Source of the DNA: Sphingobacteriales bacterium
GTDB lineage: Bacteria; Bacteroidota; Bacteroidia; Chitinophagales; JADIYW01
NCBI GenBank assembly: GCA_947460245.1
Contig: CANHGL010000001.1
Span: forward strand, 124,001 to 188,000
Length of the DNA stretch: 64,000 bases
Reading direction: 5' to 3'
Shown: positions 1 to 64,000 of the stretch, in pieces
How the letters are laid out: each line of letters begins with the position of its first letter
Position numbering within the stretch: the stretch's first letter is position 1
Translations under genes and position numbers: made by a program
Notes under the pieces: model-generated
What the model was told of the DNA's origin: nothing
Seen by the model: only the letters and a program-made list of their open reading frames with translations
Database searches by the model: none

Positions 1-510
1 GGTTGCAGGATCCAAAGGTGTTGCAATATTCTTATGATGGCCTCTGTTGTGCTCAATAAAGAAATGCATGTACAGGGAGGTAAGAAGTAATGACTTCGAT
101 AAAAATTGTTCAAATGGCTTGGAGCGATGCCCCAACTCATGAGCTACATTAATACCCAAAACACCACAACCCAAAGACATGGCCCAGGTTAACCCAATAA
201 ATTCATACCACGTAATTGGAAATTGGGTAATCCTCCAAAGATAGATTCCCAACAAAGCATATTGAATGGGAACGAGAATATACAACAACAAGTCATAATA
301 AAACTGCTTACGCACTACCTTCTCTTCGTCTTCAGTCAAATTTACAGTATTACCTTTCAAAAAAAACTCCAAGCTCGGGATAAGCCCAAATGCAAAAACA
401 CCGGCAAAGAAAGACCAGTATCCCAAAAAATAAAAAGATATCAAAGCTATACCAGGTAAAACAAAAACCGGTAACAGATATTTTGATTCTCTCCAAACTT
501 TATATAACAT
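1..510 (-). CDS. Alkane 1-monooxygenase (AlkB-like), 3' part outside window
   Basis: This is the N-terminal 170 residues of a membrane di-iron hydroxylase. Its ATG is at 508-510 and the reading frame runs open to the window edge. Hydrophobic segments occupy about residues 11-50 and 72-120. Two of the three AlkB histidine boxes are present: HELGH at residues 124-128 and EHNRGHH at 153-159, followed by IATPLDPA, which is characteristic of AlkB rather than of acyl-lipid desaturases. The family oxidises terminal carbons of alkanes or related alkyl chains at the inner membrane, using rubredoxin as electron donor. The third box (NYxEHYG type) would lie outside the window. Two acyl-CoA synthetases lie 4-8 kb away, but co-function is only an inference. 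Confidence 0.85.
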   Translation of the reverse strand, partial: MLYKVWRESKYLLPVFVLPGIALISFYFLGYWSFFAGVFAFGLIPSLEFFLKGNTVNLTEDEEKVVRKQFYYDLLLYILVPIQYALLGIYLWRITQFPITWYEFIGLTWAMSLGCGVLGINVAHELGHRSKPFEQFLSKSLLLTSLYMHFFIEHNRGHHKNIATPLDPAT

Positions 511-634
511 AGCAACCTATTGATACTTAAAAATACATGAAATCAACCACAAATAATAGCCCATCTTTTAGAATCAGACTCTTTGAAATGAAGAAATTAT
601 CCCATGTTTAGGGAAGCAATACTAAAGTAAGCCT

Positions 635-1591
635 CTACAAAGCCATAAATTTAAATGTAGCAGAATAGTACCCCTTGGGAAGAATGTACTTGCAGCTAGC
701 AGTATTCATACCATTGGCAGGAGCACTCATTGGTTCAATACAGACATATGGTTTATCCTTATGATTCGGTGCGTATACCTGAACATAAGGATAATTTATA
801 TCCATCAAAATACTCAGATCATTCAACTGAAGAATAGAATAGCCCGTGTCGTGACTCAGGTCGGTAAAACAATCATCAAAGACCTCCCCCTGCAAACCAA
901 TTTCATCCTCCTTGAAATTCCATCTTTCTTCTTTTGGGAGCAATACTCCATTAGGAATCTGCAGTTGATTAGTTTCTATAACAACCTTAGCAGGCATGTG
1001 CAATCGGGAGTGCTCCCTGTTTTGCTGATCTACAAGAAGGTAAGGATGGAATCCAAAACTTACAGGCATAGAATTTGTATCCTCATTAATGACCTTCGTC
1101 TCAACAGTGAGCACATTATTACACAACAGATGTCTCATCTGTATACGATGCCTAAAGGGGAATATCGCCAGCCATGAAGGATGATTAAACTCCAACTCTG
1201 CCAAATGCATACAAGTTCCTTCCTCTTCCAATAATGCTATGGTCTTCCAATGATTGCTCTTTAAAAGCAACCCATGCAAGGGTAGGTGATTTACGTCTCT
1301 ATATAAAAGATGACTGAGTGTAGATGGAAAGGGATGTAATTGTTCTGGTAATGTTATATAATCACCTTCGAGTCGGTTTGCCCAAGGGTACATAAAAGGA
1401 TTCCCGGCAAGCTTTGTATTAATAGCATACTCCTTCAAAGAAAAAGGAAAGTATAACATCTGATTTCCTTCAGACTCCAATCCAAAGAGCGTATTCCCAA
1501 TATTTACTGCAATACGAGCAGTTAAATAACTATTCTTTAGCTCTATAACTTCAAAGCCATCTTCGATATATTTCCTTACTAAATGTTTCAA
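635..1591 (-). CDS. Aldose 1-epimerase family protein (galactose mutarotase-like)
   Basis: This is a beta-sandwich mutarotase-like protein of about 318 residues. Family features include PWANRLEG, a GFHPYL segment carrying the usual catalytic-region histidine, and a late EPMSAPANGMNT segment carrying the expected glutamate. Such enzymes interconvert the alpha and beta anomers of aldoses. I chose a TTG start at 1589-1591: it lies one base after the stop of the upstream helicase gene and is preceded by a GGAGG Shine-Dalgarno sequence embedded in that gene's last codons. The open frame extends 31 codons further to an ATG, but that part overlaps the helicase and does not look like mutarotase sequence. 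Translational coupling to the helicase gene is likely. The exact substrate sugar is unknown. Confidence 0.8.
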   Translation of the reverse strand: MKHLVRKYIEDGFEVIELKNSYLTARIAVNIGNTLFGLESEGNQMLYFPFSLKEYAINTKLAGNPFMYPWANRLEGDYITLPEQLHPFPSTLSHLLYRDVNHLPLHGLLLKSNHWKTIALLEEEGTCMHLAELEFNHPSWLAIFPFRHRIQMRHLLCNNVLTVETKVINEDTNSMPVSFGFHPYLLVDQQNREHSRLHMPAKVVIETNQLQIPNGVLLPKEERWNFKEDEIGLQGEVFDDCFTDLSHDTGYSILQLNDLSILMDINYPYVQVYAPNHKDKPYVCIEPMSAPANGMNTASCKYILPKGYYSATFKFMAL

Positions 1592-1592
1592 G

Positions 1593-4500
1593 CTAAACCT
1601 CCACGTTAACAAGTTGCATATCCTCCAAATATATAAGATATGAAATGATTTTCTGTGTATAAAAAGAAGAATAAGCCTTTGCATATTCCTTCATCTGATG
1701 AATATGCTCCGGTTTTTCAACACCTGTCTTATAGTCTATAATAATACAGATGTCCGAACTCAATATAACTTTATCAGGCCTGAGTTCTTTGCCTTCATAC
1801 CAGATACTGCGTTCATTTATATGCTTCCACTGGGCATCAAACCATTTATTCAATTCAAAGAGCTGTACTATCTTCTGCGCCGCTGAGGCATATATATCTC
1901 TACTTTTCTGCTCAGCAATTGTTGTTTGAATGGCTTTCTGTAGATGTCCTGCACGATACACTTTTGATAGCACTGAATGCATTAGATTCCCCTTTACCTG
2001 AGCGGTATTATATTCCTCCCTGGAAACTAGCTTTATTTTTTCTCTAAAATTTTCAAAAACTGCGGGTGAAATATATTTAATCGGTACATGCTCATCAGGC
2101 TTCCTTACATTATCTTGAATACGTCCAAAAGTAAATATATTTTCATCAGTATTGTTATTGCCAAGATCCATGGCACCCAGAACATCCTTTAATAGTCTGC
2201 TTACGGGAAGTGCAGCACCCTCCTCTGTTTCCTTCCTTTCACTTACAGCATCAGAGAATATATATAGCTGTTCTTCAGCCCTGGTAAATGCAACATATAG
2301 TAGGTTAACATTATCCATAAATGCTGCTTCCTTCTCTATAAGATAGTTTTCTTCAAAAAAACTTTCCCCTAGTTTCTTCATCGTCTCTACAGGAAAAGCC
2401 GAAAGCTTATTAAAGGGAGGAACATCACTCCTTAACCATACCATAGAATCATGCTTAGGTGTCATTTGCCAGCTAGCATAAGGCACTATAACTACAGGGA
2501 ATTGTAAACCTTTAGATTTATGTATCGTATAGATTTTAACAGCATCCAATCCATCAGGCGGAAGGATGCATAATTTATTTTTCTGCTCCTCCCAGTACAG
2601 AAGAAAATCCGATATAGCACCAGATTGCTGACGACTGAACTCCAAAACAATCTCCTGAAGACGTAAGAGATAACTATCTGCTGTAATATCCAAACCTATT
2701 TCATGCAGAAGTACGAATAAGGACTCCTGAACACTACCGGAAGCAAAATGATCTACATGCCTTCGACTTAATGAGGGTAATTTTGATTCGAAATAATAAT
2801 TTTCCTCCACATCTTTCTTTACGAGATATTGTTCCACAGATTCGAGACCCTGATATTTAGCATATAGGTAATTAAATTTTACAGCATAGAAAGCTTCTTG
2901 TGGATGAAGAACATATTCCAACACTGCAATGGCTAATTTTATATTGAGCTTGTTAAACAGCAATAGAGATTCAGCAGAAACCACAGGAATACCTTGCTGC
3001 TGTAAATAATTTGCCACTTTTGCGCCATCCTTATTACTACGAGTTAAGATAGCTATATCGCTGTAAGACCTTGAAGGATAAAGCGAATGCACGGTTTGCA
3101 ATACTTCAGCAAGATGAACATCCTCATCCTGACTATCTCCTTTAAGCCACTTACACTGAACATAGCCAGATTTATCTTTCTTTTTAAATTCTTGGCAAAC
3201 ATCCTCTAAAACCTTTTTATAGAATGGGTTTTTGAATTGGGTAGTATCCTTAAGCGTGGTGAAAAAAGTATTATTAAAATGAATAATCTCCTGAGCACTT
3301 CTGTAATTATCATTTAAAGCTATATTTCCATCTTCATTCCAGTGAAAAGGCATATCCCGTTGCACGCCCTCAACAATCAAATCCATTTTCCCTCCACGCC
3401 ATCTATAAATACTCTGCTTAGGATCCCCTACAATTAATACCAATCCGTTTACCTGTTGGAGTATTTCAAGTAGCAAGGGAAGCATGCCACTCCACTGTAA
3501 AGAGGATGTGTCCTGAAATTCATCTACTAATATATATTTTAGAAAATTTGCAGATTTCTCAAATATAAAAGGCACATCATCATATTTTGCAATAGCACTT
3601 ACAATCTGATTCGTATCAGAAATCAGTACGAGATTTTCCTGCGATTTATATTGTATAATCTTCAAGTTGACAAACTCGAGTAAGGCTAATGCATAGATAT
3701 TCTTTAAGACAATTTCAGCAGAGGTATATCGCTTATGGTATTTCTCCTGATAGGATAGAACTTCGTTTATATATGCTGCTATATAATTTGTCCAGGCCCC
3801 CTCTAATGCTGCAGCAAGCACCTCATCTTTTATAGATTTAGAATACAATGGACCCCCTTCCAGCATACCTTTCACATAGCTATTTGCCTTTGGCGTAAAA
3901 TCCCTTACCCCATTAATAAAAGATCTTACACTTCTGGCACCCTGTAAATATTTTGTCAGATCTAACTGTTCGGAATCAACCCGCAGAAGCAATTGATCCG
4001 TAAGTGTCGTAAGGTGAGCTCTGTATGAATAAACCCATTGTTTTAGCTCCTCCAAAACAGATTTGTAAGTCTGTATATCAAATTGCTCCCCTGTTGATTT
4101 AGCCAATAATTGATATTCTTCTCTGAGTAGCTGCCGGGCAAGTTTTGTGATATGGCGCTCGACCTTCCAGCTTTTATCTTCTTCTATAAGATCAAAAAGA
4201 TAATCTTCCATCCATTTTGAGAAATCATCTTTATCCGTTTTATACTCTTTTAGCATCTGCTCTACCCCATGCTCAATGACAGCATCTGTATCTAGCTCTA
4301 CCTCCATTCCAATCGGGAGGTCTAGCTCTTTTGAAAAGGAGCGTATGATAGACTGAAAAAAACTATCAATAGTAGAGATGTTAAAATTAGAGTAGTCGTG
4401 TAATATCAACTGCAAAGCAGTATGTACGTTATTGTCAAATCTATCGCTGATGTTTATCTGTTTACTTTTGGTAATCTCATCAATAATAGATTGTCTTAAT

Positions 4501-4718
4501 GTATCAACACTCGGGTCTTTCTTTTCTAGTAATACAAGATAATCTATAATACGAGATTTCATCTCTTGCGTAGCCTTTCTGGTGAAGGTAACCGCCAGAA
4601 TCTTATTATAATCGTATGGATTAAGCAATACAATTTTCAGGAACTCTTTGGCAAGCGTATAAGTTTTTCCGGAACCTGCCGAGGCTTTATACAAAACAAG
4701 ATGGGAGGCAATACTCAT
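1593..4718 (-). CDS. UvrD/RecB-family helicase-nuclease (AddA-like)
   Basis: This is a 1041-residue superfamily 1 helicase with a C-terminal RecB-type nuclease. Walker A (ASAGSGKT) is at residues 12-19. The Walker B-type DEFQDT is at about 398, followed by GDPKQSIYRWRGG, then TIHKSKGLQFP and LLYVAFTRAEEQL. The nuclease domain near residues 900-1010 keeps a GNLMH segment, an IIDYKTG motif and a QMKEYAKAY segment, so it looks catalytically intact. AddA-type proteins process double-strand DNA ends for RecA loading, normally together with an AddB partner. No addB-like gene is visible here; the neighbours are a mutarotase downstream and acyl-CoA synthetases across a divergent promoter region. Confidence 0.88.
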   Translation of the reverse strand: MSIASHLVLYKASAGSGKTYTLAKEFLKIVLLNPYDYNKILAVTFTRKATQEMKSRIIDYLVLLEKKDPSVDTLRQSIIDEITKSKQINISDRFDNNVHTALQLILHDYSNFNISTIDSFFQSIIRSFSKELDLPIGMEVELDTDAVIEHGVEQMLKEYKTDKDDFSKWMEDYLFDLIEEDKSWKVERHITKLARQLLREEYQLLAKSTGEQFDIQTYKSVLEELKQWVYSYRAHLTTLTDQLLLRVDSEQLDLTKYLQGARSVRSFINGVRDFTPKANSYVKGMLEGGPLYSKSIKDEVLAAALEGAWTNYIAAYINEVLSYQEKYHKRYTSAEIVLKNIYALALLEFVNLKIIQYKSQENLVLISDTNQIVSAIAKYDDVPFIFEKSANFLKYILVDEFQDTSSLQWSGMLPLLLEILQQVNGLVLIVGDPKQSIYRWRGGKMDLIVEGVQRDMPFHWNEDGNIALNDNYRSAQEIIHFNNTFFTTLKDTTQFKNPFYKKVLEDVCQEFKKKDKSGYVQCKWLKGDSQDEDVHLAEVLQTVHSLYPSRSYSDIAILTRSNKDGAKVANYLQQQGIPVVSAESLLLFNKLNIKLAIAVLEYVLHPQEAFYAVKFNYLYAKYQGLESVEQYLVKKDVEENYYFESKLPSLSRRHVDHFASGSVQESLFVLLHEIGLDITADSYLLRLQEIVLEFSRQQSGAISDFLLYWEEQKNKLCILPPDGLDAVKIYTIHKSKGLQFPVVIVPYASWQMTPKHDSMVWLRSDVPPFNKLSAFPVETMKKLGESFFEENYLIEKEAAFMDNVNLLYVAFTRAEEQLYIFSDAVSERKETEEGAALPVSRLLKDVLGAMDLGNNNTDENIFTFGRIQDNVRKPDEHVPIKYISPAVFENFREKIKLVSREEYNTAQVKGNLMHSVLSKVYRAGHLQKAIQTTIAEQKSRDIYASAAQKIVQLFELNKWFDAQWKHINERSIWYEGKELRPDKVILSSDICIIIDYKTGVEKPEHIHQMKEYAKAYSSFYTQKIISYLIYLEDMQLVNVEV

Positions 4719-4825
4719 ATATAAATTGATACAACTTCACAGAATTCAATGATTCTAACACCACAAACAGCTTTTCTGTTGATTATGTCTGAAACAAATA
4801 GATACAAACAACTAAATTAATTTTT

Positions 4826-4833
4826 TAAATTTG
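4826..4833 (+). promoter_or_regulatory. Predicted -7 promoter box (TAnnTTTG) of first acyl-CoA synthetase
   Basis: TAAATTTG matches the Bacteroidota -7 consensus and lies 21 bases before the chosen GTG start at 4855. No clear -33 TTTG box is visible. The overlap of this box with a possible TTG start at 4831 argues against that upstream start. Confidence 0.6.
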
Positions 4834-4854
4834 AATTTTGCAATTTTCGGAATC

Positions 4855-6660
4855 GTGTCGTATACAAGGATATTTGATATTATAGAACACCAACAACAAA
4901 CATTTCCATTAGATGTCTGTTTAGCCCGAAGAGAGCGCCATACTGAAAAAACCGGACAAGAGAAGGAATGGATAGGATATTCTACATCCGACGTAACCTC
5001 CACAGCTCATAAAGTAGCTAAAGGTCTTTTAAAGCTTGGACTAAAGAAAGGTGATAAAATAGCTATTATTTCTGTCTCCAACCGCCCAGAATGGCACTTT
5101 ATAGACCTTGCGGCGCTTCAAATTGGAGTAGTAGACATTCCAATATATCCCACCATCAGCAGTAAGGAATATGAGTACATTTTCAACCATGCAGAAATAA
5201 AGTATGTATTTGTGTCAGATACACTGATGTATCGAAAAATAGCACAAGTAATTCCGAGGATACCCAGCATAGAGGGCGTGTTCAGTTTTGATGCTGTTGA
5301 GAATGTGCAAAGCTGGAAATCTTTAGTTTCAGAGGATACCACCTTAGATCAGCATCTAAACAATATCAAAGCGTCTATCTCCCCCAACGACCTAGCAACT
5401 ATTATATATACGTCTGGCACCACCGGCATACCCAAGGGGGTAATGTTATCGCATCACAATATAGTATCTAATGTCAAAGACTGCTTGAAAATGATACCGG
5501 TACATCCAAAGGAAGTGGTACTCAGCTTTCTACCGCTCTGCCATGTATTCGAGAGAACTATCAACTACGTATACTTTGCAGGAAGCTGCTCCATATATTA
5601 TGCGGATGGATTAGAAACTATTTCTGAACACCTTACTGATATCCGCCCACATTACTTTACAACTGTGCCAAGATTATTGGAACGTGTTTTTGAAAAAATC
5701 GTCAAGAAGGGTAGGCTATTAGATGGCTTAAAACGAAAGTTATTTTTTTGGGCATTATACCAAGCCGAGCATACTACATTAGGAGAGCCAAAAACATTAA
5801 TACAGTCTTTTGAACTGAGTATCGCAAACAAACTTATTTTTAGTAAATGGAGGGAGGCATTAGGCGGAAGGATTAAAGCAATTATATGTGGTTCTGCGCC
5901 CTTACAGCCAAAACTTGCCACCATATTTACCAATGCTGGATTGCCGGTATTGGAAGGTTACGGACTGACTGAATGCTCACCGGTAGTAAGTGTAGTTCCT
6001 TATAAAAAAGAGGACTACAGAGCTGGCTCTGTGGGCAAACTACTCCCAAGTGTAGAGGCTAAGATTGGGGAGGATGGAGAGATTCTAATTAAAGGACCTT
6101 CAGTAATGATGGGTTATTATAAAGATGAGGAAGAAACACAGCGTGTATTTGATAAAGAGGGATGGTTGTTGACAGGAGATATTGGTGAATTCTCTCAAGA
6201 CGGATTCCTGAAAATTACAGATCGAAAAAAAGAATTATTTAAGACTTCGGGAGGTAAATATGTGGCGCCTGCTCCAATAGAAAACAAACTTAAAGAGTCT
6301 TTTTTTATTGAACAGGTAGCACTTGTGGGAGATGGAGAGAAATATATTTCTGCTTTAATTGTTCCGAACTTTGAAAACCTTAAGGAATGGGCCAAAGAAC
6401 AACATGTTTCATGTATTTCCAATAGTGAACTCATCGAGGATAACCATATAAAAGACTTATACAAAGAACTAATAACGGAATTTAATGTTAACTTTGGAAA
6501 GGTTGAACAAATCAAGCAATTTCAACTCTTGTCAGAAGAGTGGACTGCAGAAAATGGCCTATTAACGGCTACTCTGAAACTCCGCAGAAAGGCTTTAAAG
6601 GAGAAATACAAAGACCTTATAGATTCTCTTTACAATAAATCATATAAATATGGAAGTTAA
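4855..6660 (+). CDS. Long-chain fatty acid--CoA ligase (FadD15-like), copy 1
   Basis: This is an AMP-forming acyl-CoA synthetase of about 601 residues. It has the P-loop-like YTSGTTGIPKGVM near residue 185, EGYGLTECSP near 367, the TGD motif near 440 and DRKKE shortly after, followed by GGKYVAPAPIE. It activates fatty acids to acyl-CoA via acyl-adenylates for beta-oxidation or lipid synthesis. The GTG at 4855 is preferred over the TTG at 4831 for two reasons: the mature start then aligns residue by residue with the downstream paralogue (SYTRIFD against EVKRLFD), and the TTG lies inside a predicted promoter. The gene overlaps the next one by 11 bases, so the pair is one translationally coupled unit. 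Confidence 0.9.
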   Translation: MSYTRIFDIIEHQQQTFPLDVCLARRERHTEKTGQEKEWIGYSTSDVTSTAHKVAKGLLKLGLKKGDKIAIISVSNRPEWHFIDLAALQIGVVDIPIYPTISSKEYEYIFNHAEIKYVFVSDTLMYRKIAQVIPRIPSIEGVFSFDAVENVQSWKSLVSEDTTLDQHLNNIKASISPNDLATIIYTSGTTGIPKGVMLSHHNIVSNVKDCLKMIPVHPKEVVLSFLPLCHVFERTINYVYFAGSCSIYYADGLETISEHLTDIRPHYFTTVPRLLERVFEKIVKKGRLLDGLKRKLFFWALYQAEHTTLGEPKTLIQSFELSIANKLIFSKWREALGGRIKAIICGSAPLQPKLATIFTNAGLPVLEGYGLTECSPVVSVVPYKKEDYRAGSVGKLLPSVEAKIGEDGEILIKGPSVMMGYYKDEEETQRVFDKEGWLLTGDIGEFSQDGFLKITDRKKELFKTSGGKYVAPAPIENKLKESFFIEQVALVGDGEKYISALIVPNFENLKEWAKEQHVSCISNSELIEDNHIKDLYKELITEFNVNFGKVEQIKQFQLLSEEWTAENGLLTATLKLRRKALKEKYKDLIDSLYNKSYKYGS

Positions 6661-8413
6661 AAGACTATTTGATGCCTTACACCATCAAAAAGAAAATTAC
6701 CCACAGGAAGTTGCAATAGCCAGTATGCAAAATGGCGAGTGGTGGAAACTGAGCACTGATGAATTAATTAGCTTATCCAATAAACTTAGTCATGGTTTGC
6801 TAAAACTAGGCATACAGAAAGGTGATAAAATAGCTATCGTAACTTCATCCAACAGAACAGAGTGGAATATCTGCGACCAGGGAATCGGACAGATTGGAGC
6901 TATCAATGTTCCTCTCTACCCTACCATTAGCACAGCAGACTATGAATATATCCTCAACCATGCAGAAGCCAAGATTTGTATCGTATCAGATGCTAAACTC
7001 TACGACAAGGTTAAGGGCCTAAAAGAGAGAGTTTCCTGCCTGCAGGAAATATATACCTTTGAAGAGGTAGAAGGTGCTAAACATTACAACGAAATCTTAA
7101 AACTTGGAGAAGGAGGAGATGACGTCATGCTAAAAGCGATAAGCGATAGTATAGATCCAAATACTCTTGCAACATTAATTTATACTTCAGGAACTACCGG
7201 AACTCCGAAAGGCGTAATGCTGTCTCACCATAATATTGTATCGAATGTACTAACAGTAAGAGCAGAACTCCCCATTGAACATGGACATACTACTTTAAGT
7301 TTTTTACCTCTCTGCCACATCTTCGAGAGAATGGTTATCTATACCTATCTCTATGCAGGTGCAAATGTATATTACACAGATATTGAAACGTTAAAAGAAA
7401 AGCTAGGAACTGTTCGACCACATTTCTTTACTACTGTTCCAAGACTGCTAGAGAAAGTTTATGAAGGAATAGTTAGTAAAGGGCTGGCATTGACTGGTAT
7501 TAAGAAGAAATTATTTTTCTGGGCATTGAACATGGCTGATAAATACGAATATGATCAAAAACCTTCTTTCAGTTTTAAAATTGCCGATAAACTTATCTTC
7601 TCCAAATGGAGAGAAGGATTAGGTGGGCGTATAATGGGTATCGTTACCGGGTCTGCTGCATGCCCGCTAAAAATGGCGCGTGTTTTCTCAGCAGCAGGTA
7701 TCCCAATACGCGAAGGATATGGACTAACAGAAACTTCTCCCGTTCTCACCTTCAACAGGTTTGCGGAAGGCGGTGCTATGCTAGGCACCGTAGGAATGCC
7801 TATAAAAGATACCGAAATTAAGATCGCAGAAGACGGAGAAATACTTGCAAAGGGTCCAAACATTATGATGGGCTATTACAAGGAACCGGAAAAAACAAAA
7901 GAAGTACTGAGTGAAGACGGCTGGTTTAGCACAGGCGATGTAGGCACATTTGTTACCAATAATGCGGGCAATAAATTCCTTAAGATTACAGACAGAAAAA
8001 AAGAACTACTAAAAACTTCCGGAGGGAAATATGTTGCGCCCGCACCAATAGAAAGTAAGTTCAGAGAAAATTTCTTTATCGAACAGATTATGGTAGTAGG
8101 GGAGAGTAAAAGATTTGTATCTGCTTTAATTGTTCCTGCGTTTGCAGTACTTGAGCAGTTTGCAAAAGAAAATGGAATTGAAATCAATAGCCGCGATGAA
8201 TTAATTGCCCATCCTAAGGTAATAGTAAAATATCAAAGCATAGTGGAGGAGATTAATCCAAACTTCAGCCACATTGAGCAAATCAAGAAATTCAAATTAT
8301 TGAAGAACGAATGGACTCCTGAAACCGGAGAGTTAACACCCACTATGAAAATCAAACGAAAAGTGATAAATGAACGTTACGCTAAAGAAATTGAAGAAAT
8401 TTATAACGATTAG
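6650..8413 (+). CDS. Long-chain fatty acid--CoA ligase (FadD15-like), copy 2
   Basis: This 587-residue paralogue of the preceding synthetase is in the same orientation and begins 11 bases before that gene's stop. It keeps all core motifs: YTSGTTGTPKGVM near residue 177, EGYGLTETSP near 354, STGDVG and DRKKELLKTSGGKYVAPAP. The two copies are clearly similar along their whole length but differ widely in sequence, so the duplication is old. They may prefer different chain lengths; that is inference. A strong intrinsic terminator follows 40 bases after the stop and closes the operon. Confidence 0.92.
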   Translation: MEVKRLFDALHHQKENYPQEVAIASMQNGEWWKLSTDELISLSNKLSHGLLKLGIQKGDKIAIVTSSNRTEWNICDQGIGQIGAINVPLYPTISTADYEYILNHAEAKICIVSDAKLYDKVKGLKERVSCLQEIYTFEEVEGAKHYNEILKLGEGGDDVMLKAISDSIDPNTLATLIYTSGTTGTPKGVMLSHHNIVSNVLTVRAELPIEHGHTTLSFLPLCHIFERMVIYTYLYAGANVYYTDIETLKEKLGTVRPHFFTTVPRLLEKVYEGIVSKGLALTGIKKKLFFWALNMADKYEYDQKPSFSFKIADKLIFSKWREGLGGRIMGIVTGSAACPLKMARVFSAAGIPIREGYGLTETSPVLTFNRFAEGGAMLGTVGMPIKDTEIKIAEDGEILAKGPNIMMGYYKEPEKTKEVLSEDGWFSTGDVGTFVTNNAGNKFLKITDRKKELLKTSGGKYVAPAPIESKFRENFFIEQIMVVGESKRFVSALIVPAFAVLEQFAKENGIEINSRDELIAHPKVIVKYQSIVEEINPNFSHIEQIKKFKLLKNEWTPETGELTPTMKIKRKVINERYAKEIEEIYND

Positions 8414-8452
8414 CATAATACTCAAACGTTAAAAAAATATATTTTATTTTTT

Positions 8453-8482
8453 AAAACGGACCCCTTTGGGTCCGTTTTTTTA
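8453..8482 (+). terminator. Rho-independent terminator after the acyl-CoA synthetase pair
   Basis: An 11-bp stem, AAAACGGACCC (8453-8463) pairing with GGGTCCGTTTT (8468-8478), with a 4-base loop, runs directly into a T tract. The next gene's ATG is only 8 bases beyond the T tract. Confidence 0.9.
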
Positions 8483-8489
8483 TATTCGA

Positions 8490-9680
8490 ATGATGGTAAT
8501 GTTAAAAGCAAGAAACTATATATTACTCCTCTTTCATTTAGTTGTTTCACTAAGTTTTGGGCAGGATGCTACTGCTGTTAAGACTAATTATCTTAGCGAA
8601 CTGGAGCAATATAAGCTGACCTATATAAAGAAGCTTATCGACTCAGTTGGATTATCTGCACCTATCAAAGGGGAAGAAATTATAAAACATGCTGCTTATG
8701 TTACGAGCTACAATACAACCCATAGGACGCCAAACTATGTTGTACATGTGTTACCCAAAGATGTTTTATATAGCACTCAATCGCGCAGTAATGACTTCAG
8801 ACCCGACCCCTTAGTTAAAAAGAATATGTCGGGTGCAGAAGATTACCAAGGCTCTGGATTTGATAGAGGACATATGGCTCCCTCAGCAGATTTCAATTGG
8901 AGTAAAATAGCAGTTAGTGAATCTTTCTATTACTCCAACATGGTTCCTCAGAATCCGGGTTTAAATAGAGGGACCTGGAGAAAACTGGAGATGAAAATCA
9001 GAGAGTGGGCTATAGACAATAATGAATTAATCATTGTAAGCGGTCCTATTTTAAAAGATGGATTACCAAAAATACAAGGCGGATCATTTAATGTATCCAT
9101 ACCCGAATACCTTTATAAAATTGTATTAGACTATTACCCTCCAACATATAAAGCTATTGCCTTTCTATACCCAAATCGTAATGTACCAATGGATTTAGAA
9201 GACCATGTCGTATCTATAGATAGCATAGAACATCTTACCGGTATAGACTTTTTTCAAAAACTTAATGATAAGATAGAACGAACAATAGAAGCTGAACAAG
9301 ATATCAGCCAATGGGAGACAGACCTATCGGATAACGAAAGCAGCAGTAAATTTATTCCTAAAGATTTTGGAAAAGGGAAGATTAACAGTACACAAGTCAA
9401 TGATTTTATTGGAAAGGAAGTCTGTATTTGTGGCAAGGTAGTTGGTGCTAAATACACAGAAAACGGCACCAACAATCCTACCTACATCAATCTGGATAAA
9501 AAATATCCAAACCAGCTTTTCACTATAATGATTTTTGGAGATGCACGAAGAAATTTCTCCTACAAACCGGAACAATTTTTACTCCAAAAAACAATCTGCG
9601 TAAAGGGGAAGATTACAACATTTAGAGGAAGTCCTCAGATTATAGCCACCAAAGAAAAACAAATAGAGGTAGAGGAATAA
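8490..9680 (+). CDS. Secreted DNA/RNA non-specific endonuclease (NUC family) with C-terminal OB-fold-like domain
   Basis: This is a protein of about 396 residues with an N-terminal signal peptide (LLLFHLVVSLSFGQ). The NUC/EndA catalytic signature DRGHMAPSADF lies at about residue 125; its histidine is the general base and a downstream Asn in the MVPQNPGLNRGTW segment binds the metal. Residues about 300-390 (VNDFIGKEVCICGKVVG and onward) resemble an OB-fold nucleic-acid-binding domain. The likely location is periplasmic or extracellular, degrading nucleic acid for nutrition or as a matrix remodeller. Three ATGs lie at 8490, 8493 and 8499; all give the same signal peptide. A longer frame from 8466 starts inside the preceding terminator hairpin and is rejected. 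Confidence 0.85.
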   Translation: MMVMLKARNYILLLFHLVVSLSFGQDATAVKTNYLSELEQYKLTYIKKLIDSVGLSAPIKGEEIIKHAAYVTSYNTTHRTPNYVVHVLPKDVLYSTQSRSNDFRPDPLVKKNMSGAEDYQGSGFDRGHMAPSADFNWSKIAVSESFYYSNMVPQNPGLNRGTWRKLEMKIREWAIDNNELIIVSGPILKDGLPKIQGGSFNVSIPEYLYKIVLDYYPPTYKAIAFLYPNRNVPMDLEDHVVSIDSIEHLTGIDFFQKLNDKIERTIEAEQDISQWETDLSDNESSSKFIPKDFGKGKINSTQVNDFIGKEVCICGKVVGAKYTENGTNNPTYINLDKKYPNQLFTIMIFGDARRNFSYKPEQFLLQKTICVKGKITTFRGSPQIIATKEKQIEVEE

Positions 9681-9686
9681 AGCGGG

Positions 9687-10355
9687 TTAGTTCGGCAATT
9701 CTCCGATAATTGTAATACCACCCTTCACCTTCTGGCCAATATGAATATTTATTTTTGTATCTAAAGGCAAGAAGAGATCTACCCTGGAGCCAAACTTAAT
9801 AAATCCGAAATCAGCACCCTGCTCTACAGAATCCCCCTCGCTGATGTTGTATACTATCCTGCGTGCTACTTTTCCTGCTATCTGACGTATCAGCACGTCT
9901 ACACTTCCATTATCCAAAACGATACTGGTTCTTTCGTTCTCTGTTGATGACTTAGGATGCCAAGCTACCAGATATTTTCCTTCATGATATTTGGCGTATT
10001 TTACCTCTCCCGCAATAGGAGTTCTGTTTACATGGACATTACTTGGTGACATAAACACTGAAACTTGCAAACGCTTATCTCCAAAATATTCAGGCTCATA
10101 TACCTCCTCAATAACCACTACTTTACCATCTGCAGGACAAATAATCTTATTGTCATCTGTAATAATATGCCTTCTGGGGTTTCTAAAGAAATAAGTAACA
10201 AAACAGAAAATAAAAAAGGTAACTGAAAATATTATCCAACTTAGTACTGGACCAGTATGGAGGATAAGATTAAAAAAGAGATTTAGAAACAATACCACTA
10301 GAAACGTAGTTAAAACTATCTTCCAGCCTTCCTTATGAATATATGTACTGCTCAT
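9687..10355 (-). CDS. psd: Phosphatidylserine decarboxylase family protein
   Basis: This is a 222-residue short-form Psd. Two membrane segments lie within about residues 12-55. The core contains PADGKVV, the FMSPSNVHVNRTP segment with its conserved histidine, and a FGSRVD motif near residue 187 where the Gly-Ser bond is self-cleaved to form the pyruvoyl cofactor. It converts phosphatidylserine to phosphatidylethanolamine in the inner membrane. No phosphatidylserine synthase gene is adjacent. The gene is convergent with the nuclease gene, with six bases between the stops and no terminator hairpin. A -7 box is present upstream at 10390-10397, giving a leader of roughly 30 bases. Confidence 0.9.
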   Translation of the reverse strand: MSSTYIHKEGWKIVLTTFLVVLFLNLFFNLILHTGPVLSWIIFSVTFFIFCFVTYFFRNPRRHIITDDNKIICPADGKVVVIEEVYEPEYFGDKRLQVSVFMSPSNVHVNRTPIAGEVKYAKYHEGKYLVAWHPKSSTENERTSIVLDNGSVDVLIRQIAGKVARRIVYNISEGDSVEQGADFGFIKFGSRVDLFLPLDTKINIHIGQKVKGGITIIGELPN

Positions 10356-10389
10356 TTTATCTTTTTAGTAAGTCCGCTTAGGCGGGAAT

Positions 10390-10397
10390 CAAAATTA
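10390..10397 (-). promoter_or_regulatory. Predicted -7 promoter box of psd
   Basis: Read on the minus strand the bases are TAATTTTG, an exact TAnnTTTG match, 34 bases before the psd ATG. A small CCGC/GCGG hairpin lies between the box and the gene. Confidence 0.55.
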
Positions 10398-10436
10398 AGT
10401 ATATATACGGAATACACAAATAAAGGAGCCACATTA

Positions 10437-10480
10437 GGGTACTTGTACCCATAAAGTTAACGTTAGCCTAAACTCTAACG
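10437..10480. repeat. Two small inverted repeats between psd promoter and oppC-like stop
   Basis: GGGTAC-TT-GTACCC (10437-10450) is a perfect inverted repeat. CGTTAG (10461-10466) pairs with CTAACG (10475-10480) across 8 bases. Neither is followed by a T tract on the minus strand, so they are not convincing terminators for the permease gene that ends at 10502. Their role is unknown. Confidence 0.4.
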
Positions 10481-10501
10481 CGGTAAGAAGCTTTTTGTAA
10501 A

Positions 10502-11731
10502 TTACTCTATGGTTGATCCTTTTACATCAAATGCATCGCGCAATCCATTACCTAACAGATTGAATGCCAGCACTAAAACCATAATACATACACCAGGCGC
10601 TAAAGCTAGAAAAGCTTTATCAGGCGTCAGAAGATATGCCCGGTGATCATTCAGCATAGAGCCCCAGCTAGGTGTTGGTGGTTTAACCCCAATACCTACA
10701 AAGCTCAAACCAGCCTCTATAAGGATAGCCGAAGCAAAGTCTGACGCAGCTATAACCATAATGGGTCCGATGATATTAGGTAAAATATGTTTTAAGATAA
10801 TCCTGGCGTTATTATACCCCAATCCACGTGCAGCTTGTATATATTCCATTTCCCGAACGGAAAGCACCTGACCGCGCACAATTCTGGCCACTTCCACCCA
10901 CATCGACAAACCTACTGCAATAAATATGGCAAGAAAGGAATTGATCTTGTCTCCTATCGCGAAACGTATTGCCATAGCCAAAAGGATAGTCGGAATTGCC
11001 CATACTACATTTATAAACCACATAATGACATTATCCAACCAACCCCGATAAAACCCTGCAACGCTCCCCATGAAAATTCCGATAGTCAGAGAAATTAAAA
11101 CGGCAACCAATCCAACAGACAAGGAAACACGAACCCCAAAAAGGAGCCTGCTCAGTATATCTCTACCATAACCATCCGTCCCAAGTAAATATGTTCTACT
11201 AATAATCCGATTTCTTTCTATCTCCTCCTTAAGCACTGATACCGAAATCGTCTTTTGCTCATTATTAAATTCTGTAAAAAGAACCTTATCTCCATTTATA
11301 ACCCTGATTGAATCATTCATAGATAATGCGAAGTTCACATCCGCCATTGGCAGAATTAGAGTTCCAGGTGTTCTACCTACACCGGTATAGGTTTGCAGCA
11401 CCATATTCGCATGCGCATCATAGCTATAAGAAACAATGGGAATTAACTGATCCGGATTCTCTTTACCAATAAAAATTCGTTTGAAAACAGAAGATGATGA
11501 TTCCTGTCTATTCTTTTTTACAAGTAACGTTTTTATGCCAAATCCTGGATTTGCATTAGCAATCTCCAAAACCTGATCATCTGCATCCGGTGTTCTATCC
11601 GGAGAGATAGACGGTCCGAGAATTGCTATAAAAATTGCAATAACAATAAGCAATAAACTTAAGATGGCAGGTTTATTCCTTACCAGCCTCTTCCATGTTT
11701 TCCTGATGGGTGAATCATGAGCACCTGACAT
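10502..11731 (-). CDS. Peptide/nickel-type ABC transporter permease (OppC/DppC family)
   Basis: This is a permease of about 409 residues. It has an OppC-type N-terminal segment (RLVRNKPAILSLLLIVIAIF) with the first membrane helix, then a long periplasmic insertion of about 110 residues, then the binding-protein-dependent transport domain with the EAA-loop region (EYIQAARGLGYNNARIILKHILPN). It would form a heterodimeric channel with an OppB-type permease and be powered by OppD/OppF. None of those partners nor a binding protein is in the window, so this is a scattered subunit. I chose the ATG at 11731; the longer frame starts at a TTG next to TATCTTTA, a near match to the -7 box, which is better read as promoter. 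Confidence 0.85.
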   Translation of the reverse strand: MSGAHDSPIRKTWKRLVRNKPAILSLLLIVIAIFIAILGPSISPDRTPDADDQVLEIANANPGFGIKTLLVKKNRQESSSSVFKRIFIGKENPDQLIPIVSYSYDAHANMVLQTYTGVGRTPGTLILPMADVNFALSMNDSIRVINGDKVLFTEFNNEQKTISVSVLKEEIERNRIISRTYLLGTDGYGRDILSRLLFGVRVSLSVGLVAVLISLTIGIFMGSVAGFYRGWLDNVIMWFINVVWAIPTILLAMAIRFAIGDKINSFLAIFIAVGLSMWVEVARIVRGQVLSVREMEYIQAARGLGYNNARIILKHILPNIIGPIMVIAASDFASAILIEAGLSFVGIGVKPPTPSWGSMLNDHRAYLLTPDKAFLALAPGVCIMVLVLAFNLLGNGLRDAFDVKGSTIE

Positions 11732-11843
11732 TCTTGCAATTTTGACTAAAGATAACAAAAGGGGCTTATGATTTCCTATTCAATCAGACACCTGTATTTT
11801 TATTTTGTCGATAACTTAACAATGAATTCAAATCCTCAGAAGG

Positions 11844-11851
11844 TATCTTTG
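11844..11851 (+). promoter_or_regulatory. Predicted -7 promoter box directly before pcrA
   Basis: TATCTTTG is an exact TAnnTTTG match with only five bases between it and the ATG at 11857. The expected transcript start therefore falls on or next to the start codon. Confidence 0.6.
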
Positions 11852-11856
11852 CTAAC

Positions 11857-14175
11857 ATGCAATTTTTATCGGAATTAAATGAATCTCAGCACAGTGCCGT
11901 CACCACTACGGATGGACCGGTAATGATAATTGCAGGGCCGGGATCAGGAAAAACAAGAGTACTTACTTATCGTATTGCTTACTTGATCAAGAACGGAGTA
12001 GATCCATTCCGTATCATGGCGCTCACCTTTACCAATAAGGCTTCTGCCGAAATGCGGGAGCGAATAGCACATATTGTTGGCAGTGAGGCCCGCAATCTTT
12101 ATATGGGAACCTTTCACTCCGTATTTGCGCGAATTCTGCGTGCTGATGCTCAAAGATTGGGGTATCCAAATAATTTTACTATTTACGATCCCGACGACGC
12201 TAAAAGCCTATTAAAATCCATCATAAAAGAGATGGGGCTAAACGACAAACTGTATAAGGCTGCTACAGTATACTATAGAATCTCCAGCGCAAAAAACGCC
12301 CTGATAGATGCGCAAAAATACAAAGAGAATATCGACTTCATTTCAGATGATGAGAGTGCAGGAAGACCAATGATTTCAGAGATTTATATGAAATATCAAG
12401 ATCGCTGTTTTAAATCAGGTGCAATGGATTTTGACGATCTGCTCTTAAAGATGTATGAACTACTGATTAAATTTCCCGATGTACTATACAAATACCAGCA
12501 TCGTTTTACATACTTAATGATTGATGAATTTCAGGATACTAATTTTGCACAGTATGAAATTGTTAAATTGCTCGCTGCACAGCATGAAAATGTAAGTGTG
12601 GTAGGCGATGACGCTCAGAGCATATACGCATTCCGTGGTGCTACTATTGCCAATATCTTAAATTTTGAGCGTGACTATCCGGATTTAAAGGTATTTAAAC
12701 TCGAGCAAAATTACCGCTCAACAGAATATATCGTAAATGCTGCCAATGATATTATCAAACACAACACGGCACAAATCGCGAAAAATATATGGACAGCAAA
12801 TAAAGGCGGAGAAAAAATAAAGGTATACAAAACATCCAGCGATAATGATGAAGCACGAATAGTTGCCGATACCATCTTCGATCAGAAAATGCGTCAGCAT
12901 CTCAGACACTCAGAATTTGCCATCTTATATCGCACCAATGCTCAATCGCGCTCCTTTGAGGAAGCATTAAGAAAATTAAATATCCCATATAAAATTTACG
13001 GAGGCTTATCTTTTTACCAACGTAAAGAGGTGAAAGACTTTATTTCTTATCTGCGGATTGTAGTTAATCCAAATGACGAGGAGGCCCTTAAACGTGTCAT
13101 TAACTATCCTGTAAGGGGCATAGGAAATACAAGCATAGACAGGCTTATAGTTGCGGCCAATGAACACAATCTACCCTTGTGGCACATTGTAGAGCACCCA
13201 GAATTAATGGAAGATACCCAAGGCAGGGCAAAAGGGCTGATAAAAAATTTCAGCATGATGATTAAAAGCTTCCAAGCCATGTTGAGAAGCAAAAATGCCT
13301 ATGAAATTGCAGAGTATATTGGGAAACAAACCGGACTGATAGACGAGCTATTTAAAGATAAGACCGCTGAGGGCATCTCTCGCTTTGAAAATATTCAGGA
13401 ACTACTAAATGGTATCAAAGAATATACGGTTGGAGAGAAACCAGAATATGAAGAAGACGAAGTAAAACCCGAAAACGATTTAGCGGCTTACCTACAGCAG
13501 ATTTCTTTGCTAACAGATATCGATGATGAAAATACGGATGACCGAGAGAAGGTAAAACTGATGACTATCCATGCAGCAAAAGGACTAGAGTTTACAAGTG
13601 TTTTTGTTGTTGGGCTGGAAGAAAATCTATTTCCCTCTATCATGGCTATGAATAGCCGCGATGAACTTGAAGAAGAGCGCAGACTGTTTTATGTAGCCGT
13701 AACCAGATCTAAACGCTTTCTTACACTTTCCTATGCACTTACACGCTTTAAGTTTGGACAACTTAACTACTGTGACGCCAGTCGGTTTATAGAAGAGATT
13801 TCTGAAGATAATAAAATATTCTTCGGGCAGCGGGAGAAACCAAGACCTGAACAAAGAAATAGCGGACCAGAAGAAGGGAATTCTAAATGGTATCTAAGTA
13901 AACAATATCAGAAACCTGAAGAAAAGATTACGCCTAAATATGAACCTCCAAAGCATCTTACAAAGATACAGAAGGTGTCTAATGATGGGGTTTCTATCTC
14001 TACAGACCTCAGAGAACTACAAACCGGTATGCGCGTAATGCATGAAAAGTTTAACGAAGGAAAGGTAGTTGGACTGGAAGGAAATGGAGAGAATAAGATT
14101 GCTACTATATTCTTTGAAGGCATCGGGAACAAGAAGATTATGCTAAAATTTGCAAAATTGCAGATTATAGGATAA
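11857..14175 (+). CDS. pcrA: ATP-dependent DNA helicase PcrA/UvrD
   Basis: This is a 772-residue superfamily 1A helicase of full family length. Walker A (AGPGSGKT) is at residues 26-33, DEFQDT at about 223, followed by GDDAQSIYAFRGA, QNYRST, TIHAAKGLEF and LFYVAVTRS. The last 50 residues (from about GMRVMHEKFNEGKVVG) match the PcrA/UvrD C-terminal Tudor-like domain that contacts RNA polymerase. It acts in nucleotide excision repair, in removing RecA from DNA and in resolving transcription-replication conflicts. The N-terminus LSELNESQHSAV aligns with the usual family start, so the ATG is well supported. The gene stands alone; it is distinct from the AddA-like helicase at 1593-4718. Confidence 0.95.
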   Translation: MQFLSELNESQHSAVTTTDGPVMIIAGPGSGKTRVLTYRIAYLIKNGVDPFRIMALTFTNKASAEMRERIAHIVGSEARNLYMGTFHSVFARILRADAQRLGYPNNFTIYDPDDAKSLLKSIIKEMGLNDKLYKAATVYYRISSAKNALIDAQKYKENIDFISDDESAGRPMISEIYMKYQDRCFKSGAMDFDDLLLKMYELLIKFPDVLYKYQHRFTYLMIDEFQDTNFAQYEIVKLLAAQHENVSVVGDDAQSIYAFRGATIANILNFERDYPDLKVFKLEQNYRSTEYIVNAANDIIKHNTAQIAKNIWTANKGGEKIKVYKTSSDNDEARIVADTIFDQKMRQHLRHSEFAILYRTNAQSRSFEEALRKLNIPYKIYGGLSFYQRKEVKDFISYLRIVVNPNDEEALKRVINYPVRGIGNTSIDRLIVAANEHNLPLWHIVEHPELMEDTQGRAKGLIKNFSMMIKSFQAMLRSKNAYEIAEYIGKQTGLIDELFKDKTAEGISRFENIQELLNGIKEYTVGEKPEYEEDEVKPENDLAAYLQQISLLTDIDDENTDDREKVKLMTIHAAKGLEFTSVFVVGLEENLFPSIMAMNSRDELEEERRLFYVAVTRSKRFLTLSYALTRFKFGQLNYCDASRFIEEISEDNKIFFGQREKPRPEQRNSGPEEGNSKWYLSKQYQKPEEKITPKYEPPKHLTKIQKVSNDGVSISTDLRELQTGMRVMHEKFNEGKVVGLEGNGENKIATIFFEGIGNKKIMLKFAKLQIIG

Positions 14176-14227
14176 TGTTAGTCCTTAAACACTTAAGGAA
14201 TATGCCTAAAAACCTTATTTTTAACAC

Positions 14228-16099
14228 GTGAAGCATCTTCTTTTAGTAATACTTCTTTTATTTTCTTACCTGTTTGATTTTGGTCAGATTGTAATTACCA
14301 AACCTAATCCTAAATTATATTACGACACCAAGTTGGTTACGCTGGAAAATCCCGTTTTGAGAAGACCAGATTCCTTGATTGAAAATTTCCACCGCTATAA
14401 CACTACAGAACAACAGTTTTTCCCCTACAATAATATTGGAAATTATGGCACTGCCTATTACTCCTTGATGTTTACAAATGATAACCCCATAGGATATAAA
14501 AATGGATTCAATGCATTTGATTTGTATTTTTTCAAACATGAAAAAATAAAATACTATAAAACCAAAACTCCATATACATATCTGGATTTTGTATTTGGCG
14601 GGAAAGAAGAAATTGTTGGTGGAGCATCGTTTGCTTATAATATCAAACCCAATATAAACTTCGGGTTTGAATATAAACGAAACAACTTCAAAGGGAAAAA
14701 CCTTAACCAGGCTTCCATTCATAATCTATTTTCATTTAATCATTGGTTTCAGAGTAAAAATAATTTTTACGACTTAAAGGCTTGCTTTATATATAATGGC
14801 ATAAAGAATCAGGAAAACGGAGGCTGGGCTGTAAGTGATGTATATGACAATCCGCTTTACACTAGAAATAAAAGTTTTGCCCCTGTAGAATTAAATGATG
14901 CTATCAATAAGTGGAGCGAAAGAAATCTTGCTATCACCCAACAATTTAATTTAGGCCCCAGGCAAGAAGTACAGATTAATGATTCTACCCACAGAAAAAT
15001 GGTACAACCCAAATTTGCTATAGAGCACCAATTGGAGTTTGACCATTGGAAAATGTATTACAAAGACTACGAAAAAGACTCCTCTTTTTACGATAGACTC
15101 ATTTACAACACTGATTCTACACAAGATTATACTAAGACATGGAAAGTGCGCAATGGCTTCTATTTTAAAAATATTAAAAATGATAGTGCACCAAAGAAAT
15201 TTATGTTTGCCGCTGGTATACAATATGATTTTATCCGTTACACACAAAGATTTACCAATGATTTCATCCACGATTTACAACTAAAGGCAACTGTATACAA
15301 CTTATCAGATTCCGCCTTATTTGGATATTCAGTTGCTGCTGCTGTAGATATAGCACCAAAATATATCGGCGACTTCAATATCAATTTTCTAGGAAAACTA
15401 AATTTTAAGAAAAGTATATCCTTGGGCATAAAGGGAGACGTCTCCCTGGCCTCACCTGCGCAAAAGGAACAATTCTATTTTGGAAATCACTACACGTACT
15501 CCAATACATTCAATAAAGTATTTCAAATTAAATTGGAAGGTGTATTTGAATGGAAGAAACAACTCCTATTTATCCATCTTCAGGATTACGTCATAAAGAA
15601 TTATATTTATTATGATACAGCGTCGCTTCCGCAACAATATAATAAACCGTTAAACATACTTGTAGTTAAACTCGTTAAAAACTTTAACACCAAACATATT
15701 TTCTCCGGCACTGAGCTTTATACACAATGGGTCTCCAACAGCAATATCATTCGCCTTCCAACACTTGCCGTTAAACAAACCCTCTATTATAAAGGTGGAT
15801 TTATCTCTGGCAAACTTAATGCACAACTAGGGTTTGACATCACCTATAATATGAATTTTAAAGGCAATGCCTACAACCCTTCTCTCGCAGTATTTCATCT
15901 CCAGGAGAAAGATATACTGAAGTTCTATCCTATACTCGATGTTTTCTTTGATATTCATGTGAAGCGTACTAATATCTTCTTGCGCATGCAACATGTAAAT
16001 CAGGGTATGTTTAAACAGAAAGGCATTTATACCGCTCCGGGATACGGATTTATGGACCGAAAATTTCTTGCAGGAATTACCTGGCAATTCTATGATTAA
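14228..16099 (+). CDS. Putative outer-membrane porin (Porin_10-like, Bacteroidota)
   Basis: This is a 623-residue secreted protein with a signal peptide (LLLVILLLFSYLFDFGQ) and a start region rich in aromatic residues. Features of the Bacteroidota putative-porin family include YFPYNN-like segments, the LGNYG-type turn (IGNYGTAYY), alternating hydrophobic strands through the length and a C-terminal aromatic residue pattern (LAGITWQFYD). It probably forms a beta-barrel in the outer membrane; the substrate is unknown. The start is GTG at 14228, the only start that yields the complete signal peptide. The gene lies 52 bases after pcrA and 30 bases before a glycosyltransferase gene. Confidence 0.75.
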   Translation: MKHLLLVILLLFSYLFDFGQIVITKPNPKLYYDTKLVTLENPVLRRPDSLIENFHRYNTTEQQFFPYNNIGNYGTAYYSLMFTNDNPIGYKNGFNAFDLYFFKHEKIKYYKTKTPYTYLDFVFGGKEEIVGGASFAYNIKPNINFGFEYKRNNFKGKNLNQASIHNLFSFNHWFQSKNNFYDLKACFIYNGIKNQENGGWAVSDVYDNPLYTRNKSFAPVELNDAINKWSERNLAITQQFNLGPRQEVQINDSTHRKMVQPKFAIEHQLEFDHWKMYYKDYEKDSSFYDRLIYNTDSTQDYTKTWKVRNGFYFKNIKNDSAPKKFMFAAGIQYDFIRYTQRFTNDFIHDLQLKATVYNLSDSALFGYSVAAAVDIAPKYIGDFNINFLGKLNFKKSISLGIKGDVSLASPAQKEQFYFGNHYTYSNTFNKVFQIKLEGVFEWKKQLLFIHLQDYVIKNYIYYDTASLPQQYNKPLNILVVKLVKNFNTKHIFSGTELYTQWVSNSNIIRLPTLAVKQTLYYKGGFISGKLNAQLGFDITYNMNFKGNAYNPSLAVFHLQEKDILKFYPILDVFFDIHVKRTNIFLRMQHVNQGMFKQKGIYTAPGYGFMDRKFLAGITWQFYD

Positions 16100-16129
16100 T
16101 ATAATTTGTATTCCAAATAAAGAGCAACC

Positions 16130-17317
16130 TTGAAGAAAAAGCTACTCTTTCTTACCCCTACACTACCCTATCCTCCCATCAGCGGTGGTGTGATAAAATC
16201 TAATAAACTGGTACAATACCTAAGTAAGCATTATGCGCTCTCAATAGCCTGTTTATTTAAAAATGAGGATAAGAAATACAAAGACGACTTCTTGAATACA
16301 ATACAACTGGATGTCTTTATCTATGAAGCAATTGATATTCCGAGAAATATAGCCAATCTCTTGTTGTCAAACCTCTATGGAATACCCTTAAATATCTATC
16401 GCAACAGGTCCTCTGCATTAAAAGAGAAAATAGAAGCTATTATCCATGACTATGAAGCTGTATTTTGTGATCACTATGTAATGTTTCAATATATTCCTGA
16501 AGATTTCAAAGGAAAAATAATATTACATGAGCATAATTGCGAATACCTTATCTGGAAACGATATGCTGATATTGAGAAAAACATGTTTAAGAAAATTGCC
16601 TTACTCAATCAAGCTTACAGGATAAAGAAATATGAGCAAGAAATTTGTAAAAAAGCAGACAGAATTCTTGCTGCGCCAAATGACACAGAAGAACTAATAA
16701 AAATTGGTGCAAAACCAGACAAGTTCTATGAAACCTATCACCTTGGAGATGATTATTTGCTTGATGCTCCTGAATTAAATTTTGAGAAAACAGAACAATC
16801 ATTACTCTATATCGGAACCTTGAGCTGGGAAGCAAACATAGATGGGTTGCTATGGTTTATAGAAAATAGCTGGCCTTTAATTATTGATCAGCATCCAAAT
16901 ATTAAGCTTCATATTATCGGCAAAAATCCAGACAAACGCTTAAAAGAAATCGTAGCTCAAAATCCGGCCATACAGCTTCTCGGATTTGTGCAGAACCTAG
17001 AGCCTTTTTTTCAAAGATGTTTCGCATTCATTACCCCTCTTAGATTTGGCAGTGGAATAAAAGTAAAAGTAGTAAATGCACTATACAGAGGTATTCCATG
17101 CATAACTACATCCATCGGAGCCGAGGGCCTGGAAGTCATAGATGGAAAACATATCTTGATACGTAATCACGCGAAAGATTTTGCCGAAGCTATTGATCTC
17201 TTAATAAGAGATCAAAATAAATGGGAAGAAATCAGCAGAAATTCAAGGAGTCTTGCACAATCAAAATATACCTGGGATAAAGTATTGGAAAATAGCATAA
17301 AAGCTATTGAAGATTAA
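16130..17317 (+). CDS. Glycosyltransferase family 4-like (GT-B fold)
   Basis: This is a 395-residue GT-B glycosyltransferase. The N-terminal half opens with LFLTPTLPYPPISGG, the typical acceptor-side glycine loop. The C-terminal half has LLYIGTLSWEANIDGLLWF, LHIIGKNPD and FITPLRFGSGIKVKV, which form the nucleotide-sugar-binding side. It likely transfers a sugar during surface polysaccharide or glycoprotein synthesis; donor and acceptor cannot be read from sequence. The start is TTG at 16130, directly before KKKLLFLTP, with no better ATG. The gene ends in a 4-base convergent overlap with the lipoprotein gene, the two stops sharing TTAA. Confidence 0.82.
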   Translation: MKKKLLFLTPTLPYPPISGGVIKSNKLVQYLSKHYALSIACLFKNEDKKYKDDFLNTIQLDVFIYEAIDIPRNIANLLLSNLYGIPLNIYRNRSSALKEKIEAIIHDYEAVFCDHYVMFQYIPEDFKGKIILHEHNCEYLIWKRYADIEKNMFKKIALLNQAYRIKKYEQEICKKADRILAAPNDTEELIKIGAKPDKFYETYHLGDDYLLDAPELNFEKTEQSLLYIGTLSWEANIDGLLWFIENSWPLIIDQHPNIKLHIIGKNPDKRLKEIVAQNPAIQLLGFVQNLEPFFQRCFAFITPLRFGSGIKVKVVNALYRGIPCITTSIGAEGLEVIDGKHILIRNHAKDFAEAIDLLIRDQNKWEEISRNSRSLAQSKYTWDKVLENSIKAIED

Positions 17318-17838
17318 TTATTCAACTTGAGGGAAAAATTCCCCCTTAATCTATATAGTCTGTCGGCAGATGCGACATACTCATTATTGACATCTATACT
17401 GCCAGATATAATCTTCGTATTTAAATCTACGCTGGATATGACTATTTTACCATGCAACATTGGATACACCTTAAAACCGGTAGGAATTTTCTTTCTGAAT
17501 AAAAAAATTGCCCCTGTAATACCCGGTGGAGATTGCTCCGTATAATAGGTACCAACTTCAGCCTTTGCTGTATTAAAAATTATCTGATCGCGAGAGACAG
17601 GATCTGCGCCTGCGACTCCTAAGCTATCTAATACCACCGTATCTACTGCTATGATGTTTAAGGTATAAGAAGTATCTCCACTTACATTCAAATAAAAACT
17701 ACCCAGTGTTCCGGTAGTATCCACAAATAAATTTCCGCCTGGGTCAGGAATATTCTTATTATCTACACTACAGGAAAACAATACCAGGCTAATAAGTGCC
17801 GTAAGGAAAAAAGAATATTGCTTTGCAGTCAATTCCAT
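17314..17838 (-). CDS. Hypothetical lipoprotein
   Basis: This is a 174-residue predicted lipoprotein. The signal peptide ends in LVLFSCSVDN, a lipobox with the lipidated Cys at about residue 23. The mature part is rich in beta strands, with Thr/Ser/Val alternation and no cysteines, similar in style to small Bacteroidota envelope domains. No family could be recognised. A near-consensus promoter element (TATCTTTA on the minus strand) lies about 20 bases upstream. The gene is divergent from gldA; nothing ties the two functionally. Confidence 0.65.
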   Translation of the reverse strand: MELTAKQYSFFLTALISLVLFSCSVDNKNIPDPGGNLFVDTTGTLGSFYLNVSGDTSYTLNIIAVDTVVLDSLGVAGADPVSRDQIIFNTAKAEVGTYYTEQSPPGITGAIFLFRKKIPTGFKVYPMLHGKIVISSVDLNTKIISGSIDVNNEYVASADRLYRLRGNFSLKLNN

Positions 17839-17941
17839 CTGTATTGAATAATGTAAAGATAGCAGATTTCATCTGTTTATAGCCACTTTTTAGCTCCTCT
17901 TATGTTCGTAATATCTAGTTATCTCACAGAAATCTTCGGAT

Positions 17942-17972
17942 TTAAAGATTATAACTAAATTTAAATCTTTAA
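17942..17972. repeat. AT-rich inverted repeat upstream of gldA
   Basis: TTAAAGATT (17942-17950) and AATCTTTAA (17964-17972) form a 9-bp inverted repeat with a 13-base centre, about 26 bases upstream of the gldA -7 box. It could be a regulator site, but AT richness makes chance likely. Confidence 0.3.
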
Positions 17973-17997
17973 GTATCGTATATTAAGGCTACTTCAT

Positions 17998-18005
17998 TAA
18001 TTTTG
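17998..18005 (+). promoter_or_regulatory. Predicted -7 promoter box of gldA-gldF-gldG
   Basis: TAATTTTG is an exact TAnnTTTG match, 10 bases before the gldA ATG at 18016. This gives a very short leader. Confidence 0.6.
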
Positions 18006-18015
18006 CATATAACTT

Positions 18016-18942
18016 ATGGCTGTCCTCGTAAACCAATTATCTAAGAAATATGCTGAACAACAAGCAGTAGATGGTATCTCCTTTAAAGTGGAGAAAGGTG
18101 AAATCCTGGGGTTTCTTGGTCCAAATGGTGCGGGCAAATCTACTACCATGAAAATGCTTACCTGTTTTATTCCACCAAGTCGTGGTAGTGCCACCATCTG
18201 CGGATATGACATTGTCCGGGATCCGTTGGAAGTAAAGAGAAAAATTGGCTATCTGCCAGAAAATAATCCGCTCTATTACGATATGTACGTAAGGGAATTT
18301 CTAGAGTTCAGTTTATTAATGCATCATCCTAATACGAAATCGAAAAGTGGAGCGCAGATAAAAAGTATTATCGACCAGGTAGGATTGAATGACGAGCAAA
18401 ATAAGAAAATCGGACAACTCTCGAGAGGCTATAAACAGCGCGTCGGACTAGCGCAGGCGCTCCTACATGATCCTGAAGTACTGATACTTGATGAACCTAC
18501 TTCGGGCCTGGATCCGAATCAGCTCGCAGATATACGCCATCTCATTAAGGAATTGGGGAAAGAAAAGACCATACTCTTTTCCACTCATATTATGCAGGAA
18601 GTACAAGCAGTTTGCGATCGCGTCATCATTATAAATAAAGGAAGAATAGTGGCAGATGACAAGCCCGAACAACTGCAGTCCAGACTAAGCAATAAGGTTG
18701 CTGTAGAAATAGAATTTGAGCAGACCATTAATTTAGAAGAGATACAAAATATCCAACACGTCTTATCTGCAGAAAAGCTTTCGTCTAAGGAATTTATAGT
18801 TCAAGGAGAAGACAGCATAGCATTAAGAAAAGCACTATTTGCCTATGCCTCTAAAAAAAACAATGCCTTGCTCACCATTAAGCAGACATCAAAAAGTTTG
18901 GAAGATATTTTTCAGCAATTAACCAACACTACCGTTTCATAA
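18016..18942 (+). CDS. gldA: Gliding motility-associated ABC transporter ATPase GldA
   Basis: This is a 308-residue ABC ATPase. Walker A (GPNGAGKST) is at residues 35-43, the signature LSRGYKQRVGLAQALLHDP is followed by Walker B (EVLILDEPTSGLDP), and the H-loop is in LFSTHIMQEV. The C-terminal extension after about residue 220 is typical of GldA. It energises the GldFG membrane complex needed for gliding in Flavobacterium and conserved in many type IX secretion-bearing Bacteroidota. gldF starts 8 bases and gldG two genes downstream, so all three form one operon. Neighbourhood makes the GldA assignment firm compared with a generic ATPase. Confidence 0.9.
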   Translation: MAVLVNQLSKKYAEQQAVDGISFKVEKGEILGFLGPNGAGKSTTMKMLTCFIPPSRGSATICGYDIVRDPLEVKRKIGYLPENNPLYYDMYVREFLEFSLLMHHPNTKSKSGAQIKSIIDQVGLNDEQNKKIGQLSRGYKQRVGLAQALLHDPEVLILDEPTSGLDPNQLADIRHLIKELGKEKTILFSTHIMQEVQAVCDRVIIINKGRIVADDKPEQLQSRLSNKVAVEIEFEQTINLEEIQNIQHVLSAEKLSSKEFIVQGEDSIALRKALFAYASKKNNALLTIKQTSKSLEDIFQQLTNTTVS

Positions 18943-18950
18943 TACGACCA

Positions 18951-19679
18951 ATGCCCGCACTGCTAAAAAAAGAGATAAGCTTGTTCTTTTCATCCCTGAT
19001 AGCCTATATCAGCATGGGTGTCTTTTTTATCGTGCTGGCGCTAAACTTATTTATTTTCTCTGGCAATATCCTAGATGCCAACTATGCCACATTGGATGCT
19101 TTCTTCACATTAGCACCCTGGGTATTAATTTTCCTGATTCCGGCAATCACTATGCGGACATTTGCAGAAGAGAAACAAAACGGAACAATAGAGCTGCTAT
19201 CTACAAAACCCATTACAGATTTACAAATTGTAGTTGGAAAATATTTAGCAGCATTATTTTTATGGCTAATTACCTTCTTGCCAACCTTAGTTTACTTTCT
19301 TGCAATTAAAAAACTAAGTTTAGATAATGCGCCAATTGACAGCGGAGCAACCTGGGGAAGCTACATTGGCTTATTTTTCCTGGGAGCGGTATTTGTAGCA
19401 GTAGGAATATTTTCCTCCTCCATATCTAACAATCAAATTGTTGCCTTCCTGGTGGGCGTGTTTTTATGTTATCTGATGTATGATGCTTTTGCACAACTCA
19501 GCGCACTGCCTTTTTTCGAGGGAAGAATAGACTATATTATACAGTCTGCAGGACTAAATGCACATTATGATTCAATCAGCAGAGGTGTTGTAGACACAAG
19601 AGATATAATTTACTTCCTAACTATTATTACCCTGTTTATAATAGGCACAAGAACAGCATTGGAAAGCAGAAAATGGTAA
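18951..19679 (+). CDS. gldF: Gliding motility-associated ABC transporter permease GldF
   Basis: This is a 242-residue ABC-2-type permease with about six membrane helices. Family features include an early ISLFFSSLIAYISMGVFF helix and the conserved TMRTFAEEKQNGTIELLSTKPI segment, which couples to the ATPase. It forms the membrane channel with GldG and GldA. It starts 8 bases after gldA and ends 1 base before the gldG ATG, which indicates tight co-transcription. What the transporter moves is not established for the family. Confidence 0.9.
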   Translation: MPALLKKEISLFFSSLIAYISMGVFFIVLALNLFIFSGNILDANYATLDAFFTLAPWVLIFLIPAITMRTFAEEKQNGTIELLSTKPITDLQIVVGKYLAALFLWLITFLPTLVYFLAIKKLSLDNAPIDSGATWGSYIGLFFLGAVFVAVGIFSSSISNNQIVAFLVGVFLCYLMYDAFAQLSALPFFEGRIDYIIQSAGLNAHYDSISRGVVDTRDIIYFLTIITLFIIGTRTALESRKW

Positions 19680-19680
19680 T

Positions 19681-21378
19681 ATGAGCAACCTCTACTTCAT
19701 AAGATCTTTAAAGATACTTACTGCCAGTCTTCTCGGGGTGATTATCCTTAATATCTTGTCCTCATTCTTCTATCAACGTTTCGACCTTACGGAGGAAAAA
19801 AGATATACACTCAGCAACTCTACCAAAAAATTATTAAAAAATTTAGAGCAACCTGTAGAGATTGAAGTTTATCTCGAAGGCAATGACCTACCTGCAGGCA
19901 TTAAAGTACTACGAAATGGAACCCGAGAGCTATTGCAGGAATTCAGGACTGCCTCGAATGGGAATGTCTCTTTTCATTTTTTAGATATTAATAAAATTAA
20001 GGATCCTAAGCAGCGGGAAAACTTTCAGATAGAGTTAGTGAAAAAAGGATTACGACCTACCAACCTCGAAGTTAAATCTCAGAATGGATACACAGAGCGA
20101 TTAGTCTTCCCTGGCGCAATACTAAAAGCAAATGGACGAGAAGCCTCAATTCAGATATTAGAAAATCAATTTTCTGTTGGCGCTCAAGGATCCCTAAATA
20201 ACTCCATTAATTTCCTGGAGTATAAAGTCGCCAACGGAATCCAGAAAATCATACGCAAACAGACTCCCAAGATTGCATTTCTTCAAGGCCATGGTGAACC
20301 CGGATTAGAGCAACTTCAGGGATTTCTGGAAGCATTATCTGCACAAAATTTTGTGCTGGACAAGATAGAATTAGATAAAGATAAACTTCTGAATAGTGCA
20401 ATAGACATTCTGATTGTCGATAAGCCCACATCGGCACTCAACGATTACGAGAAATTTCTGATTGATCAGTATATAATGAATGGAGGAAAGACGCTTTGGT
20501 TATTGGATAATATTATCTGTGATCTTGATAGTTTTAAGTTAGCCCCAAGTATTTATGCCGTTCCGCGCGATCTAAATATAGATGACCTCCTATTTCGATA
20601 TGGCGTTCGGATGGAACATAACTTAGTACTTGATTTATATTGTAATCAGATTCCTATTTTAGAAAGCATAGGAGGGAATCCACAACCTAAATTATTTCCA
20701 TGGGTATTCTTTCCAATATCCATCAGTAAAAATAATCACCCTATTGTAAAAAATCTGGACCCTGTAGCTTTTAAATTCTGTAGCTCCATTGATACATTGA
20801 ATAATCCGGGTGTAAAGAAAACTGTTTTACTTTCTACTTCTGATTATACGCGAATGCAGCAAACACCCTATCAGATCTTTCTGGAAGGTGCTAAACAAAA
20901 GCCAAATCCTTACTTCTTTAACCAGCGCAATGTACCGTTAGCAGTTTTACTAGAAGGTGATTTTAGCTCATTGTATAAAAATCAGTTTACAACTGACTTT
21001 CAAAAATTATTAGCACTTCAGCAAGTCAGCTATAAAGCACAAAGTAAGAACGGCAAAATGATTATCGTAGCAGATGGCGACATTGCGCTCAATGAACTAG
21101 ATGCAAATAATGTTCCACTGGCATTAGGCTATGATAAATACTCCAAACAACTTTTCGCCAATAAAGACTTTCTGTTAAACTGCGTGGAATATCTGATTGA
21201 TGATAATAATCTGATTGATGCCCGTAACAGGGAGGTTAAAATGCGACTGTTAGATAAATCAAAAATACTCAGTGATAAAGGGCTTTGGCAGATTATAACA
21301 CTTGGTGTTCCACTATTGCTGATGTTTACTTTTGGGGTTATCTACAACAAACGAAGAAAGAAAAGATATGGAATATAA
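19681..21378 (+). CDS. gldG: Gliding motility-associated ABC transporter substrate-binding protein GldG
   Basis: This is a 565-residue protein with an N-terminal membrane helix (residues about 8-30), a long periplasmic domain (EVYLEGNDLPAGIKVLRN, then IAFLQGHGEPG) and a C-terminal helix (GVPLLLMFTFGVIY) before a short basic tail. This architecture and motif set match GldG, which belongs with GldF to an ABC-2-like complex. A perfect bidirectional hairpin terminator follows within 30 bases, ending the gldAFG operon. Confidence 0.9.
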   Translation: MSNLYFIRSLKILTASLLGVIILNILSSFFYQRFDLTEEKRYTLSNSTKKLLKNLEQPVEIEVYLEGNDLPAGIKVLRNGTRELLQEFRTASNGNVSFHFLDINKIKDPKQRENFQIELVKKGLRPTNLEVKSQNGYTERLVFPGAILKANGREASIQILENQFSVGAQGSLNNSINFLEYKVANGIQKIIRKQTPKIAFLQGHGEPGLEQLQGFLEALSAQNFVLDKIELDKDKLLNSAIDILIVDKPTSALNDYEKFLIDQYIMNGGKTLWLLDNIICDLDSFKLAPSIYAVPRDLNIDDLLFRYGVRMEHNLVLDLYCNQIPILESIGGNPQPKLFPWVFFPISISKNNHPIVKNLDPVAFKFCSSIDTLNNPGVKKTVLLSTSDYTRMQQTPYQIFLEGAKQKPNPYFFNQRNVPLAVLLEGDFSSLYKNQFTTDFQKLLALQQVSYKAQSKNGKMIIVADGDIALNELDANNVPLALGYDKYSKQLFANKDFLLNCVEYLIDDNNLIDARNREVKMRLLDKSKILSDKGLWQIITLGVPLLLMFTFGVIYNKRRKKRYGI

Positions 21379-21397
21379 TTCCAGTCGAATTTAAATT

Positions 21398-21430
21398 AAA
21401 AAAAGTCATCAGCTAACTGATGACTTTTTT
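21398..21430. terminator. Bidirectional terminator between gldG and the zinc-ribbon gene
   Basis: AGTCATCAG (21404-21412) pairs with CTGATGACT (21417-21425) around a CTAA loop. It is flanked by an A tract and a T tract, so it can end transcription on both strands for these convergent genes. Confidence 0.9.
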
Positions 21431-21449
21431 AATCTATACAATAATTATT

Positions 21450-22220
21450 TTATGCCATTTCCTCTTCAGAAATAACAACAGCGCTGTCGTCAACACCAGA
21501 GATAATTCTTCCGCAGTGTTCACAGGTGCTGATCTTCTTTTTAGTTCTAATTTCAGATTGTGTTTGTGGGGGAATAAAACCAAAACATCCACCACAAGCA
21601 TTTCGACTGATTTTCACAACCGCCAAACCATTCTTGTACGATTTACGGATACGTTTAAATGCCAATAGAAATCTTTCTTCCACTTCTGCTTCCATCGCTA
21701 TTGCGCTGTTATTCAATTCCTTCTCTTCTTTCTCTGTATCCTTGATAATATTATTCAGCTCTTTCTTCTTAATCTCTAAGTCTTTCTCTTTGCTGTCTAA
21801 ACGCTTTTGAACTTCTTCTAGTTGTCCCTTATGGTTCTCAATGGTATAGTTCGCTTCGCGAATCTTTTTTTCCGCCAACTGTATCTCCAGCTTCTGTAAC
21901 TCAATCTCCTTATTTAAAGCATCAAACTCACGGTTATTCTTTACATTCAATAATTGCTTGTCATACTTAACAATTAACCCTTGTGCTTCTTTCATCAAAG
22001 TCTTTCTGTTTTCGATTTCTTCCTCTGCCTCTGTAATCTCTGCCTGCACCTTACCTACACGCTTTAGTGTACCGGCTATCTCATCCTCTAAGTCGGCTAC
22101 TTCAATAGGCAGTTCACCCTTCAATATATGAATTGCATCAATTTTAGAGTGTATTGCCTGCAATTGCTCTAATTGCTCTAACTTGTCTGCAACACTGGTC
22201 AATTCTTTCTTCTTAGCCAT
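21450..22220 (-). CDS. Coiled-coil protein with C4-type zinc ribbon (CT398-like)
   Basis: This is a 256-residue protein made of a long charged coiled coil (residues about 10-185, many E/K/L heptads) followed by a zinc ribbon. The ribbon has CGGCFG and CEHCGR, giving four cysteines for one zinc, with the PPQ segment typical of the zf-RING_7/DUF164 family. The Chlamydia homologue CT398 binds sigma-54 and secretion-system components, but a general role is not settled. The Nif3-like gene lies upstream on the same strand, a pairing seen in other bacteria. The two may be co-transcribed across a 168-base gap in which I see no terminator. Confidence 0.85.
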   Translation of the reverse strand: MAKKKELTSVADKLEQLEQLQAIHSKIDAIHILKGELPIEVADLEDEIAGTLKRVGKVQAEITEAEEEIENRKTLMKEAQGLIVKYDKQLLNVKNNREFDALNKEIELQKLEIQLAEKKIREANYTIENHKGQLEEVQKRLDSKEKDLEIKKKELNNIIKDTEKEEKELNNSAIAMEAEVEERFLLAFKRIRKSYKNGLAVVKISRNACGGCFGFIPPQTQSEIRTKKKISTCEHCGRIISGVDDSAVVISEEEMA

Positions 22221-22388
22221 TATTTATAATTTTATGAGATATATGTATGAAAATGGAAGGGCGAAAATAGGAAATTTTTCCCACATTATCGTGTTAAAAA
22301 AGTAGTCAGATAGCAATATTGTGAAGGATAAAACTGCTAAAAAGCTGTAAATAATTGATTTTCATATACTTACACTGTACAATTAACA

Positions 22389-23483
22389 CTATAGGTAGTG
22401 CACAGGATTGGTTTTTTGCTGCGTAATACAAACAAGAAGAGAGGGGCTGGAAGCCTTAAGTAAGTCACTGAGTAAATCCATAGTAAACTGCTCACTCTCA
22501 TAGTGCCCGATATCAGCGATGATTATCTTTCCATCTGCGTCAAAGAACTGATGATATTTAAAATCTGCTGAAATAAAGATGTCCGCATTTTGCTGGATTG
22601 CTTTTTCTAATAAAAAACTTCCAGCCCCGCCACAAACTGCAACCCTCTGAATAGGCTTACCTGATAGTGCTGTGTGGCGAATAAGTGCCGTCTGCATCTG
22701 TACTTTAAGAAAGGATAAAAAATCCTTTGCTACCATAGGATACTCGAGCTGACCAATAAGACCTGAGCCCACACCTTGATACACATTATCTAAGGCAATA
22801 ACCTCATAAGCCACCTCTTCATAGGGATGATGCTTAAATAAAGCTTCCAAAACTATGGCCTCTAAATAAGCAGGATATATTAGTTCTAATTTAACTTCAG
22901 CTTCGTCGGAGCGCAGGTGTTTTTGTCCCACCACAGGATTAGAAAATTCATTCCCTTTGAAGGTGCCCAAGCCCTCTGAACTGAAGCTACACTCTGAGTA
23001 ATTTGCTATATCACCGGCGCCAGCAGCAAACAGCCCATTCAGTAGCACATCTCTCGAAGCTATAGGTGCATAGGTTGACAACTTCTTTAGGATATCCTGC
23101 TTAGGTTCTAAAATTTCACAGTTTACCAGACCCAACTTTTTTGCAATAGCATCATTAACACCTAAGCGCATATTATCCAAATTGGTATGTACTGCATAAA
23201 TAGCAATATCCTGTTTTATAGCCCTTAGCACCGTGCGCTCTATATAATTCTTTCCTGTAATCTTTTTCAGTCCTGAGAACACAATAGGATGGTGCGCTAC
23301 CACTAAATTGCACTTCCTTGATATGGCTTCTTCAATGACTGACTCAATAGTATCCAAACAGACTAAGACTCCAGTACATTCGGCAGCCTTATCTCCCACT
23401 AACAATCCCGAATTATCGTAAGACTCCTGACACGATAAAGGAGCAAAATCTTCGATGGTTTGAATTATTTCAGCTATTTTCAT
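22389..23483 (-). CDS. Nif3-like dinuclear metal centre protein
   Basis: This is a 364-residue member of the NIF3/YbgI family (annotated in databases also as GTP cyclohydrolase I type 2). Metal-binding features include VVAHHPIVFSG near residue 65, AVHTNLDNM near 98, and a late IADIGHYESEQF with His and Glu. The middle of the protein carries the PII-like insertion domain found in the longer, hexamer-forming members. It probably binds two metal ions; the physiological reaction is unsettled in the family. It is divergent from lpxK with a 65-base shared upstream region. Confidence 0.88.
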   Translation of the reverse strand: MKIAEIIQTIEDFAPLSCQESYDNSGLLVGDKAAECTGVLVCLDTIESVIEEAISRKCNLVVAHHPIVFSGLKKITGKNYIERTVLRAIKQDIAIYAVHTNLDNMRLGVNDAIAKKLGLVNCEILEPKQDILKKLSTYAPIASRDVLLNGLFAAGAGDIANYSECSFSSEGLGTFKGNEFSNPVVGQKHLRSDEAEVKLELIYPAYLEAIVLEALFKHHPYEEVAYEVIALDNVYQGVGSGLIGQLEYPMVAKDFLSFLKVQMQTALIRHTALSGKPIQRVAVCGGAGSFLLEKAIQQNADIFISADFKYHQFFDADGKIIIADIGHYESEQFTMDLLSDLLKASSPSLLVCITQQKTNPVHYL

Positions 23484-23548
23484 GCGTAGAGATTAGAGGA
23501 AGAGATAACTAATTGATGTTTAAAATTACAATATACTTTTTATAGCAG

Positions 23549-24613
23549 GTGAATATAGTTTCTAAAATATTACTTTCTCCTTTTGTGCTTCTTTATGGCT
23601 CGGCTGTATGGATCAGGAATAGTCTATACAAAAGTAATTTTATTGGATCTACTGATTTTGAAATACCGGTAATCAGCGTTGGCAACCTGAGTGTTGGAGG
23701 TACAGGTAAAACACCATTAACAGCCTATCTGGTTGAACTACTTCAGCAGCACTATAAGATAGCGGTACTCAGCAGAGGTTATAAACGAAAAACTAGCGGG
23801 TACCTCTCTGTAAGCGCAACACATACAGCAGAAGAAGTTGGAGACGAACCTTTAATGCTGAAACTAAAATATCCTAACGCTCAGGTGAGTGTTGGAGAAC
23901 AGCGCGTAATTGCAATACCTACATTGCTGTATCAACAACCCGATACTCAAGTAATTTGCCTGGACGATGCCTTTCAGCATCAAAGCGTACGACCCGATAT
24001 CAATATCTTACTAACCCCTTATGACAATCCATTTTGGGAAGACAGCATACTTCCATTGGGCACACTGAGAGAATTCAAATCCGGTAAACAAAGAGCCAAT
24101 ATTATTATTGTTTCCAAATGTCCGGAAGGCCTTAATGCTGATGAACGCAACAATATCCTAAAACAATTAATGCCTTCAGAAAACCAAAAAGTATTTTTTA
24201 CAACCGTAAACTATGGACTCCCTTATAATATTATGAACCCCGATCAGCAACTTAATTTCTCTGATAATGAAAATCAACTTCTGATTACGGGCATTGCGAA
24301 TGCTAATCCATTAAAAAAATATTTAAGAGAGCAATCCAACGAGATTATTCATTTTGAATTTTCAGACCACCATTACTTCGAACAAACCGAGCTGGAATCT
24401 ATTGTACAAAATTATCCCGAATACAAAAACTGGATAAGTACCGAAAAAGACAGTGTTCGCTTGGCGCTGCATATAGACTGGCTTCGGGCGAATGGTATTT
24501 CCATTTATGCAATTCCTATCAAAACCTTCTTTCTAAATAATAGTAAGGATGAATTTGATAAGCTCATAAAAGGATTTCTGGATTATTTCTATCATAGCGA
24601 GAGTATAACTTAA
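23549..24613 (+). CDS. lpxK: Tetraacyldisaccharide 4'-kinase LpxK
   Basis: This is a 354-residue lipid A kinase. The N-terminal membrane-associated helix (ILLSPFVLLYGSAVWIRN) is followed by the P-loop SVGNLSVGGTGKTPL (GGTGKTP at residues 50-56) and CLDDAFQHQSV, which holds catalytic acidic residues. It phosphorylates the 4' position of the lipid A precursor at the inner-membrane cytoplasmic face. The start is GTG at 23549, giving the normal family N-terminus. The gene is not in an lpx cluster; downstream lies a repeat-rich intergenic stretch. Confidence 0.93.
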   Translation: MNIVSKILLSPFVLLYGSAVWIRNSLYKSNFIGSTDFEIPVISVGNLSVGGTGKTPLTAYLVELLQQHYKIAVLSRGYKRKTSGYLSVSATHTAEEVGDEPLMLKLKYPNAQVSVGEQRVIAIPTLLYQQPDTQVICLDDAFQHQSVRPDINILLTPYDNPFWEDSILPLGTLREFKSGKQRANIIIVSKCPEGLNADERNNILKQLMPSENQKVFFTTVNYGLPYNIMNPDQQLNFSDNENQLLITGIANANPLKKYLREQSNEIIHFEFSDHHYFEQTELESIVQNYPEYKNWISTEKDSVRLALHIDWLRANGISIYAIPIKTFFLNNSKDEFDKLIKGFLDYFYHSESIT

Positions 24614-24736
24614 ATCATCTGATTTACGCAACAGGTTACAAGGCCGATGGGTAATTTATTTCTCACACAGGTCTTCCGAAGAATGACCTTGTGTACTAAT
24701 GTTAGCGATCCCTTACCGCACAATAAGTTAGAAAAT

Positions 24737-24885
24737 ACTCATCCCCCTATATCCCCCTTAATAAGGGGTAAGATCAAAAGCCGACCCCTTGGAAGGGGGG
24801 AACTCATCCCCCTGTATCCCCCTTGGTAAGGGGGAATGCTAAGAACCAATTCTCCCCCTTATTAAGGAGGTCGGGGGGATGCCGT
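24737..24885. repeat. Tandem C/G-rich palindromic repeat units
   Basis: Two units start with ACTCATCCCCCT, at 24737 and 24802 (65-base period). Each goes on with TATCCCCCTTxxTAAGGGG, a small inverted repeat. A third inverted pair, CTCCCCCTTATTAAGGAG, follows near 24852-24870 and leads to GGTCGGGGGGAT. Such units resemble mobile intergenic palindromes seen in Bacteroidota genomes. No transposase is nearby. Confidence 0.65.
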
Positions 24886-24920
24886 GTGTGTAATAATTCA
24901 TATGGTCTGCCGGCAGAAAT

Positions 24921-24951
24921 AAAAAAAGAAGCTCCCTTCGGGGAGCTTCTT
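24921..24951 (-). terminator. Terminator of the ompA-like gene
   Basis: AAGAAGCTCCC (24926-24936) and GGGAGCTTCTT (24941-24951) form an 11-bp stem with a TTCG/CGAA tetraloop. Read on the minus strand it is followed by a T tract from the AAAAAAA at 24921. Confidence 0.9.
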
Positions 24952-24972
24952 AAAATGTTTTCAGAGAAAGTA

Positions 24973-27363
24973 TTACTTCATAATCATATTAAATTCTACA
25001 CGACGGTTCTTAGATCTTCCTGCAGCCGTTTTATTATCCTCAACAGATTTAGTATCTCCGAATCCGGTAAAGCTTAATCGCTTAGCATCAACCCCTTTAT
25101 TAATTAAATAATCATAAGCAGCCTTTGCTCTATTCTTAGATAAAGCAAGATTCATCTCAGGCTTGCCAATATTGTCGGTATGCCCTTCAATACTTACGTC
25201 ATAATAATCATACTCTTTAAGCATCTTTGCAACATCATCCAGTGCAGGATAAGATATCGACTTAATAACCGCCTTGCCTGTTTCAAATTGTATACTCTGT
25301 GCTTTCAACATTACCTTTTTAATTTGCTCCTGTACCTCTTTCTTAATTTCAGGACAACCTTTATTCTCTTTTACACCTTTTACTGTCGGACAAGCATCAT
25401 CTTTATCCAATACACCATCTCCATCCGTATCCGGATAAGGACATCCTGAATTTTCTTTAGGTCCTTTAACATTCACACACTTATCTTCATTGTCATAAAC
25501 TCCATCTCCGTCAGTATCCGGACAACCTGCATGTTTCTTATCGCCTGCAACAGTTGGACAAGCATCTTCCGAATCTATTACACCATCATTATCTGTATCT
25601 GGGCAGCCTTGCAATTCTTTCTTGCCTGCAACATCCGGACATTTATCATCCTTATCAGCAACACCATCGCCATCACGGTCAGGACATCCTTTTAGTGCTT
25701 TCAATCCAGACTGATCCGGACAAGCATCTTCCATATCGATAATACCATCACCATCTTTATCAGGACATCCATTCAACTCTTTTTTACCAGGTGTATCCGG
25801 GCACTTATCTTCTATATCTAAAACACCATCTCCATCTCTGTCCGGACATCCTTGCGATGCACAAGTTCCCTTTTGTGTAGGACATAAATCTTTCTTGTTA
25901 GATACACCATCTTTGTCCTTATCCTTTGCCGTTCTGTTAGGTATAGATACCCTCATACCCACTTGAATATTTACATCTCTTCTGTCCTTTTTTATCAGAT
26001 TCGTAAAAATATCCTGAGAAGCAATGTATAAAGGTCCCAAACGCAATCCTGCACCCCATTGAACATTAGCCAATTGATTAATAGCTAAAGGCAGATACGC
26101 TCCAAACCATTTGTAATCATATCTTGGTGTAATCGCAAACGTAGTCAGATGATGTATATTATTTTTAGTTTGCTTTATTGGATTAATTTGAGCAGCTACG
26201 TTAACTCCTAGTCCTTTGTAAAGATTTAAATCTGCCCAAAGGTTGATGGTAGTAGGTAACCACATCTTAAAAGTTCCATCATCTTCACTAACTCTTGTGC
26301 CCTTATTCAACCAATCATACAGAAGTGTATTAGCATTAAATTTCTCTCCGGATTTCTGAAGATTCAAATCATAATCTCTTACAGAATCAGATTTGATAAA
26401 TTTCAATCGACCAATATTGATAACAGAAAATCCAACCTGTACAAAATGCTTATCCCTGTCATTATAATATTGATCTTTACAGTCCATAGTATATTTATAC
26501 TTCTCCTTATCTTTTCTAAACTCATAAACTACAGCTATATCTGCTGCTACAGACCACTTAGAAACCTGATTATTTATAAATCCTTTAAATACATCTACAG
26601 CAGAAAAATTACTATTGGGTAAGAAGTACTCTAAGTTCTTGGAAGCCCCCACCTTCATGCGTGCATTTACACTGATAGTATCTAAGTTGTCAAACCTATA
26701 CTTGAAGTCATCTGAATATGCATATAGCGCAGCAATACCCTTCACTGCTTTGATAGTTGCACCCACTTTAAGGAAGTGTTTATCTTTATCCAAGACAACT
26801 CTCGAATAAGTAACTCCTGCATCCGCCCAAGCCATTCCTTTTATACCTATATCTTTCACATCATGAAAATCCGTACTGGTAAAATCACCAATACGATCAA
26901 ATGCTTTCCGCCCCCAGCCCCAACGTAAATTCCTGCCCAGTGCTTCTTCCAGATTATCTGCATTGGTCACACTGTTTAAATGAGCAGAAAATGCAATAGC
27001 CTGATTATTTTTACTTTCTTTTCCAAAAGCCACCAAGAAAGAAAGTGGAAGCTGAATTGTTGTGCTTACATATCCTGTCTTTGACTTACCATTTAAGCGC
27101 TCTGAAAGATTAATATCACCATCAAAATTTTTTAAATCCATCAATTTCCCTGTAATACCAATATAATTATTGCTCACAGTGGCGTCTAAAGCAAATAGGT
27201 TAATATCCACTTTGTACCTGTTATCGGCAATCGCAGGATTATAATTAACGTTGTTAATACCGCCAAAATTGCTGGCACGAATACCCAAAAATTGAGCATT
27301 GGAAATTAGTGTACTGCTCAAAACAAGCAACAGAAAAATTGAATGTAAAAAAGACTTCTTCAT
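24973..27363 (-). CDS. OmpA-family outer-membrane protein with DUF5723-like barrel and TSP3 repeats
   Basis: This is a 796-residue three-part protein. A signal peptide (KKSFLHSIFLLLVLSSTLISNAQ) leads to an N-terminal region of about 450 residues resembling DUF5723 beta-barrel proteins. Seven thrombospondin type 3 Ca-binding repeats (DxDxDG followed by a CP) come next. The C-terminal OmpA domain has EGHTDN, LSKNRAKAAYDYL and NRRVEF, the peptidoglycan-binding residues. It anchors the outer membrane to the cell wall. I chose the ATG at 27363 because it gives the signal peptide; an upstream start adds 17 unrelated residues. Confidence 0.88.
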   Translation of the reverse strand: MKKSFLHSIFLLLVLSSTLISNAQFLGIRASNFGGINNVNYNPAIADNRYKVDINLFALDATVSNNYIGITGKLMDLKNFDGDINLSERLNGKSKTGYVSTTIQLPLSFLVAFGKESKNNQAIAFSAHLNSVTNADNLEEALGRNLRWGWGRKAFDRIGDFTSTDFHDVKDIGIKGMAWADAGVTYSRVVLDKDKHFLKVGATIKAVKGIAALYAYSDDFKYRFDNLDTISVNARMKVGASKNLEYFLPNSNFSAVDVFKGFINNQVSKWSVAADIAVVYEFRKDKEKYKYTMDCKDQYYNDRDKHFVQVGFSVINIGRLKFIKSDSVRDYDLNLQKSGEKFNANTLLYDWLNKGTRVSEDDGTFKMWLPTTINLWADLNLYKGLGVNVAAQINPIKQTKNNIHHLTTFAITPRYDYKWFGAYLPLAINQLANVQWGAGLRLGPLYIASQDIFTNLIKKDRRDVNIQVGMRVSIPNRTAKDKDKDGVSNKKDLCPTQKGTCASQGCPDRDGDGVLDIEDKCPDTPGKKELNGCPDKDGDGIIDMEDACPDQSGLKALKGCPDRDGDGVADKDDKCPDVAGKKELQGCPDTDNDGVIDSEDACPTVAGDKKHAGCPDTDGDGVYDNEDKCVNVKGPKENSGCPYPDTDGDGVLDKDDACPTVKGVKENKGCPEIKKEVQEQIKKVMLKAQSIQFETGKAVIKSISYPALDDVAKMLKEYDYYDVSIEGHTDNIGKPEMNLALSKNRAKAAYDYLINKGVDAKRLSFTGFGDTKSVEDNKTAAGRSKNRRVEFNMIMK
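25355..25926 (-). repeat. Coding tandem repeats (seven TSP3 units) in the ompA-like gene
   Basis: Seven units of about 75-84 bases encode DxDGDGVxDxxDxCP followed by a short linker ending in GCP. Cysteines are spaced for disulfides between neighbouring units, and the Asp residues are those that coordinate calcium in TSP3 proteins. Confidence 0.85.
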
Positions 27364-27771
27364 GAATGATTTTTTATTATTTGAAATACTTAATCTTTGA
27401 ATATGTAGGCGCAATTAAATAGATAAATACCTAATTACATCTTAGACGACGCGAAAATATCTAATTTTTATCAAATATGTTATCAAATGTTAAGAAGGCT
27501 TTTTGTTTTAAAATCCACTCCTTCATAATCAACCATTCAAAAATATCAATTTTAGAAGATACAACTCTACCCAATTTGGGAATTTTAGGTTATCTTTGAC
27601 AATCGTAAAGGCATCATTTTCTTCTTTTGCTAAGAAATAGCCTTATAACACTTGAAGCACTTCCCTTATACCTATCAAAATTGAAGACTACAATTCTTTA
27701 GGCAGTTCGGGTTTACAATTAAAACTTTGCCATTACATATGTGGCTCCATTCATGAAATAAAAAGACAGTT
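27364..27771. other. Divergent intergenic region between ompA-like gene and DUF4290 gene
   Basis: This is a 408-base AT-rich region. It must carry the promoter for the ompA-like gene (no exact box found) and it holds one exact -7 box toward the DUF4290 gene at 27591-27598. I see no ORF, tRNA or strong hairpin in it. Confidence 0.5.
27591..27598 (+). promoter_or_regulatory. Predicted -7 promoter box, distal, upstream of DUF4290-murA
   Basis: TATCTTTG is an exact TAnnTTTG match, but it lies 173 bases before the ATG at 27772. If used, it makes an unusually long leader of about 165-170 bases. Confidence 0.4.
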
Positions 27772-28434
27772 ATGATATACAATACCGATAGAAACGATAT
27801 AGAAATGCGCGAATATGGTCGCCACTTACAAAAGATGGTAGACTATGCCATTACCATAAAAGACAAAGGCATCCGACAAAAAGTTGCAGAAGATATTATT
27901 CATTTGATGGGTATATTAAACCCACAACTTCGAAATACTGCAGATTACAAACACAAGCTATGGGATCACTTGTTTATTATATCCAACTTTAAGCTAGAGG
28001 TTAACTCACCCTACCCTAAGCCCACTCCGGACACTGCCAGAATTAAGCCTGCCTATTTACCATATCCTCAAAAAAGAATCAAGTTGAAACACTATGGCAG
28101 AAATGTGGAGTCATTGGTAAAAAAAGCCATAAAGATGGAGGATGAAGACAAAAAGGCAATATTCACCGAGATCATAGGAAACTTTATGAAAATGGCCTAC
28201 AGAAACTGGAGTAATGAAGAAGTGAGTAACGAGCTGATAAAAGAGGATATGAAAGCTATCTCTGGAGGCGAACTGGAAATCAGTGCTGAGATGAATATTG
28301 AAACTATGTCGAGGAATCAACCAAGGAGTAATAAATTCAGCCAGAATAGACCTAATAATCCTCAGAATAGAAACAACAACAGGAAGAATAAGAATAGAAA
28401 TTTTCCTCAGAATAATCGTAACCGCTATAAATAG
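27772..28434 (+). CDS. DUF4290 domain-containing protein
   Basis: This is a 220-residue soluble protein. Its N-terminal 170 residues match the Bacteroidota DUF4290 family (IEMREYGRHLQKMVDYA, then LMGILNPQLRNTADYKHKLWDHL). The tail from about residue 185 is a low-complexity Asn/Arg/Lys stretch, likely disordered and possibly nucleic-acid binding. The function is unknown. The gene sits 9 bases before murA in the same direction. This pairing recurs in the phylum and hints at a cell-wall link, by inference only. Confidence 0.85.
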   Translation: MIYNTDRNDIEMREYGRHLQKMVDYAITIKDKGIRQKVAEDIIHLMGILNPQLRNTADYKHKLWDHLFIISNFKLEVNSPYPKPTPDTARIKPAYLPYPQKRIKLKHYGRNVESLVKKAIKMEDEDKKAIFTEIIGNFMKMAYRNWSNEEVSNELIKEDMKAISGGELEISAEMNIETMSRNQPRSNKFSQNRPNNPQNRNNNRKNKNRNFPQNNRNRYK

Positions 28435-28443
28435 TTATTCATA

Positions 28444-29754
28444 ATGAACGCAGATGCATTTGAAGTAATTGGAGGCCAGACATTAAACGGTAGTATCACT
28501 CCTCAAGGTGCAAAAAATGAGGCCTTGCAGGTTATTTCTGCGGTACTTCTAACTGATGAAGACGTTACCATATCCAATATTCCAAATATATTAGATGTTA
28601 ATGTACTGATTGACTTACTATCCGAAATGGGTGTTAAAATCACAAAGGAAGATGCGTCTACTTACACCTTTAACGCAAGGGATGTCGACCCGGATATATT
28701 ACTGACAGAAGCCTTTAAAAAAAGAGCGGGTAACCTTCGTGGATCAGTTATGATTTTAGGCCCTTTATTAGCTCGATTCCGAAAAGCATTTCTACCTACC
28801 CCTGGCGGAGATAAGATTGGAAGAAGAAGATTAGATACACATTTCCTTGGCTTTGAACAGCTTGGTGCGAAATTTAATTTTGATAAAGAAAAATCATTCT
28901 ATTCTTTATCCGCAGACAAACTCACAGGCAATTATATTTTACTGGAAGAACCTTCTGTAACCGGAACGGCCAATATAGTAATGGCGGCAGTGCTCGCAGA
29001 GGGAGAAACAACCCTTTTCAATGCTGCTTGTGAGCCCTATCTTCAACAGTTATGTTCTATGTTGAATAGAATGGGTGCAAAGATTTCGGGCATCGGATCA
29101 AACCTCTTGAAAATAGAAGGTGTTTCAAAACTCCAGGGAACGAAGCACCGCTTATTACCAGATATGATTGAAATTGGAAGTTTCATCGGACTAGCGGCTA
29201 TGACACGATCAGAAATCACCATAAAAGACGCACGTATTGACGCACTTGGATTAATACCTGCGTACTTTCAAAAGCTAGGTATCAAGCTAGAATTCAAGAA
29301 TGATGATATCATCGTACACGCACAAGACCGTTATGAAATACAAACTTTTATTGATGGTTCTATCTTAACCATAGCAGATGGTCCATGGCCACTCTTCACC
29401 CCTGATTTACTGAGTATTTTACTGGTCACTGCTACCCAGGCAAGTGGAAGCGTACTGATTCATCAAAAGATGTTCGAAAGCAGATTATTCTTTGTAGATA
29501 AACTCATCGACATGGGCGCAAAAATTATTCTCTGCGATCCTCACCGGGCTACCGTAATTGGCATCAATAGAGAATATAACCTCAGGGGAATTGAAATGAG
29601 CTCTCCGGATATCAGAGCAGGAGTTTCTTTGCTTATTGCAGCATTGTCTGCAGAAGGAAAGAGTAGAATTTCTAATATCCATCAAATTGACAGAGGATAT
29701 CAATACATAGACCAGCGCTTACAAAACCTAGGAGCCAACATTAGAAGATTATAG
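28444..29754 (+). CDS. murA: UDP-N-acetylglucosamine 1-carboxyvinyltransferase MurA
   Basis: This 436-residue enzyme catalyses the first committed step of peptidoglycan synthesis, adding enolpyruvate from PEP to UDP-GlcNAc in the cytoplasm. The substrate-contacting GAKNEAL segment (Lys24, Asn25) and the active-site loop PTPGGDKIGRRRLD are present. In the loop the usual catalytic Cys (Cys115 in E. coli) is replaced by Asp123. Asp at this site keeps activity and blocks the covalent attack of fosfomycin in other bacteria. Full family length and no damage are seen. Co-transcription with the DUF4290 gene is likely. Confidence 0.96.
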   Translation: MNADAFEVIGGQTLNGSITPQGAKNEALQVISAVLLTDEDVTISNIPNILDVNVLIDLLSEMGVKITKEDASTYTFNARDVDPDILLTEAFKKRAGNLRGSVMILGPLLARFRKAFLPTPGGDKIGRRRLDTHFLGFEQLGAKFNFDKEKSFYSLSADKLTGNYILLEEPSVTGTANIVMAAVLAEGETTLFNAACEPYLQQLCSMLNRMGAKISGIGSNLLKIEGVSKLQGTKHRLLPDMIEIGSFIGLAAMTRSEITIKDARIDALGLIPAYFQKLGIKLEFKNDDIIVHAQDRYEIQTFIDGSILTIADGPWPLFTPDLLSILLVTATQASGSVLIHQKMFESRLFFVDKLIDMGAKIILCDPHRATVIGINREYNLRGIEMSSPDIRAGVSLLIAALSAEGKSRISNIHQIDRGYQYIDQRLQNLGANIRRL

Positions 29755-29878
29755 TCATTCTGTGATATTTTCTTGACTGAAATTTACTTCCTAAGCTATT
29801 CCTAAAAAAGGCTTCGATTTTAATCTAATTTGTGGATAAACTGAGTGCTTTTAGTTCCATTTCAGGGCCTATATTTTG

Positions 29879-29886
29879 TATATTTA
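29879..29886 (+). promoter_or_regulatory. Possible -7 promoter element of gyrB (near match)
   Basis: TATATTTA differs from TAnnTTTG only in the last base and lies 19 bases before the gyrB ATG. The same TTTA variant precedes the lipoprotein and OppC-type genes. Confidence 0.35.
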
Positions 29887-29896
29887 CGGACTATAA

Positions 29897-31867
<1,971 letters not shown>

Positions 31868-31885
31868 TATTACTCAGCTAAATAT

Positions 31886-31923
31886 CTATAGAAAAACCAT
31901 CCTATCGGATGGTTTTTCTATAG
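31886..31923. terminator. Bidirectional terminator between gyrB and DUF1295 gene
   Basis: A perfect 17-bp stem (31886-31902 with 31907-31923) has a TATC loop. It contains AAAAACCATCC paired with GGATGGTTTTT, so T runs are available on both strands for the convergent genes. Confidence 0.88.
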
Positions 31924-31944
31924 TACTATTATTTATAAAATCAT

Positions 31945-32877
31945 TTACCAGAATTTTGGCAGAAACTTGGATACCCGTTTTTGGTAGTCTTTATAATCAG
32001 GATACTTTCCTGCTGTGATATTTTCACTAAAGTCTGCACTACCCTGAAATAATAAAACGAGCAATACGCAACCCACCATACTCCAGTTTATCCATCTTCC
32101 TGTAGCGACAACACTAAACAAATAAAATACTATCCAAATACTCTGCTCTGATGCATAATTGGGATGACGTACTTTAGACCACAATCCGGAGGAGATAAAG
32201 CCCGATTGCTGTTCTTCCGTTAATGGTTCTCCTGCATTTTTTCTTCTATGCTTTTCTGATTGGAAATTCCACTGTTGTTGGTCAGCTATGGTTTCCAAGA
32301 GTACAAAGGCTAAAAATACTGCTGCAAGTACAATATCAAATATGCCAATTGGATTAGGTGCATCTTGTATCGCTAGTATCCCTGGTAGTGTAAATGCCAA
32401 TATCAATGCCTGCTGGTATAGACAAATAAAGAACAAGTTAAACAATGTAAAACTCCATTTAGACTGAAGAAACTTTTCTTTTCTGAGTTCAGTCCATCGA
32501 TAATCTTCTTCACCCTCCCAAAACTTCAGTGAGTATCCTCCACGTCTGCTAAAATTATAGGTCAGACGTATACTCCACACAGCTACCAAAACAGTCATTA
32601 AAATTAATCTATCATTCCAACCTCCTTTAATGGCTGTATAAGCTACATAAAAGAGTGGCATTATGCTCCAAAGTTTATCCGTCTGGCTATAGTTTTTTGT
32701 AAGCTCGCCAAGTAAAAAACATAGAAGAGATACTATTATCATACCAAATACTAGATTCTTCGTTGCCAGCAACTGCAACTCAGAAAGTGGTTGATCGTAA
32801 AAGACAGCTACTAAAGGAATAACAATTAAAGCTATAATTAGCAAAAAAGAAGTAACCAGTAAATTAGATTTATTCAT
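31945..32877 (-). CDS. DUF1295 integral membrane protein (steroid 5-alpha-reductase-like)
   Basis: This is a 310-residue protein with about eight membrane helices. The C-terminal signature SGLWSKVRHPNYASEQSIW followed by GSADFSENITAGKYPDYKDYQKRVSKFLP is the hallmark of DUF1295/isoprenylcysteine methyltransferase-like enzymes, whose HPNY segment sits at the cofactor site. The family may reduce or methylate membrane lipids; the substrate is unknown. It is convergent with gyrB across the bidirectional terminator. It diverges from a small membrane protein gene with which it shares a 70-base upstream region. Confidence 0.85.
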   Translation of the reverse strand: MNKSNLLVTSFLLIIALIVIPLVAVFYDQPLSELQLLATKNLVFGMIIVSLLCFLLGELTKNYSQTDKLWSIMPLFYVAYTAIKGGWNDRLILMTVLVAVWSIRLTYNFSRRGGYSLKFWEGEEDYRWTELRKEKFLQSKWSFTLFNLFFICLYQQALILAFTLPGILAIQDAPNPIGIFDIVLAAVFLAFVLLETIADQQQWNFQSEKHRRKNAGEPLTEEQQSGFISSGLWSKVRHPNYASEQSIWIVFYLFSVVATGRWINWSMVGCVLLVLLFQGSADFSENITAGKYPDYKDYQKRVSKFLPKFW

Positions 32878-32935
32878 AAAATTTTATTTTTATTATTTCA
32901 TATTTAGTTAAAATGAAGCTACGCCTCTAATTTAG

Positions 32936-32943
32936 TACATTTG
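32936..32943 (+). promoter_or_regulatory. Predicted -7 promoter box four bases before an ATG
   Basis: TACATTTG is an exact TAnnTTTG match, with only GTCT between it and the ATG at 32948. If used, the transcript is leaderless or nearly so. Confidence 0.5.
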
Positions 32944-32947
32944 GTCT

Positions 32948-33628
32948 ATGAAAAAACAATTATTTCCCTTCCAACTGCTATATATAAGCTGTATTACCTT
33001 CCTTGCATTAACCACTATAGGCATGCTATACTTTCCAGGTGGCACTATATTAGATCATAATACCAAGGGATATAGTTTTTTTAATAACTTTTTCTCTGAG
33101 CTGGGACGATGGCGTGCTATTAGTGGTGAGACTAAATGGATCTCTTTCTACACCTTTACCATTTCTGTGGTAATGCAAGCTATCGCTATGTTTATCTTTA
33201 ATCTGTATTTTCTAAGAAAAATAAAAAGTATCCACCTACACCGTGGCGCGCACTATACCGCTTTAGCATCAGGCTTTGTTTTTCCATTCCTACTAGCAGG
33301 TATTGGACTTACCCCATGCGATGTATTCTTGCCGCAGCATATGTTCTGCGTAAAAGCTGGATTTAGTTTATTACTACCCATGAGCATATCTTACACGCTT
33401 TTAATCCGCAAACATCATATTCTGCCTAACAGATATGGAAACGTAATGTTAAGTATCGTTTTTGGAATAGGAATATATCTCGTGATGTTATTTAGTGGGC
33501 CAGATCCACACAAAATTCCTTATGTGCAGCAAACAGCTCAAAAGATAATTGTATACAGCATGGTATTTTCTCTACTTTATCTTTCTTCAGGAGCATTACG
33601 GTTTCTTCAAGAGCCTATCAAAGAATAA
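32948..33628 (+). CDS. Multipass membrane protein (DUF998-like)
   Basis: This is a 226-residue protein with about six hydrophobic helices. A conserved-looking FFSELGRWRAISGE segment follows the first helix, and GIGLTPCDVF lies in the middle. The layout and the FSELG segment resemble DUF998 membrane proteins, but I am not certain of the family. The function is unknown. The start is the ATG at 32948, immediately after a -7 box. The gene is convergent with the barrel gene at 33641, with 12 bases between the stops and no terminator. Confidence 0.6.
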   Translation: MKKQLFPFQLLYISCITFLALTTIGMLYFPGGTILDHNTKGYSFFNNFFSELGRWRAISGETKWISFYTFTISVVMQAIAMFIFNLYFLRKIKSIHLHRGAHYTALASGFVFPFLLAGIGLTPCDVFLPQHMFCVKAGFSLLLPMSISYTLLIRKHHILPNRYGNVMLSIVFGIGIYLVMLFSGPDPHKIPYVQQTAQKIIVYSMVFSLLYLSSGALRFLQEPIKE

Positions 33629-33640
33629 TATTCATTCCGA

Positions 33641-34318
33641 CTATTTACCACCAAGTCCGAAACCAAAGCCAAAGTTCATAATTAGTGGAAAATTTCCAAA
33701 AGTCCCTCTGTATATAGACTCTCTATTATTCAAGACATTATACACTGCAGATATATTAAAGGAACCTACCTTCCCTATGGCAGTAGAATAGCCCAAACCT
33801 AATAAAAGATGGTTGACAAATATACGCCGACTGAAATCTTCATAAGATGGCTTATTGACCACGTCATATCTTGATTCTAAATAAAGCCCCTTCCATAGAT
33901 ATCCTCTGGCATATATATCAACACCATAAACAAAAAAACTAAATACATCCGCCGTAGAAAACTTATATCGCTGATATATAAATATGGGTCCACCCCCTAG
34001 CTCAAGTCGTTTCCTGATGACCATATACCCCACTGTAGGAGATATATTGATATAGGTAAAAGTGCCAAATTGCAAACCTATGTTTGGTCCGATACGGATG
34101 CGCTGCAGACGTTCTTTTCTTTTAGCCACAGACGACTGGGCATCCGTATTCTCAACTACTTTATCTTTTACTAGTTTTTTAGCAGAAGTAGACTCAGCTG
34201 TTGAAACCGGAGACTCTATCACCTGAGCAGGTTCATAAATTTCCTCTTGTGCATGAATGCTAACCGGAATAAAGGAAAACAATAGTAAAAAGAATCCAAC
34301 AAAAAACCTGTATATCAT
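33641..34318 (-). CDS. Hypothetical secreted outer-membrane beta-barrel protein
   Basis: This is a 225-residue exported protein. The ATG at 34318 begins a signal peptide (IYRFFVGFFLLLFSFIPVSIHAQ); the longer frame adds 19 residues without such a pattern and runs into the promoter of the divergent peptidase. After a charged linker, from about residue 80 on (RIRIGPNIGLQFGTFTYIN), alternating strands and a glycine/phenylalanine-rich end (NFGFGFGLGGK) suggest a small barrel. No named family was recognised. It is divergent from the S9 peptidase gene. Confidence 0.6.
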   Translation of the reverse strand: MIYRFFVGFFLLLFSFIPVSIHAQEEIYEPAQVIESPVSTAESTSAKKLVKDKVVENTDAQSSVAKRKERLQRIRIGPNIGLQFGTFTYINISPTVGYMVIRKRLELGGGPIFIYQRYKFSTADVFSFFVYGVDIYARGYLWKGLYLESRYDVVNKPSYEDFSRRIFVNHLLLGLGYSTAIGKVGSFNISAVYNVLNNRESIYRGTFGNFPLIMNFGFGFGLGGK

Positions 34319-34350
34319 AAGTCTGACTTTAAAATTGTTTATATAGAACG

Positions 34351-34358
34351 TAACTTTG
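34351..34358 (+). promoter_or_regulatory. Predicted -7 promoter box of the S9 peptidase gene
   Basis: TAACTTTG is an exact TAnnTTTG match, 15 bases before the ATG at 34374. A TTG at 34356 that opens a longer frame is part of this box. Confidence 0.6.
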
Positions 34359-34373
34359 ATTAAAATTGTTTCC

Positions 34374-36536
34374 ATGCTAAAATTACGAATAAAGTTTACA
34401 CTAACTGCTCTTATTTTTTTGTCTTACGGAATTGCCTTTAGTCAGCTTACATTAGAAGATATTCTCTTAAATAATAAGTATGCTGTTGAACAAGGAGAGG
34501 ATGTTGAATTTTTACATACAGAACCTCTATTCGCAAGACTTACAGATAGTATGCTCAAAAAAAATATTTCATTTTATAACTGCAAAAATGAAAAGGTAAA
34601 AGAAATAATACTCTCTGAGTATACTATAGAGAACGTATTAGAAGACCATGACTGGAGTGGACTACAATTCTCCGCTTCAGATAATATCTTTCTACTTAAT
34701 AAGAATTGTGAAAGAGCCTATCGGCGCTCAGCAGCATGCAATTATTTTATAGGTACTAAAGATAAAAAACTGACTCCATTGACTAAGGATAAGGTCTACT
34801 TTCCGGATATCTCAGAAGACGAACAAAAAATTGCTTACGTTAAAGAACACAACTTGTTTTTAAAAAACCTAAAGAACAACAGAGAAGTACAAATAACACA
34901 AGATGGGAAGTGGAATTATATAATAAATGGGAAAAGCGACTGGGTTTATGAAGAAGAACTCGAGCTAACGAAAGCATTTATATGGAATAAACCAAGTAAC
35001 AAGATTGCATATCTTAAATTTAATGAGGAAGCGGTTAAAGAATACTCGATTCCGTTTTATTATGACATGCAATACCCTAATACATTTACTTACAAATACC
35101 CAAAAGTTGGAGAAAAAAACTCTACCATTACTGCTTGGTATTATGATTTAAAAAGCAAAAAAAATAAGCAAATAGTCATTCCCTATTCCTATGAATATAT
35201 TCCAAGAATCTATTGGAATTCTTCAGGAGAAGAAATGGTACTGATGTTATTAAACAGGCATCAAGATTCATTACAGTTAATAGGCTACAATATAAAAAAC
35301 AAACAATTCAGAGTGCTTTACAAAGAGTACAGCAATACTTATATAGATATACCAAAAGAAATACAATTCTTATCCGATAATTCTTTCCTTCTTAATTCAG
35401 AGCAAAGTGGATTCAATCACCTCTACCATTTTGATTCAAATGGACAGCTGATCAGACAACTCACCACTGGTAATTATGAGATTACCAATACCTATGGTGT
35501 ATGCGAAAAACAGAAACTTATATACTATCAGAGTAATGAAGAAAACGAACTGGAAACAAACATATATAGTCTGAATTATGAGACAGGGGATAAACAAAAA
35601 TTATCCTTGTCACCAGGCACAAATAACGCACAGTTTTCCAATGATTTTTCTTTCTATATGAACACTTATTCCTCTGCCATTACCCCTCCGCAACTAAGCA
35701 TAGTGCACACAGTATCGGGGAACAAAACGCTCTTGGAGGATAATAAAACTGCTAAGGAAGCACTACTGGGTTCCCCCAAGAAAGAATTTTTTAAAGTTTA
35801 TATAAATGACTATTACTTAAATGCATGGATGATAAAGCCTACTGATTTTGATAGCACCAGGCAATACCCACTTCTAGTATATGTTTATGGCGGACCGGGC
35901 AATCAGGCTGTCTTAAACGATTGGTCAAGAAGCAATCAACTTTATTTTAATTACCTGGCTCAGCAGGGTTACATTATTGCGTGCGTTGACAACCGAGGAA
36001 CCGGAGGAAGAGGAGAAGTATTCAAAAAAATGACATTCCTGAATCTAGGTAAATATGAAACGGAAGATCAGATTAATGCTGCTAAATATTTTTCAACGCT
36101 TAAATATATCAATAAGGATAGAATAGGGATTTATGGATCCAGCTATGGTGGATATATGGCTGCACTTTGTTTATTAGAGGGCAATACTGTTTTCAAGGCT
36201 GCTATAGTTGTTGCCCCTGTTACAGACTGGAGTTTGTATGACAATATTTACACCGAAAGATACATGCACACCATTGAAGAAAATCCTAAAGGCTATCAGC
36301 AATTTAATCCACTTTCTTTAGCCGAAAAATTGACAGGGAATCTACTGCTTATTCATGGCACTGCAGATGATAATGTACATTTTCAGCACTCCATCTTTTT
36401 TACAAATGCACTAAACGATGCAAATAAGAACTATGATTTTATCATATATCCGGATGCTAATCATGGCATGGGCAATAAAAAGAACAGGTATGATATGTAC
36501 CTGAAAATGACAGAATTCCTAAAACGCAAGTTATAA
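34374..36536 (+). CDS. S9 family peptidase, dipeptidyl peptidase IV-like
   Basis: This 720-residue exported serine peptidase has a signal peptide (RIKFTLTALIFLSYGIAFSQ). A DPPIV N-terminal beta-propeller comes next (it includes SDWVYEEELELTKAF, with the Glu pair that binds the substrate amino terminus). The C-terminal alpha/beta hydrolase domain contains the catalytic triad: Ser590 in GSSYGG, Asp665/666 in GTADDNV and His697 in NHGMG. It removes N-terminal dipeptides, usually after Pro or Ala, in the periplasm. The length is normal for the family and all active-site elements are intact. It is monocistronic. Confidence 0.93.
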   Translation: MLKLRIKFTLTALIFLSYGIAFSQLTLEDILLNNKYAVEQGEDVEFLHTEPLFARLTDSMLKKNISFYNCKNEKVKEIILSEYTIENVLEDHDWSGLQFSASDNIFLLNKNCERAYRRSAACNYFIGTKDKKLTPLTKDKVYFPDISEDEQKIAYVKEHNLFLKNLKNNREVQITQDGKWNYIINGKSDWVYEEELELTKAFIWNKPSNKIAYLKFNEEAVKEYSIPFYYDMQYPNTFTYKYPKVGEKNSTITAWYYDLKSKKNKQIVIPYSYEYIPRIYWNSSGEEMVLMLLNRHQDSLQLIGYNIKNKQFRVLYKEYSNTYIDIPKEIQFLSDNSFLLNSEQSGFNHLYHFDSNGQLIRQLTTGNYEITNTYGVCEKQKLIYYQSNEENELETNIYSLNYETGDKQKLSLSPGTNNAQFSNDFSFYMNTYSSAITPPQLSIVHTVSGNKTLLEDNKTAKEALLGSPKKEFFKVYINDYYLNAWMIKPTDFDSTRQYPLLVYVYGGPGNQAVLNDWSRSNQLYFNYLAQQGYIIACVDNRGTGGRGEVFKKMTFLNLGKYETEDQINAAKYFSTLKYINKDRIGIYGSSYGGYMAALCLLEGNTVFKAAIVVAPVTDWSLYDNIYTERYMHTIEENPKGYQQFNPLSLAEKLTGNLLLIHGTADDNVHFQHSIFFTNALNDANKNYDFIIYPDANHGMGNKKNRYDMYLKMTEFLKRKL

Positions 36537-36618
36537 ATCCACATATACTGAAATTTAAATCGCATACATTCCTAAACTTTTAAAAGTAAGAATATTCGCA
36601 TAAACGAAATCAATATAT

Positions 36619-36626
36619 TAATTTTG
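36619..36626 (+). promoter_or_regulatory. Predicted -7 promoter box of DUF3078 gene
   Basis: TAATTTTG is an exact TAnnTTTG match, 13 bases before the ATG at 36640. Confidence 0.6.
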
Positions 36627-36639
36627 TGAAAACTAAATT

Positions 36640-37671
36640 ATGAAACGATTAGTTACCTTCTTTATAATACAACTCATTGCCTTTGGATTTTGTCATGCAC
36701 AGGTAGAGAAACAGATAAAAACCGAAGCGGTAAGCAAAGAAGAAAAAAAGAAACTCGAAGACTCTACAGACGGCTGGAAATTTGGAGGCATAGGTGGAGT
36801 TACCTTTAACCAGGCCGGATTCAAGAATTGGGCACCAGGTGGAACAAATTCATTTTCCTTCCTATTTAATGCACGCTTATTTGCTGACTATAAAAAGAAA
36901 AATCACCTCTTACAAATGTGGGGAGCAGCAGAATATGGCATCCAGTTCACAAAAGGTGATCAATATAAAGTTAGAAAGAATGCAGACCGATGGGAAATAT
37001 TCGCAAAATATGGTTATCGAATCTATAAGCCACTTTACTTTGCTGTTTACTCAGATATACGTTCACAATTCTCAAAATCATACAACTATACAAATACCGC
37101 TAAATATCTAATTTCACAATTTGCTTCCCCGCTAATCTTTGAAGCCGCAATAGGTTTAGATTATACTCCCAATAAATATTTTTCATTATTTACTTCCCCA
37201 CTGGCAGCCAAAGTAACTTATGTTGCCAATAATACAGTCGCAGAAGAGAACACATATGGTAACGTGTATCCATCAAAAATCAAGAAAGAATTTGGAGCAG
37301 TACTTATTGCCACTTACAAACAAGACTTCTGGAAGCAAAATATCAGTATAAGTTCTGTTTTTAAGGCTTACAAAAACTACCTACGCGCTAATGCTGATCC
37401 GTTTGACGGCACACTAACTCGTGAAAGTAAAAGCCACTATAGAAGCAATATTGATATCGACTGGCAGACCACGATAGGACTTAAGGTAAATAAATTCTTA
37501 TCGGCCAGTGTATTCATGCACATGATATGGGACAATGACATTACTTTTCCTATTGAAGGAACTACCTCACTTAAGACCTCCAAATTACAATTCCGTGATA
37601 TTATAGGCGTTGGATTAGCCTACCAGACGAATTGGTATAAATCTAAAGGGCAAAAGGCAAAATCGCTGTAA
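36640..37671 (+). CDS. DUF3078 domain-containing protein
   Basis: This is a 343-residue secreted protein with a signal peptide (VTFFIIQLIAFGFCHAQ). The DUF3078 hallmark follows a charged linker: WKFGGIGGVTFNQAGFKNWAPGG, with the NWA-GG turn. The rest has alternating barrel-like strands and ends in an aromatic strand (IIGVGLAYQTNWY). It is most likely an outer-membrane barrel; the function is unknown. It is monocistronic, with its own promoter box and a strong terminator. Confidence 0.88.
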   Translation: MKRLVTFFIIQLIAFGFCHAQVEKQIKTEAVSKEEKKKLEDSTDGWKFGGIGGVTFNQAGFKNWAPGGTNSFSFLFNARLFADYKKKNHLLQMWGAAEYGIQFTKGDQYKVRKNADRWEIFAKYGYRIYKPLYFAVYSDIRSQFSKSYNYTNTAKYLISQFASPLIFEAAIGLDYTPNKYFSLFTSPLAAKVTYVANNTVAEENTYGNVYPSKIKKEFGAVLIATYKQDFWKQNISISSVFKAYKNYLRANADPFDGTLTRESKSHYRSNIDIDWQTTIGLKVNKFLSASVFMHMIWDNDITFPIEGTTSLKTSKLQFRDIIGVGLAYQTNWYKSKGQKAKSL

Positions 37672-37683
37672 TAATATATTCAT

Positions 37684-37723
37684 AATAGAAAGCCACGATA
37701 CACTTCGTGGCTTTCTATTTTTT
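37684..37723 (+). terminator. Terminator after DUF3078 gene
   Basis: AATAGAAAGCCACGA (37684-37698) pairs perfectly with TCGTGGCTTTCTATT (37705-37719) around a 6-base loop. A T run follows. Confidence 0.92.
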
Positions 37724-37810
37724 GCAGATAAATGCCCTTAAATAAAGCTAAATAGAGATACGCGTAACTTTTTTTAACATAATAGAAAAATACACTGCGT
37801 GTAATGATTC

Positions 37811-37818
37811 TATTTTTG
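37811..37818 (+). promoter_or_regulatory. Predicted -7 promoter box of the moxR-bat operon
   Basis: TATTTTTG is an exact TAnnTTTG match, 47 bases before the moxR ATG at 37866. It is the only exact box I noticed ahead of the whole gene run down to batE. Confidence 0.55.
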
Positions 37819-37865
37819 CAATCTACTCCAATTGCAGGAGTACAAAATCAATAAAAAATACAGCT

Positions 37866-38858
37866 ATGGAATCTTTCGACATTAAAGCACTTAACGAAAA
37901 AATTCAACAGGACAGTGCGTTCCTGGAAGTATTAAATCTGGAAATCGGAAAATCTATTGTCGGTCAGAAATACATGATAGAACGACTGATGATTGCCTTA
38001 CTGTCTCAGGGACATATCTTGCTGGAAGGGGTGCCCGGATTAGCTAAAACTTTAGCGATAAAATCTCTGTCCGATGCCATAGATACCAAATTCAGCAGAA
38101 TCCAATTTACTCCAGACTTACTGCCTGCTGATATTCTAGGTACTATGATCTTTAACCAGGCAAAAGGCAACTTTGAGGTAAAGAAAGGCCCCATATTCTC
38201 TAACTTTCTCTTAGCAGATGAAATTAACCGGGCACCGGCGAAAGTTCAAAGTGCATTATTGCAAGCCATGCAAGAAAGAAATGTGACTTTAGGTGACACC
38301 ACCTATAAACTAGAAGAGCCTTTTCTCGTAATGGCCACACAAAATCCTATAGAGCAAGAGGGAACTTATAATTTGCCGGAGGCTCAGGTGGACCGATTCA
38401 TGTTGAAGGTAAAAATCTCCTACCCTGAATTTGAAGAAGAGAGACAGATTATGCGACAGAATGTAGCAGGCCTAAACCCCTCTGTTAGACCAATTATTTC
38501 TGCACAAACTATCTTACAGGCACGCGATACTGTTAGACAAGTATACATGGATGAAAAGATAGAAAAATATATCCTCGATATAATATTCTCGACCAGAGAT
38601 CCCGAGAAGTATAAAATTGACACCTTGAAACACCTGATTAGTTATGGCGGTTCTCCAAGAGCAAGTATAAGCCTTGCCATGGCAAGTAAATCCTATGCCT
38701 TTATAAAACGAAGAGGATACGTAATTCCTGAAGATGTAAGAGCTGTAGCACATGATGTATTGCGACACAGAATCGGGATAACTTATGAGGCGGAGGCAGA
38801 AAATATTACACAGGAAGAAATCATACACACCATCTTAAATAGAGTTGAAGTTCCTTAA
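37866..38858 (+). CDS. MoxR-family AAA+ ATPase
   Basis: This is a 330-residue AAA+ ATPase. Walker A is GVPGLAKT at residues 55-62, Walker B is in FLLADEINRAP at about 115-124, and ATQNPIEQEGTYNLPEAQVDRF holds sensor 1 and the MoxR signature. Such ATPases work with vWA proteins as chaperones or metal-insertion machines. Here it heads the Bat cluster: a DUF58 protein, an unnamed membrane protein and batA-batE follow. Its partners are therefore most likely the MIDAS-bearing BatA and BatB proteins, by established context. Confidence 0.93.
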   Translation: MESFDIKALNEKIQQDSAFLEVLNLEIGKSIVGQKYMIERLMIALLSQGHILLEGVPGLAKTLAIKSLSDAIDTKFSRIQFTPDLLPADILGTMIFNQAKGNFEVKKGPIFSNFLLADEINRAPAKVQSALLQAMQERNVTLGDTTYKLEEPFLVMATQNPIEQEGTYNLPEAQVDRFMLKVKISYPEFEEERQIMRQNVAGLNPSVRPIISAQTILQARDTVRQVYMDEKIEKYILDIIFSTRDPEKYKIDTLKHLISYGGSPRASISLAMASKSYAFIKRRGYVIPEDVRAVAHDVLRHRIGITYEAEAENITQEEIIHTILNRVEVP

Positions 38859-38914
38859 TAAATGTATCCTAGGCTAATCCAATTAGCACACTGTTGAATT
38901 GAAAAAACATTTAC

Positions 38915-39781
38915 ATGGAAGTTAACGAACTATTAAAGAAAGTAAGAAAGATTGAAATCAAGACGAAAGGCTTGACCAATCATATATTCTCCGGAGAATA
39001 CCACTCTGCTTTCAAAGGCCGTGGTATGTCATTTTCAGAAGTACGAGAATACCAATACGGAGATGATATCCGAAATATAGACTGGAATGTTACTGCACGA
39101 TTTCAGAATCCATTTGTAAAAATATTTGAAGAAGAGAGGGAGCTCACTGTTATGCTTTTAATTGATGTGAGCAAATCTTCTTTTATTGGAACACAAAATC
39201 AACTGAAGAATGAAATTATATCGGAGATAGCCGGTGTGATTGCCTTCTCAGCCATCCAAAATAATGACAAAGTAGGCGTTTTATTTTTTAGCGATACTAT
39301 AGAAATGTTCATCCCTCCCAAAAAGGGAAGAACACATATTCTCAGAATCATTCGGGAAATCCTCAACTTTCAACCAAAGAGCAACAAGACTGCTATCTCA
39401 TTTGCATTGGAAAGCTTTAATAATATGGTGAAACGGAAGAGTATTGCCTTTGTTCTATCAGACTTTATAGATGAGCACTATTCTGATGAGCTTCGCCACA
39501 TCTCCAAAAAACACGATGTAATAGGCGTGAAGGTGTATGATCCGCTGGATATGGAGTTACCTAAGATAGGACTCTTACAAATACAAGATGTAGAAACCGG
39601 CGAAAAAAAATGGATTGATACCAATGATAAAAATACGCAACAGACCTACAGTGCGCGTGCGCAATTTTATGATAAAAACTTTGACAATAGTTTTCTTAAA
39701 GCAGGAGCAGACAGACTCAAAATAAAAACAGAGCAACCTTATGTTCACATATTGATGAATTTCTTCAAAAAGAGAGCATAG
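38915..39781 (+). CDS. DUF58 domain-containing protein (vWA-like)
   Basis: This is a 288-residue soluble protein. The DUF58 signature RGMSFSEVREYQYGDDIRNIDW lies at about residues 32-53. A degenerate vWA/MIDAS-like strand (LLIDVSKSSF) comes near residue 85 and PPKKGRTHILRIIREIL later. DUF58 proteins are regular neighbours and presumed partners of MoxR ATPases. The gene starts 56 bases after moxR and 31 bases before the next gene. No membrane segment is visible, so it should act on the cytoplasmic side. Confidence 0.92.
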   Translation: MEVNELLKKVRKIEIKTKGLTNHIFSGEYHSAFKGRGMSFSEVREYQYGDDIRNIDWNVTARFQNPFVKIFEEERELTVMLLIDVSKSSFIGTQNQLKNEIISEIAGVIAFSAIQNNDKVGVLFFSDTIEMFIPPKKGRTHILRIIREILNFQPKSNKTAISFALESFNNMVKRKSIAFVLSDFIDEHYSDELRHISKKHDVIGVKVYDPLDMELPKIGLLQIQDVETGEKKWIDTNDKNTQQTYSARAQFYDKNFDNSFLKAGADRLKIKTEQPYVHILMNFFKKRA

Positions 39782-39812
39782 TTAAATTCTAATAAACCCG
39801 AAGGAACAAATA

Positions 39813-40790
39813 ATGATTCTCAGATTCAAACATAGCTTAAAAAACGCCAAGATGTCCTTAGCAAGAGGAATACTATGTCTTTTTTTGCTTCTTTCCTTCT
39901 ATTGCTCTGAAGCACAAACAGCTACCGCATCTACTAAACAGAAAGAATATACTGTTGGTGACTGGATACCTATTGATTTATTTGTATCGTCCGCAACCAA
40001 TAATAAAGTAGTATTCCCCAACCTGAATGACTCTATCTCTCCTTCTATAGAAATTGCCAATTATACCTCTATTGACACTATAAAGAAAAGTGGTCAGTAT
40101 GAATATCACCAACTAATAAATCTTATAGTATTTGATACAGGACAAATAATGCTCCCTCAATTCCAGTTTTTGGTAAATAACAGCGGCCAACAAGATACCA
40201 TCATATCTGAAGCCATACTTATCCATGTTGCAGGAATGAAAATTGACACTACAAAAGATATCAAACCAATTAAAGAACCATTAAAAATACCTTATACCTT
40301 CCAGGAAATTCTCCCTTATCTCCTAGGAGCTATTATCCTGCTCTTGTTAGGTGTATTAATTTTCTGGTACTTGTCTAACCACAGAAAAAAACAAACGCCT
40401 ATTGATGAAAAGTATCTACTACCTCCACATGTTTGGGCTATTAAAGAGCTGGATAAACTTATGGAGGAAAAGTTGTGGCAACGAGGGGAAGTAAAGAGTT
40501 ATTACTCCAAGCTAACTGATATTGCAAGAACTTATATAGAGCTAAGATATAAGATTCCCACAATGGAGAAGACAACAGACGAGCTTATGGACTCACTCCA
40601 CAGGGGAATTATCAAGCAAGTATTTAAAAAAGATTTAAATGATCTGCTTGTAACCAGCGACTTTGTAAAATTTGCTAAGGCTCAACCCGATTTTATAGAG
40701 AATGAAGAGGCAGTCAAAGTAGTAAAAGACTTTATTGACAAAACAAAACAAATAGAGGAAGAACCAACAACTACAAAAGAAAAAAAATAG
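39813..40790 (+). CDS. Bat-operon membrane protein of unknown function
   Basis: This is a 325-residue protein. A signal peptide ends near SEAQ (residue 35). Residues about 40-160 form a periplasmic, strand-rich domain that looks like the Ig-like domains of BatD. One membrane helix lies at about 168-187, followed by a cytoplasmic helical domain of about 130 residues. It has no recognised name; in other Bacteroidota an unnamed ORF occupies the same slot. Its stop overlaps the GTG of batA by one base (TAGTG), which points to translational coupling. A second in-frame ATG at residue 14 is an alternative start. Confidence 0.7.
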   Translation: MILRFKHSLKNAKMSLARGILCLFLLLSFYCSEAQTATASTKQKEYTVGDWIPIDLFVSSATNNKVVFPNLNDSISPSIEIANYTSIDTIKKSGQYEYHQLINLIVFDTGQIMLPQFQFLVNNSGQQDTIISEAILIHVAGMKIDTTKDIKPIKEPLKIPYTFQEILPYLLGAIILLLLGVLIFWYLSNHRKKQTPIDEKYLLPPHVWAIKELDKLMEEKLWQRGEVKSYYSKLTDIARTYIELRYKIPTMEKTTDELMDSLHRGIIKQVFKKDLNDLLVTSDFVKFAKAQPDFIENEEAVKVVKDFIDKTKQIEEEPTTTKEKK

Positions 40791-41800
40791 TGCAAAATCT
40801 ATTTCCATATACGTTTGTCTGTCCTGAGTACTTCTGGCTCCTCCTGTTTGTACCCATACTAATACTCTGGTGGTATTACAAACGTAATACTTACTTTCCC
40901 ACTTTTAGTATTCCTCAACATGGTGGTGTGCTCATTCAAAGTGATTCTTTAAAAGTAAAACTCCTAAAGCTACTTCCTCTGTTAAAAACACTTGCCTTTA
41001 TCTGTATCGTATTTGGATTAGCCAGACCACAAAGCGCACTCTCTGAAAAAGAAATCTCTACAGAAGGTATCGATATCGTACTGTCCTTGGATATTTCAGG
41101 ATCTATGTTAGCAAAAGACTTTGAACCTGACCGACTCGAGGCCGCTAAAAAGGTTGCCATACAGTTCATCAAAGGCAGGCCAAACGATAGAGTAGGCCTG
41201 GTTATTTTTTCTGGCGAAAGTTTTACCCAATGCCCTATTACCATTGATCATGCTGTTTTATTGAATCTATTTAAAGACATACACAGCGGGATGGTAGAAG
41301 ACGGCACAGCGATTGGAATGGGACTCGCAACAGCAGTAGCAAGACTCAAAGAGAGTAAGTCAAAAACCAAAGTAATTATCTTAATGACAGATGGCGTGAA
41401 TAATATGGGTTATATCGATCCGTACACCTCTATCCAAATTGCCAAAGCATTTGGTGTCCGAGTGTATACGATAGGAATTGGAAAGAATGGGAATGCGCCA
41501 TACCCGGTTAAGGATCAGAATGGAAATATATTTTACCAAAGCTTCCCTGTTCAAATTGATGAGCCTTTACTCAGAAAGATAGCACAGGAAACAGGAGGGA
41601 ATTACTTCAGAGCCACTAACAATACTTCCCTGAAGAAAATTTACGAAAACATAGATACACTAGAAAAATCAAAAATTAAGATTAGTAATTACCACAGGAA
41701 AAGTGAACACTATCATCTTTTTATATTGTTGGCGTTTATCTTTCTATTAACAGATTTCATTCTTAGCAGAACATACTTAAAAACAATACTGGTACAATGA
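40790..41800 (+). CDS. batA: BatA, vWA domain membrane protein
   Basis: This is a 336-residue protein with two N-terminal membrane helices (about residues 13-29 and 60-77), a periplasm- or cytoplasm-exposed vWA domain with an intact MIDAS (DISGS at 101-105, MTDGVNN later) and a C-terminal helix near 310-328. BatA proteins are linked to aerotolerance and stress survival in Bacteroides and Leptospira studies. The start is GTG at 40790, overlapping the previous stop. It overlaps batB by four bases (ATGA). Confidence 0.9.
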   Translation: MQNLFPYTFVCPEYFWLLLFVPILILWWYYKRNTYFPTFSIPQHGGVLIQSDSLKVKLLKLLPLLKTLAFICIVFGLARPQSALSEKEISTEGIDIVLSLDISGSMLAKDFEPDRLEAAKKVAIQFIKGRPNDRVGLVIFSGESFTQCPITIDHAVLLNLFKDIHSGMVEDGTAIGMGLATAVARLKESKSKTKVIILMTDGVNNMGYIDPYTSIQIAKAFGVRVYTIGIGKNGNAPYPVKDQNGNIFYQSFPVQIDEPLLRKIAQETGGNYFRATNNTSLKKIYENIDTLEKSKIKISNYHRKSEHYHLFILLAFIFLLTDFILSRTYLKTILVQ

Positions 41801-42822
41801 TCCAATTTGAACATAAGGAATTTTTATTGCTACTACTCGCTATGCCTGCAGTATCAATACTGCACTTCTATGTTCTTAGGAAAACCCGAAAGCAATTAGA
41901 AAAAATAGGGAATATTGAACTGATTAGACGGCTGATGCCCGAACGCAATGAGAAGAAACCATTATTCAAACTCATTTTTTTCAATATTGTTATAGCCCTG
42001 CTGGCAATTGCATTAGCGCAACCGCAAATGGGTACGAGAATGGAGAAAATAGAACGGAAAGGAATCGATGTAATGATTGCGCTGGATGTATCTAAGAGCA
42101 TGCTATCGCAGGATGTTGCACCATCCAGGCTGGAAAAATCAAAACTACTCCTACAGACACTACTTAAAAAACTAGATGGCGACAGAGTTGGCCTAGTAGT
42201 ATTCGCAGGCAATGCATACCTACAAATGCCACTAACAGTAGATTACTCCTCCTTATTAATGTATTTGCGATCAATTAATCCAGGCGTAATGCCTACTCAG
42301 GGCACTGATATTACCCAGGCACTGGAACAGAGTAATAATGCCTTTAAATCAACAGACAAAAAATATAAGGCTATTGTAATCATTACGGATGGAGAAGATC
42401 ACGAGGAAAATGCGATAAATAAGGCGGAAGATATTGCCGGAGATGGAACAAGGATATTTACTATAGGTGTTGGCACTCCCAATGGAGGAACTATACCCGA
42501 ATATGATGAAAAAGGAACTAAAAATGGAGAAAAGATTGGTGAGAATGGACAGGCTATCATCTCAAAAATGAATGCAAATATGTTACAGGCGCTTGCAAAA
42601 GGAGGTAATGGCAATTATTACTATCTTGACAATAGCAAGCAGGTAGCTGATTTTTTGTCTAAGGATATTGCCAAGATGGAAACTAAAACCATTAACGACA
42701 AGGTATTTACCGACTTCATTGAGCAATACCAATATTTTCTAGGATTAGCATTACTAGTCTTGGTAATAGATTTCTTTATCACTTTTAGAAAAAGAATTAT
42801 AGATCTAAAAAATGAAGAATAA
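41797..42822 (+). CDS. batB: BatB, vWA domain membrane protein
   Basis: This 341-residue paralogue of BatA has the same layout: helices at about residues 7-26 and 57-74, a MIDAS motif DVSKS at 97-101, ITDGEDHEENA later, and a C-terminal helix (FLGLALLVLVIDFFITF). The domain is more glycine-rich near the end than BatA (GGNGNYYYLDNS). BatA and BatB probably assemble with MoxR. The gene is coupled to batA by ATGA and overlaps batC by 11 bases. Confidence 0.9.
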   Translation: MIQFEHKEFLLLLLAMPAVSILHFYVLRKTRKQLEKIGNIELIRRLMPERNEKKPLFKLIFFNIVIALLAIALAQPQMGTRMEKIERKGIDVMIALDVSKSMLSQDVAPSRLEKSKLLLQTLLKKLDGDRVGLVVFAGNAYLQMPLTVDYSSLLMYLRSINPGVMPTQGTDITQALEQSNNAFKSTDKKYKAIVIITDGEDHEENAINKAEDIAGDGTRIFTIGVGTPNGGTIPEYDEKGTKNGEKIGENGQAIISKMNANMLQALAKGGNGNYYYLDNSKQVADFLSKDIAKMETKTINDKVFTDFIEQYQYFLGLALLVLVIDFFITFRKRIIDLKNEE

Positions 42823-43618
42823 CTTAACAGCTAATATTAGCGGGATGAAAAAGCAGAAGAAAACAATACTACTTATATCTGTTTTTAAATCTATCTTAAA
42901 GATTGTTATACTAGTTTGGATAGTGCTAAATACTAATACATCTTCTGCTCAAACCACTAATAAACTTCTAAGAGAGGGGAACAGTTTTTATAAAAATGAT
43001 AAGTATAACAATGCAACTGAAAGCTACAGTAAGGCGCTTCAGAAAGCGCCTAAGGATGTAAGGGCAAATTTCAATCAGGGAGATGCACTCTTTAAGTTAA
43101 ATCAATTAGAAAAAGCGCAAGAACAATATAGAGCCGCAGCCAAACTCACAAAAAATACTGACATACAAGCGGAAGCATATTATAATATCGGCAATAGCTT
43201 TTATAAGCAAGAAAAATATGAAGAGAGCGTAAAAGCTTATAAGACATCTTTAAAGTTGAATCCAAAAGACAAGGAAGCAAAGTATAACCTATTGATGGCG
43301 CTGGCTAAGCTCAAAAAAAATGGAGGCGGAGGCAAAGACAAGCAAAAAAATAAAGATCAGAAAGAGAATAAGGAAAACAAAAAGGAAAATAAGGATCAAC
43401 AACAAAACAAGCCTTCTGAACAGAATGGCAACAATAAACCACAAGAGCAGCAGGGAAAGCAAAACCCACAACAGGCTAAAGAGCAGCAAGCCCAAATGAG
43501 CAATGAAGAAGCACAGAGATTACTGGAAGCAATAGGTAGCGAAGAGAATAAAGTACAGCAAAAATTAACCAAAGAGAAAGGTAATCCTAAAAATATAAAA
43601 GTACAAAAGGACTGGTAA
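42812..43618 (+). CDS. batC: BatC, TPR protein
   Basis: This 268-residue protein starts with a basic segment and a hydrophobic signal or anchor (ILKIVILVWIVLNTNTSSAQ). TPR units follow over about residues 52-165 (REGNSFYKNDKYNNATESY, then YNIGNSFYKQEKYEESVKAY). A Lys/Asn/Gln/Glu-rich low-complexity stretch of about 65 residues then leads to a short helical end. A second ATG at residue 12 could be the real start. Its stop overlaps the batD start (TAATG). Confidence 0.85.
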   Translation: MKNNLTANISGMKKQKKTILLISVFKSILKIVILVWIVLNTNTSSAQTTNKLLREGNSFYKNDKYNNATESYSKALQKAPKDVRANFNQGDALFKLNQLEKAQEQYRAAAKLTKNTDIQAEAYYNIGNSFYKQEKYEESVKAYKTSLKLNPKDKEAKYNLLMALAKLKKNGGGGKDKQKNKDQKENKENKKENKDQQQNKPSEQNGNNKPQEQQGKQNPQQAKEQQAQMSNEEAQRLLEAIGSEENKVQQKLTKEKGNPKNIKVQKDW

Positions 43619-45486
43619 TGCGTATCCGAAAAATATATAATGACTTTCGAATAACACCTACAAATCCATACTTGTATTTTGCAATACTATGCTTTATTTT
43701 ATTGACCCATAGCCCTGTATATGCTCAACGTTTCACTGCCAATGCAGACACTAAAGAAGTCCCTCTTAACTATACCTTTAATATTACTTATACAGTAGAA
43801 AATGGCGATTTACAAAGATTCTCGCCTCCAAAATTTGATGGATTTGAAGCAATGGGACCTTCTCAGAGCACCAATATATCTGTCATGAATGGGAAGATGA
43901 ATAAATCTGTATCCTACACGTACACATTGCAACCCAGAAAGCAAGGAGAATTTAATATTGCACCTGCCACAGCAATTATAAATGGCAGTGAAATGAAATC
44001 TAATGCAGTATATATTAAAGTTATTGCCCCAGCTAAGCAGCCGACTCAACAACAACAAAATAATGATCCATTTGACGCCTTTAGGCAACAACGGCAGCAA
44101 CAAACGAGTGAAGAAGATATTCGTAAATTTGCCGAGAAAAATATTTTTGTAAGAGTTATCCCCTCTAAATCGACTTTATATCAGGGCGACCAACTCACAT
44201 TATCCTATAAACTCTATTTTCGCATACAATATCAGAGCTTACAGGCTACCAAGAATCCGAGTTACAATGGCTTTTTTACTGAAGAATTTAAATTGCCGGA
44301 ACCAGACAGAAACACACAACCTCCGGTAGAAGAATTTAATGGCAGGAAATATTATGTACAGGAATTCAAGCGCGTCTCTTTGTTTCCTACAAAATCTGGT
44401 AAAATTAGCATTGAGCCTATAGAACTTATGGGCGTAGTGCTGATAGAGGTTCCGGATCCATTCTTTAATAATCCTTTTTTTACCACACTACAACCCTACG
44501 AATATGCATTCAAAAGCAATAATGTAGAATTAGATATAAAGCCATTGCCTGAAAAAAATAAACCTGCCACATTTAGCGGTGCCGTTGGAAAATTCAAATT
44601 CACAGCTCAATATGATAAAACCAAAGTAAAGGTAGATGAGCCCATTTCTTTAAAAATTAACTATACAGGTACTGGTAATTTTAAGCTAATAAATGCCCCT
44701 AAACTTGAATTCCCAGAAGAATTTGAAGCCTATGAACCAAAAATTAAAGATGAATATGAGAATAACGGATCAGTTGTCACAGGTTCCAAAATGTTTGAAT
44801 ATGTATTGATTCCTCAAGATGGAGGCATCTATAAATTACCCAAGTATGAGTTTGCTTATTTTGATGTAGATAAGGGAGATTATATAAAATACGTATTACC
44901 GGAAACCACTATTGAAGTAGAAGGAAAAGCAAAAATCAGTCAAAATGTAATTGCATTCTTTAAGCGAGAGAAAGAGGATAAGCCAAAAGGATTATACGGA
45001 ATCAGGAAGGAGTATACAATCAAGAAGGAGGCTAATTCAAAATTATTTTGGGCACTTACGGGCCTTCCCTTTCTTTTGATGTTATTTGGATTCATCTTCA
45101 GGTATCGCGAATTTAGCGAGTCAGAACTTATAGCAATGCGCAAAAGCAAGGCTAATAAACTAGCCTTGCGCAGAATGGGTGCAGCTAAAAAACTCATGTT
45201 AAAAAAAGAAGAGCAAGCTTTCTACAATGAAGTTATTAGGGCATTATGGGAATACCTTTCAGATAAACTCTTCATCCCCAAAAGCCAGCTGTCCAAGGAA
45301 AATATCAGCGAGCAATTAATACTCAAATCTGTGGAGCAAAAACAAATACATAACCTGATTAATACTTTAGATACTTGTGAGCAATCTTTATTCTCTCCAA
45401 TAGATCAAGAAGATGCAATGGAAAAGACTTATACTAAAGCTATTGAATGTATTACTGACCTAGAGGAACACCTAAAAAAAACATGA
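43618..45486 (+). CDS. batD: BatD, oxygen-tolerance family membrane protein
   Basis: This is a 622-residue protein. A signal segment ends near VYAQ, followed by several periplasmic Ig-like beta domains. It opens with RFTANADTKEVPLNYTFNITYTVENG, which is typical BatD, and has FVRVIPSKSTLYQGDQLTLSYKLYF in the middle. A membrane helix lies near residues 475-495 (LFWALTGLPFLLMLFGFIF), followed by a cytoplasmic helical tail of about 125 residues. A Gln-rich linker is present near residue 140. BatD belongs to the Bat complex, and its role is not defined biochemically. It overlaps batE by four bases. Confidence 0.9.
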   Translation: MRIRKIYNDFRITPTNPYLYFAILCFILLTHSPVYAQRFTANADTKEVPLNYTFNITYTVENGDLQRFSPPKFDGFEAMGPSQSTNISVMNGKMNKSVSYTYTLQPRKQGEFNIAPATAIINGSEMKSNAVYIKVIAPAKQPTQQQQNNDPFDAFRQQRQQQTSEEDIRKFAEKNIFVRVIPSKSTLYQGDQLTLSYKLYFRIQYQSLQATKNPSYNGFFTEEFKLPEPDRNTQPPVEEFNGRKYYVQEFKRVSLFPTKSGKISIEPIELMGVVLIEVPDPFFNNPFFTTLQPYEYAFKSNNVELDIKPLPEKNKPATFSGAVGKFKFTAQYDKTKVKVDEPISLKINYTGTGNFKLINAPKLEFPEEFEAYEPKIKDEYENNGSVVTGSKMFEYVLIPQDGGIYKLPKYEFAYFDVDKGDYIKYVLPETTIEVEGKAKISQNVIAFFKREKEDKPKGLYGIRKEYTIKKEANSKLFWALTGLPFLLMLFGFIFRYREFSESELIAMRKSKANKLALRRMGAAKKLMLKKEEQAFYNEVIRALWEYLSDKLFIPKSQLSKENISEQLILKSVEQKQIHNLINTLDTCEQSLFSPIDQEDAMEKTYTKAIECITDLEEHLKKT

Positions 45487-46280
45487 GCGCATCTACCAAA
45501 ATAAAGCTAAGGTCTAAAACAGACAGTATGAAATGCAAAAGCATACTTTTATTGTTGGTGATCTCTACAAGTAGCCTTCTGAATGCATTTGCTGAAGATT
45601 CCAAAATGCTGTTTGAGAAAGGGAATAGCTACTATAAGGCTAAGCAATATCAGGAAGCCAACTACTTTTACCACAGCATCCTGCAAAAAGACAAGAATAA
45701 CATTAATGCTGCATATAACCTTGGCAACTCCTATTATCACCTAAACAAATACCCTGAGGCTGTACTATATTATGAAAAAGCGCTAAAACACGAACCCGAT
45801 AACAAACAAATTCTTCAGAATCTCACATTATGCAATAACAAGCTCTTTTCTAAAATGGATTTCAGTAAAGAATTTTTTGTAACCAAATACTCCAAGAATT
45901 TTTTATACAGCAAATCATCTTCTACATGGAAGCTCTGGATGTTGGTATTCTTATGGGTAGGTGCTATATTGATTATGCTGTTCTTCTTAAAGGCCAACCA
46001 AGGCTATAAAAAGACGGGAATTGTCTTGTTGATAGTATCGGTCATATTTGGATATCTATCCTATAGCAAGGCGGATATTGAATCACACTCAACGCATGGA
46101 ATAGTATTTGGAGAAAATACCACACTGCTAAAATCCCCTGTAGAAACTGCTAAAATCCTCGACTCTATTCCAGCAGGCACTAAAGTAAAATTCATAGATG
46201 AAGATGCGGGTTGGATAAAAGCAGAACTTCCTAATGGTAAAGAGGGATGGATAAAAAATAGTCGTATTGAATCCATTTAA
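45483..46280 (+). CDS. batE: BatE, TPR and SH3-like protein
   Basis: This 265-residue protein has a signal or anchor segment (SILLLLVISTSSLLNAFA), three TPR units (about residues 40-120), two membrane helices near 155-190 and a C-terminal bacterial SH3-like domain (GIVFGENTTLLKSPVETA to AGWIKAELPNGKEGWIKNSRIE). The SH3 part may bind peptidoglycan. It is the last gene of the coupled Bat run. The next gene starts 69 bases downstream. Confidence 0.88.
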   Translation: MSASTKIKLRSKTDSMKCKSILLLLVISTSSLLNAFAEDSKMLFEKGNSYYKAKQYQEANYFYHSILQKDKNNINAAYNLGNSYYHLNKYPEAVLYYEKALKHEPDNKQILQNLTLCNNKLFSKMDFSKEFFVTKYSKNFLYSKSSSTWKLWMLVFLWVGAILIMLFFLKANQGYKKTGIVLLIVSVIFGYLSYSKADIESHSTHGIVFGENTTLLKSPVETAKILDSIPAGTKVKFIDEDAGWIKAELPNGKEGWIKNSRIESI

Positions 46281-46348
46281 AAGAATTCAATACGTTAACA
46301 ATTACAACCCACAAAAGTCCTTTATTATATTTTTTGTATTTTTAGTTA

Positions 46349-47824
46349 GTGATTAAACGTCTCACCATACTTATTCTGTTTGCAAGCATTCATACTATTG
46401 GTAATTGTCAAACCTATGTACTTAATCAAAACTGCAAACAGGCTTATCAATCTATCTTTAAGTTAAAATTCAACGAGGGTTCAGCATTACTAGAAAAAGA
46501 AAAAAAAGAAAATCCAAAGAATTACCTACCCTACCTTCTTGAAAATTATATCGATTTTTTGAAACTATTTATCAATGATAATACTGCATTATACCATGAT
46601 ATAGAACCCAGAATTCAGGCTAGATTAGAAAAAATAAAAAATGGAAATACAGCATCTCCATTCTACCTCTACACACAAGCAGATATTCACTTACAATATG
46701 CATTTTGCAAAATTAAATTTGGAGAATACGTGAGCGCCGTCTTTGAAGTACGTAAAGCCTATGTTTTATTAATGGAAAATCAAAAAAAATTTCCTGATTT
46801 TCAGCCCAACATAAAAAGCCTGGGGTTATTACATACACTGTTCGGCGCTATACCTGATAACTATAAATTTGGCGCCAGACTTTTGGGCCTTAAAGGATCC
46901 ATCAACGAAGGATTGAAAGAACTTGACAGTATTCTTAAGGATGATAATTTCTTTTTTAGAGAAGAGACGATTATGATGTACACTTTGCTTATCCTCCATG
47001 TGCAACAAGATAAGAAGTTGGCGTGGGGTATGATTGAACAAACAAATATCAGCTTAGAGGACAACTTGCTCCACTATTTCATAGCTGCTACCGTTGCTTC
47101 GCATACTGGAAAAAATGAAAAAGTAGTTTCAATACTAAGTGCAAAACCAAGCGATAACACTTACTACCCTTTCCCCTTCTTGAATTTTATGCTAGGAAAT
47201 GCAAAACTCAATAAATTAGACTCGGATGCAGATTTCTACATCAAAAAGTTTATTTCCGAGAACAAGGGACGTTCTTACCAAAAAGAAGCCAATAGAAAGC
47301 TAGCCTGGTATTACCTCATCCATGACAAACCCGAATTGTACAGACAATGCATGCAGAATGTATTGAGTATAAAAGATGCACCTACAGACGAAGATAAGTC
47401 TGCTCAAAAGGAAGCCGAACAAGCTACTTTACCTAATAAGGTGCTTCTAAAGGCTAGAGTATTGTGCGATGGAGGATATTTTGAAAAGGCATTAGAAACA
47501 ATTAATTCCATAAATTCCGAAAAGCTTACTAGCAGCAGAGATCAAATAGAATTTTATTACAGGAAAGCGAGAATACTACAAGAGCTTAACAACAACAGAG
47601 AGGCAATACAATATTACCTAAAAACTATACAGAAAGGAGAAAAATTTAATTACTATTTTGCAGCCAATGCGTGTTTAAAATTAGCTTACCTGTTAGAAAT
47701 ACAACGTAAAAATGATAACGCGATACGATATTTCAGGAAAGCAATAATGCTCGAGAAAGATGAGTACCAGAATAGTATTGATGCGGAAGCAAAAGCAGGC
47801 CTGAACAGATTAGGTTATCAATAA
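46349..47824 (+). CDS. Secreted TPR protein of unknown function
   Basis: This 491-residue protein has a signal peptide (TILILFASIHTIGNC; the Cys near residue 20 is followed by QTY, not a good lipobox). It is almost wholly helical with TPR-like units, clearest near the C-terminus (YYRKARILQELNNNREAIQYYLKTIQKGEKFNYYFAANACLKLAYLLEIQ). It probably acts as a periplasmic scaffold. The start is GTG at 46349; other starts lose the signal peptide. The gene sits between batE and murB and ends 17 bases before murB. Whether it belongs to the Bat transcript is unclear. Confidence 0.75.
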   Translation: MIKRLTILILFASIHTIGNCQTYVLNQNCKQAYQSIFKLKFNEGSALLEKEKKENPKNYLPYLLENYIDFLKLFINDNTALYHDIEPRIQARLEKIKNGNTASPFYLYTQADIHLQYAFCKIKFGEYVSAVFEVRKAYVLLMENQKKFPDFQPNIKSLGLLHTLFGAIPDNYKFGARLLGLKGSINEGLKELDSILKDDNFFFREETIMMYTLLILHVQQDKKLAWGMIEQTNISLEDNLLHYFIAATVASHTGKNEKVVSILSAKPSDNTYYPFPFLNFMLGNAKLNKLDSDADFYIKKFISENKGRSYQKEANRKLAWYYLIHDKPELYRQCMQNVLSIKDAPTDEDKSAQKEAEQATLPNKVLLKARVLCDGGYFEKALETINSINSEKLTSSRDQIEFYYRKARILQELNNNREAIQYYLKTIQKGEKFNYYFAANACLKLAYLLEIQRKNDNAIRYFRKAIMLEKDEYQNSIDAEAKAGLNRLGYQ

Positions 47825-47841
47825 ATAACAGCATAAGTACC

Positions 47842-48882
47842 ATGAAAATACTAGAGCACACCTCTCTTAAACCTTATAATACCTTCGGTATCGATGTATT
47901 TGCAGCTCACTTCTGCAGGGCAAGAGATAAAGAAGCTCTAATTTATTTGATAAAAAATACTTTAGAATATTATAAAAACATCTTGATTCTTGGAGGCGGC
48001 AGCAATGTGCTACTCTGTTCTGATTTTGAAGGACTAGTTATAAAGAATGAAATTATTGGCATAGACATCATCAAAGAAGATGATGAACACGTTTGGATAA
48101 GGAGTATGTCCGGAACCAACTGGCATGAACTAGTCAACTATTGTGTAAACAGGAATTATGGGGGAATAGAGAACCTCGCCCTTATTCCGGGAACAGTTGG
48201 AGCTGCACCCATGCAAAATATAGGAGCCTACGGAACAGAACTAAAAGATGTATTTCTTGCTTTAGAAGCTATCGATATGAAGACTGGGGAGATTTTAATC
48301 TTTGACAGAGATGCCTGTGCTTTTGAATATCGACAAAGTGTATTCAAGAAAGAACTGAAAAATAAGTACTTTATCTACTCCGTAACGTTAAAGCTATCTA
48401 AGCATCCTATTCCAAACACTACTTATGGAGACATTCAGAAAATATTGCAAGAAAATAATATTGCAGCTAAAGCTGCGAGCATTCGGGATGTTGCAGATGC
48501 GGTTATAAAAATACGGAAAAGCAAACTTCCCGATCCTAAAGAAATCGGTAATGCTGGAAGTTTTTTTAAAAATCCTGAAGTAACAAAGGAAGTTGCAGAT
48601 AAACTAATAGCGCAATATCCTACTATACCACACTATATTTTACCAAATGGAACAGTAAAAATTCCTGCCGCTTGGTTGATTGAACAATGCGGATGGAAAG
48701 GAAAACGCATCGGAAATACGGGAAATCATGAAAAACAAGCACTGGTAATAGTTAATTATAAAGATGCTTCTGGAAATGAGATTCTAGAACACGCAATACA
48801 CGTACAACAATCTGTTTATAATAAATTTAATATTCAATTAGAGATGGAAGTCAATATCATCTCCCCTTCTGCATTCGCCTAA
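47842..48882 (+). CDS. murB: UDP-N-acetylenolpyruvoylglucosamine reductase MurB
   Basis: This 346-residue FAD enzyme reduces UDP-GlcNAc-enolpyruvate to UDP-MurNAc, the step after MurA. The family start LKPYNTFGIDVFA, the FAD-binding ILGGGSNVLL and GGIENLALIPGTVGAAPMQNIGAYG, and the catalytic-serine region GNAGSFFKNP are all present. It is the longer type (as in E. coli), with WLIEQCGWKGKRIG near the end. It overlaps the convergent barrel gene by 26 bases at the 3' ends. Confidence 0.95.
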   Translation: MKILEHTSLKPYNTFGIDVFAAHFCRARDKEALIYLIKNTLEYYKNILILGGGSNVLLCSDFEGLVIKNEIIGIDIIKEDDEHVWIRSMSGTNWHELVNYCVNRNYGGIENLALIPGTVGAAPMQNIGAYGTELKDVFLALEAIDMKTGEILIFDRDACAFEYRQSVFKKELKNKYFIYSVTLKLSKHPIPNTTYGDIQKILQENNIAAKAASIRDVADAVIKIRKSKLPDPKEIGNAGSFFKNPEVTKEVADKLIAQYPTIPHYILPNGTVKIPAAWLIEQCGWKGKRIGNTGNHEKQALVIVNYKDASGNEILEHAIHVQQSVYNKFNIQLEMEVNIISPSAFA

Positions 48883-49774
48883 TGGTATTTCTGTCTACCT
48901 TATCAACTTTTCGATTCTGATCTACTCCTTTTGTTTTAGAGAATGAATTCTTTTTTGTTTTATCAGCTGCTTCTTGCTTTTTAAAGACATATCCCAGCTC
49001 TACATTTAATCCAAAGAAATAATTTTTCGATTTCTTATAATTGGGGTGAACGCGATAAGACTCCGCATTGATATCATTTAGTCCGAATTTAGTTTCTAAT
49101 GCAATACCGATGAAGATATTATTGCTAAATATATAATCAAATCCGTACCTCAATACGGCTACACCTTGTATAGTCTTAAAATATGATTTATAGTTATTGC
49201 TTCCATTGGGGGAATAAGCACTAAAACCCCCATCTACAGAATTAATTGGATAAGGTACCTGCACAGTGCTACCCCCTTGAGGAGTAATTTTATAGGACAT
49301 CTGCGCATTGAGGAGGAAATCAGTTTCAAAACCTGCTAATAACTTCATTCTCCAGTGGAATATATTCGTACGAATCTGCTGTTTCTGTCCTGACAGCAAT
49401 GGTGCAAAGCGATATAATACACCAAAACCCATATATTTAAAATCTACACTCTTTTCATGAGTTCCAATTAAAGCTGGATACTTCTTGTATTTAAATTCGT
49501 CTTTATATTTCTGACCCTCATCGCAGTAATTAGCAAATGCAACAATCCCATGCTCTTCCTTAAAATTATAGCCTCCCTGGACAAAAATATGATAGCTGAA
49601 TTTAGGCTTATAACTCAATTCTTTAGTATTATCTGCAAGATAATAGGCGTTCTGCGCTAACATATACGATAAACCCGGCGTTGCACCAACACTAATTGTT
49701 CCACCCTTCTGTGCGAAAAGTGACCCTGAGCAAGAAACCAAGAAAAGAATAAGTGTAAAATTACGTAATTTCAT
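48857..49774 (-). CDS. Hypothetical outer-membrane beta-barrel protein
   Basis: This is a 305-residue exported protein. The signal peptide (LRNFTLILFLVSCSGSLFAQ) is followed by strand-rich sequence with repeated aromatic/Gly patterns (FVQGGYNFKEEHGIVAFANY, KYMGFGVLYRF, RYGFDYIF). A Lys/Arg-rich tail after about residue 275 would stay outside the barrel. No named family was recognised. It is read against murB and shares 26 bases with its end. An exact -7 box lies 18 bases upstream. Confidence 0.65.
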   Translation of the reverse strand: MKLRNFTLILFLVSCSGSLFAQKGGTISVGATPGLSYMLAQNAYYLADNTKELSYKPKFSYHIFVQGGYNFKEEHGIVAFANYCDEGQKYKDEFKYKKYPALIGTHEKSVDFKYMGFGVLYRFAPLLSGQKQQIRTNIFHWRMKLLAGFETDFLLNAQMSYKITPQGGSTVQVPYPINSVDGGFSAYSPNGSNNYKSYFKTIQGVAVLRYGFDYIFSNNIFIGIALETKFGLNDINAESYRVHPNYKKSKNYFFGLNVELGYVFKKQEAADKTKKNSFSKTKGVDQNRKVDKVDRNTIRRMQKGR

Positions 49775-49791
49775 ACGCCGACAATTTTACC

Positions 49792-49799
49792 AAATGTAA
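49792..49799 (-). promoter_or_regulatory. Predicted -7 promoter box of the barrel gene
   Basis: Read on the minus strand the bases are TACATTTG, an exact TAnnTTTG match, 17 bases before the ATG at 49774. Confidence 0.55.
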
Positions 49800-49828
49800 C
49801 AAATTGTCTTCAAAATTTAGTACTGACA

Positions 49829-51319
49829 ATGAGCTCTAAAAAAAATAACCTAAGTAAATCTACGCTCATCAGGAGTATGCAATGTTCAAAATCCTTATAC
49901 CTCTACAAGAATAGCTACCACCTAAGAGACAAAGCAGGAATTACACAACAACAAAGATTTGACCGTGGGCACCGAGTTGGGAAACTTGCGCATCAGCTCT
50001 TCCCAAATGGAAAAGATTGCAGCCCTCCAAATCCATTCAGTTATGATGAATCGATTGCTGCAACTAAACTACTTATACAACAGAGGTATCCTGTAATCTA
50101 CGAAGCTGCTTTTAAGCACAATGGTGTCCTTGCTGCATTAGACATTATCGAATTTAGAGATGGTAAATTCTATGCCTACGAGGTAAAAAGTTCCTTTCGT
50201 ATATCCAATACTTATCTATTGGATGCTGCTATACAATATTATATCATTACACAAAGTGGAATTCCGTTAGAAGACTTCTCCCTCGTCACCATCAACAATG
50301 AATACGTAATGACCGAAACCTTGGAGGTGAATACTTTTTTCAAAAAAACTTCGGTATTGGAAGAAATTAAGGAACGCATACCCTTCATACAAAAAAGTAT
50401 TGAAGATGCCATCGCTATCCTGGATAAACCTGAAGCACCTGAAGTTAACATAGGATCTCACTGTACAAAACCCTACCCTTGCGACTTCCAAGGCTATTGC
50501 TGGAAAGATATAGAGAAAGCATCTATTTGGTATCTGCCCGGAATTTCTATGCAAGAGAAAACTACTCTTGTCGCTACCGGCCTAACTAATATAGAAGAAA
50601 TTCAGAATACAGAATCACTAAATCAAAGACAGAAAATTATTCTTGAAACATACAGAAGTCAGCTGCCATATATCGAAAAAGAAAAAATAAAAAACTTTAT
50701 TGCGGACATAAAGTATCCCTTGTATTTCTTTGATGTAGAAGCATTCCAACCCGCTATACCATTATTTAAAAATACGCAACCATACGACAGAATTCCATTT
50801 CTCTACTCTTTACATTATAAAGCTTCTGATGCTGAAGTATTATATCATGAGAGCTACATCTCTCCAATAGGGAACGATGCAAGGATACATTTCATAGAAC
50901 ATTTTCTTACCTCCACTCAGCGAGAAGGCACAATACTCGTATTTAACGCGCTCATGGAAAAAGGGATATTGTATAAACTCGCAGAAGCATTTCCAGTTTA
51001 TAAAAAGGAAATCTATGACCGCATAAACAGAATTGTTGATATAGAGATTCCATTTAAGGAACTGTATTATTATCATCCTGCCCAACAAGGCAGCTTTTCT
51101 CTAAAAGCAGTAGGCAATGCGCTGCTAGGAAGAGATGAGTTTGTCAAAAGCCATGTAAAAGATGGTGAAGAAGCCATGGCTGTATATAATGAACTCTTCT
51201 ATATGAATGATGAAATAAAAGTAGAAGAACAGTTGCGAGCACTAAAGACGTATTGCAAAACCGACACCTATGTTTTGTTTGAAATATTTGAACAACTAGT
51301 CAAACTTTCAGAATATTAA
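49829..51319 (+). CDS. DUF2779 protein: Cas4-like nuclease fused to DEDD exonuclease-like domain
   Basis: This is a 496-residue protein. The N-terminal part resembles Cas4/RecB nucleases: Cys19 (QCSKSLYLYK), Glu92, Asp105 and the ExK pair Glu118/Lys120 (YEVKSS), Gln136, then Cys212, Cys218 and Cys224. The four cysteines fit a 4Fe-4S cluster. After a helix-hairpin-like stretch (near 235-265) comes a second domain starting FFDVEAF (Asp302/Glu304), with a late YCKTDTYVLFE, like DEDD 3'-5' exonucleases. This matches DUF2779. The role is unknown, probably DNA repair or defence. It shares TTAA stops with the convergent porZ gene. No CRISPR or cas genes are near. Confidence 0.82.
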   Translation: MSSKKNNLSKSTLIRSMQCSKSLYLYKNSYHLRDKAGITQQQRFDRGHRVGKLAHQLFPNGKDCSPPNPFSYDESIAATKLLIQQRYPVIYEAAFKHNGVLAALDIIEFRDGKFYAYEVKSSFRISNTYLLDAAIQYYIITQSGIPLEDFSLVTINNEYVMTETLEVNTFFKKTSVLEEIKERIPFIQKSIEDAIAILDKPEAPEVNIGSHCTKPYPCDFQGYCWKDIEKASIWYLPGISMQEKTTLVATGLTNIEEIQNTESLNQRQKIILETYRSQLPYIEKEKIKNFIADIKYPLYFFDVEAFQPAIPLFKNTQPYDRIPFLYSLHYKASDAEVLYHESYISPIGNDARIHFIEHFLTSTQREGTILVFNALMEKGILYKLAEAFPVYKKEIYDRINRIVDIEIPFKELYYYHPAQQGSFSLKAVGNALLGRDEFVKSHVKDGEEAMAVYNELFYMNDEIKVEEQLRALKTYCKTDTYVLFEIFEQLVKLSEY

Positions 51320-53646
51320 TGAATAAGCAGGAATTTTAATTTCGCTTTTTGCTTTTTATCTGCCCCTGCGCAGAGTGCAAAATAAACTCCGGTAGCAGCC
51401 CGATTGCCATTTATGAGTTTACCATCCCATACTGCCTGGGCCCCTGTTGCTGTAGTTTCATAAACCAGGTTACCGCTGATATCTACAATTTTCACATTAG
51501 AATTCTCGGGTATACCATTTATCGCAATCGGACCATTGTAATCTTCTCGGACAGGATTAGGATAAACATACGGTTCAGGTGTATTTTCTGTTAGAGATGT
51601 AGCTTCCGCCCTGAAGGTACAAAGTCCCTTTTCTGTCCCAATAAAAATATCTCCATTATCAGGATTTATTGCCACTGATCGGACATAATTGGCCAACAGA
51701 GGGGAGTTCGTTTCATTAAAGTAGTAAATAGTTTTCTGACCATCAGCACTCACCAGAAATAAACCATTGTTAGTACCTATCCATTTCCTGTTAGCTGCAT
51801 CCACGGTAATACAATTGATAATCTCATCTTCGAGGAGATTATCACAAAACCCACTGCCATCTTTTCTGTCAATACATATTTGCTCGGCCTCACAGGCATT
51901 CTCTGTAACATAACCCGCACACGAAATGATAGCTATCCCGCGAGAAGTACCTAACCATAGCACACCATCCTTATCTTTCGACAAACAGTTAACTACATTA
52001 GCCGGAAGATTACCATATCCACTACCCGCTGCAAGATTATAATAGCTATCATCAGATTGATTATCGATATCAGCTCCGTAATTCAGTATCACCAATCCAC
52101 CTCCAGCATCTTCTTTTGCCATCCAAATCTGATTATAATCATCGACCACTACATCCTTAACGAGCTTACCGTTAAGTAGTCCGGAGTTGAAATAGACATA
52201 AGTACCATCTGCCTTGCGGCAAACTATCGGAACATTGGAATACGTATCAGACATCCACACATTATCCTGCGCATCCCTGTCTGCACCGGTAATACGAAAA
52301 ACGCGCTCTGATGCACTTACCGCATTCGGCCTGAATTTATTAATGATAAATGAATTATCGTAAAGACTATATTCAATTATTCCGGTTTGTGTTCCGAATA
52401 AAATTTTATGCTGAGAGGGTATCGCCTTAACCACAGCGATATCAAAAAAAGAATCCAGTAGTGGCGTATTATAAATATCAAAATTCTGCCAGGTATAATC
52501 TGTACATTTATAAAATCCATTCTTATTAAATACAGGACTCCAGTTATTTCTGATATCTGAAGATGCTATCCACATACTGCCACCCACATAATCCATTTCT
52601 TTACAACTAATAGCTGTTGGCGCATTGGGTGTAACGATACTGAAGTTGCCTCCTTGGCGGCGAACTAGTCCCCGAAAAAAATCTGCATGCCATATGTCTC
52701 CATACTTATCTTTTAAGATTTGCATGGGTCTTTCTATCTCAAATACTCCGGAGTAGAAAGTAAATGCTGAACCATTCCATTCTCCAATTCGTTTATCGAC
52801 TACATCTCCTGATACTATTTTCTGCTGGGCAATCTGAAGCCCACCATTACTATTATTCAGCTGCATCGTTTTCCAGTTAGGATCTGTAAAAAAAACAGAC
52901 CAACTGCTTCCATCAAACTGATACAACACATCCCCCACAGCAGCAATCATCTTATCCTGATATTGAGTAACAGCACTCGCATCTGCCTGAGGAATTCCAG
53001 TTGAATATTGCACCCATTCATTAAAATTTAAAAGATTTACATTTGCAGCAATCCTCCCCATTACCACACCATTACTGGTTGCGCAGTAGATGGCATTAAC
53101 ATCTGCCCAAATTGCATTTGCCACGAGATTGGAAGCCCCCTGATTAAAGGTATACGTATCTGCTATTTCAAGCCTTCTCAAATCCACCTGCAACACTCCA
53201 AATCCTGTACCCAAATAAGCCTTTCCATCTATACAATAAACACAATAAATATTTTTATCTCCAGCAATAGTGGAGTTTTTTAAATATGGCAGATTGGTAA
53301 TTTTCCCCTCATGGATAATATCTATATTGGAATTGGCATATACCACCACCAAACTCGATGTTGCTGTATCATACCCTATCTGAGCTACCAGTCCCTCTGC
53401 TAAGCCGGTTACTTTGGTATATTTCTCCAGAAGATTATTTTCCAGACTTACTCCCAATACACCATAGGTACATGCTGCATAGATATACTCTTTGCTCTGA
53501 CAGATGGACGTGGCATTCTTCATAGGCACCTGAGCGGTCCAACTTCCCAAAGGCGCATTCTGTCCATTAGAAAATAAGCTAGAAACAGAGAGACCAGCAT
53601 ATAATACCCCAGACAGAAGACGAAAATATAGAGAACCTGATTTCAT
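51316..53646 (-). CDS. porZ: Type IX secretion component PorZ-like protein with C-terminal sorting domain
   Basis: This 776-residue exported protein has a signal peptide (SLYFRLLSGVLYAGLSVSSLFSNGQ), then two beta-propeller regions with repeats such as NIDIIHEGKITNLPYLKN and GVLWLGTSRGIAIIS, then a T9SS sorting domain (YVYPNPVREDYNGPIAINGI to the end). PorZ in Porphyromonas has this size and order and forms part of the surface attachment complex that delivers anionic LPS to cargo. I chose the ATG at 53646, which gives the signal peptide; the longer frame adds 11 residues. A -7 box lies about 50 bases upstream. Confidence 0.85.
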   Translation of the reverse strand: MKSGSLYFRLLSGVLYAGLSVSSLFSNGQNAPLGSWTAQVPMKNATSICQSKEYIYAACTYGVLGVSLENNLLEKYTKVTGLAEGLVAQIGYDTATSSLVVVYANSNIDIIHEGKITNLPYLKNSTIAGDKNIYCVYCIDGKAYLGTGFGVLQVDLRRLEIADTYTFNQGASNLVANAIWADVNAIYCATSNGVVMGRIAANVNLLNFNEWVQYSTGIPQADASAVTQYQDKMIAAVGDVLYQFDGSSWSVFFTDPNWKTMQLNNSNGGLQIAQQKIVSGDVVDKRIGEWNGSAFTFYSGVFEIERPMQILKDKYGDIWHADFFRGLVRRQGGNFSIVTPNAPTAISCKEMDYVGGSMWIASSDIRNNWSPVFNKNGFYKCTDYTWQNFDIYNTPLLDSFFDIAVVKAIPSQHKILFGTQTGIIEYSLYDNSFIINKFRPNAVSASERVFRITGADRDAQDNVWMSDTYSNVPIVCRKADGTYVYFNSGLLNGKLVKDVVVDDYNQIWMAKEDAGGGLVILNYGADIDNQSDDSYYNLAAGSGYGNLPANVVNCLSKDKDGVLWLGTSRGIAIISCAGYVTENACEAEQICIDRKDGSGFCDNLLEDEIINCITVDAANRKWIGTNNGLFLVSADGQKTIYYFNETNSPLLANYVRSVAINPDNGDIFIGTEKGLCTFRAEATSLTENTPEPYVYPNPVREDYNGPIAINGIPENSNVKIVDISGNLVYETTATGAQAVWDGKLINGNRAATGVYFALCAGADKKQKAKLKFLLIH

Positions 53647-53694
53647 TTTGATAATTCGGAAGAATGACTGAAGACTCAACTAAAATTCCTATCC

Positions 53695-53702
53695 CAAATC
53701 TA
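53695..53702 (-). promoter_or_regulatory. Predicted -7 promoter box of porZ
   Basis: Read on the minus strand the bases are TAGATTTG, an exact TAnnTTTG match, 48 bases before the porZ ATG at 53646. Confidence 0.5.
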
Positions 53703-53823
53703 TGAATTTTTATTAGAAAACATGGGGAATATTCGTATACTACAACGTGTAAAGTTTAATTATAGCAGGCATCTTATGGGCTTTTGAGGCTTGTTTTATG
53801 TTTTTAATATGCATTGATTTTAG

Positions 53824-53831
53824 TATATTTG
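53824..53831 (+). promoter_or_regulatory. Predicted -7 promoter box of ileS-dksA
   Basis: TATATTTG is an exact TAnnTTTG match, 28 bases before the ileS ATG at 53860. Confidence 0.6.
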
Positions 53832-53859
53832 CGCGCAACTTTTTGGATAGTAGAACGAT

Positions 53860-56800
53860 ATGTCAACAGGAACAAAATATAGAGAAGTAAAGAATCTTTC
53901 TCAGCCACAGATAGAAAAAGAAATCCTTCAATATTGGAAGCAGCAGGATATTTTCAAGAAAAGTATTTCTACTCGGGAAGGCAAACCGCAATTTGTATTC
54001 TATGAAGGCCCACCAAGCGCTAATGGTATGCCTGGTATACACCATGTACTCGCGCGAACCATAAAAGACATTTTTTGTAGATTTAAAACCCTGCAAGGAT
54101 TCCAGGTCAAACGTAAAGGCGGATGGGATACCCACGGACTTCCCGTTGAGTTGCAAGTAGAAAAAGTACTGGGAATCACTAAAAAAGATATTGGCACCAA
54201 AGTTTCTATCTCTGAATATAATCAGAAGTGCCGCGAAGAGGTGATGAAATTTAAAGATGTTTGGGATGATATCACCCAGAAGATGGGTTATTGGGTAGAC
54301 CTAGAGCATCCTTATATCACCTTTGAAAATAATTATATTGAGAGCATCTGGTGGATCTTAAAACAATTTCACGAGAAGGGCTACCTGTACAAGGGATTAA
54401 AAATTCAGCCCTATTCACCAGCTGCCGGAACTGGATTGAGTTCTCATGAGTTAAACCTGCCAGGATGCTATAAAGATGTAAAAGATACCAGCTGTATAGC
54501 ACAGTTTAAAATAAAAACAGAGCGCATCGGGGATGTAGCATTGCAAGATATTATAAACAATACAAAAACTCCTCTAGACCTGTTTTTCTTAGCCTGGACA
54601 ACCACTCCATGGACACTGCCCTCTAACACCGCATTAGCTGTTGGAAAGAACATAGATTATGTTCTGCTAAAAACCATCAACCCATATTCCCATATTCCTG
54701 TAGGTGTAATCCTGGCTAAAGAATTGATGGGTAAATATTTTCAGGAAGAAAATAAAGACAAAGACTTTTCTACCTATCAGCAAGATGGAAAAAACCTTCC
54801 CTGGTCTGTTATCACTACCCTTAAAGGAAAAGATTTGGAAGGCATTCGATACGAACAGCTAATGCCCTTTGAAGCAAACCGTACAGATAATATTGATGGA
54901 GGAGACGCATTCCGGGTAATTCTCGGAGATTTTGTTACTACTTCAGATGGTACAGGTATCGTGCACATTGCTCCCAGCTTTGGGGCTGATGACAGAAAGG
55001 TTGCCGGAGAGAATGGTATTGGCGCGCTAACGCTTGTAGACAGAGAAGGTAAATTTATTGATGGCGTAGGAGAATTCTCCGGTCGCTACGTAAAAGATTA
55101 TAAGAATGAAGCGGACTATATATCCGTTGACATAGATATCTCTGTTAAACTTAAAAAGGAAAATAGAGCATTCAAGGTTGAGAAATACGAACACTCTTAT
55201 CCGCACTGCTGGAGAACGGACAAACCCATCATCTATTACCCATTAGACTCCTGGTTTGTTAAAGTGACAGCCGCAAAAGAACGGATGATTGAATTAAATA
55301 AAACCATCAACTGGAAACCGGAAAGTACAGGAAGTGGGCGATTTGGACAGTGGTTAGAAAATCTGGTAGACTGGAATCTTTCCCGATCGCGTTATTGGGG
55401 AACTCCATTAAACATATGGAGAACATCTGAAGATGATGCGTCTTCAGTTATGGAAGAGATCTGCATAGGCTCTCTGGAAGAACTAAGAAATGAGCTAAAA
55501 AAGTCAATAGCAGCAGGCTTAATGGATAACTCTATCCTGGACAAACAACTAGATCTGCACAAACCTTTTGTAGATGATATTATTTTAGTTTCTCCTTCTG
55601 GCAAACCCATGCGACGAGAATCAGACCTTATCGATGTCTGGTTTGATAGTGGTGCTATGCCCTATGCACAATGGCATTTCCCTTTCGAGAATAAGGAAAC
55701 TTTTGAAAAATCCTTCCCTGCTGATTTCATTGCAGAAGGTGTGGATCAAACGCGCGGATGGTTTTATACATTACACGCCATAGCGGTGATGCTGTTTGAT
55801 AGTGTAGCTTATAAAAACGTAGTATCCAATGGATTGGTATTAGATAAGAACGGGAATAAAATGTCTAAAAGCAAAGGCAATGCCGTAGACCCCTTCTCTA
55901 CTATAGAAACCTATGGTGCTGACACCACAAGATGGTATATGATCTCCAATTCACAGCCATGGGACAACCTTAAGTTTGATATGGATGGCGTTGCAGAGGT
56001 AGGCAGAAAATTATTTGGCACTTTATATAATACGTATAACTTTTTTGCTATTTACTCCAATATTGATGGATTTGTAATGGATAGGCAAAGAGTAACTCCG
56101 ATTAAAGAGCGATCTGAGATTGACCGTTGGATAATCTCCAGGCTAAATAGCCTTATCAAAGAAACTACTGAAGCATATGAACAGTACGAGCCTACCAAAG
56201 CGGCACGTGCTATAGAAGAATTCCTGGTAGAACACCTGTCAAACTGGTTTGTAAGACTATCGAGGAGAAGATTCTGGGGCAATGAGCTTTCTACGGATAA
56301 GAAGGCTGCATTTGAAACGCTACATGAGTGCCTTGAAGTTTTATCTCAACTCATGAGTCCAATTGCTCCATTTTTTAGTGACTGGTTATATCAAAATCTG
56401 CAAAATACCAATAGTTCGGTTCATTTATCCTCACTGATTAAGGCAGAAGAGACTCTAATAGATAAGGTACTCGAACAACGCATGGAATGGGCACAGGAAA
56501 TATCTTCCTTGGTTTTATCGCTTCGAAAGAAAACCAAAATAAAAGTCCGTCAACCCCTACAAAAGATACTAATTCCAGCAATCGATAAATCTTTTATTGC
56601 TCAGATAGACCTTGTGAAAGAACTTATCCTATCTGAAGTAAATGTAAAAGAGATTGAATACATCAGTGATACCTCAGGAATCATCACCAAAAAAGTAAAA
56701 CCCAACTTTAAATTACTGGGTAAGAAGCTTGGCGCCAACATGAAGGCAGCATCCGATATCCTGCAAAATCTAAATAATGATGAGATTTTAGAGCTCGAAA

Positions 56801-57207
56801 AGAATGGCATTCTTGAAATATCTGTAGAAGGAGAAGTATTCAATATCTCCCTTGAGGAAGTAGAAATTTTGTCTGATGACATCCAGGGATGGCTCGTAGC
56901 TTCCAATAATGGCATCACGGTTGCCCTTGATGTCACCATCTCAGAAGCACTAAAGAAAGAAGGATTTGCGCGTGAAATCGTCAATAAAATTCAGAATGAG
57001 CGTAAAGAGTCTAATTTTGAAGTTACTGACAGAATAGTCCTCCATGTGCAAAATCAATTCATTCTCAGGGGGGTTTTAGATAGTTATAAAGAATATATTT
57101 GTAATGAGACCTTGGCAGATGATATCGTATATTCCGATAGCATGCCAAATGCCAAGGAGTTTGATATCAATGGTGAACTTTTAAATTTATTCATTCAAAA
57201 AGTATAA
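53860..57207 (+). CDS. ileS: Isoleucyl-tRNA synthetase, IleS2 type with GXHH motif
   Basis: This 1115-residue class Ia synthetase charges tRNA-Ile. The length and absence of a C-terminal zinc domain fit the eukaryote-like IleS2 group. The editing domain (TTPWTLPSNTAL), catalytic domain and anticodon-binding end (LSNWFVRLSRRRFW) are all present. KMSKS is at residues 667-671. The usual HXGH signature near the N-terminus reads G59-I60-H61-H62, that is GXHH. That form of IleS2 has been reported as active and strongly mupirocin resistant. A dksA-like gene follows 2 bases later, so the two are one transcript. Confidence 0.96.
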   Translation: MSTGTKYREVKNLSQPQIEKEILQYWKQQDIFKKSISTREGKPQFVFYEGPPSANGMPGIHHVLARTIKDIFCRFKTLQGFQVKRKGGWDTHGLPVELQVEKVLGITKKDIGTKVSISEYNQKCREEVMKFKDVWDDITQKMGYWVDLEHPYITFENNYIESIWWILKQFHEKGYLYKGLKIQPYSPAAGTGLSSHELNLPGCYKDVKDTSCIAQFKIKTERIGDVALQDIINNTKTPLDLFFLAWTTTPWTLPSNTALAVGKNIDYVLLKTINPYSHIPVGVILAKELMGKYFQEENKDKDFSTYQQDGKNLPWSVITTLKGKDLEGIRYEQLMPFEANRTDNIDGGDAFRVILGDFVTTSDGTGIVHIAPSFGADDRKVAGENGIGALTLVDREGKFIDGVGEFSGRYVKDYKNEADYISVDIDISVKLKKENRAFKVEKYEHSYPHCWRTDKPIIYYPLDSWFVKVTAAKERMIELNKTINWKPESTGSGRFGQWLENLVDWNLSRSRYWGTPLNIWRTSEDDASSVMEEICIGSLEELRNELKKSIAAGLMDNSILDKQLDLHKPFVDDIILVSPSGKPMRRESDLIDVWFDSGAMPYAQWHFPFENKETFEKSFPADFIAEGVDQTRGWFYTLHAIAVMLFDSVAYKNVVSNGLVLDKNGNKMSKSKGNAVDPFSTIETYGADTTRWYMISNSQPWDNLKFDMDGVAEVGRKLFGTLYNTYNFFAIYSNIDGFVMDRQRVTPIKERSEIDRWIISRLNSLIKETTEAYEQYEPTKAARAIEEFLVEHLSNWFVRLSRRRFWGNELSTDKKAAFETLHECLEVLSQLMSPIAPFFSDWLYQNLQNTNSSVHLSSLIKAEETLIDKVLEQRMEWAQEISSLVLSLRKKTKIKVRQPLQKILIPAIDKSFIAQIDLVKELILSEVNVKEIEYISDTSGIITKKVKPNFKLLGKKLGANMKAASDILQNLNNDEILELEKNGILEISVEGEVFNISLEEVEILSDDIQGWLVASNNGITVALDVTISEALKKEGFAREIVNKIQNERKESNFEVTDRIVLHVQNQFILRGVLDSYKEYICNETLADDIVYSDSMPNAKEFDINGELLNLFIQKV

Positions 57208-57209
57208 AG

Positions 57210-58193
57210 ATGGCAAAAGTGACTAAGAAGAAGGTAGCGGCAAAACCTGCAAAAAAAGCAGCTAAGCCGACTAAACCTGCTCCAAAGAAGGTAGGACCTA
57301 AAAAACCGGCGTCCAAACCAGTAAAAAAAACAACCGCAAAGCCTGTTGTAAAAACTACAAAAGCTAAGGTGGCCGCAAAAAAAGTCGCCCCTAAAAAACC
57401 GGCCGCCAAACCAGTAAAAAAAACAACCGCAAAGCCTGTTGTAAAAACTACAAAAGCTAAGGTTGCTCCTAAAGCCAAGCCTGTAATAAAAAAAGCCGTT
57501 GCTAAGCCAGTAAAGAAAGTAGTAGCAAAAGCTAAACCTGCAGTAAAGAAAGCAGCAACCAAGCCTAAGCCTGTAGCAAAAAAAATAATTGCGAAGCCTG
57601 TAAAGAAGCAAGCACCAAAAGTGACTCCCAAGGTTGTTTTAAAAGCTAAACCTGTTACTAAGGTTGAAACTAAACCTGTAAAAAAAGCGCCCGTTAAAGT
57701 TGCTCCTAAATCTGAAATCAAGAAGGTCGAAATAGTAACCGCTGTAAAGCATGTGCAAAAAACTGCCTTAGAAAAAGCAAATGATGTAGCTGCCCAAAGG
57801 CATCTCCACGAACAGAAACCACTGATGCAATCTTCTGTAATGCGTTACAAGGATGCAGACTTAGCTTTATTTAAATCAGTCATCTTAAAGAAGATTGCGA
57901 AAGCCAAAGAGGAAATCGACTTCTATACAGATCAGATTAAAAATACATCTGAATCCGAAACACAATTTGCAAGTATAGATGATGGTTCCATGACCGCTGA
58001 GCGCGAAAACATGAACCAGATCGTAGTACGTATGCAAAAACTAATCTCTCATCTGGAAAGTGCATTGATTCGTATTGAGAATAAATCTTATGGCATCTGC
58101 AGGGAGACGGGAAAACTAATCCCAAAAGAAAGACTCTTAGTAGTCCCACATGCAACACTAAGTGTTGAAGGGAAAAAGATGGAGAAAAAATAA
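57210..58193 (+). CDS. DksA/TraR-family protein with long histone H1-like Lys/Ala/Pro N-terminus
   Basis: This 327-residue protein has two parts. Residues 1 to about 170 are a Lys/Ala/Pro/Val repeat like the tail of histone H1, with a near-duplicate 31-residue unit. Residues about 205-327 are a DksA-like coiled coil plus zinc-finger region (YGICRETGKLIPKERLLVVPHATLS). Only one Cys is present in the finger, so zinc binding through four Cys is not possible. DksA-type proteins bind the RNA polymerase secondary channel. The basic tail should bind DNA or RNA. It is two bases downstream of ileS and is followed by a terminator. Confidence 0.85.
   Translation: MAKVTKKKVAAKPAKKAAKPTKPAPKKVGPKKPASKPVKKTTAKPVVKTTKAKVAAKKVAPKKPAAKPVKKTTAKPVVKTTKAKVAPKAKPVIKKAVAKPVKKVVAKAKPAVKKAATKPKPVAKKIIAKPVKKQAPKVTPKVVLKAKPVTKVETKPVKKAPVKVAPKSEIKKVEIVTAVKHVQKTALEKANDVAAQRHLHEQKPLMQSSVMRYKDADLALFKSVILKKIAKAKEEIDFYTDQIKNTSESETQFASIDDGSMTAERENMNQIVVRMQKLISHLESALIRIENKSYGICRETGKLIPKERLLVVPHATLSVEGKKMEKK
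57297..57463 (+). repeat. 93-base direct repeat inside the dksA-like gene
   Basis: Bases 57297-57370 recur at 57390-57463 with two mismatches (74 bases each, 93-base period). In protein this is the unit PKKPAxKPVKKTTAKPVVKT plus KAKV. It marks a recent in-frame duplication in the Lys-rich region. Confidence 0.85.
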
Positions 58194-58212
58194 TTAACGT
58201 CTGAAAAATCCC

Positions 58213-58256
58213 AATTAAGCCAATAGAGATGGTATCTTTATTGGCTTAATTTTTTA
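58213..58256 (+). terminator. Terminator between dksA-like gene and lspA
   Basis: AATTAAGCCAATA (58213-58225) pairs with TATTGGCTTAATT (58239-58251); the 13-base loop can pair further. A T run follows. The lspA ATG is only 10 bases beyond it. Confidence 0.85.
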
Positions 58257-58266
58257 AAATAAAAAC

Positions 58267-58917
58267 ATGAGTAAAAAAACGATTGTATACCTTACCATTT
58301 TCTTATCACTGGTAATTGATCAAGCCAGTAAATTTTGGGTAAAGCTAACAATGATGAGCGGCGAGGAATACGCATACTTTGGGCAATGGGCACGTATTCA
58401 TTTTATTGAGAATGAAGGCATGGCATTCGGTATGAGCTTTGGAGTGGGGATGGGAAAGTTTCTGCTAACATTCTCCAGAATAGTAGCAGTTGCTTTTATT
58501 TCCTACTATCTCTCTCAGCAAATTAAGAGCAAAGAATCTTCTAAAGGATTTGTATTTGCAATGGCACTAATACTAGCCGGAGCTATTGGAAATATTATTG
58601 ATAGTATTTTCTTCGGTCAAATCTTCTCCCATAGCGAGGGACAGATTGCAACGCTATTCCCAAAAACAGGTGGGTACGCTGGTTGGTTTCATGGGAGGGT
58701 AGTCGATATGCTTTATTTCCCTTTATGCAGAGGCTACTGGCCCAAATGGGTTCCTTTTGTAGGCGGCGATTATTTTGAATTCTTTCGCTACATCTTCAAT
58801 ATTTCAGATGCCTGCATCACAGTAGGAGTATCTATTATTCTAATTTTCCAAAAAAGATTCTTTAAAGAGGACAGTAGTGAAAACCAATCCGCAGATAGTG
58901 CCCTGCAGCCTAAATAA
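58267..58917 (+). CDS. lspA: Lipoprotein signal peptidase LspA
   Basis: This 216-residue aspartyl protease of the inner membrane cleaves prolipoprotein signal peptides. The family motifs are present: VIDQASKFWVK, ENEGMAFGMSFG, and the two catalytic aspartates in AGAIGNIIDSIFFG and FNISDACITVGV. Four membrane helices are seen. A loop of about 50 residues between the third and fourth helices (around FFGQIFSHSEGQIATLFPKTGGYAGWFHGRV) is longer than in E. coli, as is usual in Bacteroidota. ileS, dksA and lspA keep the usual phylum order. A terminator stands right in front of its start. Confidence 0.95.
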   Translation: MSKKTIVYLTIFLSLVIDQASKFWVKLTMMSGEEYAYFGQWARIHFIENEGMAFGMSFGVGMGKFLLTFSRIVAVAFISYYLSQQIKSKESSKGFVFAMALILAGAIGNIIDSIFFGQIFSHSEGQIATLFPKTGGYAGWFHGRVVDMLYFPLCRGYWPKWVPFVGGDYFEFFRYIFNISDACITVGVSIILIFQKRFFKEDSSENQSADSALQPK

Positions 58918-59058
58918 ATAAGACCCCAGCTTCCTAACATAGAAAACTGAGGTCTTTCGTCCCCCAACTGGACTTAACATTACCGAAGGAAATAAGAGCC
59001 ATACTCCGCAATCTTAATAGATTGCGAAGCACGGTCTTTCGTCCCCCAACTGGACTTA
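58918..59058. repeat. Tandem two-copy structured element with identical 26-base cores
   Basis: The cores at 58951-58976 and 59033-59058 are identical (beginning GGTCTTTCGTCCCCCAACTG), 82 bases apart. Both copies open with AATAAGA(C/G)CC. Copy 1 folds AGACCcCAG with CTGaGGTCT. Copy 2 carries a perfect inner hairpin, CGCAATCT-TAAT-AGATTGCG. Each core itself has GTCC and GGAC arms around CCCAACT. Confidence 0.7.
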
Positions 59059-59382
59059 TCTTAAAATGCTTCTTTAAAAGAAAATAGCATCACTATTTAG
59101 AACTTATTTATAAAATCTGTGCTTAATTATAAACTATAAGGAATTACGCATACACTATTGCATCATTTAGGTCTAGTACGTGCGCCATGATTACAGGGTT
59201 TAAATGGCTTCAGTTTTTATGTATTTCAAATTTATACCCATTCTATCGATTTGTCAATACCTAAGACGATATTTTTATTTTTTTAAAAAATAGGTACTAA
59301 ATCTTCCTCTCCTTAGGCAGCATTTTATCCTTAGATAGGCTAAATAACACTAATTTAGAATCCTAAATATCAAAACACTTCT
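58918..59382. other. Intergenic region between lspA and the ATL gene
   Basis: This 465-base region has no plausible gene. The first third holds a tandem structured element (58921-59058); the rest is AT-rich and without clear hairpins, -7 boxes or repeats that I can point to. The promoter of the following gene must lie here. Confidence 0.6.
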
Positions 59383-59697
59383 ATGAATGACTTTTATGAG
59401 CGAGTGTATGACGTGGTACGCAAAATACCAAAAGGTAGCGTGAGCACTTATGGAGATATTGCAGAATATCTGGGCACAAAAGGATCTGCCCGAACTGTTG
59501 GATATGCGATGAATAACGCGCACAATGTACTACCACCTGTTCCTGCACATCGTGTAGTGAATAGAAATGGTTCACTTACCGGAAAACATCACTTTGGCAG
59601 CCCAAATATGATGCAGCAACTTCTCGAAAATGAAGGAATAATAATAGTAGAGGACCAGATACAGGATTTTGAGCGCATCAGATGGAGGCTTAAATAA
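59383..59697 (+). CDS. Alkyltransferase-like protein (MGMT family, non-catalytic)
   Basis: This 104-residue protein is the DNA-binding half of O6-alkylguanine-DNA alkyltransferases. The helix-turn-helix with the arginine finger (GSARTVGYAMN) and the active-site loop (PAHRVVNRNG) are present. In the loop the acceptor Cys of PCHRV is Ala55, so it cannot take alkyl groups. ATL proteins bind O6-alkylguanine and recruit nucleotide excision repair. pcrA in this window belongs to that pathway broadly, but is not linked here. The gene stands alone, with a terminator right behind it. Confidence 0.9.
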   Translation: MNDFYERVYDVVRKIPKGSVSTYGDIAEYLGTKGSARTVGYAMNNAHNVLPPVPAHRVVNRNGSLTGKHHFGSPNMMQQLLENEGIIIVEDQIQDFERIRWRLK

Positions 59698-59731
59698 AAA
59701 AAGACCACAATATTGTGGTCTTTTTTTATTT
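59692..59731. terminator. Bidirectional terminator between ATL gene and dnaN
   Basis: A perfect palindrome, GACCACAATATTGTGGTC (59703-59720), is flanked by an A tract and a T tract. It serves both convergent genes. Confidence 0.93.
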
Positions 59732-59752
59732 AGGTATATGCTAGATAAATAA

Positions 59753-60868
59753 TTAATTATTAAGCATTACTGGCATCACCAGCATCAATAAATCTTCATT
59801 GTCTTCTTTTATTGTTGGTCTTATAATTCCGGCTCTGTTTGGCGTAGAGAGCTCTATATTAATCTCGTTGCTTTCCAAGGCACCCAACATTTCTAATAAG
59901 AATTTTGCATTAAAGCCTATTTCTAAAGCAGCACCTTGATATTCACATCCTAGTTTTTCTGATGCCTCGTTAGAGAAATCTAAATCCTGAGCAGATACGG
60001 TTAACTCAGAACCAGCCATCTTTAATACTACCTGATGGGTTGTCTTATTAGAGAAGATAGAAGTTCTTCTGAGCGATGCGTAGAAATCGTCCTTTAGTAT
60101 CGTTAATAAATTTGGATTCTCTTTAGGAATAACCGCGTTATAGTCAGGGTATTTGGCATCAATCAATCTACAGATAAGCTGGATATTCTCGAAACTGAAA
60201 AATGCATTTGATTTATTAAACTGAACTTTAACTTCTGTTTCATTATTTGGTACTACAGCCTTTAAAAGGTTGAGCGCTTTCTTAGGCACTATAAAGGATG
60301 CATTACCTCCTTTTACGTCGCTTCTATTGAATTTTACCAATTTATGAGCATCAGTCGCAACGAAAGTAATTCCATTAGCATCTAACTGGAAAAACACTCC
60401 GGTCATGGCTGGTCTGAGCTCATCATTGCTCACTGCAAATAAAGTCTTAGATACACCCTTATTAAGAATAGAAGACACCAGTATCACTTCCTCCACTCCT
60501 TCAGGAGATGGCTCCTTTGGAAAATCTGCGCTGTTTTCTCCACTTAACTTATATTTCCCATTATCCGTGGTAAGTTCAATACCATTGGTGGTTTCATCTA
60601 CCGCTATCATTACAGGCTGTTCCGGCAAAGCTTTCAAGCTATCCAATAGGATTCTAGCCGGTATAGCCACTTTAAAGCTTTCCTTAGATTCAACTTCCAT
60701 GGATACAGACATAGTCGTATCTAAATCTGTTGCTGTAATAGTTAGCTTGTTTTTTGCTATGTCGAATAAGAAATCCTCCAAAATGGGTAAAACAGTGTTA
60801 GTACTGATAACACCGCTTATCTTTTGAAGATTCTTTAATAATTGTACAGAAGAAACTACGAATCTCAT
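59753..60868 (-). CDS. dnaN: DNA polymerase III beta sliding clamp
   Basis: This 371-residue sliding clamp has three repeated clamp domains. The start is FVVSSVQLLKNLQKISGVI and the C-terminus is LLMLVMPVMLNN, close to the conserved MPMR-type end found in other clamps. It encircles DNA and tethers polymerase III and repair enzymes. It is not beside dnaA or gyrB, so no origin is implied. An exact -7 box lies 16 bases upstream. Confidence 0.96.
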   Translation of the reverse strand: MRFVVSSVQLLKNLQKISGVISTNTVLPILEDFLFDIAKNKLTITATDLDTTMSVSMEVESKESFKVAIPARILLDSLKALPEQPVMIAVDETTNGIELTTDNGKYKLSGENSADFPKEPSPEGVEEVILVSSILNKGVSKTLFAVSNDELRPAMTGVFFQLDANGITFVATDAHKLVKFNRSDVKGGNASFIVPKKALNLLKAVVPNNETEVKVQFNKSNAFFSFENIQLICRLIDAKYPDYNAVIPKENPNLLTILKDDFYASLRRTSIFSNKTTHQVVLKMAGSELTVSAQDLDFSNEASEKLGCEYQGAALEIGFNAKFLLEMLGALESNEINIELSTPNRAGIIRPTIKEDNEDLLMLVMPVMLNN

Positions 60869-60883
60869 GCTATTTATTTTTTA

Positions 60884-60891
60884 CAAAGTTA
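60884..60891 (-). promoter_or_regulatory. Predicted -7 promoter box of dnaN
   Basis: Read on the minus strand the bases are TAACTTTG, an exact TAnnTTTG match, 15 bases before the dnaN ATG at 60868. Confidence 0.6.
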
Positions 60892-60938
60892 AGTAATTCA
60901 ATCTAATATAAAATGCACTGAATATCTTATCTTTCGAC

Positions 60939-60971
60939 AGGTGTTTATAAGTTTGCAACTGATAAACACCT
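60939..60971. promoter_or_regulatory. 33-base near-palindrome over the predicted promoter of the second glycosyltransferase
   Basis: AGGTGTTTAT (60939-60948) and ATAAACACCT (60962-60971) are perfect 10-base arms. The centre continues with AGTT-TGC-AACT after one mismatch. The -7 box TAAGTTTG (60948-60955) lies inside. There is no T tract on either strand, so this is not a terminator. An operator site is the best guess. Confidence 0.55.
60948..60955 (+). promoter_or_regulatory. Predicted -7 promoter box of the second glycosyltransferase
   Basis: TAAGTTTG is an exact TAnnTTTG match, 33 bases before the ATG at 60989, inside the 33-base near-palindrome. Confidence 0.55.
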
Positions 60972-60988
60972 AAGGCAGATCAACATAC

Positions 60989-62092
60989 ATGAAGATAGCG
61001 GTTAATACAAGATTTCTACTGAAAGGAAAACTGGAAGGCATTGGGATGTATACACATGAAATCTTCAAACGCGTGGCTCAACTGCTTCCCGAGCATCAAT
61101 TTTACTTTCTATTTGACAGGAAATGGGATGAAGCCTTTATTACTTCAGAAAATATTATTCCAATTAAAGTGAACCCTCAGGCAAGACATCCATTTCTATG
61201 GTATTGGTGGTTTGAGCATTCTATCCCGAAAATATTAAAGCAAAATAACATTGACCTCTTTATCTCACCGGATGGATTTGGAAGTTTAAGCACAGAAGTA
61301 CCCCAACTGATAACCATCCATGACCTTGGGTTTGAACACTATCCACAACATGTCCCTTATTTAGTCAACAAATTTTACACACACTATTCCCCACTCTACT
61401 GCAGAAAGGCAGCAACTATTCTCGCAGTTTCTGAGTTTACTAAACAAGACATTATCAAACAATATGGCATAAGGCCCTCGAAAATAGAAGTCATATATAA
61501 TGGTGTAGATATAGATACGCCCAAACTGGAAAAGGTGGAGCCTAAGAGAGAAAGACCTTACTTTATTTTTGTTGGAGCAGTGCATCCCAGAAAAAATGTA
61601 CTTGGTTTATTAAAAGCTTTCGAACGCTTCAAAGCAAAATATCCGGGCGAACAGCAACTTATAATTATTGGAAGAAAAGCATGGATGAACAGCGCATTAG
61701 AAGAATTCTATAGTGCCATGGAATTCAAAGCGGAAGTCGTTTGGATAGAAAAAATAGAGCGCAAAGATCTACTTCAATTACTAAAACATGCAATTGCATT
61801 AGTATATCCAAGTCTATTTGAAGGATTCGGAATCCCAATTATAGAGTCCATGGGTTTAGGCGTACCCGTAATTTCTTCATCTGTATCTGCACTGCCCGAG
61901 ATAGCCGGAAACAGTGCATTGATGATAGATCCCAACAATCCTGATGATATCTGCGATGCCATGCAAACAATACTTACGGATAATGTTTTAAGAAATCAAT
62001 TGGTGGAAAATGGAAAAAAAAGAGCTGCTCAATTTAGCTGGGAGGTGTCTGCGAAGAAAATTGTAGCACTCATTAATAAACACATACAATAA
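60989..62092 (+). CDS. Glycosyltransferase family 4 (GT-B fold)
   Basis: This 367-residue transferase opens with KIAVNTRFLLKGKLEGIGMYTHEIFKR, the glycine-rich acceptor loop of GT4 enzymes. The donor side shows PYFIFVGAVHPRKNVLGLLKAF and LVYPSLFEGFGIPIIESMGLGVPVISS, whose E-G-F-G-x-P-x-x-E is the classical EX7E motif. It probably works in surface glycan assembly; sugar and acceptor are unknown. It is divergent from dnaN and convergent with the secreted protein gene (3-base gap). Confidence 0.88.
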   Translation: MKIAVNTRFLLKGKLEGIGMYTHEIFKRVAQLLPEHQFYFLFDRKWDEAFITSENIIPIKVNPQARHPFLWYWWFEHSIPKILKQNNIDLFISPDGFGSLSTEVPQLITIHDLGFEHYPQHVPYLVNKFYTHYSPLYCRKAATILAVSEFTKQDIIKQYGIRPSKIEVIYNGVDIDTPKLEKVEPKRERPYFIFVGAVHPRKNVLGLLKAFERFKAKYPGEQQLIIIGRKAWMNSALEEFYSAMEFKAEVVWIEKIERKDLLQLLKHAIALVYPSLFEGFGIPIIESMGLGVPVISSSVSALPEIAGNSALMIDPNNPDDICDAMQTILTDNVLRNQLVENGKKRAAQFSWEVSAKKIVALINKHIQ

Positions 62093-62095
62093 AAT

Positions 62096-63106
62096 CTACC
62101 CCTTAATCATCTTTTCAATATCTACTTTTACTTTAGCATACTGATCCAGCGACAAAGCAGATTTTAATCGACTATCTAAATCCTGAAGCAAACTACCCAA
62201 TTCCTGCATGGCTACCTGAGGGTTCGATTTTGCCGTCTGTTGAATAATATCACCTCTCAGCTTTCCTTCTACCATTACCAATACTACAGCCATCAATTGC
62301 ACATCATTTAGTTGATAATCATTCTTGAGCTTTTGCAGAAACTGTCGCTGATCCGACGAAAGGTTTTTACCGGAAAGAATATTCTCCTGTATTACATTCG
62401 CCATCACCAATCTGCTTATCTGATCGTCGTTCAAAATAGATCTTAGGGAAGGTATAACTCTTGTATTTAAAGCATCTATATCCCTCTTCGTTTTTTCTGC
62501 ATTTCCGATATTTGCCCGCTTAATGGCTGCTGCTTCCTGATCGTAGGATTTTAAAATCGGCAATGCTCTGCTTCGCTGATCAGCAGATACTTTCATATAC
62601 GGGATAAGTTGCTCAAAAATACCAGCAACATTGGACTGCAGACTAACATCCGCGTTATTTATTTTAACAGGCGTGGCAGGTTTAACAGGTTGTTGAATTG
62701 AAGAAGGAGTATTGACAGGAGAAGAATTTGCTGCATTAAACTTTGCAGGATCAAGACTCCCTGCCTGAATCATCTGGGTGAGTTTAGTAAACTGACCATC
62801 ATTCAAATATCCCCTAAATTTTGCGCCGGTTTGCATCAGCAACTTCTTTGTTTCTTCATTAAATCTCTGCTGATTGCCTGAAAAAGCAGTTATATTTTTA
62901 GCATTATTATTTAAAAAGAATACATAATCATTGCTAAACTTTACCGACTGATTTGGATTCAACCCACATTCCCGTTTAACATTCTCTATAATCCCTTTTA
63001 CTTCCGGCGATAAATTCTCTACTGAGACATTTGATTGTGCATATACACCATTCACTGAGAACACCAGAACAATAAAAACAAATAATGAAGCGTGTATTTT
63101 TTTCAT
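62096..63106 (-). CDS. Hypothetical secreted helical protein
   Basis: This 336-residue exported protein has a signal peptide (KIHASLFVFIVLVFSVNGVYAQ). The mature part is helical and rich in Gln, Asn and Lys, with two similar halves around a Pro/Ser/Thr-rich linker near residues 125-150. Segments such as LNDGQFTKLTQM, LNDDQISRLVMAN and LSSDQRQFLQKL recall the LTxxQ repeats of Spy/CpxP-type periplasmic proteins, but I cannot assign the family. The function is unknown. A second secreted-protein link to the hydrolase upstream (52-base gap, same strand) is possible. Confidence 0.6.
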   Translation of the reverse strand: MKKIHASLFVFIVLVFSVNGVYAQSNVSVENLSPEVKGIIENVKRECGLNPNQSVKFSNDYVFFLNNNAKNITAFSGNQQRFNEETKKLLMQTGAKFRGYLNDGQFTKLTQMIQAGSLDPAKFNAANSSPVNTPSSIQQPVKPATPVKINNADVSLQSNVAGIFEQLIPYMKVSADQRSRALPILKSYDQEAAAIKRANIGNAEKTKRDIDALNTRVIPSLRSILNDDQISRLVMANVIQENILSGKNLSSDQRQFLQKLKNDYQLNDVQLMAVVLVMVEGKLRGDIIQQTAKSNPQVAMQELGSLLQDLDSRLKSALSLDQYAKVKVDIEKMIKG

Positions 63107-63158
63107 GGTATAATACTTTTATATTTTTTAATGTATTTGTTACAAATATGTTGCCAAA

Positions 63159-64000
63159 TTAATGATTTTGATGTAAAAACTTAATGGCGTCTAACACAGA
63201 ACGTTGCGGAATTTCTTCCTGTGGACTATGGCCAACCTTATCGTAATCAATCTCCTTAATATTTTTAATAGCTCTGAAATTGGAAGCCAAAATAATAGAT
63301 AATAATTGATCTTCACGACCCCACATCAATAAGGTTCTAGCTGTAATCGGAGCGAGATTAGGCTTTTGTTCTTTGTCTATCTGTTGAACTCTATCTGTAA
63401 ATGCCTGACGGTTTCCGGCACGAAGACTCATATCGTGATACATTATTCTCTTTGCTTCTGTTATCTTACTATCGTCAAAATATACATCATTGAGCGTTCT
63501 ATTAACCAAAATTTTTGTATCTAGTTGCCCAATGACTGCTGCTAACCATTTATATTTTGCTAATGAAAAAACAGAGAATGCACTCTGTCCACCCTTTAAG
63601 TAGAAACCGGCAGGATCTATTAATATTAGATTACTGACATTTGCAGGATAAGCAGCCGCATAACTCCAGACAATTTCTCCTCCCAGTGAATTTCCTGCTA
63701 TAGAACAAGTATCTATATCTAGTTTTGTTAAAAACTTATGTAAGAAAGATACATACTGATGAATAGAATAATCCTTATCTGCCCGAGGGCCTGTAATTCC
63801 AAAACCCGGCATATCTAAACGTATTACCTTAAAATCACCTTTAAGGCTGTCTATCCAGCCATCCCAGGTTTGCAGGCAAGAGCCTGTTCCATGAATAAGC
63901 ACCAAAGGTCTTCCTTGTCCTTCTATCCTGTAGTGGACATTTAACCCATCAATCTCCATAAATTGAGAAGATGAGTTGCAGTATTTTGTTTTCAACTCGG
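63159..64000 (-). CDS. Alpha/beta hydrolase, 5' end outside window
   Basis: The triad region is complete: HGTGSCLQTWDGW forms the oxyanion loop, GNSLGGE holds the nucleophile Ser, GREDQLL the Asp and GHSPQEEIP the His. The sequence KTKYCNSSSQFMEIDGLNVHYRIEGQG matches the portion of membrane-anchored hydrolases that normally follows an N-terminal helix. The frame is still open at the window end; a TTG at 63995 is the only start inside and is unlikely to be real. The true start should therefore lie beyond 64000. The substrate is unknown. Confidence 0.82.
   Translation of the reverse strand, partial: ELKTKYCNSSSQFMEIDGLNVHYRIEGQGRPLVLIHGTGSCLQTWDGWIDSLKGDFKVIRLDMPGFGITGPRADKDYSIHQYVSFLHKFLTKLDIDTCSIAGNSLGGEIVWSYAAAYPANVSNLILIDPAGFYLKGGQSAFSVFSLAKYKWLAAVIGQLDTKILVNRTLNDVYFDDSKITEAKRIMYHDMSLRAGNRQAFTDRVQQIDKEQKPNLAPITARTLLMWGREDQLLSIILASNFRAIKNIKEIDYDKVGHSPQEEIPQRSVLDAIKFLHQNH

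What the first reader, a model, noticed from the sequence alone, without database searches (positions are those of the whole stretch)
58918..59058. Two-copy intergenic element with identical core, conserved entry and variable hairpin middle
Two units with an 82-base period keep an identical 26-base tail and a shared opening (AATAAGASCC), while the middle differs but folds in each copy. Identical ends with variable folded middles are typical of mobile recombination sites, REP-like units or repeated structured RNAs. Neither copy has a T tract after it, so they are not simple terminators. Nothing I know by name fits.
Basis: seen in the sequence. Interest (0 to 1): 0.55.

Follow-up and report, generated by a model that had tools for sequence, protein, structure and literature searches.

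The report
Terminator-linked kissing RNA outliving its gene
The two repeats look like twin copies of a small regulatory RNA on the opposite strand, whose hairpin loop matches a hairpin loop in the start region of a giant surface-protein message; here the RNA seems to have survived although the protein gene it once ended has been lost.

Summary
The repeat is real, but it is read on the minus strand. Each unit is a small hairpin with an invariant 15-base core (GUCCAGUUGGGGGAC), then a longer hairpin that changes in sequence yet keeps pairing and ends in a U-rich tail like an intrinsic terminator. A covariance model finds it strongly (E 6.6e-18 or better) in 8 of 8 genus genomes; the best of the other 388 order genomes searched has 9e-8. 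In 7 genus genomes there is one copy, in the 3'UTR of a fast-evolving secreted-protein gene. In the window genome that gene is gone (start codon mutated, body deleted), while promoter, leader hairpins and 3' module remain and the module is doubled. The core's loop is complementary to a hairpin loop (CCCCCAACU-type) in the long 5' leader of a giant exported-protein gene, seen in 7 of 8 genomes; that stem co-varies. In one genome the gene lies elsewhere and its leader still carries the loop. Best reading: a 3'UTR-derived, trans-acting sRNA making a loop-loop contact with a surface-protein mRNA leader. Transcription and effect are inferred. It is not a REP unit or recombination site.

The parts
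59227..59257 (-). Promoter: TTGACA - 17 bases - TAAATTTG (Bacteroidota TAnnTTTG type)
   Evidence: TTGACAA and the 17-base spacing in 8 of 8 genus genomes upstream of the host ORF or its remnant; second box TAnnTTTG in 7, TAACTTCG in G005
59146..59208 (-). Leader hairpins GCCAU/AUGGC and GCGCACGUAC/GUGUAUGCGU, kept from the lost gene's 5' end
   Evidence: Conserved leader; compared by hand with G007, 5 changes in the second hairpin: 4 keep or make a pair, 1 breaks one (coordinates)
59144..59188 (-). Remnant of the secreted-protein ORF (MAHVLDLNDAIVYA, then stop); upstream ATG lost, body deleted
   Evidence: Alignment with 7 relatives; the protein profile gives only a weak partial match in the own genome (E 0.0099, positions 183-238 of 245)
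58990..59055 (-). Unit 2: core hairpin plus long hairpin plus UUAUUU
59041..59055 (-). Core hairpin of unit 2, GUCC-AGUUGGG-GGAC, the proposed kissing loop
   Evidence: Invariant in 9 of 9 copies from 8 genomes
58996..59036 (-). Terminator-like hairpin of unit 2
58911..58973 (-). Unit 1: core hairpin plus long hairpin plus UUAUUUAUUUA; tail overlaps the lspA stop codon on the other strand
58959..58973 (-). Core hairpin of unit 1
58922..58954 (-). Terminator-like hairpin of unit 1
   Evidence: Stem co-varies across the genus

Best explanation
The minus strand carries a small regulatory RNA. A conserved promoter at 59227-59257 starts a transcript of about 300 bases that ends in two tandem 3' modules. 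Each module shows a small hairpin with the loop AGUUGGG(GG) and then a terminator hairpin. In the 7 other genus members the same promoter, leader and one module frame a gene for a ~250-aa secreted protein, so the RNA began as the 3' end of an mRNA; in the window genome the gene was lost and the RNA persists. The loop pairs with a CCCCCAACU-type loop in the long 5' leader of a giant exported surface-protein gene (loop-loop, 'kissing', contact of about 8-11 pairs) and thereby tunes that gene, most likely by repression. Supported by sequence: strand, structure, co-variation, conservation, and complementarity conserved at both ends. Inferred: transcription, termination, RNA-RNA binding, release of a short RNA from the host mRNA, and direction of the effect.
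For: Minus-strand folding. On 8 aligned copies the structure has 5 of 15 pairs changed on both sides and 99.2% of 120 cells paired; 0 of 500 shuffles reach the percentage, the both-side counts or the covariation score (25 of 500 reach the number of pair types); versions slid by 1-3 columns give 39-61% paired. The model hits 8 of 8 genus genomes at E 6.6e-18 to 3.0e-26; the other genomes of 396 in the order have 8.7e-8 at best. The host protein is only 31-59% identical to the reference row while the core is unchanged. In G005 the module sits behind the host ORF with other neighbours than lspA, so it goes with the host transcript. Host ORF missing in G000 with promoter and leader kept. Of 7 places with the complement CCCCCAACTG outside the module in 8 genomes, 3 lie at the same place, in the leader behind glyA. 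Orthologous leaders of 7 genomes carry the loop. In 7 of 7 the best core duplex falls on it (-19.0 to -24.7 kcal/mol; 0 to 18 of 1000 shuffled leaders as good). The leader hairpin holds in sum: -35.6 against -11.0 (sd 4.3), 0 of 2000 flank shuffles, and stem pairs 1-5 each have a type changed on both sides. Promoter-like TTGnnn-17-TAnnnTTG lies 227-263 bases before the site in G002, G003, G005 and G008; weaker forms in G000 (TTTATT/TAACTTCG) and G006 (16-base spacing); one more is readable in the G004 leader.
Against: No transcript data. The core stem (GUCC/GGAC) never varies in the genus, so it has no co-variation support of its own. In G006 and G004 the target loop lacks one A (CCCCACUG), leaving a bulged U. 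In G007 neither glyA nor the DUF7948 gene was found, so no such leader is shown there. Several leaders were found because they contain the complement; only G008, G006, G005 (glyA orthology) and G004 (protein orthology) came by orthology (0, 11, 18 and 3 of 1000 shuffled leaders as good). Singly the leader hairpins are only modestly better than flank shuffles (2 to 99 of 1000 as good for the six glyA-linked ones). The promoter pattern also matches elsewhere in 5 of the 7 stretches behind glyA. The site lies well upstream of the likely start codon, so simple ribosome blocking is not obvious. The 9-mer complement elsewhere is little above the reversed control (20 versus 12). U tails are weak in the window copies.
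Confidence: 0.72

Rival explanations
1. Ordinary tandem intrinsic terminators at the end of a lost gene, the core being only a helper (for example an mRNA-protecting 3' hairpin or a protein-binding site) without any RNA target.
For: Terminator hairpin with T run in 7 relatives; module follows the host ORF in 7 of 7 relatives. Tandem terminators at convergent genes are common (recalled).
Against: Core is invariant while the terminator stem drifts; it stays in two copies after the host ORF was lost; a complementary hairpin loop is conserved in orthologous leaders.
Confidence: 0.15
2. CCCCCAAC is a DNA box bound by one transcription factor at both loci; the RNA complementarity is a by-product.
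For: Both loci share CCCCCAAC(TG) on the DNA, and in the leader the box is followed by T[AG]nn[CT]TT[GA] in 6 of 7 stretches behind glyA, which resembles a -7 box.
Against: The invariant palindrome GTCC-N7-GGAC of the module is not conserved at the leader sites; only the loop complement is. The leader site is inside a co-varying hairpin and downstream of promoter-like boxes in most leaders. A factor site between a stop codon and its terminator is unusual (general knowledge).
Confidence: 0.08
3. Remains of a mobile or recombination element (REP, integron attC or similar).
For: Identical ends with variable folded middles.
Against: One strong locus per genome, behind the host ORF or its remnant in 8 of 8 genus genomes; no attC order of boxes. 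Not tested: presence of a recombinase gene.
Confidence: 0.02

Closest known systems
GibS and FopS sRNAs of Bacteroides thetaiotaomicron (PMC7366714, PMC11697453; passages seen)
   Same: Bacteroidota sRNAs (FopS: single-stranded 5' stretch plus terminator hairpin) that pair with 5' regions of mRNAs, among FopS targets outer-membrane glycan transporters; 1 of 14 FopS is 3'UTR-derived
   Different: They use a single-stranded 5' seed at the target start codon; here the pairing bases sit in a hairpin loop just before the terminator and the target is a hairpin loop in a long leader. Sequence relation not tested beyond the Rfam scan
Staphylococcus aureus RNAIII with its loop-loop targets (PMC8383071; passages seen)
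   Same: RNA that carries a coding sequence and contacts mRNA leaders by loop-loop pairing, its terminator hairpin taking part
   Different: RNAIII is 514 nt, with many hairpins and quorum-sensing control; no sequence relation was tested; here the coding part can be lost altogether
[quoted passage not shown] passages seen)
   Same: Regulatory module at the 3' end of an mRNA
   Different: CpxQ is cut out by RNase E and uses Hfq; processing is unknown here, and in the window genome the whole transcript is non-coding

Membership tests
Trans-acting base-pairing sRNA | Own transcription unit with promoter and terminator | tested here: inconclusive
   Conserved promoter boxes and terminator hairpin; U tails weak in the window; no expression data
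Trans-acting base-pairing sRNA | Conserved pairing region complementary to a conserved site in another mRNA | tested here: met
   Invariant core; complementary hairpin loop in orthologous leaders of 7 of 8 genomes
Trans-acting base-pairing sRNA | Effect on target expression through pairing | not testable with these tools
   Needs reporter or binding assays
3'UTR-derived sRNA | Encoded at the 3' end of an mRNA | tested here: met
   Behind the host ORF in 7 of 7 other genus genomes; in the window genome the ORF is lost
3'UTR-derived sRNA | Released by processing or an internal promoter | not testable with these tools
   No RNA data
REP / REPIN units | Many dispersed copies per genome | tested here: not met
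   One strong locus in each of 8 of 8 genus genomes
Integron attC site | RYYYAAC ... GTTRRRY at the ends of the unit (boxes recalled) | tested here: not met
   In 58890-59080: one RYYYAAC and no GTTRRRY on plus, the reverse on minus
Rfam 15 families | Score at or above a family's gathering score | tested here: not met
   0 matches in the window and in the 7 loci behind glyA; best below threshold E 0.02, 24.9 of 90 bits
GibS / FopS | R1 seed in a single-stranded 5' end followed by a terminator | not tested
   Seed sequences were not compared; the deduced architecture differs

The most novel reading that the evidence does not exclude
An RNA-RNA contact between the 3' end of one surface-protein message and the 5' leader of another has outlived both proteins. 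In the window genome the host ORF is deleted and no DUF7948 target gene is found, yet the core loop (now doubled) and the matching leader loop, now before an unrelated giant Ig-repeat exported protein, are both kept, so an mRNA tail has become a free-standing kissing-loop sRNA that tunes whatever giant adhesin-like gene sits behind the leader. Look-alike hairpins before long hairpins in two genomes of another family (loop ACUUGGG) may mean that such modules are older than the genus.
Probability: 0.45. Interest if true: 0.75.

Novelty: new member of a known kind. Interest (0 to 1): 0.6.

Why it matters
If true, this genus holds a natural series: the regulatory module as part of a coding mRNA in seven genomes and as a stand-alone, doubled non-coding RNA in the eighth. 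That makes the question of how sRNAs arise from mRNA 3' ends directly testable. It would also add a loop-loop sRNA acting on giant exported proteins in Bacteroidota, with an exact, mutable pairing site. None of the listings of six searches of the held library describes it; most of the papers listed were not opened.

Tried and rejected
Wider spread of the core: none of the 33 viral-contig matches to the 15-mer continues with the AA(A)GACC hairpin; set aside as chance. Of 3 genome-contig matches one is G007's own contig (JAQBNI010000074.1) and two are taken as chance. L084 (G205) has the exact core, but inside a 520-codon open frame, near its start: chance. The reversed-pattern control gave 3 hits against 1 outside the genus.

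Both genomes are of one other family. No host ORF leads directly into either. Distant relatives or chance. Near the 21 other weak matches of the two model searches that I compared (L083, L084 and L091 apart) the core has 4 or more mismatches.

Pairing between the host mRNA's own 5' leader and 3' core: no consistent site. Function through lspA: dropped because in G005 the module has other neighbours. Other complement sites: of 20 places with the 9-mer outside the module, 4 are the leader, 12 lie inside open frames on either strand, and 4 do not, or lie just before a start codon: L154 (G005), L111, L120 and L166 (G007); these four have no orthologous support.

Row dropped before counts: the G004 site behind glyA (CCCCCAACAAAC) gave no better hairpin than shuffles (813 of 1000 as good). 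It was replaced by the leader of the G004 DUF7948 ortholog (L169), found by protein search; searches use that one. The alignment of typed hairpins still held the old G004 site and was not used further.

Full report
The observation. The window holds two units with an identical 26-base stretch, 82 bases apart, in the interval between lspA and a short 6-O-methylguanine-DNA methyltransferase-type gene. Chance gives no such pair. On the minus strand the fold is much stronger (z -7.63 against -3.71), because positions that are mismatches on plus are G-U pairs on minus. Read 5' to 3' on minus, each unit is GUCC-AGUUGGG-GGAC, GAAA, a long hairpin, then UUAUUU.

Spread. A pattern search in the family and the order first found one relative in the genus. 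Looking antisense to lspA in the genus showed the same module in G002, G003, G004, G006, G007 and G008. A covariance model built on 8 copies then found strong matches in 8 of 8 genus genomes (E 6.6e-18 or better), including G005, where lspA itself was not found. Of the other 5 family genomes 4 gave weak matches (E 4.9e-4 at best) and 1 none; near those matches the core has 4 or more mismatches. Among 396 genomes drawn from the order, searched with stricter filters, 20 had a match at E 0.01 or better: the 8 genus members and 12 others. One of the 12 has the exact core, inside an open frame (G205). Two, both of one other family, have a core-like hairpin before a long hairpin (G188, E 8.7e-8, CUCU-ACUUGGG-GGAG; G392, E 0.0024). 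The rest have the core at 4 or more mismatches. So in its exact form the element is confined to one genus in these data, one locus per genome, doubled only in the window genome; the two look-alikes are left open.

Structure. The long helix co-varies (5 of 15 pairs changed on both sides, 99.2% of 120 cells paired, 0 of 500 shuffles as high on percentage and covariation score, 25 of 500 on pair types). The 15-base core does not vary in 9 copies. In the 7 relatives the long hairpin is followed by a T run, which makes it an intrinsic terminator by form.

Host gene. In 7 of 7 relatives the module follows, within tens of bases, the stop codon of an ORF of 232-250 aa with an N-terminal signal-like stretch (by eye) and a C-terminal part weakly like the type IX sorting domain in one of the members scanned, below cut-off. 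One full-length copy was found in each of those 7 genomes; in G000 only a weak partial match to the C-terminal region appears (E 0.0099), as in several other large proteins of the genus. In G005 the ORF and module have other neighbours. So the module goes with the ORF. Upstream, TTGACAA and a second box 17 bases on are conserved in 8 of 8 (TAnnTTTG in 7, TAACTTCG in G005), with a leader that folds into two hairpins in most members. In the window the promoter and the leader remain, the first ATG is disrupted (GCCATTTAAACCC), a 14-codon remnant is left and the body is missing. In the second leader hairpin, counted by hand against G007, 4 of 5 changes keep or make a pair and 1 breaks one. Host proteins are 31-59% identical to the reference row while the core is identical, so the RNA core is under stronger constraint than the protein.

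Target. The complement of the core loop and 3' arm, CCCCCAACTG, occurs 16 times in the 8 genomes: 9 are the module itself; the reversed control has 2. Of the other 7, three (G000, G002, G003) lie at the same place: behind glyA, before a large exported-protein gene; two lie upstream of other ORFs in G007 and two antisense inside ORFs. GlyA was found in 7 of 8 genomes (not G007). In G000, G002, G003, G005, G006 and G008 the region behind glyA carries the complement, exact or with one or two changes, inside a hairpin loop. In G004 the region behind glyA has a different gene and a doubtful site, but the ortholog of the exported protein lies on another contig, and its leader carries AAAGAC-GCCCCCCACUG-GUCUU. 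So the loop goes with the surface-protein gene. The proteins are homologous in G002, G003, G004, G006 and G008; the two scanned (G003, G004) are DUF7948 proteins, with SBBP repeats in G004. In G000 it is an unrelated protein of at least 1104 aa with Ig-like repeats; in G005 the contig ends.

Tests of the pairing. For all 7 leaders the most stable duplex with the 15-base core falls on the loop (-19.0 to -24.7 kcal/mol); 0 to 18 of 1000 dinucleotide-shuffled leaders and 0 to 5 of 1000 shuffled cores do as well. The leader hairpin, with the loop kept open, has a summed energy of -35.6 against -11.0 (sd 4.3) when the flanks are shuffled, 0 of 2000 as low; singly, 2 to 99 of 1000 shuffles do as well in the six glyA-linked ones. 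Stem pairs 1 to 5 each have a type changed on both sides. Promoter-like boxes lie 227-263 bases before the site in four leaders, in weaker form in two, and by eye in the G004 one, so the site is probably transcribed; the loose pattern also matches elsewhere. Outside promoter and loop the leaders align poorly. I read this as a loop-loop contact.

Possible further targets. In G005 a strong hairpin (-14.9 kcal/mol) shows two copies of CCCCCAAC in its loop, about 120 bases before a sulfotransferase gene. In G007 the complement lies before a beta-lactamase-fold protein with a type IX sorting tail, before a frame of 125 codons, and before an ammonium transporter. None has orthologous support.

Limits. 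There is no expression or binding datum. The complement search partly selected the leaders it then scored; the four that came by orthology (G008, G006, G005, G004) give 0, 11, 18 and 3 of 1000. G006 and G004 need a bulged U. G007 shows no such leader. Several genomes are incomplete (G004 86%, G005 85%), so absences there are soft. Whether the contact represses or activates is not decided; repression is my guess because the GibS and FopS sRNAs mostly repress (passages).

Known context. No Rfam 15 family matches. The nearest described RNAs are GibS and FopS in Bacteroides, RNAIII for loop-loop contacts and coding capacity, and CpxQ-type 3'UTR sRNAs (passages). No sequence membership in these named RNAs is claimed.

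Noticed in passing
57210-58193 (+): DksA/TraR zinc-finger protein with a long Lys/Ala/Pro-rich, histone-H1-like N-terminal stretch; the homologs seen beside lspA in 6 other genus genomes carry such tails of varying length, while those seen in 5 genomes of other family genera are open frames of 124-133 aa without it.
   Followed up: partly
58911-58921: The U tail of unit 1 on the minus strand overlaps the stop codon of lspA on the plus strand; the two transcripts would converge within a few bases.
   Followed up: no
L154:1476-1523 (G005): Strong intergenic hairpin with two copies of CCCCCAAC in its loop, upstream of a sulfotransferase gene; possible second target of the RNA.
   Followed up: partly
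L111:1501, L120:103, L166:1501 (G007): Complements of the core upstream of other ORFs in G007: a beta-lactamase-fold protein with type IX sorting tail, a 125-codon frame, an ammonium transporter. Further targets or chance.
   Followed up: partly
L083:54-120 (-) in G188; L091:1501-1569 (-) in G392: Core-like hairpins with loop ACUUGGG before long hairpins in two genomes of another family; in G188 the stem differs on both sides (CUCU/GGAG). Possible distant relatives.
   Followed up: partly
L182:750-4061: Giant exported protein of at least 1104 aa with similar Ig-like repeats behind the leader in the window's genome, cut by the contig end.
   Followed up: partly
L137, L135, L169 leaders: A second A/U-rich hairpin (for example CCUUAAA..UUUAAGG), seen by eye, follows the target hairpin in several leaders; it may be part of the switch.
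   Followed up: no
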